A stretch of DNA of 39,944 bases from assembly GCA_025358085.1 (NCBI GenBank), contig JANYKT010000184.1, forward strand, positions 1 to 39,944, read 5' to 3'. Below are positions 1 through 39,944 of the stretch, piece by piece (within the stretch, counting starts at the first letter, position 1; each line of letters begins with the position of its first letter). The notes below the pieces were generated by a model. It was given only the letters and a program-made list of their open reading frames with translations. It made no database searches and was not told the origin of the DNA. Source of the stretch: Deltaproteobacteria bacterium (GTDB taxonomy: Bacteria; Myxococcota; Myxococcia; Myxococcales; 40CM-4-68-19). The position numbers were made by a program, and so were the translations under genes.

Positions 1-377
1 AGGATGAAGAGGGCCTGCGAGTCACGCTCACGATACATGGCGACCAGCACGCTGCCCGAGTCGATCTGATCCTTGCCCGACGACTGCACCTGCATGGCGG
101 CCCGCTCGAGCACGCGTTGGAAGGCGCGGGTGAATTCGGGCTCGCGGGGCTCGTCCTCGGCCAACTGCGGTTGCGAGGTGCTCAGGTGCTCCTCGAGCTC
201 GCGCTTCAGGTCGGGCAACTTCGCTCCGCAGGCGCGCAAGATGCGCAGCGCGACCGGGTCTTTCAGCAGTGCGAGCAGCAGGTGCTCGAGGGTGACGTGC
301 TCGTGCCGGCGCTGGCGCGCCTCTTCGGTTGCCAGCCGCAACGTGGACTCAAGCTCTTTAGTGATCGACAGGCTCAT
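1..377 (-). CDS. clpA: ATP-dependent Clp protease ATP-binding subunit ClpA, N-terminal part (runs off the window)
   Basis: This is the first ~125 codons of ClpA, the AAA+ unfoldase that feeds substrates to ClpP in the cytoplasm. Reading from 377 leftward the protein starts MSLSITKELESTL and continues with the Clp N-domain repeat pattern (HEHVTLEHLLLALL, then LRILRACG and FQRVLERA), matching the known N-terminal double-helix repeat of ClpA. No AAA+ domain is visible because the gene leaves the window at base 1. The ATG overlaps the clpS stop by four bases (ATGA, 374-377), so clpS and clpA are translationally coupled. The ClpA N-domain is the known docking site for the ClpS adaptor, which fits the pairing. 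Only the identity of the N-domain is seen; ClpA rather than ClpC or ClpB is inferred from the clpS linkage and the sequence pattern. Confidence 0.9.
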   Translation of the reverse strand, partial: MSLSITKELESTLRLATEEARQRRHEHVTLEHLLLALLKDPVALRILRACGAKLPDLKRELEEHLSTSQPQLAEDEPREPEFTRAFQRVLERAAMQVQSSGKDQIDSGSVLVAMYRERDSQALFI

Positions 378-700
378 TCTGGTTCCATCGTACAGAGAAA
401 GGGGAACTCCGCCGCCTTTGCGAGGCGCTCGACCGTCGCGACTTTTGTCTCGGCGATTTCGTAAGTGTAAACGCCGGCGACGCAAAAGCCATTGTGATGG
501 ACCTGCAGCATCAGCTCGGTAGCGTCGCCAGCGGTCCGGCTGAACACCGTGGTCAAGACGTGGATGACAAATTCCATGGTGGTGAAGTCATCGTTGTGAA
601 GGATGACTTTCCACTGCCGCGGTTTCTGGGCGCGGACTTTTTTCTCCGTCGCCACCGCGACGTCGCTGTCCTCCTGCTGTTTGGGGCGTCCTTTCGGCAT
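374..700 (-). CDS. clpS: ATP-dependent Clp protease adaptor ClpS
   Basis: Protein of 108 residues. ClpS delivers N-end-rule substrates and redirects ClpAP activity. The first ~27 residues are a charged, probably disordered tail (MPKGRPKQQEDSD), followed by the core: WKVILHNDDFTTMEFVI at about residues 30-46 matches the family signature in which the NDD segment and the hydrophobic pocket bind destabilising N-terminal residues, and LQVHHNGFCVAGVYTYEIAE follows with the conserved H-x-x-G block. Length is normal for the family. The ATG at 700 was chosen over an upstream in-frame start (reading frame open to 1015) because the extra residues show no ClpS similarity and run into the divergent neighbour. 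It is transcribed away from the nucleotidyltransferase gene; bases 701-829 must hold promoters for one or both directions, but I cannot pick out convincing boxes. Confidence 0.95.
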   Translation of the reverse strand: MPKGRPKQQEDSDVAVATEKKVRAQKPRQWKVILHNDDFTTMEFVIHVLTTVFSRTAGDATELMLQVHHNGFCVAGVYTYEIAETKVATVERLAKAAEFPFLCTMEPE

Positions 701-829
701 CCGCGAATCGTATAGCAGGCGGGTCTGACATCCGCTGTTCCGCGACCCGCGAAACCCGGAGCCTGGCGAGCGTGCGGACGGGTGCCTGCGCCCATCGCTT
801 CGCCGTACAACGTGCGCTAGATCTGTGTG

Positions 830-1471
830 ATGGATGCGCGAACCCCTCACGTCACGCCCGGAAGTGAGAGCCGGCTCTGGCGCGCACTGCAGACCGCGGG
901 AGAGTTCCAGATGGGGGAAGCGCCTCCGCAGAAGGCGATGCGCAAGCTCGCCGCGATCCTCGCAAAGGAGCGGATTCCCTATGCGGTCGTCGGGGCGCTT
1001 GCGCTCAGCCAGCATGGCTATCAGCGGCTCACTGTCGACCTGGACCTGCTGCTCACGCGCGAAGGATTGGCCACGCTGAAATCCCGAGTGTTGGGCCTGG
1101 GCTATGTGGAGCGTTTGGCTGGCAGCAAGGGACTACGGGACACTGAGAACAACGTGTCCATCGACATCCTTCTGACCGGCGATTTCCCTGGTGATGGCAA
1201 GCCAAAGCCAGTTGCTTTTCCGGACCCGCTCGTGGGGACAGTCATGATCGATGGCATCCGGTTCCTGACGCCCGCCAAGCTCGTGGAGCTGAAGCTCGCC
1301 TCGGGAATGAGCGCGCCTCATCGCTTGAAAGATCTCGCCGATGTGCTGGAACTGATTCGCGCCGCGAAACTTACCCGCGAGCTGGCTGGCGAACTGGATG
1401 AGAGCGTGCGCGGAAAGTACGACGAACTCTGGCTCGCGGCCTCCTCGGCGCCGGCCGACGAAGACTACTGA
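830..1471 (+). CDS. Solitary nucleotidyltransferase-like protein (AbiEii/MNT-like fold)
   Basis: About 213 residues. The segment YAVVGALALSQHGYQRLTVD plus the following LDLLL has the pattern hG-A-x(n)-R-x-T-x-D-h-D-h seen in DNA polymerase beta-type nucleotidyltransferases of the antitoxin/AbiEii-like group: a G-rich turn, then two acidic residues that would bind metal. A second acidic position may be in VSIDILL. The C-terminal half (LTPAKLVELKLASGM then HRLKDLADVLELI) resembles the helical part of the same families. No adjacent HEPN or AbiEi-like partner is present, so calling it an antitoxin or toxin would be guesswork. Start options are GTG 827, ATG 830, or ATG 911, which has the only good ribosome site (GGGAGAG at 898-904); the residues before 911 look helical and coherent, so the long form is kept. 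Substrate unknown. Confidence 0.65.
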   Translation: MDARTPHVTPGSESRLWRALQTAGEFQMGEAPPQKAMRKLAAILAKERIPYAVVGALALSQHGYQRLTVDLDLLLTREGLATLKSRVLGLGYVERLAGSKGLRDTENNVSIDILLTGDFPGDGKPKPVAFPDPLVGTVMIDGIRFLTPAKLVELKLASGMSAPHRLKDLADVLELIRAAKLTRELAGELDESVRGKYDELWLAASSAPADEDY

Positions 1472-1474
1472 CTG

Positions 1475-1510
1475 CGGAGCCAGGGAGGACGCAACGTCAT
1501 GGTGGCTCCG
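1475..1510. repeat. 8-bp inverted repeat between nucleotidyltransferase and pyr operon
   Basis: CGGAGCCA at 1475-1482 is exactly repeated in inverse at 1503-1510 (TGGCTCCG), with a 20-base spacer. No run of T follows on either strand, so it is not a standard intrinsic terminator. It lies in the 86-base gap upstream of the metallophosphoesterase and could be a leader hairpin or an operator. Confidence 0.4.
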
Positions 1511-1557
1511 GCCGCCCTTGAAGTCGCGCGGGGCGCGGTGTACTCAGGGCGCCGCCG

Positions 1558-2286
1558 ATGCGGACCGCCATCCTGACCGACATCCACGCGAACCTCGAAG
1601 CCCTGACCGCGTGCCTCGAGTCGGCAAAGGCGCAGAAGGTGGACCGCTTCGTCTGCCTGGGCGACACCGTCGGCTACGGCGCCGACCCCAACGCCGCCTG
1701 CGATCTGGTGCGCCAGCACTGCCAGTTCGCGGTGCTCGGCAACCACGACGCAGCGGTCGCGGGCCGGATGGATTACAGCTACTACTACGCCGCCGCTCGC
1801 GAGGTGTTGGACTGGACCGCGCTGCAGCTCAGCCCTGAAAACCTGGAGTGGCTGCGCTCGCTGCCCTACCAGCACGGCGAGGGCGAGGTGACCTTCGGGC
1901 ACGCGTCGCCGCGCGACCCGGCCGCATTCGAGTACGTCTTCGCTCTCGAGCAAGCGGAGGACCTGGTCATTCGCGCCGAGCATCTCGCGCCGCTCACCTT
2001 CATTGGCCACTCGCACCTGCAGCGCGCCTTCCTGCTCGGGGCCACCGTCAAGGACGTCTGGGCCGAGCGCGTGCGCATCGAGCACGGCAGCAAGTACCTC
2101 TGCTCCATCGGCAGCTGCGGCCAGCCGCGCGACTACGACCCGCGCTCCTGCTTCGGCATCTGGGACGACCAAGAGCGCACCGTCGAATATCATCGCGTGG
2201 CCTACGACGCCGAGAAGACGGCGCGGAAGATCCTCGAGGCCGGATTCTCGCCGCACTTCGCCAGAAGACTCCTGCACGGAGTGTGA
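1558..2286 (+). CDS. Calcineurin-like metallophosphoesterase
   Basis: Protein of 242 residues with every metal-site motif of the calcineurin-like phosphoesterase superfamily: D8-I-H10, G-D36 in LGDTVGYGAD, G-N62-H63-D64, H115 in FGHASP and G-H151-S-H153. The VGYGADPN context is typical of the YfcE/MJ0936-like bacterial subgroup that hydrolyses phosphodiesters. No signal peptide, so cytoplasmic. The stop overlaps the pyrB start by one base (TGATG, 2284-2288), so it is the first gene of the pyr operon and probably translationally coupled to pyrB. A role in nucleotide turnover would fit this position, but that is inference from context; the natural substrate cannot be read from sequence. The start ATG 1558 directly precedes the RTAILTDIH strand expected at the N-terminus; a Shine-Dalgarno sequence is weak. 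Confidence 0.9.
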   Translation: MRTAILTDIHANLEALTACLESAKAQKVDRFVCLGDTVGYGADPNAACDLVRQHCQFAVLGNHDAAVAGRMDYSYYYAAAREVLDWTALQLSPENLEWLRSLPYQHGEGEVTFGHASPRDPAAFEYVFALEQAEDLVIRAEHLAPLTFIGHSHLQRAFLLGATVKDVWAERVRIEHGSKYLCSIGSCGQPRDYDPRSCFGIWDDQERTVEYHRVAYDAEKTARKILEAGFSPHFARRLLHGV

Positions 2287-3245
2287 TGGACTTCCCGCGC
2301 CATCTGCTCGAGATCGAGGCGCTGACGCGCGCCCAGATTGAGCTGTTGCTCTCGCTCGCGGGTCGCTTCAAGCGCGAGCGTACGGCGGCGCGGGCGGCCG
2401 TCACGAGCGGGAGCGAGCCCGCGGTCGATCGGCGCGGGCTGCTCCGCGGACGCACCGTGGTGACGCTCTTCTTCGAGCCCTCCACCCGCACGCGCGCCAG
2501 CTTCGAAGTCGCCGCCCGGGCGCTGGGCGCCGACGTGCTCAGCTTCCAGAAAGACGCGTCGAGCGTCATCAAGGGCGAATCTCTGGAGGACACCGTCCGC
2601 AACCTCGACGCCATCGGCGCCGACGTGCTGGTGCTGCGCCATCCGGCAGCCGGGGCGCACCGGCTGGTCGCGCGCGCGGTGAAAGCGTCGGTCATCAACG
2701 GCGGCGACGGCGCTCACGAGCACCCGACGCAGGCGCTGCTGGACGCGCTCTCCCTGAGGGAAAGCCTGGGCACGCTCGAGGGGAAGGTGGTCAGCATCGT
2801 CGGCGACATCGCGCACAGCCGGGTGGCGCGCTCGAACATCCACTGCTTGAGCAAGCTCGGGGCGCGCGTGCGCGTGGGCGGGCCCAGCACGGTGATCCCG
2901 CTCGGCATCGAGAAGCTCGGCTGCACCGTGGTGCGGTCGCTGAAGGAAGCGCTGGAGGGCGCCGACGCGGTGATGGCCCTGCGCATCCAGAGCGAGCGCA
3001 TCAGCGACGCACGGCTGCCCTCGGCTCGCGATTATGCGCGGACCTGGGGTCTCAATTCGCGCACGCTTTCGCTGCTGCCGAAAGAGGCGGTCATCCTGCA
3101 TCCGGGTCCGGTGAACCGTGGCGTGGAGATGTCGAATGACGTGCTCGAGAGCCCGCGCAGTTTGGTAATGGACCAGGTCGGTTCAGGCGTGGCTGTACGG
3201 ATGGCCGCGCTCGCGCTCTGCCTGCGCGCGGAGGTTGCGCCGTGA
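2286..3245 (+). CDS. pyrB: Aspartate carbamoyltransferase catalytic subunit
   Basis: Protein of 319 residues; condenses carbamoyl phosphate with aspartate, the committed step of pyrimidine synthesis. Seen: the carbamoyl-phosphate loop FFEPSTRTRASFE (S66-T-R-T-R70), the SSVIKGESLEDT loop that supplies Lys to the neighbouring active site, HEHPTQALLDAL, the domain-2 strand VVSIVGDIAHSRVARSN, RIQSER, and the C-terminal HPGPVNRGVE. The aspartate-binding features (R-x-Q-x-E-R and HPGP-x-N-R-G) separate it from ornithine carbamoyltransferase, which is encoded elsewhere in this window. No pyrI regulatory subunit lies nearby; pyrC follows directly with a GTGA overlap (3242-3245), an arrangement known from bacteria that make PyrB-PyrC complexes. 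A ~15-residue insertion (about residues 36-50) precedes the STRTR strand. Confidence 0.97.
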   Translation: MDFPRHLLEIEALTRAQIELLLSLAGRFKRERTAARAAVTSGSEPAVDRRGLLRGRTVVTLFFEPSTRTRASFEVAARALGADVLSFQKDASSVIKGESLEDTVRNLDAIGADVLVLRHPAAGAHRLVARAVKASVINGGDGAHEHPTQALLDALSLRESLGTLEGKVVSIVGDIAHSRVARSNIHCLSKLGARVRVGGPSTVIPLGIEKLGCTVVRSLKEALEGADAVMALRIQSERISDARLPSARDYARTWGLNSRTLSLLPKEAVILHPGPVNRGVEMSNDVLESPRSLVMDQVGSGVAVRMAALALCLRAEVAP

Positions 3246-4573
3246 TCTTTCTTGAAGGCGGACGGGTCGTCGACCCGGCGGGCAAGGTGGACGGCGTCCG
3301 CACCGTCATCCTCGACGGTGAGCGCGTGCGTGAAGTGCGCGAGGCGAAAGCGAGTCCAGGCGAGCGCGAAGCGCATGAGGTGATCGACTGCAAGGGCCTC
3401 TTGGTGTTGCCGGGCCTGGTCGACTTGCACGTGCACCTGCGCGAGCCGGGAGAGGAAGGCAAGGAGACCATCGCGACCGGCGCGCGCGCGGCGGTGGCAG
3501 GCGGCATCACCACTGTGGTCGCCATGCCCAACACGAGGCCCGTCTGCGACAGCGCGGCGGTGGCGCGCTTTGTCCGGTCGCGCGGCGTCGACGCGGGCTT
3601 CGCTCGCGTGCTGCCGGCGGGCGCCATCACCCGCGGGTCGCTGGGCGAGCAGCTGGCGGACATGGCCGAATTGAAAGAGGCCGGCTGCGTGGTGGTCACC
3701 GACGACGGGCGGCCGGTGATGTCGGCAGGTGTGATGCGGCGGGCGCTCGAGTATGCGCGCGATCTGGGCCTCACCGTGATGGTGCACGCCGAGGACCTGA
3801 CGCTGAGCGCGGGCGGCAGCATGAACGAGGGGCCGGTCGCCACGCGGCTCGGGCTTTCGGGAGTGCCGGCCTCGGCGGAGATCGCCATGGTCGAGCGCGA
3901 CATCCTGCTCGCAGACCTCGCGCGGGCGCACCTGCACATCGCGCACGTCAGCGCGGCGGGCAGCGTCCGCGCCATCCGCGAGGCGCGCTCGCGCGGCGTC
4001 CATGTGACTTGCGAGGCGACGCCGCACCACTTCACGCTCACCGACGAAGCGGTGGCTGGCGAGCGCGCGTCCGCGCCGGGCCGTCCGCCGCCGGGCGAGC
4101 CCTACGACACGCACGCCAAGATGACGCCGCCGTTGCGCTCGGAGAGCGACCGCCAGGCCATCGTCGGCGCGCTCGCGGACGGCATCATCGACGCCATCGC
4201 CACCGACCACGCCCCCCACGGCCCGCTCGACAAGCAGGTTGAGTTTCAGAGCGCGGCGAACGGCATCATCGGTCTCGAGACCTCGCTGGCCTTGACGCTT
4301 TCGCTCGTGCGAGCGGGCGACCTGCCGCTTGCCCGCGCGGTGGAGCGACTGACCTCCGGGCCCGCGCGCTGCCTTGGCTTGAATGTGGGCACACTCCTGC
4401 CCGGGGCGCCCGCGGACGTGGCCATTGTGGACCCCGAGCGTCTCTGGACCGTGGACGCGCACCGTTTCTTCTCGCGCTCGCGCAACAGTCCTTTTAATGG
4501 ATGGACCCTGCGCGGCCGCGTGTTGCGTACCTACGTGGGCGGCCGGCTCGTGCATCTGCTGGAGGAAGGTTGA
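3242..4573 (+). CDS. pyrC: Dihydroorotase (type I)
   Basis: Protein of 443 residues from a GTG start that overlaps the pyrB stop. Catalyses reversible cyclisation of carbamoyl aspartate to dihydroorotate. It has the amidohydrolase fold signatures: metal-binding DLHVHLREPG (H63, H65), VVTDDGRPV carrying the bridging Asp that replaces a carboxylated Lys in type I enzymes, VMVHAED, HIAHVSAAGS and the catalytic Asp in IATDHAPH. TPPLRSESDR matches the substrate-binding loop. Type I dihydroorotases of Aquifex-like organisms associate with aspartate carbamoyltransferase, and the gene overlap here supports coexpression. About 15 residues longer than common family members, through an insertion near residues 273-283 (ASAPGRPPPGE), before the YDTHAKMTPPLR segment. 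Confidence 0.96.
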   Translation: MIFLEGGRVVDPAGKVDGVRTVILDGERVREVREAKASPGEREAHEVIDCKGLLVLPGLVDLHVHLREPGEEGKETIATGARAAVAGGITTVVAMPNTRPVCDSAAVARFVRSRGVDAGFARVLPAGAITRGSLGEQLADMAELKEAGCVVVTDDGRPVMSAGVMRRALEYARDLGLTVMVHAEDLTLSAGGSMNEGPVATRLGLSGVPASAEIAMVERDILLADLARAHLHIAHVSAAGSVRAIREARSRGVHVTCEATPHHFTLTDEAVAGERASAPGRPPPGEPYDTHAKMTPPLRSESDRQAIVGALADGIIDAIATDHAPHGPLDKQVEFQSAANGIIGLETSLALTLSLVRAGDLPLARAVERLTSGPARCLGLNVGTLLPGAPADVAIVDPERLWTVDAHRFFSRSRNSPFNGWTLRGRVLRTYVGGRLVHLLEEG

Positions 4574-4580
4574 GGCAAGC

Positions 4581-5680
<1,100 letters not shown>

Positions 5681-5684
<4 letters not shown>

Positions 5685-6379
5685 TCCAGCCACAGATCGA
5701 TCTTTTACTCGCGTACGTCGCGACCTCGGTGGACGACATCGTCGCCGCCAAGACGGAGTATTTCGCGGCCACGGGCGGCGAGGTGCACGACGACGACCGT
5801 TGCTACGAGCAGCGAATGCAGGCTTTTTTCAACTGGTACCTCCTCGACCGCAGGCGCGAAGGGGAGAGCACGCCGGTCGAGAAATACCTGCGCGAGAAGG
5901 GCGCGGAGCTCGCCGCGGACGACAAGAACATCCTGCTCGGCGCTACCCAGTCGCGGCTCTCGCTGTATGAATACCGGGGCCCGCGGGGGATCTTCAACCG
6001 GCCCGCGCGAGGCCAGGTCCGGGTGCGCGATGCCTTCACCGGCGAGGACTTCGACGTCACCGAGCGTCGGCAGATGCACGGCCTCGACGCAGGCGATCTC
6101 TTCGAGGCGCGGCTCCTGCCCATCGACGGCACCTTCCACTTTTCCACCAGCTTCACCTATCACCCGCGCGAGGTGCGGCGGACGCTCGCGCGCGAAATCA
6201 AGCGCCGCAAGAAGGCGGGACAGGCCATCGACCCGCGCGCCTTCTGCTGGGAACTGGAGAAGATGGCGCTGCAGGGCGAGCGCTTCCGCAACGTCAACAT
6301 CGACGCCATCTACAACTTCGAGATGCCGTTCCTGAGCAAGGGCAAGCCCCGGGGGCCCGAGGCGCAGCAGCGTGGATAG
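5681..6379 (+). CDS. Conserved-looking uncharacterised cytoplasmic protein in the pyr operon
   Basis: Protein of 232 residues that I do not recognise. The ATG overlaps the carA stop (ATGA at 5681-5684). It has no signal peptide or membrane segment and is acidic at the N-terminus and basic near the C-terminus (EIKRRKKAG). Notable segments are QRMQAFFNWYLLDRR, LYEYRGPRGIFNRP and RVRDAFTGEDFDVTERRQMH; the last resembles a small beta-barrel-like strand pattern of the kind seen in SEC-C-adjacent or plasmid-pRiA4b-like proteins that measure or bind other proteins, but this likeness is too weak to name. Codon use matches the neighbours and the reading frame is clean, so it is a real gene. Its place after carA is the only functional hint. 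Confidence 0.75.
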
Positions 6380-6980
6380 CCGGCTGCTTCCCGCCCCCCA
6401 AGAGCCTGCGCGCCCGATGCCGTGGCGGACGCTCTGCGCCTTTCTGATCCCGGCTGCCGCGCTTGCGGCTGGCGTCGGCTTGCAGCAATTCGCGGAAGGC
6501 CCCGTGCCGACCGGCGACGCGCTCTGGCGCTGGCTCTGCTTCTCCAGCGCCGCCGGCTTGCCGCTCGGATTCGGCGCCGGACTCTCGCTTTCGCGGCGCC
6601 GGAAAGGTCGGGCGATCTGGGCGCTGTACGGAGCCGCGTCTCCTTTTGCCACGGCCGCGCTGGTGCTCGGCGTGGTCGCTGCGGTGAGGCCGCTGCGCGA
6701 CATGTTCGCACGCCGCGGCGAGGCGCGCTGCCTCGAGTCCGGCCGCGCGCTCTGCAGCTTGCGCGCCTTCAACGAAGCCTGCGCGGCGGGCTCGCGCGAT
6801 CAGCTGGGCGCGCCGCTTCACGAGGCCTGCGCCGAGGACGGCTGCGCGCGGCGCTGGCTTTACCAAGGGCCGTGGACGCCCGACAACTACGTCGCGCCCG
6901 GCTCGGTCATCTGCTCGATCGTGACCGGATCCTCCGGTCAGCCGCTGCGGCACGCCACGCTCGCAGGCACCGAGCCGTAG
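6372..6980 (+). CDS. Predicted membrane protein with Cys-rich C-terminal domain
   Basis: About 202 residues from GTG 6372 (8-base overlap with the preceding stop, GAGG at 6359-6362), or 187 from ATG 6417. Three hydrophobic segments are visible: LCAFLIPAAALAAGVGLQQF, WLCFSSAAGLPLGFGAGLSL and YGAASPFATAALVLGVVAAV. After RRGEARC a C-terminal region of about 90 residues carries seven cysteines (CLESGRALC, EAC, EACAEDGC, VICS), which suggests disulfide bonds and a periplasmic location. No enzymatic motif is visible. It is the last gene of the pyr operon, ahead of the terminator at 7205-7234. Function unknown. Confidence 0.6.
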   Translation: MDSRLLPAPQEPARPMPWRTLCAFLIPAAALAAGVGLQQFAEGPVPTGDALWRWLCFSSAAGLPLGFGAGLSLSRRRKGRAIWALYGAASPFATAALVLGVVAAVRPLRDMFARRGEARCLESGRALCSLRAFNEACAAGSRDQLGAPLHEACAEDGCARRWLYQGPWTPDNYVAPGSVICSIVTGSSGQPLRHATLAGTEP

Positions 6981-7097
6981 CTCCGAGAGGGAAGTTGCGA
7001 CAGCGGGGCGTGGGTCGAGCTCGGCCGCGCTGCACAAGGACGGCAGCGAATCGGCGTCCAGGGCAGACATTGCGATCAGCGACTTGATCCTCTCCAA

Positions 7098-7116
7098 TTG
7101 ACCGACATTTGACCGA
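7098..7116. repeat. Short direct repeat TTGACCGA x2
   Basis: TTGACCGA occurs at 7098-7105 and again at 7109-7116, an 11-base period of about one helical turn. It lies in the 285-base non-coding gap between two convergent operons. This gap otherwise holds a palindrome and a terminator and no gene I can support. Confidence 0.4.
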
Positions 7117-7155
7117 TGCCGCGCCGCGGAGCATCGTGAAGAATGCCGTTCGCAT

Positions 7156-7173
7156 CGCAGAGCTTGCTCTGCG
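7156..7173. repeat. 18-bp near-perfect palindrome
   Basis: CGCAGAGC TT GCTCTGCG is an exact 8-base inverted repeat around a TT centre. It sits about 30 bases before the terminator hairpin in a convergent gap. It has no T-run, so it may form an extra stabilising 3' hairpin or be a protein site. Confidence 0.45.
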
Positions 7174-7204
7174 CGGAGCGCCGGGGGGCCTTCCACGCCG
7201 AGGG

Positions 7205-7234
7205 AAAAGGGGTCCCGACCGGGGCCCCTTTTTT
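7205..7234. terminator. Strong bidirectional intrinsic terminator
   Basis: AAAAGGGGTCCC, loop GACC, then GGGGCCCCTTTT: a 12-base-pair stem (one T-G wobble) followed by six T on the plus strand and, read in reverse, AAAA giving a U-tract on the minus strand. It lies between the end of the pyr operon (6980) and the end of the minus-strand gene at 7266, the correct place to stop both convergent transcripts. Confidence 0.9.
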
Positions 7235-7265
7235 ATCAGCGGTCGGACTCTTCCCGCCTGGAAGT

Positions 7266-8459
7266 CTAGCGGACCACGCTCTCCGGCTGGTGCGACGAAG
7301 GCGCGCCCGGATACGAGATGGTCTTCAGCAGGGCCTTCCGATTCTTCTTCACGTCCGCATCCAGCAGCGCCACTGCATCCGGCAGCAGGTCAAGCAGCCG
7401 CTTCGGCTTGCGCTTCAGCTTCGGGTCGCTGAGCAGCGCGTGCGTGAGCCAGGGAAAGACCGCGGTCACGTCGGTGTGCACGTAGACCGACCCGGCCTCG
7501 ACCGCCTCGACCGAGACCTTGCCCCAGGTGTGGCCTTCGCCTGCGGGGCAGCTGGAGAGCGCGCCGTTGTCAACCGGGTCCACGCAGAACTGCACGTCGA
7601 TGTCGAAGCCGGTGGTCGGCACAAAGAGGATCTGGTCGAGCAGTGGCTCGCCCTGCAGCGTGTAATTCTTGGGCACGCCGCCGCCGAGGATCCAGATGGC
7701 GAGCCGGTTCGAGCCCACCTGGTGCCGCGCATAGTGCTGGATGGCGGCCATTTGATAGACATCGTCATTGATATCGATTTCAAACTTGAAAGTATCCGGG
7801 AACAGCCGCTTCAGCTTGACCGCATTCAGGAAGATGGAGCCGTCCTGCACCGCGCCGACGAAGATCGGGATCCGGTATTTGAAGCAGGTACTCAAAAGGG
7901 AAGGTTGCTTTACTTTCAGCGCTTTTTCCATCGCCAGGATGTCGCGGCCGAGCAGGGCGTGGAACTCGGGCGTGGTCATCCGGCGCTGGTAGTCGGGCGA
8001 CTGCATCAGCGCCGAGAAGAGCCGGTCGGTATCCAGCAAGGCCTCCTCCCAGAAGCCCAGATCGTAAATGCGGATCACGCGCGCGAGACGCAACGCCAGA
8101 TCGCCGGCGTTGGGGTTCACCTCGCGGATGGCGTGCCCGATGATGCGGTGGGCGTCGTGGTACAGGTTCGCGCCGGTGGTGGTCAGGCAGGAGATGGCGC
8201 CGCTTTCGATCAGCGGGATGATGCAGCTCTGGTGCAGTCCCGCCGGTGTCATCGCGCCCGAGAGCGTGAGGAATACCGAGCAGTCCTCCGTCAAAGACCT
8301 CCGCATCAGATCGAACGCGGTGCGCTCCTGCCGGCCGACGTAGGCGGAGAAGGCGTGCTCGAGAATCTCGCGCGGCGATTCTTTCCCCGTGATGGGACGC
8401 GGGTCGACGGTGCGGGCGTTCTGAAACGGCTTGCGGAGGTTCGAGCGGGAGGGTGCCAT
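7266..8459 (-). CDS. Deoxyhypusine synthase-like NAD-dependent enzyme
   Basis: Protein of 397 residues of the deoxyhypusine synthase (DHS) family. Seen: TLSGAMTPAGLHQSCIIPLI and TTTGANLYHDAH (NAD-site segments of the family), FKFEIDINDDVYQ, WILGGGVPKNYT and HTWGKVSVEA. The TWGK lysine (about residue 314) lines up with the lysine that forms the enzyme-imine intermediate in eukaryotic DHS. In eukaryotes and archaea DHS moves an aminobutyl group from spermidine to eIF5A; bacteria lack eIF5A, and bacterial members include homospermidine synthases as well as proteins of unknown substrate. The polyamine link is thus family knowledge and the exact reaction is open. ATG 8459 was chosen because residues upstream in the open frame are Arg-rich and unrelated. 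It is the last gene of the ferredoxin-yqgE operon. Confidence 0.85.
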   Translation of the reverse strand: MAPSRSNLRKPFQNARTVDPRPITGKESPREILEHAFSAYVGRQERTAFDLMRRSLTEDCSVFLTLSGAMTPAGLHQSCIIPLIESGAISCLTTTGANLYHDAHRIIGHAIREVNPNAGDLALRLARVIRIYDLGFWEEALLDTDRLFSALMQSPDYQRRMTTPEFHALLGRDILAMEKALKVKQPSLLSTCFKYRIPIFVGAVQDGSIFLNAVKLKRLFPDTFKFEIDINDDVYQMAAIQHYARHQVGSNRLAIWILGGGVPKNYTLQGEPLLDQILFVPTTGFDIDVQFCVDPVDNGALSSCPAGEGHTWGKVSVEAVEAGSVYVHTDVTAVFPWLTHALLSDPKLKRKPKRLLDLLPDAVALLDADVKKNRKALLKTISYPGAPSSHQPESVVR

Positions 8460-8518
8460 AGGGCGGCGGACTCTACTCCCGCAAAGGTGCGGCCGTGCGT
8501 GTGATCGGTCTAGCCAGG

Positions 8519-8692
8519 CTAGCGATCGCAAGCGCCCATCACTTCTTCTTCGGTGCCCCAAGCAGGCCGCCGCCCCACCACCTTTGGCTCGGCCGTGGCG
8601 GCGGGCGGCGCGTCCGGCTGCTTCGCGGGCAGGTCCGCTTTGGCTGCAAGCACGTCCGGTTCCGTTGGAAGCACGTCCGGAACATCGCTCAT
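8519..8692 (-). CDS. Small proline- and acid-rich ORF (57 aa), possible
   Basis: ATG 8692 to TAG 8519, translated MSDVPDVLPTEPDVLAAKAD and continuing as a Pro/Ala-rich, probably disordered chain that ends GRRPAWGTEEEVMGACDR. It begins eight bases after the stop of the LPP20-like gene and ends about 60 bases before the DHS-like gene, in the same direction, so it fits the operon's spacing. There is no clear Shine-Dalgarno sequence; coupling to the gene before it could substitute. The coding signal is only moderate. A 12-base direct repeat (CCGGACGTGCTT) gives the repeated PDVL. The octamer GCGATCGC occurs at both ends (8522-8529 and 8694-8701). Could be non-coding. Confidence 0.4.
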   Translation of the reverse strand: MSDVPDVLPTEPDVLAAKADLPAKQPDAPPAATAEPKVVGRRPAWGTEEEVMGACDR

Positions 8693-8700
8693 TGCGATCG

Positions 8701-9207
8701 CTACTGCTTGGCCAGCGCGTCGAAAGCCTTGCCCGCGTTGTTGGCCATCTCGATTTTCAGCTTGCCGTCGCCTTCGGCCTTGCGCACCGAGGTCTTGAAG
8801 GCATCGAGATCGAGCACCGCCACGGCCTGTTCGCTGCCGTCGGTCGTGACCCAGTGATCCATGACCTGCGACTTCTCCAGCGTCTTCCTGGCGATGGCCG
8901 AAACACTCTCGCCGAGGTTGTCCTGGGTGGACTCGGACAGCTTGGTCAGCTGCGCCGTGAAGGCGTCGAAGGTCTGCAAGAGGTGCGACCGCGCCTGCGC
9001 GTCGGCTGCCAGCCGCCGCTCGCGGGGATCAGACGCGCTCGCGCTGCCCACGCCCTGCAGCCGCTTGCCGCTATCGCCGGTGAAGGCGCCGCTACCCTGG
9101 CTGAGCCATTCGGGCTGCGAGGTTTCGCGTGCCGCGGTGGGCACCGGCTTGTTGCCGCCGCATGCCGCGGCCAAACCCAGGAGACCTGCGAAAAGGAGCG
9201 TCTTCAT
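8701..9207 (-). CDS. LPP20-like lipoprotein
   Basis: Protein of 168 residues with a lipoprotein signal peptide (MKTLLFAGLLGLAAAC, Cys16 as lipid site). After a short linker and QPEWLSQGSGAF comes QGVGSASASDPRERRLAADAQARSHLL, the pattern of the LPP20 family: a strand, a polar loop, then a helix with repeated Ala and Asp/Arg. The second half has SQVMDHWVTTDGSEQAVAVLDLDAF, in line with the two-part fold of this family. A perfect Shine-Dalgarno (GGAGG) is six bases before the ATG, and the start overlaps the yqgE stop by four bases (ATGA). The role of such lipoproteins is mostly unknown; some relate to flagellar or outer-membrane assembly. A second, larger protein of a related type lies at 34784-36412. 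Confidence 0.75.
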   Translation of the reverse strand: MKTLLFAGLLGLAAACGGNKPVPTAARETSQPEWLSQGSGAFTGDSGKRLQGVGSASASDPRERRLAADAQARSHLLQTFDAFTAQLTKLSESTQDNLGESVSAIARKTLEKSQVMDHWVTTDGSEQAVAVLDLDAFKTSVRKAEGDGKLKIEMANNAGKAFDALAKQ

Positions 9208-9743
9208 TGCTTTCCTCCACCCATGACAAGGTATGCCGGGTTGATGCCGAGATCGCGGATGACCGCGTCCCAGATCTTCTCGGTCGGTGTATCGAAAATG
9301 CGCCCGGCGCTGATCTTCGAGTTGAGCCAGCCGCCCGCGACCATCTCGCGCTCGAGTTGCCCCGCACCCCAGCCGGCGTAGCCCAGGCACAGCCGGTACG
9401 CGTTGGGCTCTCCCTGGAGCAACGCCTTGAGGCTGTCGGTGGAGACGCTCAGGTAGACGCCGTCTTGCAGCGCAATGGAGTCGGGCACGTCCGCGCGCCT
9501 GTGCACCAGGAACCCGCGCTCGCGCTGCACCGGCCCACCGATATAGGCGGGTCCGGCCGCTGCGTGCACGCCGATGCCCTGCTCCTTGCCGATTTCTTCA
9601 AGCGCGATCTCGCTGGGCTGATTGATGACGATGCCCATGGCGCCTTCGTCGTTGTGCTCGACCATCAGCACGACCGAGCGGGCGAAGTTCGGATCGCCCA
9701 TCTGGGGAACCGCGATGAGGAGGCCTGGGGCAATCTCGCTCAA
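9204..9743 (-). CDS. yqgE: YqgE/AlgH family protein (UPF0301)
   Basis: Protein of 179 residues. Diagnostic segments are LLIAVPQMGDPNFARSVVLM near the start, GAMGIVINQPSEI, YIGGPVQRERGFLVH, and LGYAGWGAGQLEREM, all matching the YqgE/AlgH family. Molecular function is not established for the family. Start is TTG 9743: AAGGAG lies six bases upstream and the residues fit the family's normal N-terminus (SEIAPGLLIAVPQM). It follows the ferredoxin gene after ten bases, with its ribosome site overlapping the ferredoxin stop, and overlaps the lipoprotein gene downstream, so the genes form one transcript. Confidence 0.93.
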   Translation of the reverse strand: MSEIAPGLLIAVPQMGDPNFARSVVLMVEHNDEGAMGIVINQPSEIALEEIGKEQGIGVHAAAGPAYIGGPVQRERGFLVHRRADVPDSIALQDGVYLSVSTDSLKALLQGEPNAYRLCLGYAGWGAGQLEREMVAGGWLNSKISAGRIFDTPTEKIWDAVIRDLGINPAYLVMGGGKQ

Positions 9744-9753
9744 GCCCGACTCC

Positions 9754-10092
9754 TTATCCGGCGAACGCTTCCAGCGACAGCTCGGCTCGCTTGTTCTCGC
9801 GCTCCTTGTTGGCCTCTGCGTTGGGCAGCGCGTCCTTCTGCTTGTTGATCACCGGCCACTTCTGGCAGAGGTCGGCGTTGAGCGCGACATACTCCTTCCA
9901 CTTGGGCGGGAGGTCGTCCTCGGGAAAGATGGCTTTGGTCGGGCAGACCGGCTCGCAGGCACCGCAGTCGATGCACTCGTCGGGATGGATGACGAGAAAG
10001 TTCACGCCTTCGTAGAAGCAGTCCACGGGGCAGACCGCGACGCAATCGGTGTACTTGCAGGCGACGCAGGGCTCGGCGACGATAAAGGCCAT
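9754..10092 (-). CDS. fdxA: Seven-iron ferredoxin (FdxA type)
   Basis: Protein of 112 residues. It has the unequal cysteine pattern of 3Fe-4S/4Fe-4S ferredoxins: C9-x2-C12-x4-C17-x3-CP ([21 protein letters not shown]) and C40[11 protein letters not shown]. The [18 protein letters not shown] and [12 protein letters not shown] blocks closely follow Azotobacter-type FdxA. A low-potential cytoplasmic electron carrier; partner enzymes cannot be deduced. The C-terminal 45 residues ([20 protein letters not shown]) are a charged tail. A strong ribosome site (GAGGAGGAAG) precedes ATG 10092. First gene of the minus-strand operon; its leader carries unusual repeats (10112-10178). Confidence 0.95.
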
Positions 10093-10111
10093 CGGGTACT
10101 TCCTCCTCAGC

Positions 10112-10178
10112 AGGCTCGGCAAGCGGCAGCCTTGCCAGGTCGGCAGGCTGGGCAGGCCCGCAGACTCGGCAAGACTCG
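10112..10178. repeat. Imperfect repeats in the fdxA leader
   Basis: On the minus strand CTTGCCGAGTCTGC and CTTGCCGAGCCTGC differ at one base and stand about 50 bases apart, with CCTGCCCAGCCTGCC between them. The repeats are full of complementary GGCA/TGCC parts, so several alternative hairpins are possible. They lie just before the fdxA ribosome site, in the divergent gap with the methyltransferase gene. Function unknown; a structured leader is possible. Confidence 0.45.
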
Positions 10179-10225
10179 CCAACGCTAGGGTAGATACCGC
10201 ATCGACGTAAGGAAGCAACTCTGCT

Positions 10226-10969
10226 TTGGTCCCCGCCGTGAACGAATGCGTGCAGGGCGATGCGCGGGTCACCGTCACCTATGACCGCGCGCTTCGGGGC
10301 GAGAAGGCACAGCTGCTCCTGACCGATCCCCCTTATTGCCTGCTGGTTCGGCGGCGCAAGGGCGGTGACCTGCGAGACAAGCGGCAGGGCGTGAAGATCG
10401 ATCGCGATCCGGTGGTGCGGTTTGAGGACGTCCGGGCCTACCGCAAGTTTACCGAAGAGTGGCTTGCGAAGGCGGTGAGCTGTCTCGCGCCCGGAGCACC
10501 GCTGGTGGTGTGGACGAACTTTCTCGGCAAGGAGCCCATTGTCACGGTGGCGAGCGCGCTCGGTTTTGGCGCACTCGCATCCGAGTTCATCTGGGCCAAA
10601 GGCGAGGCACGGCTGGGCGGCAGCGAGCACCTGCTGCGTGTGTACGAGGTGGCGCTGGTGCTGCTGCGCGCGCCGCTGCCGCCGCTCGAGCACGGAGACC
10701 TCCCGCGCACGAATTCGGTGGTGGCGGGTTACGACGACGACGGAGAGGCGGGGCGCTGGGGCTCGCACCCGAACCACAAACCTTTCCGGGTGCTGGAGCC
10801 GCTTTTGCGCGCGTACTCACGGCCCGGGGATCTCGTGCTCGACCCGTTCGCGGGGAGCGGGTCAATTCCTGCCGCGGCGCTGCGCCTCTCCCGGCGCGCC
10901 GCCTGCAGCGAGCTGGATCCGGCCTTCGCAACGCTGGTCACGCGCCGGCTCGCCGCGCCCCGGACATGA
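10226..10969 (+). CDS. Beta-class DNA methyltransferase (N6-adenine or N4-cytosine), solitary
   Basis: Protein of 247 residues. The catalytic motif D34-P-P-Y ([11 protein letters not shown]) comes first and the AdoMet motif [11 protein letters not shown] (F208-S213) comes last, the order that defines the beta class of amino-methyltransferases. Between them [20 protein letters not shown] and [20 protein letters not shown] match conserved helices and motif X. DPPY excludes C5-cytosine methylation; choice of N6-A or N4-C is not certain. No restriction endonuclease is adjacent, so it is probably an orphan epigenetic methylase or an RNA/DNA modifying relative. Start is TTG 10226 (AAGGAAG at 10210-10216) or GTG 10238. 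Reads divergently from fdxA. Confidence 0.82.
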
Positions 10970-10973
10970 CGCA

Positions 10974-10999
10974 GTAGTGCCAAAAGGTAGTGCCAAAAG
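10974..10999. repeat. Perfect 13-bp tandem duplication
   Basis: GTAGTGCCAAAAG is present twice head to tail (10974-10986 and 10987-10999) directly after the methyltransferase stop. It is followed by a short hairpin (AGCGG ctcgcc CCGCT, then CTTT), a weak candidate terminator for the methyltransferase gene. The repeat lies between two convergent genes. Confidence 0.7.
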
Positions 11000-11038
11000 C
11001 GGCTCGCCCCGCTCTTTCCTGGCTTCGCAGCCTTTGAC

Positions 11039-11332
11039 TCAGGGCGTGACGGCCAGCGAATCGCCGCCCGTGCAGAGGCAGAGGCCGGTGACGTTCGAAC
11101 TCGGCCAGCAGCTGCGCGTCGCCGTGGCGAACTGGGTGCAGCCCATGCTCGAGACCTTGGAGACGCAGGCCACCGGCCGCCCGCCGTTCGCGTCGACCTG
11201 CTGCACGCACATGGCGTCGCCATCGCAGCGGCAGCGGCCGTTCAAGACCACTCCTTTGTCCGAAGCCTTGGCGGAGCTGCAGCCCGTGGCGACCGAGGCG
11301 AGAACGAGCGCGATCCAGGCAAGGTTTTTCAT
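11039..11332 (-). CDS. Small Cys-rich putative lipoprotein
   Basis: Protein of 97 residues. MKNLAWIALVLASVATGC is a lipoprotein-type signal with Cys18 (the residues before it, VATG, are a slightly poor lipobox). The mature part carries several paired cysteines (GRCRCDGDAMC, ACVSK, SMGCTQ, RSCWP, GLCLC), suggesting disulfides in the periplasm or outer membrane. Not recognised as a named family. Codon use is like the neighbours. No strong ribosome site is seen before ATG 11332. It is downstream of the DUF1415 gene with a 74-base gap holding an inverted repeat. Confidence 0.65.
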   Translation of the reverse strand: MKNLAWIALVLASVATGCSSAKASDKGVVLNGRCRCDGDAMCVQQVDANGGRPVACVSKVSSMGCTQFATATRSCWPSSNVTGLCLCTGGDSLAVTP

Positions 11333-11357
11333 GATCCAGAACGAATCGCATCATCCT

Positions 11358-11391
11358 CGGGTAGGCGCGAAAGGCCCAACCGGCCTACCCG
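11358..11391. repeat. 9-bp inverted repeat upstream of the small lipoprotein
   Basis: CGGGTAGGC at 11358-11366 and GCCTACCCG at 11383-11391 form a perfect 9-base-pair stem with a 16-base loop. No T-run. It separates the DUF1415 gene from the small lipoprotein gene and shares its right arm with the tandem repeat at 11385-11417. Confidence 0.5.
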
Positions 11392-11417
11392 CCAACTATC
11401 CGCTAACTACCCGCCTT
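11385..11417. repeat. Three tandem 11-bp units at the 3' end of the DUF1415 gene
   Basis: CTACCCGCCAA, CTATCCGCTAA and CTACCCGCCTT follow one another without gaps. The last unit includes the stop codon and final two glycine codons of the DUF1415 gene (read on the minus strand as GGCGGGTAG), so the end of the gene appears to have been duplicated downstream, probably by slippage. Confidence 0.6.
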
Positions 11418-12024
11418 GGAGTTTCGCCAACGCAGCAGCCAACCGCTCTGGGCCCGCGCGACGGAGCGTCTGGAGGTTCGCCTCGGCGATCCGGTCCGAG
11501 ACTCCGACGGACACCTCGAGACTCACCAACTCCGCCGCGGTCAGCCGGCTCGCATCCACGAAGGTCGAGCCGCCGGTGCGGATCCCGCGGACCTCGCGCA
11601 ATACGCTCGCGCGCACCAGCTGCAGCGTCGGGTCGGGGCTGCGCCGGATGAAATGCACCGCGCGATGCGCGTCGAGAAGATCCATCGGCAAGTCGGGGTG
11701 GAAGGCGACGCAGAAGAACGGGGGGTCGCCGCCCGCGTGGGCGCGTGCCATCTGGTCGCGGACCTCGCCGCGGAAAGCCTCGAAGGCGCGCGCTCCGCCA
11801 GTGAAGCGCGGAAAGATCAGCAGTGCCACGTCAACCGAATCAGGCGGCAGCGCTTCGATCCCGGCGATGGCCTCCGCGGCCGCGCTGGTCTCCAGCAGGA
11901 CGCGCCGGTGCAGCTTCCCGCTCTCGCGGCAGCGTTTGGCGTAGGGACAGAGATTGAGCGCTTCGACGAAGTCGAGGATGTAGCGATCATTGCGCCCGAG
12001 CGCGGCTTCCGCGTCCGTGGTCAT
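11407..12024 (-). CDS. DUF1415 family protein
   Basis: Protein of 205 residues. The segment [20 protein letters not shown] near the N-terminus, [19 protein letters not shown] and [36 protein letters not shown] follow the DUF1415 pattern, in which an N-x-CP-x-A motif and a His-containing FHP segment are conserved. No biochemical role is known to me. Cytoplasmic by lack of signal. ATG 12024 has GGAG nine bases upstream. It starts only 30 bases from carB on the opposite strand, so the two genes share a very short divergent region. Confidence 0.75.
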
Positions 12025-12054
12025 CGCCCGGACTCCATGCTAGACGACCGGCCC

Positions 12055-15000
12055 GTGCCACGCCGCAAAGACCTCAAATCCATCCTCCTCCTCGGCTCCG
12101 GTCCCATCGTCATCGGGCAGGCCTGCGAATTCGACTACTCGGGCGTGCAGGCGCTGAAAGCCCTGCGTGAAGAGGGGTACCGCACCATCCTCCTCAACTC
12201 CAACCCCGCGACGATCATGACCGACGCCGAGTGGGCCGATCGCACCTATATCGAGCCCATCACGGTGGAGAGCGCCGAGCGCATCCTCGCCATCGAGCGG
12301 CCCGATGCGGTGCTCCCCACCATGGGCGGGCAGACAGCCCTGAACCTTGCCGTGCAGCTGGCGCGGCGCGGGATCCTGGCCAAGTACGGGACGCAATTGA
12401 TTGGTGCGCAGCTCGATGCCATCGAGAAGGCGGAGGACCGGCAGAAGTTCAAGGACTGCATGACCTCGATCGGGCTCGAGGTGCCGAAGAGCGGGGTCGC
12501 GCGATCGCTCAGCGACGTCGAGCGCGTCGGCGCGGAGCTTGGCTTTCCGGTGATTCTGCGGCCCTCGTACACGCTGGGGGGCCTCGGCGGCGGCATCGCC
12601 TACAACTCGCTCGAGCTCGCGGACATGGGGGCGCGGGCGCTCGCCTATAGCCCCACGCACGAGGTCCTCATCGAGGAGTCCGTTCTGGGCTGGAAGGAGT
12701 TTGAGCTCGAGGTGATGCGCGACCGCGCCGACAACGTGGTCATTATCTGCTCCATTGAAAATATTGACCCGATGGGCGTGCACACCGGCGACTCGATCAC
12801 GGTGGCGCCCGCGCAGACCTTGAGCGACGTTGAGTACCAGCTGATGCGCGACATGGCCTGTAAAGTCATCCGCGCGATCGGCGTCGAAACCGGAGGGTCC
12901 AACATTCAGTTCGGGGTGCACCCGCAGACCGGCCGCATCGTGGTCATCGAGATGAACCCACGCGTGAGCCGCTCGTCGGCGTTGGCTTCGAAGGCCACGG
13001 GTTTTCCCATCGCCAAGATCGCTGCCAAGCTCGCCGTTGGCTACACACTCGATGAACTCACCAACGACATCACCAAGACCACGCCCTCGAGCTTCGAACC
13101 TTCGATCGACTACTGCGTGGTGAAGATGCCGCGCTTCAACTTCGAGAAGTTTCCGCACGCCGACCAGACGCTGACGACTTCAATGAAGTCGGTCGGCGAG
13201 GTGATGTCGATCGGACGCACCTTCGCCATCGCGCTGCAGAAGGCGCTGCGCTCGATGGAGAACGGCACCGACGGCCTGGACAGCCCGCTCAAGCGCGATG
13301 GATCGCACGGCGGCTACAGCCCGGCCGAACTCGAGCGCATCCGCGGCGAGGTCAAGGTGCCCCGTCCGCGCCGCCTGTTCTGGCTCGCTGAAGCCTGTCG
13401 CGCCGGGCTCTCCGTGGAAGAGTTGTACGCGCTGTCGGCCATCGACCCCTGGTTCATCCGCGAGGTGCAGGCGCTCATCGACGCCGAGCACGAAATCGCC
13501 GCAGCGCACGCGGGCGCGGAAGTTCCTGACCTTGCGCGCTGGAAGCGGTTGGGCTTCTCGGACAAGCGCATCGGAGTCCTTACGCACCGCACGGAGAGCG
13601 AGATCCTCCGGCAGCGCGAACGAGAAGGCCTGCACCCGGTTTTCAAGCGCGTGGACACCTGCGCTGCCGAGTTCGAGGCAAACACACCGTACCTCTACTC
13701 CTCCTATGAGGACGAGGACGAAGTCCGCCCCGACGAGCGCAAGAAGGTGCTCATCCTTGGCTCGGGACCGAACCGGATCGGACAAGGGGTCGAATTCGAT
13801 TATTGCTGCGTGCAGGCCTCCTATGCGCTGCGCTCGAAAGGCTTCGAGACGCTGATGGTGAACTGCAACCCCGAGACGGTGTCGACCGACTACGACACCT
13901 CCGACCGGTTGTACTTCGAGCCTCTGACATTGGAGGACGTAGTCGAAATCGCCCGGCGCGAGAAGCCGATCGGCGCCATCGTCCAGTTCGGCGGGCAGAC
14001 GCCTCTGAAGCTCGCCCACGGACTCGAGCTTGCGGGCATCCCCATTCTTGGGACATCGGTCGAGGCCATCGACATCGCCGAAGACCGGGAGCGCTTCGCC
14101 CGGCTGGTTGAAGAACTCAAGCTGCTGCAGGCCGAGAACGGCATTGCTCGCAGCGCCACGGAAGCGCTCGCCATCGCGCGGCGCATTGGCTACCCGGTGA
14201 TGGTGCGGCCGTCTTTCGTGCTGGGCGGGCGGGCCATGGAAGTCGTCTATGACGACGAGCAACTGGAGCGTTACTCGAAAGAGGCAGTTCGGGCTTCCGA
14301 GGAGCGGCCCATCCTCGTCGATCGATTCCTGAAAAACGCTATCGAGGTGGATGTCGACTGCGTCGGGGACGGCACCGACTACGTCGTCGCGGGCGTGATG
14401 GAGCACATCGAGGAGGCGGGGATCCACTCGGGCGATTCCGCGTGCGCGCTGCCGCCGTTCTCGCTGTCGGCCGAGGTGATCGCGGAGATCTCGCGACAGG
14501 CCGTCGCGCTCGCGCGGCATCTCAAAGTCGTCGGCCTGATGAACGTCCAGTTCGCCGTGCAGGACGACCGCATCTACATCCTGGAGGCAAACCCGCGCGC
14601 GTCACGCACGGTGCCCTTCGTCGGCAAGGCGACCGGCATCCCCTGGGCCCGGGTCGCGGCACTCTGCGCGGTGGGGCACACGCTGCGCATGCAAGGCATC
14701 TCGGAGACGTTCGTGCCGCGCCACATGAGCGTCAAGGAGGCGGTGTTTCCCTTCCACCGTTTCTCGAAAGCGGACACCATCCTGGGGCCGGAGATGCGAT
14801 CGACGGGTGAAGTGATGGGCATCGACGACTCGTTCCCACGCGCTTTTGCGAAGGCCCAGCTTGCGGCGGGCAACGCGCTGCCAACCGGGGGCCGCGTCTT
14901 CATTTCGGTGCGCGACGAGGATAAGGAGGGCGCTACCGACCTGGCGCGCCGGCTGGTCGCAGCTGGTTTCGAGGTCGTGGCTACCGCAGGAACCGCGGCT

Positions 15001-15291
15001 TACTTCGGCGTCAACGGCGTGGCGGCGACGCCGGTGCTCAAGGTCGCTGAGGGCCGGCCACACATCGTCGACAAGATCATCGACGGAGAGGTTGCGCTGG
15101 TCTTCAACACCACCTCGGGACGGCGCGCCATCGAGGACAGTTACAGCATCCGGCGCGAAACCTTGATGCACGGCATTCCGTACTTTACCGCGCTCACCAG
15201 CTGCCGCGCGGCCGTGGCGGCCATCGAGGCGCTGCGGCAGGGTCCGCTTGGAGTGAAGTGCCTGCAGGAGTACCAGCAGCGAATCCGATAG
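12055..15291 (+). CDS. carB: Carbamoyl-phosphate synthase large subunit
   Basis: Protein of 1078 residues, close to E. coli CarB. Two homologous ATP-grasp halves are visible: [20 protein letters not shown] opens the carboxyphosphate half and [19 protein letters not shown] (from about residue 565) opens the carbamoyl-phosphate half. [17 protein letters not shown] and [18 protein letters not shown] are the paired metal-binding loops. The last ~140 residues ([20 protein letters not shown] on) are the MGS-like allosteric domain, known to bind UMP and ornithine in other species. GTG 12055 begins exactly where the family begins ([13 protein letters not shown] against the usual PKRTDIKSILILG); ATG 12037 would add six residues. 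Neither start has a clear ribosome site. It is monocistronic here, separated from carA by 6 kb. Confidence 0.96.
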
Positions 15292-15437
15292 CCGGCCGCG
15301 GTTTCCGCAATCAAAGCGAACGAACCCGGTCCAGTCCCCGAAGGCCACGGGAGACAATGACCGCCCGCTCGGCCGGCCGAAGGACGAGACTTGTGCGGGC
15401 AACAGGGACTCCTTAGGTTTCACTCATGGAGGCCTGC

Positions 15438-15986
15438 ATGCGATCAATTCTCGTCGGAGCGACATTGGCACTGGCTCTCTCGACTGGCGCATTGGCGCGC
15501 GGGAACACCACTTCTGCGAGTCCCGATCCGGTCAAGTGCACCGACGGCAGTATCGCGACGAAGTCGGGTCGCGGCGCTTGTTCTCATCACGGCGGGATCG
15601 CACGAACGACACAAAGCGGCCCGGCTTCGCCGAGCGGCTCGACCTCGCCGAGCGGTTCGACTTCGCAGAGAAGCCCGACTTCGGGACCCGCCAACCCCGC
15701 GCTTCCGCCCACCGAGCGCGCGGCAGACAATGCAGCGTCGAAGAGCCCGTGGTCTATCTTCGGCGGTAAGCGGAAGGATCCCGCGCCGGCTCAGACCACA
15801 ACAAGTCCGGGGCCCGCGCAGGGCCGCAGCGCCGCGCCGATCTCGCGCGCGCCGCGCCAGAGCGACGCGCCGGCCAGCGCGCAGCCAACCGCGAAGTGCC
15901 GCGACGGCAGCGCGTCCTACAGCGCGCATCACGGCGGCGCTTGCTCGCACCACGGCGGCGTCGCGCAGTGGCTTGACGGTCGCTAG
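15438..15986 (+). CDS. Secreted protein with two DUF3761-like motifs
   Basis: Protein of 182 residues. MRSILVGATLALALSTGALA is a signal peptide with an A-L-A cleavage site. The mature part carries two copies of one motif at its ends: C34-TDGSIATKSGRGAC48-SHHGGI and C154-RDGSASYSAHHGGAC169-SHHGGV, both of the C-x-DG...ACSxHGG(V/I) type found in DUF3761 proteins. Between them is a Ser/Pro/Thr-rich linker of about 100 residues with repeats of PSGSTS. Each motif probably forms a small disulfide-bonded or metal-binding unit. ATG 15438 is preferred over ATG 15426 because GGAGG lies five bases before it. The codons in the linker are less biased than in the enzymes around. Function unknown. Confidence 0.75.
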   Translation: MRSILVGATLALALSTGALARGNTTSASPDPVKCTDGSIATKSGRGACSHHGGIARTTQSGPASPSGSTSPSGSTSQRSPTSGPANPALPPTERAADNAASKSPWSIFGGKRKDPAPAQTTTSPGPAQGRSAAPISRAPRQSDAPASAQPTAKCRDGSASYSAHHGGACSHHGGVAQWLDGR

Positions 15987-15999
15987 CGCGCAGTCAAAC

Positions 16000-16037
16000 G
16001 GCGGCAGCAGTGGCTCGGTGGCCGCTCAGCCGCCGCC
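16000..16037. repeat. Weak inverted repeat between convergent genes
   Basis: GGCGGC at 16000-16005 pairs with GCCGCC at 16029-16034 (or 16032-16037). It sits downstream of argF (minus strand) and the DUF3761-like gene (plus strand). On the minus strand the stem is followed by GTTTG only, so it is at best a weak terminator. Confidence 0.25.
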
Positions 16038-16065
16038 AGAGTTCGGCCTGCTGCAAGAGACTTGG

Positions 16066-16962
16066 TCATTTTCCCAGGATGAGCTGCTCAAGCAGGGCCT
16101 TCTGCACATGCATCCGGTTCTCGGCCTCGTCCAGGACGGCCGACCGCGGGCCGTCGATCACTTCTGCCGAGATCTCTTCTCCCCGGTGCGCAGGCAGACA
16201 GTGCAACACGATGGCGTGATCCGCGGCGTGGCCCAGCAGCGAATCGTCAACCAGGAACCCTCTGAACGCCTGTCGCCGGGCCGCCGTCTCCTTCTCCTGG
16301 CCCATGCTGATCCACACGTCGGTGATGACGACATCGGCGCCTTGCGCGGCCTCGGCAGGACTTGCGGTTACCAAGGCGTCGCGCAGCAAATCGGGCGGCG
16401 GCCGGTAGCCCTCGGGCGCGGCGAGTCGCAAGTTGAATCCAAACAACGGCGCCGCTTCGCAGAACGAGAGCGCCATGTTGGAGGCGCAGTCGCCGATGAA
16501 GGCGAGAGTGCGCCCAGCCACCGAGCCGAGCCGTTCCTCGATGGTAAAGAGGTCGGCGAGGATCTGCACCGGGTGCCCGCCGTCAGAAAGGCCGTTGATC
16601 ACCGGCACGGTGGCGGCGCGCGCGAGTTCTTCAAGGCGGTCGTCGCCGAAAGTACGGAAGAGAATGGCGTCGACGTAGCGGCTGGACACTCGCGCCGTGT
16701 CGGAGAGCGTCTCGCCGCGGCTGAGTTGGCTGTCCTGCATGGGCAGCGTGATGGCGCTGCCACCGAGCTGACCGATGGCAGCCTCGAAGGAGAGTCGCGT
16801 TCGCGTGGAGTGTTTTTCGAAGAGGAGCAACAGCGACCGACCTTCGAGGGTGCGCACAGCCTCGCCTCGCTTGCGCAATGCCTTGAGCTCATGCGCGCGG
16901 CGGAAGAGTCGTTGGTGCTCATCGAGAGTGAAATCGGCAAGCCGGAGAAAGTCTCGCTTCAA
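16066..16962 (-). CDS. argF: Ornithine carbamoyltransferase
   Basis: Protein of 298 residues; converts ornithine and carbamoyl phosphate to citrulline. Seen: FEKHSTRTRLSFE (S52-T-R-T-R56, carbamoyl-phosphate loop), NGLSDGGHPVQILADL, the ornithine-specific DVWISMGQE and the catalytic HCLPAHRGEEI. The substitution of H for the usual S/T before STRTR and of GG for the usual LF/YH before HP is slightly unusual, but all catalytic residues stand. The start is TTG 16962, overlapping the argH stop (TTGA); AGGAGG lies about eight bases upstream, inside argH. Last gene of the arginine operon, transcribed after argH though its reaction comes earlier in the pathway. Confidence 0.95.
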   Translation of the reverse strand: MKRDFLRLADFTLDEHQRLFRRAHELKALRKRGEAVRTLEGRSLLLLFEKHSTRTRLSFEAAIGQLGGSAITLPMQDSQLSRGETLSDTARVSSRYVDAILFRTFGDDRLEELARAATVPVINGLSDGGHPVQILADLFTIEERLGSVAGRTLAFIGDCASNMALSFCEAAPLFGFNLRLAAPEGYRPPPDLLRDALVTASPAEAAQGADVVITDVWISMGQEKETAARRQAFRGFLVDDSLLGHAADHAIVLHCLPAHRGEEISAEVIDGPRSAVLDEAENRMHVQKALLEQLILGK

Positions 16963-18398
16963 AGGGCGGCCTCCTGAAGTTGCTCAAAGAGCTGGGCGAG
17001 CCGCGGCACCCGCGCAGCTGCCTCCGCGGCCACGGCGGCAGCCGTCTGCAGCCCCTCGATCTGATTGAGCACAGCCGCAGGTCCGGTGCCGCCAGCGTTG
17101 CGCTTACGGCCGACCGAGGTGCGCGGGTCGAGCGCCTGCAACACCTCGTCGTCGAAGCGTGGGTCGATCTCGCGTGCCATTGCGGCCGTAGCTTGCGCGA
17201 AGGGAATGCCGGCCTTCTGGCACTTGCGCACCAGCGTCCCAACGGCTTGGTAGGCGGTGCGAAACGGGACTCCCTTCATGGCCAACGCTTCGGCAACGTC
17301 AGTTGCCTGCGTCGCGTCGGAGGCGAGCGCCTGCAGCCCGCGCTCGCGGGAAAAGTGCGCGCGCTCGAGGCCGAGCCGGAGCATGCGCAGCACCGAAAGA
17401 AGGAGCGGCCCGGTCTCCAGCAACGGTTGCCGGTCTTCCTGCAGGTCGCGGTTGTAGCCGCCCGGCAGACCTTTCATGGTGACCAGCAGGCCCGTGAGGT
17501 TGCCGATGGCGCGCCCGGACTTGCCGCGGATGAGCTCGAAAAGATCTGGGTTTCGCTTCTGCGGCATCATCGAAGACCCGCAGGCGATCTCGCCGTCGAG
17601 GCGTGCGAGGCCGAACTCAGCGGTGGTGAAGTCCACCAGGTCGGTGGCAACACGAGACGCGTGCAACAGTGAACGGGCCGCGGCGTAGGCGAAGTCGAGC
17701 GCGAAGTCGCGATCGCCGACGGTGTCGAGTCCGTTGGAAGTGAGCTGTGCGAATTGCAAAAGCTGTTGTGTGATGGCGCGGTCGGTGGGCAGTGAAGTGC
17801 CCGCGATCGCGCCGACGCCGAGCGGCAGCGCGTCGCAGGTCTGCAGGACGAATTGGAGCGCTTCAACGTCGCGCGCAAACATGGCGCCGTAGGCAGTCAA
17901 GAGATAGGCAAGGCTGATGGGCTGCGCACGCTGCCGGTGCGTGTAAGACGGCAGATAAGTCTCCTGCTCGGCCAGGGCGCGGGTCGCGAGCATCTTCAGG
18001 AGGGCCGACAGCTCGATGAGCGCCGCCGCGCACTGCTCGCGGACATGCAGCTTCAGATCGAGCGCAATCTGGTCGTTGCGCGACCGCGCGGTGTGCAGCA
18101 TGCCGCCGGTCTCACCGAGCGCCTGGGTCAGCATGGCTTCCACCGCCATATGCACGTCTTCCTCCTCGGGGAGCTGCTGCGGATCAACGCTCCACAGCTT
18201 GACCAGCTCAGCGCGGATCAGCTGCGCCGCATCGCGCGGGACGATGCGAGAGCGCGAGAGCATGGTGAGGTGAGCGAGGCTCCCGACCAGGTCCTCGCGC
18301 AGCAGTTGGCGGTCGAGCGGCAGCGAACTGGAGAACGCAAGCACCTCGGGAAGGAGCCCGCGCTCTCCCGCGGCGTCGGTCTTGGCGACAACGCTCAC
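16959..18398 (-). CDS. argH: Argininosuccinate lyase
   Basis: Protein of 479 residues; splits argininosuccinate into arginine and fumarate. It shows the fumarase/aspartase superfamily signature GSSMMPQKRNPD with the catalytic Ser loop, plus TGGMLHTARSRNDQIALDLKL and SYTHRQRAQPISLAYLL with the catalytic His region. The canonical first motif (W-G-G-R-F) is absent: the N-terminus reads SVVAKTDAAGERGLLPEVLAF and then joins the family at LDRQLLREDLVGSLAHL. Start is GTG 18398, overlapping the argG stop by four bases (GTGA). The C-terminal tail after NAGGTGPAAV is Ala-rich and longer than in E. coli. Confidence 0.94.
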   Translation of the reverse strand: MSVVAKTDAAGERGLLPEVLAFSSSLPLDRQLLREDLVGSLAHLTMLSRSRIVPRDAAQLIRAELVKLWSVDPQQLPEEEDVHMAVEAMLTQALGETGGMLHTARSRNDQIALDLKLHVREQCAAALIELSALLKMLATRALAEQETYLPSYTHRQRAQPISLAYLLTAYGAMFARDVEALQFVLQTCDALPLGVGAIAGTSLPTDRAITQQLLQFAQLTSNGLDTVGDRDFALDFAYAAARSLLHASRVATDLVDFTTAEFGLARLDGEIACGSSMMPQKRNPDLFELIRGKSGRAIGNLTGLLVTMKGLPGGYNRDLQEDRQPLLETGPLLLSVLRMLRLGLERAHFSRERGLQALASDATQATDVAEALAMKGVPFRTAYQAVGTLVRKCQKAGIPFAQATAAMAREIDPRFDDEVLQALDPRTSVGRKRNAGGTGPAAVLNQIEGLQTAAAVAAEAAARVPRLAQLFEQLQEAAL

Positions 18399-19597
18399 TT
18401 CACGCCGCCATGCTGCCGCGAGAATTCGTAGAGCTGCAGTCCCAACAGCTGGATGAACCCTTCGGCTGCGCGGTGGTCGAACTTGTCGCCTTCGCCGTAG
18501 GTCGCGAGCGCGTGGTTGTAGATGCCGTGCTTTGCGGTGCGGCCGATGACGCGCACCGAGCCTTTGCAAAGCTTCAGCGTCACTTCGCCCTCGATGGTCT
18601 TCGCGTGTTCGTCGTTGAAGGCCTGCAGCGCAAGCCGCAGCGGCGAGTACCAGAAGCCGTCGTAGATGATCTCCGAATAGCGCTTGTCGAGCGTGGCTTT
18701 CATGCGCAACGAGTCACCCAGCGTGGTGAACCGCTCGAGGTCCTGGTGCGCGGTGATCAGGACCACCGCCGCTGGACATTCATAGGTTTCGCGGCTCTTG
18801 ATTCCGACCACCCGATCTTCCATCAGGTCGATGCGGCCGACGCCGTTGTCTCCGGCGATCTTGCCCACCTTGGTGATCAGGGCTACGGGCGAAAGTTTCT
18901 TGCCGTCGACCGAGACGGGCAGGCCCTTCTCGAATCCGATCTTCAAGACCGCCGGCTCATTGGGCGCGTCGGCGAAGCTCTTCGTCCAGGCGAACGCGGC
19001 CTCGGGGGGCTCCTGCGATGGATCTTCGAGAACGCCACCCTCGATGCTGCGGCCCCAGAGGTTTTCATCGATGGAGAAGGGGCTCTTTTTCGAGGTCGGA
19101 ACCTCGATGCCGTGCTTTTCCGCGTAGGCCATGGCCGCGTCGCGCGAAATGTTCCGCTCGCGCTGCGGCGCCAGGATCTTGAGGTCGGGCGCCATGCCTT
19201 TGACCGCGAAATCAAAGCGGACCTGATCGTTGCCCTTGCCGGTGGCGCCATGGGCGACCGCGGTAGCGCCGTGCTTGCGCGCGGCGGCAACGAGATGCCG
19301 CGCGATCAGCGGACGCGACAGGGCAGCGCTGAGCGGATAGACACCTTGATAGAGCGCGTTGGCCTGGAGCGCTGGAAAGCAGAAATCGCGGGCGAACTCT
19401 TCCTTGGCGTCGACGACCTCACAGGCGACGGCGCCCGCCTGCCGCGCCTTGGCTTTGAGCTTCTCGTGGTCCTTGGACTCGCCCACGTCGGCGTGGCAGC
19501 CGATGACGTCGTAGCCGTAATCTTCGGTGAGAATGCGGACGAGAATGGAGGTGTCGAGGCCGCCCGAATAGGCGAGGACGATCTTGTTCCGGCTCAT
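18395..19597 (-). CDS. argG: Argininosuccinate synthase
   Basis: Protein of 400 residues; joins citrulline and aspartate with ATP. Seen: the PP-loop AYSGGLDTSIL near residue 9, HGATGKGNDQVRFD, DENLWGRSIEGG and GIKSRETYECPAA, all family hallmarks. Full length. A ribosome site (AGGAGA) is seven bases before ATG 19597, which overlaps the argR stop (ATGA at 19594-19597). Lies between argR and argH in the arginine operon. Confidence 0.97.
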   Translation of the reverse strand: MSRNKIVLAYSGGLDTSILVRILTEDYGYDVIGCHADVGESKDHEKLKAKARQAGAVACEVVDAKEEFARDFCFPALQANALYQGVYPLSAALSRPLIARHLVAAARKHGATAVAHGATGKGNDQVRFDFAVKGMAPDLKILAPQRERNISRDAAMAYAEKHGIEVPTSKKSPFSIDENLWGRSIEGGVLEDPSQEPPEAAFAWTKSFADAPNEPAVLKIGFEKGLPVSVDGKKLSPVALITKVGKIAGDNGVGRIDLMEDRVVGIKSRETYECPAAVVLITAHQDLERFTTLGDSLRMKATLDKRYSEIIYDGFWYSPLRLALQAFNDEHAKTIEGEVTLKLCKGSVRVIGRTAKHGIYNHALATYGEGDKFDHRAAEGFIQLLGLQLYEFSRQHGGVK

Positions 19598-20106
19598 GGA
19601 AAGTCTCCTGTTTGGAAGAGGTGGCGGAGGATCTGGGCGAGCTTGCGGGTGGTGGTCCCGCGCGCAGGGGTGGCGAAAATGGTGTCGTCGCCTGCCAGGG
19701 TCCCGAGGCACTCGGGCAGACGCGCGGTGTCGATGGCGAGAGCGAGGGCCGACGCCATGCCGGGCCGGGTGCGCAGGACCACCAGCGAATCGTTCTCGCC
19801 GAGATTCAGGATCTGCGACCCGAGGTCGCTGCGCAGAGGAGTGGCGGCAGCGTTGGTGGCCTCGAGCTCATAGATGGTGCCGCCGTCAGGCCTCGAGACC
19901 CGCAGCGCGCCCAGTTGCTGGAGGTCGCGCGAGAGCGTCGCCTGGGTGACGCTGATGCCCTCTTCTTCGAGCAGCGCGCCCAACTCATCCTGCGTCGCCA
20001 CATGTCGGGCGCGGATGACCTTGCGGATAGCTTCCAGCCGCGCTCGTTTGGCACCCGCCGAGGCTGGCTTGGGCGTACCGCCCGTGAAGTCACGGAGCGA
20101 TCTCAT
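19594..20106 (-). CDS. argR: Arginine repressor
   Basis: Protein of 170 residues. The N-terminal winged helix is clear: ARLEAIRKVIRARHVATQDE then GISVTQATLSRDLQQLGALRV, the DNA-recognition helix typical of ArgR/AhrC. The C-terminal domain, which forms the hexamer and binds arginine, includes LVVLRTRPGMASALALAID and LAGDDTIFATPARG, with the D-D in the arginine-binding loop. It is encoded inside the operon it should regulate (argJB before, argG after, both overlapping by four bases), implying autoregulation. Candidate operators are the inverted repeats at 23295-23306 and 22485-22496. Confidence 0.95.
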   Translation of the reverse strand: MRSLRDFTGGTPKPASAGAKRARLEAIRKVIRARHVATQDELGALLEEEGISVTQATLSRDLQQLGALRVSRPDGGTIYELEATNAAATPLRSDLGSQILNLGENDSLVVLRTRPGMASALALAIDTARLPECLGTLAGDDTIFATPARGTTTRKLAQILRHLFQTGDFP

Positions 20107-22253
20107 TGCGGTGCCCCGGGCAAGCCGGCCGGCGGCTTTGCGGAGAAGTTCACTGGCACCGGCGCGCCAGCGGCGTTCGTGATCAGCGAGCCGACGCCGT
20201 GGTCGGTGAAGAGCTCGCCGATGATGCTGTGCGGGACGCGGCCGTCGATCAGGTGCACGCTCTTCACGCCGCTGCTCAACGCCTTCAGGATGCTGCGCGC
20301 CTTCGCCAGCATGCCGCCGGTGATGGTGCCGTCCGCGATCTGCACTTCGAGATCGCCTGCGGTCAGGTCGGCGATGAGTTCACCCGCCTTCATCACTCCG
20401 GGCACGTCCGAGAGGTAGATGAGCTTCTGCGCGCCGACTGCGATGGCGACCTCGGCAGCAACCGCGTCGGCGTTGATGTTGTAGCTCTGGCCGTCCTCGC
20501 CCAGCCCCACCGGCGAAATCACCGGCACGTAACCTTGCTGCAGCAGCATCTCGAGAAAGTCTTTGTTGACGCGTGTAACCTCGCCGACCTGCCCGAGATC
20601 GCGGCCTTCCTGCACCAGCTTCCGCGCCCGGAGAAGCGCGCCGTCCTTACCGGAGAGGCCGACCGCGTGCCCGAATTCCTGGTTCAGCTGCGTGACGAGG
20701 TCGGTGTTGATGGCCCCGGTGAGGACCATCTCGACGACTTTCAGGTCGCTGGCGTTGGTGACGCGCATGCCGTCGACGAATTCGGCCTTGCCGCCCAGCT
20801 TCTCGAGGGTCCGGGTGATCTCGGGACCGCCGCCGTGCACCACGATGGGCCGCAAACCCACGCTTCTGAGCAGTCCGATGTCGTCGCAGAAAGACTTCTT
20901 CAACGACTCCTTCACCATCGCGGCGCCACCGTACTTCACCACGCAGCGGGTGCCGCTGAACTTGCGGATGTAGCCAAGCGCCTCGACCAGCAGCTGCACT
21001 TTAAAGGTGGGGCTGTAGTTCGAGAGCCGGTCGTCTTTGCCCACGCCGCCGTCGGGCCGCGCCACGATGAGCGAGGTGTAGTCGGCGTTGATCTTGACGT
21101 AGTCGTAGGAGAGGTCGCAGCCCCAGGCGAGTGCGCTTCCCGAGCCTCGCCGCAGGTCGACGTGGATCCGCACCTCAGGCTCGCGCATGCGGGCCTTCAA
21201 CACCGACGCGTCGTAGGCAAGCGGAGCCCGGTCGTAGACCGCGACGTCCTGCACGCTGACCAGGGCGTCGGCGGGATCGATGGCGTACCCAGCGGTGCCG
21301 GCCCGCGCGCCGATGGACGACAGCACCCGGCCCCAGTTCGGGTCGGCACCAAAGATGGCAGCCTTCACCAGGCTCGAACCGGCGACGGCCTTGGCGAGGT
21401 CCAGCGCGATCTCCTCCGAGGGTGCGCCCTTCACATTGATCTCCAGCAGCTTGGTGGCGCCCTCGCCGTCAGCCGCGATCTCCTTCGCCATCTGCCGGCA
21501 GATCTGGTCCAGCACCTCGGAGAAGGCTTCGAGCGCAGGGCCCGGATCGGTGATGGGCGCATTGCGGGCGGCACCGTTCGCCAACGCAAAGACGCAGTCG
21601 TTGGTGCTCATGTCGCCGTCCACCGTGAGCGCGTTGAAGCTCTTGCCCATGGCTTTTTGCAGCGCCGACTGCAGCATCGGCGGGGTGATGGCGCAGTCGG
21701 TGGCGACCACCGCGATCATGGTTGCGAGGGCCGGCGCGATCATGCCGGAGCCCTTGCAGATGCAGGTGAGCGTGACGTCCTTGCCGTCCAGCTGAACCAT
21801 GCGCGTGACCGTCTTGATGCGCGTGTCGGTGGTCATGATCGCTTCCGCGGCGAGCAGGGCGTCGGGGCGAAGGCCGTGGACCAGGGCGGGGGCGGCCGCG
21901 ACAATTTTGTGGGCCGGCAGGCGATGACCGATGACGCCGGTCGAGGCGCTGAGCACTCCTTTGGCGGAGATCCCCAACTCGCGGGCGATGGCGTCGCAGA
22001 CCAGCCGAACGTCCTTACCGCCCTCGGGCCCGGTGAGCGCATTGGCGTTGCCGCTGTTGATCACCACCGCGTGCATACGGTCCGAGGGCAGCCGCTTCTC
22101 CGCATCGAGCACGGGCGCGGCGCGGGCAAGGTTGCGGGTGAAGCAGCCCGCGGCAGAGCAGGGTGCCTCGCTATAGACGAGGGCGAGATCTTTTCGGTTG
22201 GGCTTGATGCCGGCCTGGATACCGGAGAAGAGAAAGCCTTTGGGCACCTTCAC
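20103..22253 (-). CDS. argJB: Fused ArgJ-ArgB: glutamate N-acetyltransferase and acetylglutamate kinase
   Basis: One uninterrupted frame of 716 residues. Residues 1-393 are ArgJ (ornithine acetyltransferase): GFLFSGIQAGIK at the start, STGVIGHRLP, the autocatalytic site PALATM with the Thr178 nucleophile, DPNWGR and the terminal CDLSYDYVKINADYTS. A linker of about 24 residues (394-417, LIVARPDGGVGKDDRL and on) joins ArgB, residues 418-716: EALGYIRKFSG, VVKYGGAAM, IVVHGGGPEI, NINADAVAA and the YLSDVPGV segment. ArgJ moves acetyl from acetylornithine to glutamate; ArgB phosphorylates that acetylglutamate, so the two act in sequence. ArgJ self-cleaves at Ala177/Thr178, which would leave ArgB attached to the ArgJ beta chain. 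No stop, ribosome site or ATG separates the halves; GTG codons near residues 404 and 419 lack a Shine-Dalgarno sequence. GTG 22253 overlaps the argC stop. Confidence 0.93.
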   Translation of the reverse strand: MKVPKGFLFSGIQAGIKPNRKDLALVYSEAPCSAAGCFTRNLARAAPVLDAEKRLPSDRMHAVVINSGNANALTGPEGGKDVRLVCDAIARELGISAKGVLSASTGVIGHRLPAHKIVAAAPALVHGLRPDALLAAEAIMTTDTRIKTVTRMVQLDGKDVTLTCICKGSGMIAPALATMIAVVATDCAITPPMLQSALQKAMGKSFNALTVDGDMSTNDCVFALANGAARNAPITDPGPALEAFSEVLDQICRQMAKEIAADGEGATKLLEINVKGAPSEEIALDLAKAVAGSSLVKAAIFGADPNWGRVLSSIGARAGTAGYAIDPADALVSVQDVAVYDRAPLAYDASVLKARMREPEVRIHVDLRRGSGSALAWGCDLSYDYVKINADYTSLIVARPDGGVGKDDRLSNYSPTFKVQLLVEALGYIRKFSGTRCVVKYGGAAMVKESLKKSFCDDIGLLRSVGLRPIVVHGGGPEITRTLEKLGGKAEFVDGMRVTNASDLKVVEMVLTGAINTDLVTQLNQEFGHAVGLSGKDGALLRARKLVQEGRDLGQVGEVTRVNKDFLEMLLQQGYVPVISPVGLGEDGQSYNINADAVAAEVAIAVGAQKLIYLSDVPGVMKAGELIADLTAGDLEVQIADGTITGGMLAKARSILKALSSGVKSVHLIDGRVPHSIIGELFTDHGVGSLITNAAGAPVPVNFSAKPPAGLPGAPQ

Positions 22254-23287
22254 GGATGAACCCCCCGGAGCGTGTCGAGGCCGGCCGACTCGGCCCAGCC
22301 CATGGCGAGATTCAGATTCTGCACCGCCTGGCCTGCCGCGCCCTTGACCAGATTGTCGATGGCAGCGACCGCTACGACCACGCCCTCGTCGCAGGCGACC
22401 GCAAGGTCGCACCGGTTGGTGCCCACCACGCTCCGGAGGTTGACGTCGTCGGGCGAAGCGAGCACGCGGACGAACCGAGCGAGTGCATACTTATGCGCGT
22501 AGGCAGCGGTCACCGCCGCCGCATCCCGGCCCTTGCGCAGCCGCGCATAGCAAGTGGCGAGGATGCCGCGCTTGAGCGGGAGCAAGTGCGCCGTGAAAGT
22601 AAGCGCGACGCCTCCCAGCGTCTGTGAGATCTCGGGAGTGTGCTGGTGCCGGAGGACGCGATAGGCACGGTAGTCCTCATCCACCTCATTGAAGGAGAGA
22701 TCAAAGGTGGCTTTTCGCCCGGAGCCGGTGGTGCCTGACGCGGCGTCGACGATCAGGCTGCCCGGTTCCACCAGGTCGCCCGCGACCAGCGGCCACAGCG
22801 CCAGCGCCGCGGCGGTTGCATAGCAGCCGGGGTTGGCGATGAGCCTCGCTTTCGAGAGCTCCGCGTCTTCCTGCTGTGTCTGCAGCTCTGGCAACCCGTA
22901 GCGCGCCTCGGCAAGCAACTCCGGGTTGGAGTGCTCGAGACCGTAGTGCTTGCGAAAGACGGCGGCATCACGCAGGCGGAAAGCGCCTGACAGGTCGATC
23001 ACGCGTACGCCGGCCGCGAGCAGCGGTGGTGCGAGCTTCAGGGAAACCTCAGCCGGCGTTGCCAGGAAGACGACGCTGCACGCGCGCGCCACCGAATCGG
23101 AACCGTCCAGCGGAGCGTAACGAAGCCCTCCGCAGGAAAGGCCTGTGTGCTGGTCAAGCGATTCGCCCTGCCAGCGATCGCTGGCAGCGAGGCGCAGTTC
23201 GACGTGCGGGTGGAGCGCGAGGATGCGGGTCAGTTCGATGCCGGCATAGCCGGAGGCACCGATGACCCCCGTAGAGAGGAGCTGCAT
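22250..23287 (-). CDS. argC: N-acetyl-gamma-glutamyl-phosphate reductase
   Basis: Protein of 345 residues; NADPH-dependent reduction of acetylglutamyl phosphate, the step after ArgB. Seen: nucleotide fold TGVIGASGYAGIEL, VIDLSGAFRLRD, the active-site Cys in LIANPGCYATAAALAL, and HQHTPEI with the catalytic His. Full length. First gene of the arginine operon (ATG 23287), followed by argJB with a GTGA overlap. Its leader overlaps a candidate ArgR operator, and an identical 12-mer lies within its coding sequence near residues 264-268. It is divergent from greA across 207 bases. No strong ribosome site is visible. Confidence 0.96.
   Translation of the reverse strand: MQLLSTGVIGASGYAGIELTRILALHPHVELRLAASDRWQGESLDQHTGLSCGGLRYAPLDGSDSVARACSVVFLATPAEVSLKLAPPLLAAGVRVIDLSGAFRLRDAAVFRKHYGLEHSNPELLAEARYGLPELQTQQEDAELSKARLIANPGCYATAAALALWPLVAGDLVEPGSLIVDAASGTTGSGRKATFDLSFNEVDEDYRAYRVLRHQHTPEISQTLGGVALTFTAHLLPLKRGILATCYARLRKGRDAAAVTAAYAHKYALARFVRVLASPDDVNLRSVVGTNRCDLAVACDEGVVVAVAAIDNLVKGAAGQAVQNLNLAMGWAESAGLDTLRGVHP
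22485..22496. promoter_or_regulatory. Candidate internal ArgR box within argC
   Basis: GCATACTTATGC, arms GCATA/TATGC around CT, is identical to the copy in front of argC at 23295-23306. It encodes part of A-H-K-Y-A in ArgC. ArgR is known to bind A/T-rich imperfect palindromes with TGCAT-type arms in high-GC bacteria; use here is inference. Confidence 0.4.
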
Positions 23288-23294
23288 AGTGGTC

Positions 23295-23306
23295 GCATAC
23301 TTATGC
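23295..23306. promoter_or_regulatory. Candidate ArgR operator in front of argC
   Basis: GCATACTTATGC, a 5-base inverted repeat, lies 8-19 bases before the argC start codon. ATGCAAGC overlaps its right side (23303-23310) and recurs 18 bases on (23321-23328), giving further half-sites. The A/T-rich core stands out in a GC-rich gap and argR is in the same operon. Binding here would block the argC ribosome site or early transcription. Confidence 0.55.
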
Positions 23307-23369
23307 AAGCGGCAAACAAGATGCAAGCTCAAACGTACGGCCCACGCGATTCGTCGCGGGCGGTTTTCG

Positions 23370-23398
23370 TTGACGCTGTCTGCGGCGCTTGCGATGAT
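23370..23398 (+). promoter_or_regulatory. Possible sigma-70-type promoter for greA
   Basis: TTGACG at 23370-23375, a 17-base spacer, then GATGAT at 23393-23398 (four of six matches to TATAAT). It faces greA, and the hairpin at 23410-23446 would be the first structure in the transcript. No experimental support; matches of this quality arise by chance. Confidence 0.35.
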
Positions 23399-23409
23399 CA
23401 GTTCACTCT

Positions 23410-23446
23410 CGGCCGGGCCCAAGCCAAGGGCCGGCCGCTTTCTTTT
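23410..23446 (+). terminator. Terminator-like hairpin in the greA leader
   Basis: CGGCCGGGCCC, loop AAGCCAA, then GGGCCGGCCG forms a 10-pair stem with one bulged G, followed directly by CTTTCTTTT. It reads only in the plus direction; on the other strand no U-tract follows. There is no plus-strand gene upstream, so it would terminate transcripts that start in the greA leader. In E. coli the greA leader also ends in a terminator and yields the small RNA GraL, which makes attenuation or a leader RNA plausible here. Confidence 0.6.
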
Positions 23447-23494
23447 CACTCCGCTTCCTTTTTACTTCTCTGGCAGCGCGGACAGACAGGGCTT

Positions 23495-24001
23495 ATGGCA
23501 GGCGACTCCATTCCGATGACCAGGGCCGGCGCTGAAGCGCTCAAGCGCGAACTCAAGCACATCAAGTCCGTCGAACGGCCGAAGAACGTGAAGGACATCG
23601 AGGTTGCCCGCGAACACGGCGACTTGCGTGAGAACGCCGACTTTCACGCGGCCAAGGAACGCCAGTCTCACCTGGCCGGCCGGATCGAATTCATTGAAGA
23701 CCGGCTGGCACGGGCGGACATCATCGACGTGACCAAGCTCTCGGGAGACCGCGTCGTTTTCGGCGCGACCGTGAAGCTTGCGGAGAGCGACTCCGGCGTC
23801 AAGGCCGAGTACGCCATCGTCGGCGAGGTGGAGGCCGACTTGAAGAAGGGCCGCATCAGCATCACCAGCCCCATCGCGCGCGGGTTGATCGGCCGCGAGG
23901 TCGGCGACACGGTCAAGATCCGCACGCCGGGCGGGGAGCGGGAATACGAGATCGTCGAGGTGCGCTTCGTGGAATACCAGCTCGATGGTGCGAGCGAGTA
24001 G
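23495..24001 (+). CDS. greA: Transcription elongation factor GreA
   Basis: Protein of 168 residues. Binds the RNA polymerase secondary channel and stimulates cleavage of backtracked RNA. The N-terminal coiled coil is clear: IPMTRAGAEALKREL, the tip segment EHGDLRENADFHAAKERQ with the D and E pair that assists metal-dependent cleavage, then RIEFIEDRLARADIID. The C-terminal FKBP-like domain has VVFGATVKLAESDSG and SPIARGLIGREVGDTVKIRTPGG. Normal length. ATG 23495 was chosen because M-A-G-D-S-I-PMT matches the family start; the ribosome site is poor. recG overlaps the end by 17 bases if it starts at 23985. Confidence 0.96.
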   Translation: MAGDSIPMTRAGAEALKRELKHIKSVERPKNVKDIEVAREHGDLRENADFHAAKERQSHLAGRIEFIEDRLARADIIDVTKLSGDRVVFGATVKLAESDSGVKAEYAIVGEVEADLKKGRISITSPIARGLIGREVGDTVKIRTPGGEREYEIVEVRFVEYQLDGASE

Positions 24002-26558
24002 CGTGGCGTCCGAGGGGTTGCTGCTCGCGCTGTCGCCGCTGCTTTCGCCGCTGCGGTTTGTCAGCCGGACCGGCAGGCTTTCGCAGCTGAAGGAGCTTGA
24101 GCCGCTGGTTCGGGCCGTGGTCGGGGCAGCTCGCCAGCAGCAGGGCGCGGACCCGGGCGCGCTCGACCGGCTTGCCGCTGCCGCACGCGGCTTCGATTCT
24201 GGGAGCGAAGCGCAGCGTCGCCAAGCCATCGCGTCGCTCGTTCGCGAGCTGTCGGCCTTGGTCGAGATCCCGGACGATGTCGCGTCCCTGGTGGAAGCGA
24301 TGTCAGCCCCCCCTGGCAAGGTGATCGGCAAGGGGAAACCGATGCGCCAGACCGCACTGTTCGAGAAAGCAAAGGGAGCCGCACAGGCCCTGCCTGTTGA
24401 TCGGCCACCACCGCCCGCGGCAATGTTGTTGGACCCGCTGCTGACACCGGTGCTGCAGCTGCGCGGTGTGGGGCCCGCCATGGCGGACAAACTATCCTTC
24501 AAGGGTCTCGCCACCGTGGGCGACCTGCTGCTGAACCTGCCGCGTCGCTATGAAGATCGCCGCGCGGCGCGCACCATTGACGAGGCGCCGCTTGGCGAGC
24601 GCTCGATGATCGTCGGCACCATCGTCAAGGCGGGCGAGGCGCAGGGGCGAAGGCGCAGGCTGGAGGTGCTGCTGCGCGATGAGGAGGGCGCGGTTCTGTT
24701 GCTGCTGTGGTTTCACTATCGCGGGTCCCTGCTGCAGCGACTCGCCGTCGGCACGCGCGTGCTGGTGAGCGGCGAGGTGCGGGCCGGTTATCGCGGCGGA
24801 GGGAAGACCATCACTCATCCGGACGTCGAGGCGCTGGGGCCCGCGGGCGCGACCCCCTCCGCGCTCAAGGACGACGACTCGTTTGGCCGCATCGTGCCGA
24901 TCTACACCGAGATCGAAGGCGTGCCGGCGCGGACCTTCCGCCGCATCGAACGCAGGGCGGTTGATGAATATCTCCAGTTCGTACCCGACGCGTTGCCGCA
25001 GAAAATCCGCGACCGGCGCAAGCTGCTGGGTCTCGCCGAGGCGCTGCGCGAAGCGCACTTTCCGGACCGATTCGCGGACGCTGCCGCGAGCGGCAGGCCG
25101 GGCGGCGAGCCGCGGCGCCGTCTCGCGTTCGAAGAATTGTTCATGGTGCAGCTGGGGCTCGCGCTGCGGCGGCGCGGCGTCAAGGTCGAGCCCGGCATCG
25201 CCTTCCGCGGCGACCGGGTCACGCTCGCGCGAATCGTTCAAGCGCTACCGTGGCCGCTGACGAGAGCGCAGGCCAGAGCGGTCAGCGCCATCGCCGACGA
25301 CATGCGCCGGACCGAGCCGATGAGCCGGCTGCTGCAAGGCGATGTCGGCAGCGGCAAGACGGCGGTTGCGCTCTGCGCGGCGCTGGTGGCGGCGGAGGAC
25401 GGCTACCAGACCGCCTTGATGGCGCCGACGGAGCTCCTTGCCGAGCAGCACGCGCGTTCCCTGCGAATGCTGCTTCGGGACTCGAAGATTCACGTCGAGC
25501 TCGTCACCGGCGCGCTCGGCCAGCGCGAGCGCGTTCATGCGGCCCGCTTGCTCCGCAGCGGCACCGCGCAGATCGTGGTCGGCACCCACGCCCTCGCCGA
25601 GGACTCGACCGCCTTCCACAAGCTCGGTCTGGTGGTCATCGACGAGCAGCACCGATTCGGCGTGATGACGCGCGCGCGCCTGATGGGCAAGGGGCACCGG
25701 CCCGACGTGCTGGTGATGACGGCGACGCCAATTCCGCGGACGCTCGCGCTGACGCTCTATGGCGATCTCGACGTCAGCGTCCTTGATGAGCTCCCGCCAG
25801 GGCGCACGCCTGTCGCGACCAAGGTCTACAAAGACGCTGCGCGCGAAAAGGCTTACGAAATCATCCGGCGCGAATTGGCGCTGGGGCACCAAGCCTATGT
25901 CGTGCTGCCGCTGGTCGAGGAGAGCGAGAAACTGGTTGACCTCAAGGCGGCCACCAAGGAGCGCGACCGGCTCGCGGCGGAAGTTTTTCGCGACGTCCCG
26001 ATCGGGCTCGTTCACGGCAAGCAGTCCACGGACGAGCGGCAAGCAGCGATGGAGCGCTTCCGCGTCGGCGCGGATCGCATCCTGGTGGCGACCACGGTCA
26101 TCGAGGTGGGCGTCGACGTGCCCAACGCGAGCGTCATGCTCATCGAGCACGCCGAGCGGTTCGGCTTGAGCCAGTTGCACCAGCTGCGCGGGCGAGTGGG
26201 CCGGGGCGCAGCCAAGAGTTACTGCCTGCTGATCACCGGAGCGAGCGGTGCCGAGTGGGGCCCATCCGCCCGGGAGCGGCTCAAAATAATGGAGCAGACG
26301 ACCGACGGGTTTCGCATCGCGGAGGCGGATCTCGAATTGCGCGGTCCCGGCGAATTCCTCGGCACCCGGCAAAGCGGGCTGCCGGACTTTGCAGTCGCCG
26401 AGCTCGCACGGGACCAGCAGATTCTTGTCGAAGCGAGAGAGGAAGCATTTGAGTTGGTGGCGGACGATCCGGAATTGAGCAAGCCGGAAAACGTGGCGGT
26501 GAGGGAACAACTTATGCACCGCTGGCGCGGTCGCCTGAGCCTCGCGCGAGTGGGCTAA
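23985..26558 (+). CDS. recG: ATP-dependent DNA helicase RecG
   Basis: Protein of up to 857 residues (E. coli has 693); remodels stalled forks and branched DNA. Seen: the helix-hairpin segment VLQLRGVGPAMADKL (near residue 155), wedge OB domain with MIVGTIVKAGEAQG, Walker A GDVGSGKT (about 452-459), the DEQH box IDEQHRFGV (D553), TATPIPRTLALTLYGD, HGKQSTDERQAAMERF, VIEVGVDVPNA and HQLRGRVGRG. The first ~150 residues are an extra Ala/Leu-rich helical domain seen in RecG of several bacterial groups outside the enterics. Start ATG 23985 overlaps greA; GTG 24003, just past the greA stop, is an alternative. Coupled expression with greA is likely. Confidence 0.95.
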   Translation: MVRASSVASEGLLLALSPLLSPLRFVSRTGRLSQLKELEPLVRAVVGAARQQQGADPGALDRLAAAARGFDSGSEAQRRQAIASLVRELSALVEIPDDVASLVEAMSAPPGKVIGKGKPMRQTALFEKAKGAAQALPVDRPPPPAAMLLDPLLTPVLQLRGVGPAMADKLSFKGLATVGDLLLNLPRRYEDRRAARTIDEAPLGERSMIVGTIVKAGEAQGRRRRLEVLLRDEEGAVLLLLWFHYRGSLLQRLAVGTRVLVSGEVRAGYRGGGKTITHPDVEALGPAGATPSALKDDDSFGRIVPIYTEIEGVPARTFRRIERRAVDEYLQFVPDALPQKIRDRRKLLGLAEALREAHFPDRFADAAASGRPGGEPRRRLAFEELFMVQLGLALRRRGVKVEPGIAFRGDRVTLARIVQALPWPLTRAQARAVSAIADDMRRTEPMSRLLQGDVGSGKTAVALCAALVAAEDGYQTALMAPTELLAEQHARSLRMLLRDSKIHVELVTGALGQRERVHAARLLRSGTAQIVVGTHALAEDSTAFHKLGLVVIDEQHRFGVMTRARLMGKGHRPDVLVMTATPIPRTLALTLYGDLDVSVLDELPPGRTPVATKVYKDAAREKAYEIIRRELALGHQAYVVLPLVEESEKLVDLKAATKERDRLAAEVFRDVPIGLVHGKQSTDERQAAMERFRVGADRILVATTVIEVGVDVPNASVMLIEHAERFGLSQLHQLRGRVGRGAAKSYCLLITGASGAEWGPSARERLKIMEQTTDGFRIAEADLELRGPGEFLGTRQSGLPDFAVAELARDQQILVEAREEAFELVADDPELSKPENVAVREQLMHRWRGRLSLARVG

Positions 26559-26613
26559 ACATCTGGCTGAGGGCTGCCTCCTAACCCGACACGCCAACCC
26601 GCGCCAGGCTTGC

Positions 26614-26633
26614 CCGCCCCGCTTTTCGGGCGG
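26614..26633. repeat. Hairpin after recG
   Basis: CCGCCC at 26614-26619 and GGGCGG at 26628-26633 form a 6-pair stem with loop CGCTTTTC. No T-run follows, so an intrinsic terminator is not supported. Bases 26559-26716 contain no gene I can support. Confidence 0.35.
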
Positions 26634-26716
26634 TCGAACCGAAAGCTTTGAGTATGTCCCACGCGTGGAGTTATCGATGCCGCGAAGGGGGGCCGCCTAC
26701 ACAAGCAAGGGAATCA

Positions 26717-26891
26717 ATGCAAATCGATATTCGTCCGACGATCCTGATCGTCGATGACGAAGAGCGCAACCGCTCTCTTGCTCCTCCGCGTGCGCTCCCT
26801 CCTGGCGGCGAGGGAGCAGCAGCGACTTTACCAACGGCAGCTCGCGGAGCTCGCCACGCTGCGGAGCGACCAGCCGGCTCCTGCGCGTTGA
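26717..26891 (+). pseudogene. Response regulator remnant: receiver start joined out of frame to a coiled-coil end
   Basis: ATG 26717 (AAGGGA upstream) gives MQIDIRPTILIVDDEERNRS, a perfect first strand of a receiver domain with the acidic pair. The frame then becomes Pro/Gly-rich noise. In the +1-shifted frame from about 26773 the DNA reads LLLLRVRSLLAAREQQRLYQ, then RQLAELATLRSD to a TGA at 26889. This is the coiled-coil linker typical after a receiver domain. About 90-100 residues of receiver, including the phosphorylated Asp, are missing. The simplest reading is an internal deletion with a frameshift. The relic lies directly before an intact response regulator. Confidence 0.6.
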
Positions 26892-26904
26892 GCGGGCTCG
26901 CCCG

Positions 26905-26955
26905 GTCTCGATGGACCTTGCCATGCCAGTCAAGGATGCTATGGCGGCTTGCCTG
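26905..26955 (+). pseudogene. Second receiver-domain fragment
   Basis: VSMDLAMPVKDAMAACL is readable here. It resembles the phospho-acceptor strand and following loop of a receiver domain (h-x-M-D-h-x-M-P-x-x-D-G-h), but no other receiver elements follow before the frame turns to unrelated sequence. It may be a displaced part of the relic at 26717-26891 or of a second regulator. The rest of 26956-27122 shows nothing I can name. Confidence 0.35.
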
Positions 26956-27122
26956 AAAACAGTCCACCTACGGCTTCACGTCGCCGGCTATCCGCGGAGA
27001 CGAGACGAGGAGCGTGTAATGCGAGCCCGAGTCGACCGAACCCCGGCCATGCCGATCGATCTGACGGCGCCGGGCACGATGCCGACTGGCTTTTCTGGCG
27101 ACCACCGGCCGGAGGTGTCGCG

Positions 27123-27635
27123 ATGAAGGTGCTCCCCGACCGGAGCATACTGCTGGTGGACGACGACGAGAGCGTCCGCGAATCGCTCGAGAGCCTGTTA
27201 AGCAAGGACGGCTACCGGATCACCACCGCCGAGAGCGGCGAGGATGGTCTTGCGGCGCTGCGCGACACGCCGGGGATCCAGCTGGTCATCAGCGACCACA
27301 ACATGCCGGGCATGTCCGGCGTCGAGTTCCTCAAGCTGGTCCGTTCCCGCTATCCCGCTGTGATGCGCGTCATGCTCACCGCCGACTCCGACCCCGAGAC
27401 GGTGGTGCGCTCCATCAATGAGGGGGAGGTGTACCGCTTCATCCGCAAGCCGTGGGACAACGCCAACCTGCGCGAGTTGGTCTACTTCGCATTCGAGACC
27501 CTTCTGCTCGAGGACGAGAAGCGCCGCTTGCTCGAGGTGGTGCGCCGGCAGCGCGACGCGTTCCGCCAGCTGGACTTGTCGGCTGATCCCGAAGCCGAAT
27601 TGCTCCTCGCCGAAGCCGACCTTCTCCGGGACTGA
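27123..27635 (+). CDS. Single-domain response regulator with C-terminal coiled coil
   Basis: Protein of 170 residues. A complete receiver domain covers residues 7-125: acidic pair in LLVDDDESV, phosphorylated Asp58 in LVISDHNMPGMSG, switch Thr86 in VMLTADSD and Lys109 in FIRKPWDN. The FIRKPWDNANL end is typical of RpfG-like regulators, but no HD-GYP output follows: the C-terminus is a helix (LLEDEKRRLLEVVRRQRDAF) and an acidic tail. It likely acts through protein contact. A good ribosome site (GGAGGTG) precedes ATG 27123. The PilT-type ATPase gene begins one base after its stop, so it may control pilus retraction; this is inference. No histidine kinase is adjacent. Confidence 0.88.
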   Translation: MKVLPDRSILLVDDDESVRESLESLLSKDGYRITTAESGEDGLAALRDTPGIQLVISDHNMPGMSGVEFLKLVRSRYPAVMRVMLTADSDPETVVRSINEGEVYRFIRKPWDNANLRELVYFAFETLLLEDEKRRLLEVVRRQRDAFRQLDLSADPEAELLLAEADLLRD

Positions 27636-27636
27636 C

Positions 27637-29184
27637 ATGGCCCGGCTCGACGCATTCATAGCCTTGCTCTTCAAGGAGGCAGCCACTGCGCTGGTGCTCG
27701 AAAGCGGCTCGGTGGCGCTGCTCGAGGGCGGGCCGCAGCCGAAGGCCATCATGAAGCGGCCGTTGACCACCTCGCACATCATTGCCGCCGTCAGCGAGTT
27801 ACTGCCCCCCTACGAAGCGCTCACTTTCAACGGAACCGATCCGCGCGAGCTGAGCTACGAGTCTTCCTCCGGCCGCGTCTCGGTGCGGTTCGCACCCATC
27901 GCAGGGGGCGTGCGCGCGACGCTGCGGCCCGACGCGCAGAAGCGCGAGCTTCTGGACGCGCCCAAGGTGCAGGCAGCCTTTCACGCGGTCGCCGTGCCCC
28001 GGCCTTCGGCGGTGAAGCCGGTGGCGGCCACGGTGGAAAAAAAGCGCGGCATCGACGTGCCTGCAGCGCCGGAAGATCCCGCGGCCGCCATGAAAATGCT
28101 GCTCGATCTCGTGGTCGAGAAGGGGGCCTCCGACCTGCACCTGACCTCGAACTTCACGCCCTGCTTGCGCGTGGACGGCGACATCGCTCCGCTCGAGGGC
28201 TTCGGCGTCCCCACGCACGAGCGGCTCCAGCAGATGCTCTGGTCCATCACTCCGGAATTGAACCGCGAGCAGTGGGTCGCCATCAAGGACAGCGACTTCG
28301 CGCACTGGACGGAAAGCGCGCGCTTCCGGGTCAACCTCTTCACCGACAAGTCCGGCATCGCTGCGACCCTGCGCCAGATCCCGAACACCATCCTCAGCGC
28401 CGAACAGATGGGACTCTCGAAGCAGATCCTCGATCTCGCGTTTTTGCCCAAGGGTCTGGTGCTGGTGACCGGGCCGACCGGCTCGGGGAAGTCCACCACG
28501 CTCGCGGCCATCATCGATTATATCAATCGCAATCGGGACGATCATATCATTACAATTGAGGATCCTATCGAGTTCGTGCACCCGCACAAGCGCTGCCTGG
28601 TGCACCAGCGCGAGGTCTTGACCCACACCAGTTCGTTCAAGCACGCTCTCCGGGCCGCGCTGCGCGAGGACCCCGACATCGTGCTGGTGGGCGAGATGCG
28701 GGACCTGGAGACCATCGGTATTGCGCTGGAGACGGCCGAGACAGGCCATCTGGTCTTTGGCACTCTGCACACCAACACCGCGCCGTCGACCGTTGACCGC
28801 ATCATCGATCAATTTCCCGCTGACCGGCAGTCGCAGGTGCGGACCATGCTGTCCGAGTCGCTCAAGGCAGTGATCACCCAGGTGCTTTGCAAGAAGATCG
28901 GCGGCGGACGCGTCCCGGCGCACGAAATCCTCGTCGGCACCAGCGCGGTAGCGAACCTCATCCGCGAGGGCAAGACCTTCCAGCTGGCGTCGGCCATGCA
29001 GACCGGTCGCAACGTCGGCATGCAGACCATGAACGACGCGCTCCTTGACCTGGTGAAGCGCAAGCTCGTGCTGCCGAAGGAGGCGCTGTCAAAGTCGGTA
29101 GCAAAGGTTGAGTTGCAGAAGCAGCTCGAGGCCATCCAGGTGGTGGTCGAGGAAGCCGCCGAGGAAGGCACCTTCGGTATCTGA
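27637..29184 (+). CDS. PilT/PilU-type retraction ATPase with extra N-terminal domain
   Basis: Protein of 515 residues; PilT is usually about 345-370. Residues 152-515 are a PilT-family secretion ATPase: KGASDLHLTSNFTPCLRVDG (N-domain), Walker A GPTGSGKS (279-286), ITIEDPIEFVH (Asp box), Walker B region EDPDIVLVGEMRD and the His box TGHLVFGTLHTN. Residues 1-100 (ALVLESGSVALLEGG, RPLTTSHIIAAVSELLP, GRVSVRFAPIAGGVRATLRP) look like a diverged second copy of the PAS-like N-domain, joined by a Pro/Ala linker. PilT-type motors power type IV pilus retraction at the inner-membrane pilus base. The neighbours are not pilus structural genes. The acidic C-terminus resembles PilU more than PilT. ATG 27637 follows the regulator stop at once. 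Confidence 0.88.
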   Translation: MARLDAFIALLFKEAATALVLESGSVALLEGGPQPKAIMKRPLTTSHIIAAVSELLPPYEALTFNGTDPRELSYESSSGRVSVRFAPIAGGVRATLRPDAQKRELLDAPKVQAAFHAVAVPRPSAVKPVAATVEKKRGIDVPAAPEDPAAAMKMLLDLVVEKGASDLHLTSNFTPCLRVDGDIAPLEGFGVPTHERLQQMLWSITPELNREQWVAIKDSDFAHWTESARFRVNLFTDKSGIAATLRQIPNTILSAEQMGLSKQILDLAFLPKGLVLVTGPTGSGKSTTLAAIIDYINRNRDDHIITIEDPIEFVHPHKRCLVHQREVLTHTSSFKHALRAALREDPDIVLVGEMRDLETIGIALETAETGHLVFGTLHTNTAPSTVDRIIDQFPADRQSQVRTMLSESLKAVITQVLCKKIGGGRVPAHEILVGTSAVANLIREGKTFQLASAMQTGRNVGMQTMNDALLDLVKRKLVLPKEALSKSVAKVELQKQLEAIQVVVEEAAEEGTFGI

Positions 29185-29205
29185 GCTATTCATCAAGGAC
29201 AACTC

Positions 29206-29838
29206 ATGATCACTACTCCTCCAAATCAGATCCTCGACGAGGTCATCGGCAGCGTCATTTCCCTGCTCGCGGAGGGCGGCTACCGGAAGACGGCGCGCAA
29301 CTTCGTCGCTCTCGCCGACGGCGTCGCGCGCGTGGTGCAGTTCCAGACCAGCCAGCTGAAGAAGCCGGACCAGGCGAGCTTCACGCTCGCCGTGGTGATC
29401 ACTTCGGAGGCCTTTCATGAGGCGTACACCGGCACGCCGTTTCCAAAGAATGCCGGCAGCGCGGAGACGGTGATCCAGGCTGGGCTCGGGCGACTCCTGC
29501 CGGACGGCGAGCCAATCTGGTGGAGCCTCAAGCCGGGCGTGAGCAGCAGCCTGATCGCGAAGGAAGTCGAGGCGCTGTTGAGGGACCCCGTCCTGCCTTT
29601 CCTTTCGCGCTTTCGCACTCAAGCGGAGCTATTGAATGAGCTCACCGACGGGGAGAGGTTGCCGGGCTTTTCCGCCATGCGCGAGCGCTGCCGCGCGGTG
29701 CTGCTGGTCAAGGCGGGCCGCAAGGTTGAAGCAGCGCAAGTGTTGGCTCGGCTGATCGAGTCCAATTCGACCGACGGCCTGGATGGGTTTCGCGAGTCGG
29801 TGAACAAGCTCGCGAAACACCTCGGCTTGCAAGCGTAA
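29206..29838 (+). CDS. DUF4304-like uncharacterised protein
   Basis: Protein of 210 residues. SLLAEGGYRKTARNFVALAD followed by ARVVQFQTSQLKKPDQASFTLAVVI has the pattern of DUF4304 proteins (a glycine turn, R-x-F, then V-h-x-F-Q-x-S and a F-T-h strand). A WWSL segment and a helical C-terminus (MRERCRAVLLVKAGRKVEAA) follow. No signal or membrane segment. AAGGAC lies seven bases before ATG 29206, and the gene starts 21 bases after the PilT-type gene, so it is probably the last gene of that unit. Function unknown. Confidence 0.65.
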   Translation: MITTPPNQILDEVIGSVISLLAEGGYRKTARNFVALADGVARVVQFQTSQLKKPDQASFTLAVVITSEAFHEAYTGTPFPKNAGSAETVIQAGLGRLLPDGEPIWWSLKPGVSSSLIAKEVEALLRDPVLPFLSRFRTQAELLNELTDGERLPGFSAMRERCRAVLLVKAGRKVEAAQVLARLIESNSTDGLDGFRESVNKLAKHLGLQA

Positions 29839-29936
29839 CAACGACGCCTATGCCTTTGGACGCGCGGCCGTGAAATCGCGCTGCGAGGGGGAACGGTGCC
29901 AGTGCGGCCCTTCAATCGACAGATTGCCGGGAGTGC

Positions 29937-30194
29937 TTAAGACATGAGCCGCCAGTCGAAGACGACCTTGAAGTCTTCGTAGCAAGGCTCGCAGATCCAT
30001 CGCTGATCGCCGGTGGTGAAACCTTCGGTCGCGACCGGCGGGCCCTCGGGCTGGACGGTGCGGAAGGGCGTCCAGCAGAACTCGCAGTGGTCGTGCTCGG
30101 AGCCCGGACGAGGCGGCACGTAGCGTTCGAAGCGCAGCAGCTCGTCATTGGAGAAGGTTTGACCCTGCAGGCGCCAGTCGTCTTGATCGATCAT
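29937..30194 (-). CDS. Small zinc-ribbon-like protein (85 aa)
   Basis: Begins MIDQDDWRLQGQTFSN and carries HDHCEFCWTPF and RWICEPCYEDFK: two C-x-x-C knuckles about 32 residues apart, a likely zinc ribbon. The frame W-R-L-Q-G-Q, HDHCEFCW and WICE-x-C-x-x-DF matches a widespread but uncharacterised family of small bacterial proteins that I know only as conserved hypothetical. ATG 30194 lies 13 bases after the stop of the lipoprotein gene upstream. Bases 29839-29936, between it and the convergent DUF4304-like gene, hold nothing I can name. Confidence 0.75.
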   Translation of the reverse strand: MIDQDDWRLQGQTFSNDELLRFERYVPPRPGSEHDHCEFCWTPFRTVQPEGPPVATEGFTTGDQRWICEPCYEDFKVVFDWRLMS

Positions 30195-30207
30195 ATCGTT
30201 CGTCCCT

Positions 30208-31149
30208 CTAAGGTACCGGGATGCCCGCTCCCGCGGGCTCCCCGAGAAGTTTTTCGCAGGTGGAGATCTTCGCGGGGTCGCCGCGGCCGGCAGCTGCCGC
30301 GCTCGAATCGCCCGAGACAAGGTTCAGCGAGAGGCCGTACGCGACACAGCCGCGCGCGTCGGAAACCTGCACCGCTTCGGGGGGCGCGGCGGCCAGCGCC
30401 TTGGCCAGCGCGCGGACCCAGGCGACCGCCGCGCGGTTCCGAAGTTCGTTGGGCGGCGGCACCGAGGGCGCGAACCTGGCGGCCACGGCGAGCTTCGGCG
30501 CGGCCTCCCAAGTGGTGTCTCGCGCCTCGTCGGTTGCGCGCAGCACGCGCGTCTGGCCAGAAAGTTCGACCTGCGCTTCGGCCCGCGCGACAAAGCGGTG
30601 CAGCGTCGCCGGAACGTGCTGGGGCTTGCCCTTGGCATCCGGCGCCTGCGCGACCGTCGTGCTGGTGGAGTGATCGACGACGACGACCAGGCGGCCGACG
30701 AAGACCTCGGGCGCGGTGGCGTCGTAAAGAAGGTTGGTCTCGGTCGAGAGCTCGTTGATGGCTGCCGAGAGCACCGGGTCTGATGGCGCGGACGGGTCGG
30801 CAGGTCCCACGCGGAGGCGGGGCCGCAGGCGGCTCGCAAGCTCCGAGACGGTCTTGGCGTTGCACGATGGCTTCGCGCCCTGGGGCTGCGCCGCTGCGGC
30901 GCGACCGCACCAGAGGAGTCCTTCTTCCGGAGCAGCCGCAGCCACCAGCGCAATCAGGTTGTCCTCGGCACAGGTCTGCACCAAATCCTGGGCGAGGTCA
31001 GGCTTCTCCAGAGCACGCGCCGAGTCGGCGGCCCGAAGCAGCTCCCCGCAGTCGCCCCGCGCCACCATGGCCTGCTCGGCCAGCGTCCGGTGGTGGGCAC
31101 ACCCGAGCAAGAGGATGAGGGCCAGCCATTTCGGTGAGCAATTTCGCAT
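30208..31149 (-). CDS. Uncharacterised lipoprotein
   Basis: Protein of 313 residues with signal MRNCSPKWLALILLLGC (lipobox LLGC, Cys17). The mature part is Ala-rich; an N-terminal helical region contains several Cys residues (RGDCGELL, QTCAED, LLWCGRA, PSCNAK), and the middle is strand-like (VFVGRLVVVVDHSTSTTVAQ, RFVARAEAQVELSG). I do not recognise a family. A strong Shine-Dalgarno (GGAGGG) is seven bases before ATG 31149. It probably shares a transcript with the zinc-ribbon gene. It reads divergently from the MshEN protein gene at 31242. Confidence 0.72.
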   Translation of the reverse strand: MRNCSPKWLALILLLGCAHHRTLAEQAMVARGDCGELLRAADSARALEKPDLAQDLVQTCAEDNLIALVAAAAPEEGLLWCGRAAAAQPQGAKPSCNAKTVSELASRLRPRLRVGPADPSAPSDPVLSAAINELSTETNLLYDATAPEVFVGRLVVVVDHSTSTTVAQAPDAKGKPQHVPATLHRFVARAEAQVELSGQTRVLRATDEARDTTWEAAPKLAVAARFAPSVPPPNELRNRAAVAWVRALAKALAAAPPEAVQVSDARGCVAYGLSLNLVSGDSSAAAAGRGDPAKISTCEKLLGEPAGAGIPVP

Positions 31150-31241
31150 CGCATCCCTCCAACGCAGGGCCATCGGCGATTCTTTCCCGCCCGCTCGCTT
31201 TACGAGGGAGCTCCTTGTTGCTGTGCTAGATTACCGGGCTG

Positions 31242-32582
31242 ATGGCGAAGATAGGCGAGCTTCTGATTGCGGAGGGTCACCTCACGCAGGACGGGCTCGA
31301 GGAAGCACTCGACTGGCAGGTGCTTTACGGCGGCCGGCTGGGGACCAATCTCCTCGAATTGCAGCTGGTGGAGGAGCGGGACCTGGCGCGTGCGCTGGGC
31401 CGGCAACTGGGCGCGGAGGTGACCTGGGGCGAGCTGCAGCCTGATGCGGCGCTGTTGGGCGCCCTCCCGCCGCACTTCGCCGAACGCCAGGAGATCATCC
31501 CCTGGAAGCTGGAGAAGCGCAGGCTCAAGGTGCTCTGCATCGAGATCAAGCTGCAGCAGCTCGACGAGCTCGGGTACAAGCTGGGCCGCACCTGCCAGGC
31601 GGTGATCGCCCCCGAGTATCGCGTCCACCAAGCCCTGCGCGCGCTTTACCAGGCAAAGCGACAGATGCGGGCGCTCGACTTTGGCTTGGTGCCCGAGGAG
31701 GGGCGAGAGGAGCGCCGGCGGTCGAAGCGCAAGCAGGAGAAGGGCGCGCCGGAGGAAGCAGCGCCGGAACTCATCGATGAGAGCGCCTTTGATGACATCT
31801 ACAACCAGGTGCTGGCGGGGCGATCGGCAGCCGTGGCGCAGGCGCCGCTTGCAGCTTCACTGCCGCCGGTTCACGCCCCCGCAACGCTGCGCGGGCACCC
31901 AGCCAATCCGCAGCCCGCGACGCTGGAACCGCTGCCGGACAACGCCATTCTCGAAGCTCTCCCCGACGACGCCATCCTCGAGGAAGCGACGCTGGAACCC
32001 GACCCGGCGGAGGTTGAAGAGGCGCTCCCGGAAGTCAGCTGGGATGATGTACCCAGAGAAGCGGAGCCACCTTCCATCGACGAATCGCCGCTCGACTTCA
32101 AACAGGCACTCAAGCTGCTCGAAGGCGTGTCTGACCGCGACTCGATCGCGCACATCGTCTTGCGGGCCTCGCGCGGAATGGCCGCCCGCGCGCTGCTGCT
32201 CCAGGTTCAGGGCGGCATGGCGCTGGGCTGGGACGGCCTGGGCGAGGGGCTGTCGGGGGGCGCAGCGCGCGCCGTGGCCATCCCGCTATCGGCAAAGTCG
32301 GCCTTCTCGCTGGTGGTGAAGACGCGGAGCCATTACCTGGGCCCACTGCAGAAGACGCCGTCGAACATTCGCTTCCTCGCCGCGTTGGGGAAGAAGGTCC
32401 CGCTCTCGTCGCTGCTGGTGCCCATCCTGCATCGGGGCCGCGTCTCGCATTTGCTCTACCTCGACAACGGCCATCGCCAACAAGCGCCCACCGACGTGGG
32501 CGAGATGCTCATCCTCAGCCAGCGCATTGGCCAGACGGTGGACGCGCTGGTCGCGCGCAAGCACAAGGCCGCGCGCGGATGA
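31242..32582 (+). CDS. MshEN-domain protein with C-terminal GAF-like region
   Basis: Protein of 446 residues. The N-terminal ~140 residues match the MshEN/GspE N-domain: KIGELLIAEGHLTQDGLEEALDW, then LGTNLLELQLVEERDLARAL and an ALPPHFAERQEIIPWKLE segment. In some secretion ATPases this domain binds cyclic di-GMP through its paired Leu-rich motifs. No ATPase domain follows. Residues ~145-280 are a charged, low-complexity linker with repeats of LPD-x-AILE. Residues ~285-446 (KQALKLLEGVSDRDSIAHIV, ARALLLQVQGG, SLLVPILHRGRVSHLLYLDN) look like a GAF-type sensor. A cytoplasmic sensor or adaptor is likely. Its stop overlaps the next start (ATGATG, 32579). Confidence 0.75.
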   Translation: MAKIGELLIAEGHLTQDGLEEALDWQVLYGGRLGTNLLELQLVEERDLARALGRQLGAEVTWGELQPDAALLGALPPHFAERQEIIPWKLEKRRLKVLCIEIKLQQLDELGYKLGRTCQAVIAPEYRVHQALRALYQAKRQMRALDFGLVPEEGREERRRSKRKQEKGAPEEAAPELIDESAFDDIYNQVLAGRSAAVAQAPLAASLPPVHAPATLRGHPANPQPATLEPLPDNAILEALPDDAILEEATLEPDPAEVEEALPEVSWDDVPREAEPPSIDESPLDFKQALKLLEGVSDRDSIAHIVLRASRGMAARALLLQVQGGMALGWDGLGEGLSGGAARAVAIPLSAKSAFSLVVKTRSHYLGPLQKTPSNIRFLAALGKKVPLSSLLVPILHRGRVSHLLYLDNGHRQQAPTDVGEMLILSQRIGQTVDALVARKHKAARG

Positions 32583-33784
32583 TGGGGAGGCGAGCGCTCT
32601 TTGCGCCCTGCGGCATCCGGCCCGTTGCGGCCGCCCTGATTCTCGCAGCCCTCGCGAGTGCGTGCGCCGGAGACCTGGTCTCTCCGTTCGCGGCGGTGGC
32701 GGTCACCTCCGACGCGAGCAAGCACCAGTACAAGCTGGCGCAGGTTCAGGTGACCACTTTGACGGGCAGCCTGCGGCACTTGCAGGGCTCGGCGGGCACC
32801 GTGCGCGCAGGCGGAACGGTGCGCGTTGTCGAGGCCGCGGTCACGCGGAAGGGCTCGACCGTGGATGCGCTGCGCACGCAATTCTTCACCGCGCAGCCGC
32901 AGCAAGTGAACCTCGCCTGGAGCGTGCTCAACGACATCGTCTATCCGGAGGACTTTGCTTCGCTCGAGCTTCTGAGCGGCTATTACAACCTGGAAAAGGC
33001 GCGCGGAGTCTTCCGCGATTTCGGCCTGACCGCGCTGCCGGCGATGCCAATCGTCGCGCACGCCAGCGTCCTCGACGACAGCGGGCTGAACCCTGTCGCC
33101 TCGGGTGAACTTTACTATCCGCCGCTCGCGACTTTTTTCTTTCCGGTCCCCTCATCGACCGACGTGCAGCTCCCGCTCGTCTTCAATCCGGGCGCGATGG
33201 CCCACGCGCTGGGGCACGAGGCAATTGCGCAGCTGGTCTGGGGCGGCGCGCCCGTGGCCGGACCCGAGACCGGGCCGGCGAACGACCCGGCGTGGAACAG
33301 CGCGCGCCATGTCGCCCGATCGATGACGGAAGGACTCGCTGACTACCTGGGCGTGGCCGCCACCGGCGACCCGCGCTGGTTCGACCACTCCGAGCAGCAG
33401 CGGGCAGCGCAGAGCGCGCTCGATGTCCTCCGTTGCGGAACGCCTGACATGTTGCAGGCGCTGCCGGTGGATGATGCGGTCGCACCCTACGTTCCATTTC
33501 CGCTCGGCACGGTGCTCGCGGGGGCGCTCTGGGAAGCGTCGCAGGCCAGCGGCGTCCAGACCATCGCCACGGGCGTGCTACTGGCGCTGCCGGACATCGG
33601 CGCGCGCGTCGCCGGGGACGAAAGCCAGCTGAACGTCGCGCTGGTGCTGGACGCGCTCGTCAAGACGGCAGCCCCCGAACAAAGGAACGAACTCTGCGGC
33701 TTGTTCCTCAATCGCTTCGCCAGGCTTTCGGTGACGAGCCTGCCGTCGTGCAGCGCGCCTGTGCCGCACCAGGAATGCCAGTGA
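32579..33784 (+). CDS. Lipoprotein with degenerate metallopeptidase-like domain
   Basis: Protein of 401 residues. MMGRRALFAPCGIRPVAAAL and the following ILAALASAC form a lipoprotein-type signal. Around residues 209-213 (HALGH, bases 33203-33217) and 246-255 (ARSMTEGLADY) the sequence has the layout of a gluzincin peptidase (HExxH, then E-x-x-x-D), but the catalytic Glu of HExxH is Ala. If the alignment is right the protein keeps a metal site and lacks peptidase activity. The rest is not recognised. Clean frame, codon use as neighbours; overlaps the genes on both sides (ATGA before, GTGA after). Confidence 0.65.
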   Translation: MMGRRALFAPCGIRPVAAALILAALASACAGDLVSPFAAVAVTSDASKHQYKLAQVQVTTLTGSLRHLQGSAGTVRAGGTVRVVEAAVTRKGSTVDALRTQFFTAQPQQVNLAWSVLNDIVYPEDFASLELLSGYYNLEKARGVFRDFGLTALPAMPIVAHASVLDDSGLNPVASGELYYPPLATFFFPVPSSTDVQLPLVFNPGAMAHALGHEAIAQLVWGGAPVAGPETGPANDPAWNSARHVARSMTEGLADYLGVAATGDPRWFDHSEQQRAAQSALDVLRCGTPDMLQALPVDDAVAPYVPFPLGTVLAGALWEASQASGVQTIATGVLLALPDIGARVAGDESQLNVALVLDALVKTAAPEQRNELCGLFLNRFARLSVTSLPSCSAPVPHQECQ

Positions 33785-34695
33785 AGCGCCTGGCCATCGC
33801 GCTCTGTCTGTGCGCGCCAGTGCTGCTCGCGCAGCAGGAGCCGACGCCGTTCTGGCTGCCGCCTCCGCCGGTGAAAGCGGGGCCGCCGGAGCAGAAGGAC
33901 GCGTTGCCGCCCGTGAAGAAGGCCGCGCCGCTGGTGAAAAGGAAGGCCGCGCCACCGCCGAACTATCGCGCGCCGCCAACATCCCGGGAGCCCGCGAGTG
34001 TCCGCGAGCCTGCGATTGTTCGGGAGCCCGCGCCGCCGCATGAAACGGCCGGAACGCCTGCGCCCGATTTGACACCGCGCCCCGCGCACCCGCCGCGCAA
34101 AAGTGCGGCTGAGCGCGAAGGTCACGCCCTGATCGCCGGTGAAACTCCCGGTGCACTGGTTGCCGAGCCGCCAGCTCCCGAGCCCGTGTCGGAAGAGCCG
34201 CGTTGGACCCCGCAGCGCTTCAGCGTCGGCCTTGCCTTCGGCCTCTGGGGCAGCTCGCCCATCGATGGCAGCGACCGCGGCTACGATGCCGCCTACGGGC
34301 TACGCATCGGCTACGAACTCCTGGCCGACCGGGTCGAGTTGGAACTGCTCGCGCTGCGGGCCAGCCGGACCGCTGGTTCTGCCTTCGCAAACGCCAGCAC
34401 CGCGCACAACCTCTTCTCGCTGCGAGCGTTGTATTTGATCAGCGCGGGCCGCTTCACGGCGCTCCTCGGCGGCGGCCTCGGCGCTGCGCTTTCGCAAACG
34501 CATTACTCCGTGCAGGACGTCGGCGGCACCCCGGTCGGCTTCGATGCCACTTCGGGTCGCCTTGTGCTCCAGGTCACAGCCGGAGAGCGCGCGCGCCTCT
34601 ATCGTGGCCTCGACGTTCGCGCCGAAGTCTCGGCATTGTTGCGCGACGGCAAGCTCGACGTGCTGCCGCTGCTCGCTTTGGGCTGGGCATTCTGA
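33781..34695 (+). CDS. Predicted outer-membrane beta-barrel protein with Pro-rich N-terminal region
   Basis: Protein of 304 residues from GTG 33781 (AGGA six bases upstream; overlaps the preceding stop). MKRLAIALCLCAPVLLAQQ is a signal peptide. Residues ~20-140 are Pro/Lys/Glu-rich with repeats of REPA (REPASVREPAIVREPAPP), likely periplasm-spanning or peptidoglycan-facing. Residues ~145-304 alternate polar and non-polar residues (FSVGLAFGLWGSS, YGLRIGYELLADRVELELLALRAS, FTALLGGGLGAALS) and end in an aromatic residue (LLALGWAF), the usual barrel end. Not a named family. Probably the outer-membrane part of this gene group. Confidence 0.7.
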   Translation: MKRLAIALCLCAPVLLAQQEPTPFWLPPPPVKAGPPEQKDALPPVKKAAPLVKRKAAPPPNYRAPPTSREPASVREPAIVREPAPPHETAGTPAPDLTPRPAHPPRKSAAEREGHALIAGETPGALVAEPPAPEPVSEEPRWTPQRFSVGLAFGLWGSSPIDGSDRGYDAAYGLRIGYELLADRVELELLALRASRTAGSAFANASTAHNLFSLRALYLISAGRFTALLGGGLGAALSQTHYSVQDVGGTPVGFDATSGRLVLQVTAGERARLYRGLDVRAEVSALLRDGKLDVLPLLALGWAF

Positions 34696-34783
34696 AGTAG
34701 CGGTGCTTTTCGGGGTTTGCGATACTTGAGCTGTCACAAAGACGCTGTGGGTCGCGCTTCTCTTGCGCGATGGGAGGTTCAAA

Positions 34784-36412
34784 GTGCTGTTGAAGCGCCT
34801 CGCTCTCTGCGCTGCATTGTCCGTCGTTCCGCGCCTCGCGCTCGCCGATACCGGCAAGGGTGAGCTCGACTGGGGACGCCGCGTGCTCGTCGGCCACGGC
34901 CAGGGCGCCCCCGACCTGAACGCCCCATCCATCGCCGTGGCGCGGCTCGGCGCCGAGCGCGCCGCGAAGCTCGATGCCTTCCGCAACGCGCTCGAGACAC
35001 TGAAAGGCGCGGAGGTTGAAAGTGGCGGCAGCGTCGGCACGCTGCTGCAGAACGACAAGACGCTGCGCTCCAGGGTCGAAGGCAAGCTCAAGGGCGTGCA
35101 GGCGATCAAGACACATTACTTCTCGGACGGCGGGGTCTCGCTCGACATCGAGGTGCCGCTCGATCAGCTCCCGGCCGATCTGGCGAAGAACCTGAAGGTG
35201 CCGGCTGGCTCGGCGCCGTTGCAGGGGACGAGCGAGGCGGGCGCGAAGGGACAGGCGAGCGTAGCGCTCGGCGGCGACGTGGTGACGCAAACCGCCCAGG
35301 GACAAGCGGCGGTGCTCAGCGGCGACAAGCCGCAGGCGCGCGAGAAGGCCATCGAGGACGCGCTCCGCCATGCCGTCGAGATGGCGGTGGGCACCAAGGT
35401 GACCAGCACCACCGAAACCCAGGATTTCCAGACGAAAATGGATCAGGTGATGAGCCACTCGACCGGCTTCGTGAAGAAGTACGATATCGTCAACGAAGGC
35501 ATGGACGGCGACGTGGTGCAGGTGACCGTCAAGGCCTATATCTCGACGGTCGAACTCGACAAGGACCTGGAGGCCATGGGTCTCCTGATGGCGCGCAAGA
35601 ACATGCCGCGGACCATGGTGCTGATCGCCGAGCAGAATGTCGGGATGGTCGCGCCGGCCGCGGCCTGGATGAAGAGCCCCAAGGACATGCCGACGGCAAT
35701 TTCCGCGGATCTGCGCATCGCCGAGAACGTCATGCTGGACCAGCTCAAGAACAGTGGCTTCAGGCAGCTGGTCGATCCCGAGATCGCGGAAGAGAAGGCG
35801 GTCTCGATCGGCGGCATCAGCACCGACATCACCGCCGCGCAGGCCCGCAAGCTGGGCTCGCTCACGCACGCCGAGGTCATCATCATCGGACGAGTGATCG
35901 CGACCTCGCGCGGTGACGCGCCGGAAGAGTTGGGCAAAGGGTGGCGCACCTGCTCGGCCATCCTCACCGGCCGCGCGGTCAACACCGACAACGGCGACAT
36001 CCTCTCCACCAGCGAGACCTCCCAGAACGCCATGCAGCTGGACGACCTGAACTGCGGCAAGGAGGCCATCAAAAAGGCCGCCAAGGCGTTCACCCAGGAC
36101 ATGGTCAAGAAGATCGGCGAGCGCTGGAGCAAGGACGTCTCGGGCGGCAACGAGGTGCACGTCACCGTCAAGAAGGTCACCTCGTTCAAACAGGCTTCCG
36201 AGTTCCGCGCCGCCCTGACGCAGTTCATCCGCGGCGTCAAGGGCGTCGCGCAGCGCAGCTTCAGCTCCGGCACGCAGGAGCTTGACGTGACGCTGACGGG
36301 CTCGACCGACCAGTTCGCCGAAGAGCTGGAGTCGAAGAAGCTGGGCAAGTTTTCGGTCAAGGTGACCGGCACCACCGCCAACACCGTCGACGTGGAGCTG
36401 GGGCAACAGTGA
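34784..36412 (+). CDS. Secreted FlgT/LPP20-like protein
   Basis: Protein of 542 residues from GTG 34784 (GGGAGG six bases before). LLKRLALCAALSVVPRLALA is a signal peptide cleaved at A-L-A. Residues ~30-140 contain an LPP20-like unit (ARLGAERAAKLDAFRNALET). Near residues 180-260, REKAIEDALRHAVEMAVGTKV, then SHSTGFVKKYDIVNEGMDGD and VVQVTVKAYIST, match the FlgT N-terminal domain. Next comes RTMVLIAEQNVG and a TolB-like alpha/beta region (ADLRIAENVMLDQLKNSGFR, HAEVIIIGRVIATS). FlgT belongs to the flagellar H-ring in Vibrio, but no flagellar gene is nearby, so an envelope role of another kind is likely. Overlaps the next gene (GTGA). Confidence 0.75.
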   Translation: MLLKRLALCAALSVVPRLALADTGKGELDWGRRVLVGHGQGAPDLNAPSIAVARLGAERAAKLDAFRNALETLKGAEVESGGSVGTLLQNDKTLRSRVEGKLKGVQAIKTHYFSDGGVSLDIEVPLDQLPADLAKNLKVPAGSAPLQGTSEAGAKGQASVALGGDVVTQTAQGQAAVLSGDKPQAREKAIEDALRHAVEMAVGTKVTSTTETQDFQTKMDQVMSHSTGFVKKYDIVNEGMDGDVVQVTVKAYISTVELDKDLEAMGLLMARKNMPRTMVLIAEQNVGMVAPAAAWMKSPKDMPTAISADLRIAENVMLDQLKNSGFRQLVDPEIAEEKAVSIGGISTDITAAQARKLGSLTHAEVIIIGRVIATSRGDAPEELGKGWRTCSAILTGRAVNTDNGDILSTSETSQNAMQLDDLNCGKEAIKKAAKAFTQDMVKKIGERWSKDVSGGNEVHVTVKKVTSFKQASEFRAALTQFIRGVKGVAQRSFSSGTQELDVTLTGSTDQFAEELESKKLGKFSVKVTGTTANTVDVELGQQ

Positions 36413-36687
36413 GGCTGCTGCTGCTTCTCGCGTCCGGCTGCGCGGCCGCTAGCCCAGCGATGGCGCGGGTCGCGTTGCGCGGGGCCGATCCGAAAGCAGA
36501 ACTCACCATCGACGGCGCGCCCGCTGGCTTCATCGCCGACTACAATCACAGCCGGCTGCGTCTTCCCGCCGGCCACCATGTCTTTACCCTGCGTTCAGCG
36601 CAGGGCGGGGTGGCGGTGCGCGAGGCCGACGTCGGGCCCGGCGACGACATCGCGCTCGACTTCAATCCAGCTGGGGGTCTCCGATGA
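36409..36687 (+). CDS. Small secreted PEGA-like protein
   Basis: Protein of 92 residues from GTG 36409, overlapping the preceding stop. RLLLLLASGCAAASPAMA is a signal peptide, either cleaved after A-M-A or lipidated at the Cys (lipobox is imperfect). The mature part has the PEGA-type strand pattern: AELTIDGAPAGFIADYNHSR, then LRLPAGHHVFTLR. PEGA domains are small beta-sandwiches common in envelope proteins of myxobacteria. Its ATGA end overlaps the FecR-domain gene. Confidence 0.65.
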   Translation: MRLLLLLASGCAAASPAMARVALRGADPKAELTIDGAPAGFIADYNHSRLRLPAGHHVFTLRSAQGGVAVREADVGPGDDIALDFNPAGGLR

Positions 36688-37388
36688 AGAAGTTTTCGCT
36701 CGGCGCAGGTGCGCTGTTCGCGTGCGCGCTGTTCGTTCAGCGAGTCTCGGCCGAGGCCCGGCCAGCGCAAGTCTCGGCCCTCGAGGGCAAGGCGGAGCGG
36801 TCGCGCAAAGGTGGGCAGCCCGCCAGGCTGGCCGTCGGCGCCACCGTCTCGCAGGGAGACTTCATCACCACCTTTGCCGGCGCGCGGCTGGAGCTGAAGT
36901 TCGCCGACGCGTCGCTGCTGCGCATCGGGCCCGGCGCAAAGCTGCAAATCAGCGCGGCGCATTTCGGGGGAGGCCCGGCCAAACGGCAGATGACCGCGCG
37001 GCTTTTTTTCGGCAACCTCTGGGCGAAAGTCACGACCGCCATCCAAGGCGAGCAGAAGTTCCAGATCGAGACCGAGAACGCGGTGGCCGGCGTGCGCGGC
37101 ACCACTTTCCGCGTCGATGCGCGCCAGGACAAAAGCGTGCTGGTGCGGGTCTATGCTGGCGCAGTTGCTGTCGCGAAGAACGTGCCGATCTACGGCACCC
37201 CCGCCAGCGGCAAGCCAGGGGAACGGCACGAAGTCGACGGCCCCGACGAAGTTTCGCGCGACAAATGGGAGAAAATCGTCGGCAAGCAGATGCAGATCCT
37301 CATCGCCGCGGACGGCACGCCGGGCGAGGCAACCAGGCTCGCCGACACGGACGAGAAGGCCGACGATCTGGGCATCTGGAAGCCCTGA
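36684..37388 (+). CDS. Secreted FecR-domain protein
   Basis: Protein of 234 residues. MKKFSLGAGALFACALFVQR and the following VSAEA form a signal peptide. The FecR domain is clear: ARLAVGATVSQGDFITTFAG, ARLELKFADASLLRIGPGAKL, LFFGNLWAKVT, FQIETENAVAGVRGTTFRVD and VLVRVYAGAVAV. FecR domains occur in iron-sensing anti-sigma proteins, but stand-alone secreted copies without a transmembrane segment or sigma factor are common in deltaproteobacteria and have no proven role. Here no sigma factor is present. The stop is followed after three bases by the phosphatidyltransferase. Confidence 0.85.
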   Translation: MKKFSLGAGALFACALFVQRVSAEARPAQVSALEGKAERSRKGGQPARLAVGATVSQGDFITTFAGARLELKFADASLLRIGPGAKLQISAAHFGGGPAKRQMTARLFFGNLWAKVTTAIQGEQKFQIETENAVAGVRGTTFRVDARQDKSVLVRVYAGAVAVAKNVPIYGTPASGKPGERHEVDGPDEVSRDKWEKIVGKQMQILIAADGTPGEATRLADTDEKADDLGIWKP

Positions 37389-37391
37389 TTT

Positions 37392-37940
37392 GTGATCATC
37401 AACGTCCCAAACTTTCTCACCGGGCTGCGCATCCTCGCCATCCCGGTCTTCATCGCGCTCTTCCTGCAGGGCCGCTTCGGGGCGTCCCTCGCCGTCTTCG
37501 TGGGCGCCCAGGTGACCGACGTCCTCGACGGCATCGCGGCGCGGGCGCTCCACCAGTTCACGCGCCTTGGCGCCATCCTCGATCCGCTCGCGGACAAGGC
37601 GATGGGCTCGGCGGCGCTGGTCCTGTTGTGCTGGTCGCACCGGCTGCCGTACTGGCTGTTGTGGCTGGTGCTGGTCCGCGAGGTTTGCATCTTCACCGCC
37701 ATCGGCCTCCTCGATCGCACGGGTCGCAGCTATGAGATCCGGCCCACGCGCTTCGGGAAGTACTCGACCTTCTTCCTGGCCGCGACCACCTTTGTCGCGC
37801 TGGTGCTGCACGCGCGCGAGATCGGGCACTCTCCGGCGTTGATCGCGCTGACGCTCGTCGCGGCCGAGTGCGTGGTGGTCTCCTGGGGCCAGTACCTCTG
37901 GATCTGGATTGGCTTGATGCGACAGCCGCGGACTGCCTAG
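37392..37940 (+). CDS. CDP-alcohol phosphatidyltransferase
   Basis: Protein of 182 residues, an integral inner-membrane enzyme. The family signature is exact: D43-x2-D-G-x2-A-R51-x8-G60-x3-D64-x3-D68 (read from DVLDGIAARA and GAILDPLADKA). The start IINVPNFLTGLRILAIPVFI is like that of PgsA, and at least four membrane segments follow. PgsA makes phosphatidylglycerol phosphate from CDP-diacylglycerol and glycerol 3-phosphate; this assignment is likely but other alcohols cannot be excluded. GTG 37392 is the start that gives the family N-terminus. It ends the envelope gene run. Confidence 0.85.
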   Translation: MIINVPNFLTGLRILAIPVFIALFLQGRFGASLAVFVGAQVTDVLDGIAARALHQFTRLGAILDPLADKAMGSAALVLLCWSHRLPYWLLWLVLVREVCIFTAIGLLDRTGRSYEIRPTRFGKYSTFFLAATTFVALVLHAREIGHSPALIALTLVAAECVVVSWGQYLWIWIGLMRQPRTA

Positions 37941-37949
37941 GCTTGGTGT

Positions 37950-37978
37950 TGCTGACGCGTCGCTCTGGTGCTGACGCG
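37950..37978. repeat. Direct repeat TGCTGACGCG x2
   Basis: TGCTGACGCG occurs at 37950-37959 and 37969-37978, each part of a GGTG(TT)GCTGACGCG unit. It lies in the 82-base gap between the phosphatidyltransferase gene and the convergent tRNA gene. No role is evident. Confidence 0.4.
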
Positions 37979-38022
37979 CCGATGGCTGGTCGCGCTCGCA
38001 GGTCCATCCGGCAGGCGTAATG

Positions 38023-38097
38023 TGGTGCGAGCGACAGGGATCGAACCTGTGACCACTGCCGTGTCAAGGCAGTGCTCTACCGCTGAGCTACGCTCGC
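38023..38097 (-). tRNA. tRNA-Val (anticodon GAC), CCA encoded
   Basis: On the minus strand the sequence folds into a standard cloverleaf: acceptor GCGAGCG/CGCTCGC, D arm GCTC...GAGC, anticodon stem CTGCC/GGCAG with loop TTGACAC (anticodon GAC, valine GTC/GTT codons), T arm ACAGG-TTCGATC-CCTGT, discriminator A and genomic CCA. Length is 75 with CCA. It is divergent from thrS. No integrase or att duplication is seen next to it. Confidence 0.97.
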
Positions 38098-38207
38098 GAA
38101 GCCCAAGCTTCCAGCTCCTAAAACCGGCGCACCTCTTAGACGGAAGGCTGCGCCGTCGTCAAGCGAGAACAGTTGCGCGAGAGGGCGGCGCGCGGTACCC
38201 CCAACGC

Positions 38208-39944
38208 ATGTCCGAGATATTGACCCTCACGCTTCCTGACGGCACCGCAAAGCAGGTGGAGCGCGGGACCACCATCGCTGATTTCGTCAAGACCCAGATC
38301 GGCGCAGGCCTGGCCAAGGCCGCGCTCTTCGCCAGGCTCGACGAGCAGGAGCTCGACCTCTCCCGGCCACTGGAGCGAGGCGGCAAGCTGCAGATCTTCA
38401 CCAGCAAGTCGCCGCAGGGCCTGGACCTCATTCGCCACGACGCTGCGCACCTGCTGGCGAGCGCGGTCCAGCGGCTGTTTCCGGGGACGCAGGTCACCAT
38501 CGGTCCGTCGACGGAGGAGGGCTTCTATTACGATTTCTATCGCGAGAAGCCCTTCACGCCCGAAGACCTCGAAGCAATCGAGAAAGAGGCCAATGAGGAG
38601 GTCCGCAAGAACCAGCCCTTTGTCCGCCAGGAAGTCACCAAAGACGAGGCCCTCGCGCTCTTTGGCAGGCTGGGCGAGAAGTTCAAGCTCGAGATCATCG
38701 AGGATATCTTCAATAAGGGCGCGAAGACTTTAACCCTCTACAGCCACGGCGACTGGACCGACTTCTGCCTGGGGCCGCACTCACCCTCCACGGGGCGCAT
38801 CGGCGTCATCAAGCTTTTGAGTGTGGCGGGGGCCTATTGGCGCGGAGACCATCGCAATGCGCAATTGCAGCGCGTCTATGGCACCGCTTTCTTCGACAAG
38901 AAGGATCTCGACGCCTGGCTCAAGCAGCAGGAAGAAGCAAAGAAGCGCGACCACCGCAAGCTGGGCAAGGAGCTCGACCTCTTCTATTTCCACCACTTTG
39001 CCCCGGGGGCCGTGTTCTGGGCGCCGAAGGGGACGGTGCTGATGAATGTGCTGTCACAAGCCATCCGCAGGCTGTGCCTGGACAATGGTTATGTGGAGAT
39101 CAAGACGCCGCTGCTGTTCAACAAAGGCTTGTGGGAGATCAGCGGGCACTGGGGCAAGTACAAGGAAAACATGTTTTTGCTGCAGGACAGCGAGACGGGT
39201 GAGCACGACTTCTCGCTGAAGCCGATGAACTGCCCGTCGCACTATCTCCTGTACTCGTCAGGCAAGCATTCGTATCGCGAGCTCCCGATCCGCCTCAACA
39301 CCTTCGACATGCTGCACCGCAACGAGGTGTCGGGTGCGCTAGCGGGGCTGACGCGCGTGCGGCAGTTCCAGCAGGACGACTGCCACATCTTCATGATGGA
39401 GAGCCAGATCGCGGCCGAGGTGAAGCGGCATGCGGACTTCATCGTCGGGTTCTACAGCACGTTCGGGTTGAAGCCGGTGCTGAAGTTCGGCACGCGTCCG
39501 TCGGTGCGCATCGGCGACGATGCGATGTGGGATCGCGCCGAGGCGGGGCTCAAGAGCGCGCTCGAATCGCTGGACATGCCGTACACGATGAACGAGGGCG
39601 ACGGCGCGTTCTACGGGCCGAAGATCGACTTCCACGTGGCCGACTCGATCGGGCGTACGTGGCAGCTGGGCACGATCCAGCTCGACTACGCGGCACCGGA
39701 GCGGTTCAGCCTGATCTATGTCGGCGAGGACAATACCGAGCACCGCCCGGTGATCATCCACCGCGCGGTGTGCGGGTCGTTCGAGCGCTTCATGGGCATC
39801 CTGATCGAGCACTTCGCGGGCACGTTCCCGCTGTGGCTCGCGCCCGAGCAGGTGCGCGTGCTGCCGATCGCCGACGCGCAGAACGACGCTGCGCGCGTGC
39901 TGCACCAGAAGCTGCGCGACGCCGGCGTGCGGTCGCATCTCGAC
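38208..39944 (+). CDS. thrS: Threonyl-tRNA synthetase (C-terminus beyond the window)
   Basis: The frame runs open for 579 codons to the window edge; the usual total is about 640, so only the end of the anticodon-binding domain is missing. Domains in order: TGS ([20 protein letters not shown]), editing domain with the metal motif HDAAHLLA and [14 protein letters not shown] (the common version has C-x-G-PH), then the class II core with the zinc Cys in [12 protein letters not shown], motif 2 [13 protein letters not shown] carrying a zinc His, and [13 protein letters not shown] with the last zinc His and motif 3. The anticodon domain begins at [14 protein letters not shown] 38208 gives the normal TGS start. 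No T-box leader is seen in 38098-38207. Confidence 0.96.

Follow-up and report, generated by a model that had tools for sequence, protein, structure and literature searches.

A FlgP/FlgT-type envelope gene cluster of Myxococcota with a proposed FecR partner and a possible link to c-di-GMP

Do seven neighbouring genes of a myxococcotal genome, five of them apparently encoding exported proteins, specify one envelope machine, and could c-di-GMP control it? The question is raised by positions 31242–37940 of the window, by which we mean the whole 39,944-nucleotide stretch of contig JANYKT010000184.1 that was analyzed. A preliminary description of this DNA stated that no system of such composition was known, and the literature searched indeed gave no description of the gene set; regarding MXAN_3584 to MXAN_3589, it mentioned MXAN_3585 alone, in one paper.

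Genes and proteins of the cluster

All seven plus-strand genes described previously (S1–S7) were present as open frames with no internal stops. Overlaps of 1–4 bases had been claimed for most junctions, but 4-base overlaps were found at only three of the six (S1/S2, S4/S5 and S5/S6). S6 and S7 were separated by 3 bases, S2 and S3 overlapped by 10 bases with an ATG start or 37 with a GTG start, and S3 and S4 were 88 bases apart with a GTG start at 34784 or 67 with a TTG start. Just 3′ of the cluster lies a convergent tRNA-Val(gac) (38023–38097, minus strand), which was the sole match of the window in Rfam at the gathering threshold; thus, no c-di-GMP riboswitch was found there. Next comes thrS (from 38208), which was located with a profile made from genes of relatives that had been identified as ThrS by eye.

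The gene described as FlgT-like, S4 (34784–36412, plus strand), matched Pfam FlgT_N at 52.3 bits, well over the cut-off of 28.8, and all 18 members of set A1 matched this domain too. A second domain had been overlooked: the first ~160 residues are LPP20/FlgP-like, so that S4 is a fusion of an LPP20/FlgP-like domain (residues ~25–140) and a FlgT-like part (~165–542). This fusion occurs in seven genomes of family f1, whereas the two halves are neighbouring separate genes in most relatives. The LPP20 match of S4 itself stayed below the curated cut-off (17.8 vs 25.9 bits), and 4 of 17 members matched the LPP20 profile at E ≤ 0.01; the LPP20/FlgP-like profile matched the FlgP structure 8z5n_2 at E 2.3e-5, and profile matches to a FlgT structure and, at E 0.007, to FlgO were also obtained. 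The AlphaFold model of S4 was of moderate quality (pLDDT 64, pTM 0.35), in which the domains could be seen but no ring; its top Foldseek match was FlgT 3w1e (E 8.6e-11). VIA-align placed residues 167–445 on 3w1e (Z 12.3, 233 aligned, rmsd 7.5) and residues 274–448 on the LPHT ring 8z5n (Z 12.7, 155 aligned, rmsd 3.1), in a list that mainly covered residues 273–453 and barely touched the first domain, so that the lack of other families in that part carries no weight. Both structure and profile matches indicated that FlgT_N is followed by the TolB-N-like middle domain of FlgT. On one view, TsaP also has a FlgT domain; this plays no part in the argument here.

The export of five products, as called earlier, was judged by eye from their N-termini, with lipobox-like AC/GC in S2 and S5. 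S2 (32579–33784, plus strand, 401 aa) is a putative lipoprotein with a lipobox-like ASAC. It had no Pfam or NCBIfam match, its profile gave nothing meaningful against solved structures, and its AlphaFold model, made from two sequences, was unusable (pLDDT 48). A by-eye likeness to a degenerate gluzincin-type peptidase was set aside, as L033 does not conserve the motif's second His and no search supported it. S3 (33775–34695, plus strand), a proline-rich, apparently exported protein, had been called a barrel; its beta-barrel-like domain matched OMP_b-brl (PF13505) only below the cut-off (24.5 vs 28.7 bits). For the PEGA assignment of the small lipoprotein S5 (36409–36687, plus strand, lipobox-like ASGC), there was no Pfam match in S5 itself, but the orthologue at L056:9803–10195 exceeded the PF08308 cut-off (28.5 vs 20.8 bits). 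The FecR domain of S6 (36684–37388, plus strand) was clearly supported (PF04773, 57.5 bits vs 24). It starts at residue 61 after a signal-like stretch, with no other Pfam match and no anti-sigma N-terminal region; the FecR profile gave one weak match among solved structures, an antifreeze protein. Finally, S7 (37392–37940, plus strand) is predicted, as proposed, to be a lipid enzyme, a CDP-alcohol phosphatidyltransferase of PgsA/cardiolipin-synthase type (PF01066, 109.6 bits) with an intact catalytic motif. Its score against pgsA TIGR00560 was below the cut-off (91.5 vs 109.1), and the genome has a separate pgsA over that cut-off (142.5) as well as a pssA; S7 is an accessory paralogue. Apart from this enzyme, the cluster had no recognisable inner-membrane protein that could pass signals to the outside.

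Conservation across Myxococcota

Of the 179 Myxococcota genomes, 82 had LPP20/FlgP-like, FlgT-like and FecR genes at one locus, with or without PEGA (LPP20 being undetected in two), and 94 had a FlgT-like gene. Relatives' gene maps came from a crude gene caller that gave few or no genes at several outer loci, for which six-frame profile matches were used. A check for co-conservation had been suggested for the stretch 32579–37388, with scattering in relatives as the sign of accidental adjacency. The adjacency of the core of LPP20/FlgP-like, FlgT-like and FecR genes proved not to be accidental: this core was syntenic phylum-wide and in many genomes upstream of thrS. Co-conservation far beyond chance was seen for the core only, and by the suggested check the lipoprotein and the barrel were indeed scattered. 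Homologues of S3 were confined to f1 among 72 profile-searched loci, those of S2 were patchy (part of f1, plus L118 of f10 at profile E 4e-26), and loci L041, L044, L046 and L063 had neither between the MshEN and FlgT genes. In many lineages the thrS–infC region also keeps unrelated neighbours, namely an AI-2E transporter and, in outer families, guaA/guaB.

Within the core, FlgT and FecR were either both present or both absent at all 87 of the 87 uncut loci, and at least 9 changes were counted along the tree; the test limited to well-supported branches retained only 4 independent pairs (p 0.125). G093, a candidate genome for FecR without FlgT, was ruled out from its DNA. The PEGA gene, which lies between FlgT and FecR, was kept in 47 of 48 loci that lack both.

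Candidate c-di-GMP receptors beside the module

S1 (31242–32582, plus strand, 446 aa) carries the MshEN domain previously noted, over the cut-offs of both Pfam (PF05157, 46.8 vs 23.1 bits) and NCBIfam (c-di-GMP_motif NF053729, 47.3 vs 38); the supposed GAF-like part matched neither database, and the C-terminal half is unassigned. Its two 24-residue motifs, with 5 residues between them, agree with the strict consensus at 18 of 22 positions, the departures being K3, I4, H13 and a Gly replaced by Q in motif II. Even by the relaxed motif of PMC5013675, each motif has one off-consensus position. By its MshEN domain, S1 is a putative c-di-GMP receptor. An MshEN gene adjoins the module in families f1, f2, f3, f14 and f29, and the S1 orthologue is unlinked to it in f4 and f6.

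The guess of c-di-GMP control was better supported than first thought because relatives have a gene for a PilZ protein in that position. In f2, f3, f4 and f10 it takes the place of the MshEN gene of f1, and 91 of the 92 genomes with both genes have it no farther than 3 kb from LPP20; one f2 and one f3 genome carry PilZ and MshEN together at the locus. PilZ (PF07238) was over the cut-off in L056, L055 and L118, and 86 of 89 locus PilZ proteins had both RxxxR and DxSxxG (the exceptions: two with N for D, one truncated). On the other hand, S1 shows the departures above and is unlinked in two families, no PilZ orthologue was found in the window genome, families f5, f6, f8 and f9 showed no receptor gene immediately upstream of the core, and none of 14 outer genomes having PilZ and LPP20 placed them within 3 kb.

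Stand-alone PilZ proteins of Myxococcus xanthus are similar in size (~110 residues) and c-di-GMP motifs, and MXAN_3585 is a candidate for the PilZ gene beside LPP20. As a point against the explanation preferred below, all 24 PilZ mutants of this species had normal EPS, and motility and development were unaffected in most (PMC8316039).

Possible functions of the module

The explanation that we tentatively prefer, at somewhat below even chances, is that the cluster encodes a non-flagellar envelope complex of FlgP/FlgT (H-ring) type with a FecR partner, which would form a ring and be controlled by c-di-GMP. We infer that its products may form a single assembly from the cytoplasm to the outer membrane. 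S4 would build a ring or disc beneath the outer membrane by oligomerising via its SHS2-like and TolB-N/FlgO-like domains, and FecR and the PEGA lipoprotein may cap or anchor this structure. A cytoplasmic PilZ or MshEN protein would set ring assembly or activity by c-di-GMP via a putative inner-membrane partner, S7 may adjust the local lipid, and in f1 the lipoprotein and the barrel would be outer-membrane components peculiar to that lineage.

According to a serious though less probable alternative, the module is a general, constitutive outer-membrane/peptidoglycan maintenance complex without c-di-GMP control, and the receptors are long-lived neighbours by thrS. The unrelated genes retained in the thrS–infC region and the non-adjacency of receptors in several families favour it, as do the envelope lipoproteins LipL46 and LipL45 of Leptospira, the nearest curated models to the C-terminal part of S4 and to S6. 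These scored far under their cut-offs (62 bits for LipL45 with S6, its best curated NCBIfam model), and with the locus tags LIC_11885 and LIC_11643 they are not neighbours (PMC5553009). Against it, two unrelated receptor types share one position in related families, and 87 of 88 f4 genomes keep PilZ no farther than 3 kb from LPP20, even after the loss of FlgT and FecR.

A more specific form of the preferred explanation is possible but doubtful as a whole: a dedicated, c-di-GMP-gated, non-flagellar outer-membrane ring or disc machine of PilZ/MshEN, FlgP-like and FlgT-like proteins, PEGA lipoprotein and FecR, whose FlgT–FecR part and receptor–FlgP–PEGA part would be kept or lost separately.

That the module belongs to the flagellum as an H-ring or basal disc, or is what remains of such a part in lineages that no longer have one, seems improbable. 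In favour of this reading, besides the homology of S4 to FlgT and FlgP, FlgT was kept in 13 of 14 flgI-positive but 26 of 73 flgI-negative genomes of the tree set; this raw association, however, vanished in the independent-pairs test. The window genome, which is 98% complete, has no P-ring gene flgI, and neither do 53 of the 82 module genomes, which is why S4 is termed FlgT-like and not FlgT. Conversely, eight flgI genomes lacked both LPP20 and the FlgT–FecR pair (in one, G149, a FecR relative sits at a contig edge and the locus may be cut), and flgI and the module lay on different contigs in the genomes compared. FlgT and FlgP are H-ring proteins of Vibrio flagella (PMC6504787), and the FlgT/FlgO/FlgP ring (3w1e, 8z5n) shares with the module the FlgP-like SHS2 fold, the FlgT-like N and TolB-N/FlgO-like domains and an envelope location; the module differs in its added FecR and PEGA partners, the upstream PilZ/MshEN gene, the fusion in part of f1 and the lack of flgI in the window genome and most module genomes. 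The FlgP basal disc of Campylobacter belongs to the same SHS2-like fold family, which polymerises into rings and can carry a ring-forming hairpin insert (PMC12222027); the window protein may or may not share this insert, and its genome has no flgI.

A CsgG/PelC-like polymer export channel, considered because the FlgT middle domain has the TolB-N/CsgG/PelC fold, is very improbable: Foldseek and VIA did match the S4 model to CsgG and PelC, and Pel export is under c-di-GMP control in other bacteria, but FlgT ranked ahead of CsgG (E 8.6e-11 vs 4.6e-6), 1 of 18 members matched Pfam CsgG, and no recognisable synthase or polymerase gene was seen among the neighbours scanned.

In flagella, FlgP and FlgT are known as accessory parts reinforcing the motor. 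If the envelope complex proposed here is real, rings of this type would serve, or would have served first, another envelope job. Two families of c-di-GMP receptors would then gain a defined target in the envelope, for organisms with many such receptors and few known outputs, and this target would be directly open to gene deletion.

Gene content and layout of the cluster

The preliminary description had proposed a single seven-gene envelope assembly, perhaps controlled by c-di-GMP through an MshEN domain. The seven plus-strand genes (S1–S7) were present at positions 31242-37940, followed on the 3' side by a convergent tRNA-Val gene and then thrS. The junctions, described as mostly 1–4 base overlaps, included three 4-base overlaps, whereas the other three of the six were a 10-base overlap and gaps of 3 and 88 bases. 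Domain labels were borne out above Pfam cut-offs for S1 (MshEN; no Pfam or NCBIfam match in its C-terminal half), S4 (FlgT_N), S6 (FecR) and S7 (CDP-alcohol phosphatidyltransferase), whereas the barrel match of S3 stayed under the cut-off and S5, a PEGA-type lipoprotein, had no Pfam or NCBIfam match. S2 (32579-33784), a lipoprotein of unknown family, likewise had no match in either collection; by eye, it carried gluzincin metallopeptidase-like patterns (HALGH, EGLADYLG) without an intact HExxH, and its predicted model was too poor for testing this likeness. Upstream of the cluster, at 27123-29184, lay a response-regulator-like gene (by eye) and then a PilT/PilU family ATPase gene (TIGR01420, 436 bits); another locus, L044, likewise had upstream a gene that grouped by similarity with this ATPase.

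S7 retained the catalytic motif, and its score was under both the PgsA and ClsA cut-offs; the genome also encodes a separate pgsA (above the curated cut-off) and pssA. Because an S7-type gene lay 3' of FecR in families f1 (that of the window's lineage), f3, f5, f6, f12 and part of f4, S7 is an old but dispensable neighbour.

Conservation of the locus and joint loss of FlgT and FecR

Among 179 Myxococcota genomes, each at least 80% complete, 94 had a FlgT-like gene, 140 an LPP20 gene and 125 a FecR relative. At the locus, 82 genomes had both FlgT and FecR; of these, 54 belong to nine families (f1–f6 and f8–f10) within the order and class, and 28 to outer families. LPP20 was not found in two of the 82 (G008 and G030, the latter cut by a contig end). 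The recurring order was PilZ or MshEN – LPP20 – FlgT – PEGA – FecR – (PgsA) – (AI-2E) – thrS. This neighbourhood comparison upheld joint conservation of the LPP20/FlgP-like, FlgT-like and FecR genes, but not of S2 and S3, which were absent from L041, L044, L046 and L063; both were present in the window, G033, G042 and G007, and S3 alone in G024 (cut contig), and an S2 relative was found in an f10 locus (L118, E 4e-26).

FlgT and FecR are lost together. The DNA of 91 loci from f2, f3 and f4 was read with profiles. Once four loci truncated at contig ends were set aside, the two genes agreed at 87 of 87 loci (both in 39, neither in 48). A single block deletion does not explain this joint loss, because the PEGA gene between them was retained in 47 of the 48 loci without both. 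On a tree of LPP20 and PilZ the trait changed at least 9 times; the formal test was underpowered since well-supported branches offered only 4 independent pairs, all agreeing (p 0.125). Several FecR matches in f4 genomes (e.g. G052, G150 and G153) spanned one stop codon, perhaps because the profile extended past the true end of the gene.

Two further neighbours were seen. In outer families, guaA (GMP synthase) lay just upstream of LPP20 (L098:10568-13605, L101:5978-7549, L109:10380-11927 and L120:5595-7148), accompanied by guaB (IMP dehydrogenase) at L098; it is curious to find GTP supply genes next to a region that in other families is associated with c-di-GMP receptors, but this may be chance. 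At L034, L038, L049, L128, L129 and L132, in parts of f3, f4 and f5, an M16-type peptidase-like gene pair (by eye) lay directly upstream of PilZ or LPP20.

Fusion in S4 and resemblance to flagellar ring proteins

The first 160 residues of S4 and its remainder were two neighbouring genes in most relatives (about 265 and 395 codons), the first encoding an LPP20/FlgP-like plus a second conserved domain and the second carrying FlgT_N in 18 of 18 members. Within f1, the first gene was shortened to about 150 codons in G024 and had a tandem domain in G007, and both halves shared a single reading frame in seven genomes (G000, G014, G019, G033, G036, G039 and G042), a separate-to-fused series as expected if both products act together. 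At L054:9077-11032 (G027), where FlgT and FecR are missing, a 651-codon frame ran from the MshEN protein into the LPP20 domain with a frame change in the MshEN C-terminus, which probably reflects decay or an error in the sequence and not a genuine fusion.

In profile searches of solved structures, the FlgT-like family matched FlgT at E 6e-4 and, over positions 167-250, FlgO at E 0.007; for LPP20 the match was FlgP in the structure of the flagellar LPHT ring (E 2.3e-5). The AlphaFold model of S4, built from five sequences, was trustworthy only in its domains (pLDDT 64, pTM 0.35); Foldseek ranked FlgT 3w1e first (E 8.6e-11) and the LPHT ring 8z5n next, and VIA-align gave Z 12.3 for 3w1e (233 residues aligned, 7.5 Å rmsd) and Z 12.7 for 8z5n (155 residues, 3.1 Å rmsd). 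The Vibrio H ring includes FlgT, FlgO and FlgP (PMC6504787), and an SHS2-like fold is common to the FlgP family, FlgT and Lpp20 (PMC12222027). Profiles and model suggest that two genes of the core (LPP20/FlgP-like, FlgT-like and FecR genes), the LPP20/FlgP-like and the FlgT-like, encode relatives of FlgP/FlgT-type ring proteins; each domain is already known, and no description of this gene set was found in the literature searched.

The core is probably not a flagellar part. The P-ring gene flgI was not found in the window's genome (98% complete) and was present in 43 of the 179 genomes; the FlgT and FecR pair occurred with flgI in 29 genomes and without it in 53, and in eight flgI genomes both LPP20 and the pair were missing, although a contig end may truncate the locus in one of them, G149. 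In the tree set FlgT was kept in 13/14 flagellated genomes versus 26/73 others, but this leaning in the raw counts did not hold in independent pairs on the tree, which gave no association between FlgT and the flagellum.

c-di-GMP receptors and a proposed mechanism

In f2, f3, f4 and f10 the upstream gene encoded a stand-alone PilZ protein, within 3 kb of LPP20 in 91 of the 92 genomes having both (in the exception, G155, each gene was at a contig edge), and this closeness persisted without FlgT and FecR (e.g. 33 loci of PilZ-LPP20-PEGA-AI2E-ThrS). RxxxR and DxSxxG were present in 86 of 89 PilZ proteins, and MshEN stood beside PilZ in G001 (f2) and G002 (f3). The suggested c-di-GMP link gained from the PilZ gene occupying the same place in relatives. 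Several observations count against it. The PilZ orthologue of this locus was not found in the window genome, and it was not within 3 kb of LPP20 in any of the 14 outer genomes having both (in four of them the two genes shared a contig at a distance of 10 to 86 kb) or in one f9 genome. The S1 orthologue was unlinked to the locus in f4 and f6. The S1 motifs departed from consensus, agreeing at 18 of the 22 strict positions; His and Gln stood where the relaxed motif of PMC5013675 requires a hydrophobic residue and Gly/Ala/Ser. With 10 MshEN and 19 PilZ matches above cut-off in the window genome, we estimated that one such receptor would stand beside a given gene by chance in roughly one percent of cases at most for each neighbour, if the genome holds some 5,000 genes.

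FlgP-like and FlgT-like domains may polymerise into a ring or disc under the outer membrane, where the FlgT part would need FecR as an obligate partner and the PEGA lipoprotein would belong with the FlgP-like part. AI-2E, of which no gene was seen at f1 loci, is a possible partner for an inner-membrane step where present. Whether the ring or disc assembles or is active would be controlled by the receptor in the cytoplasm. In M. xanthus, PMC8316039 reports normal EPS for all 24 PilZ deletions, including MXAN_3585, and effects on motility or development only for plpA, pixA, pixB and pkn1; if MXAN_3585 is the PilZ of this locus, its output would lie elsewhere, for example in envelope integrity.
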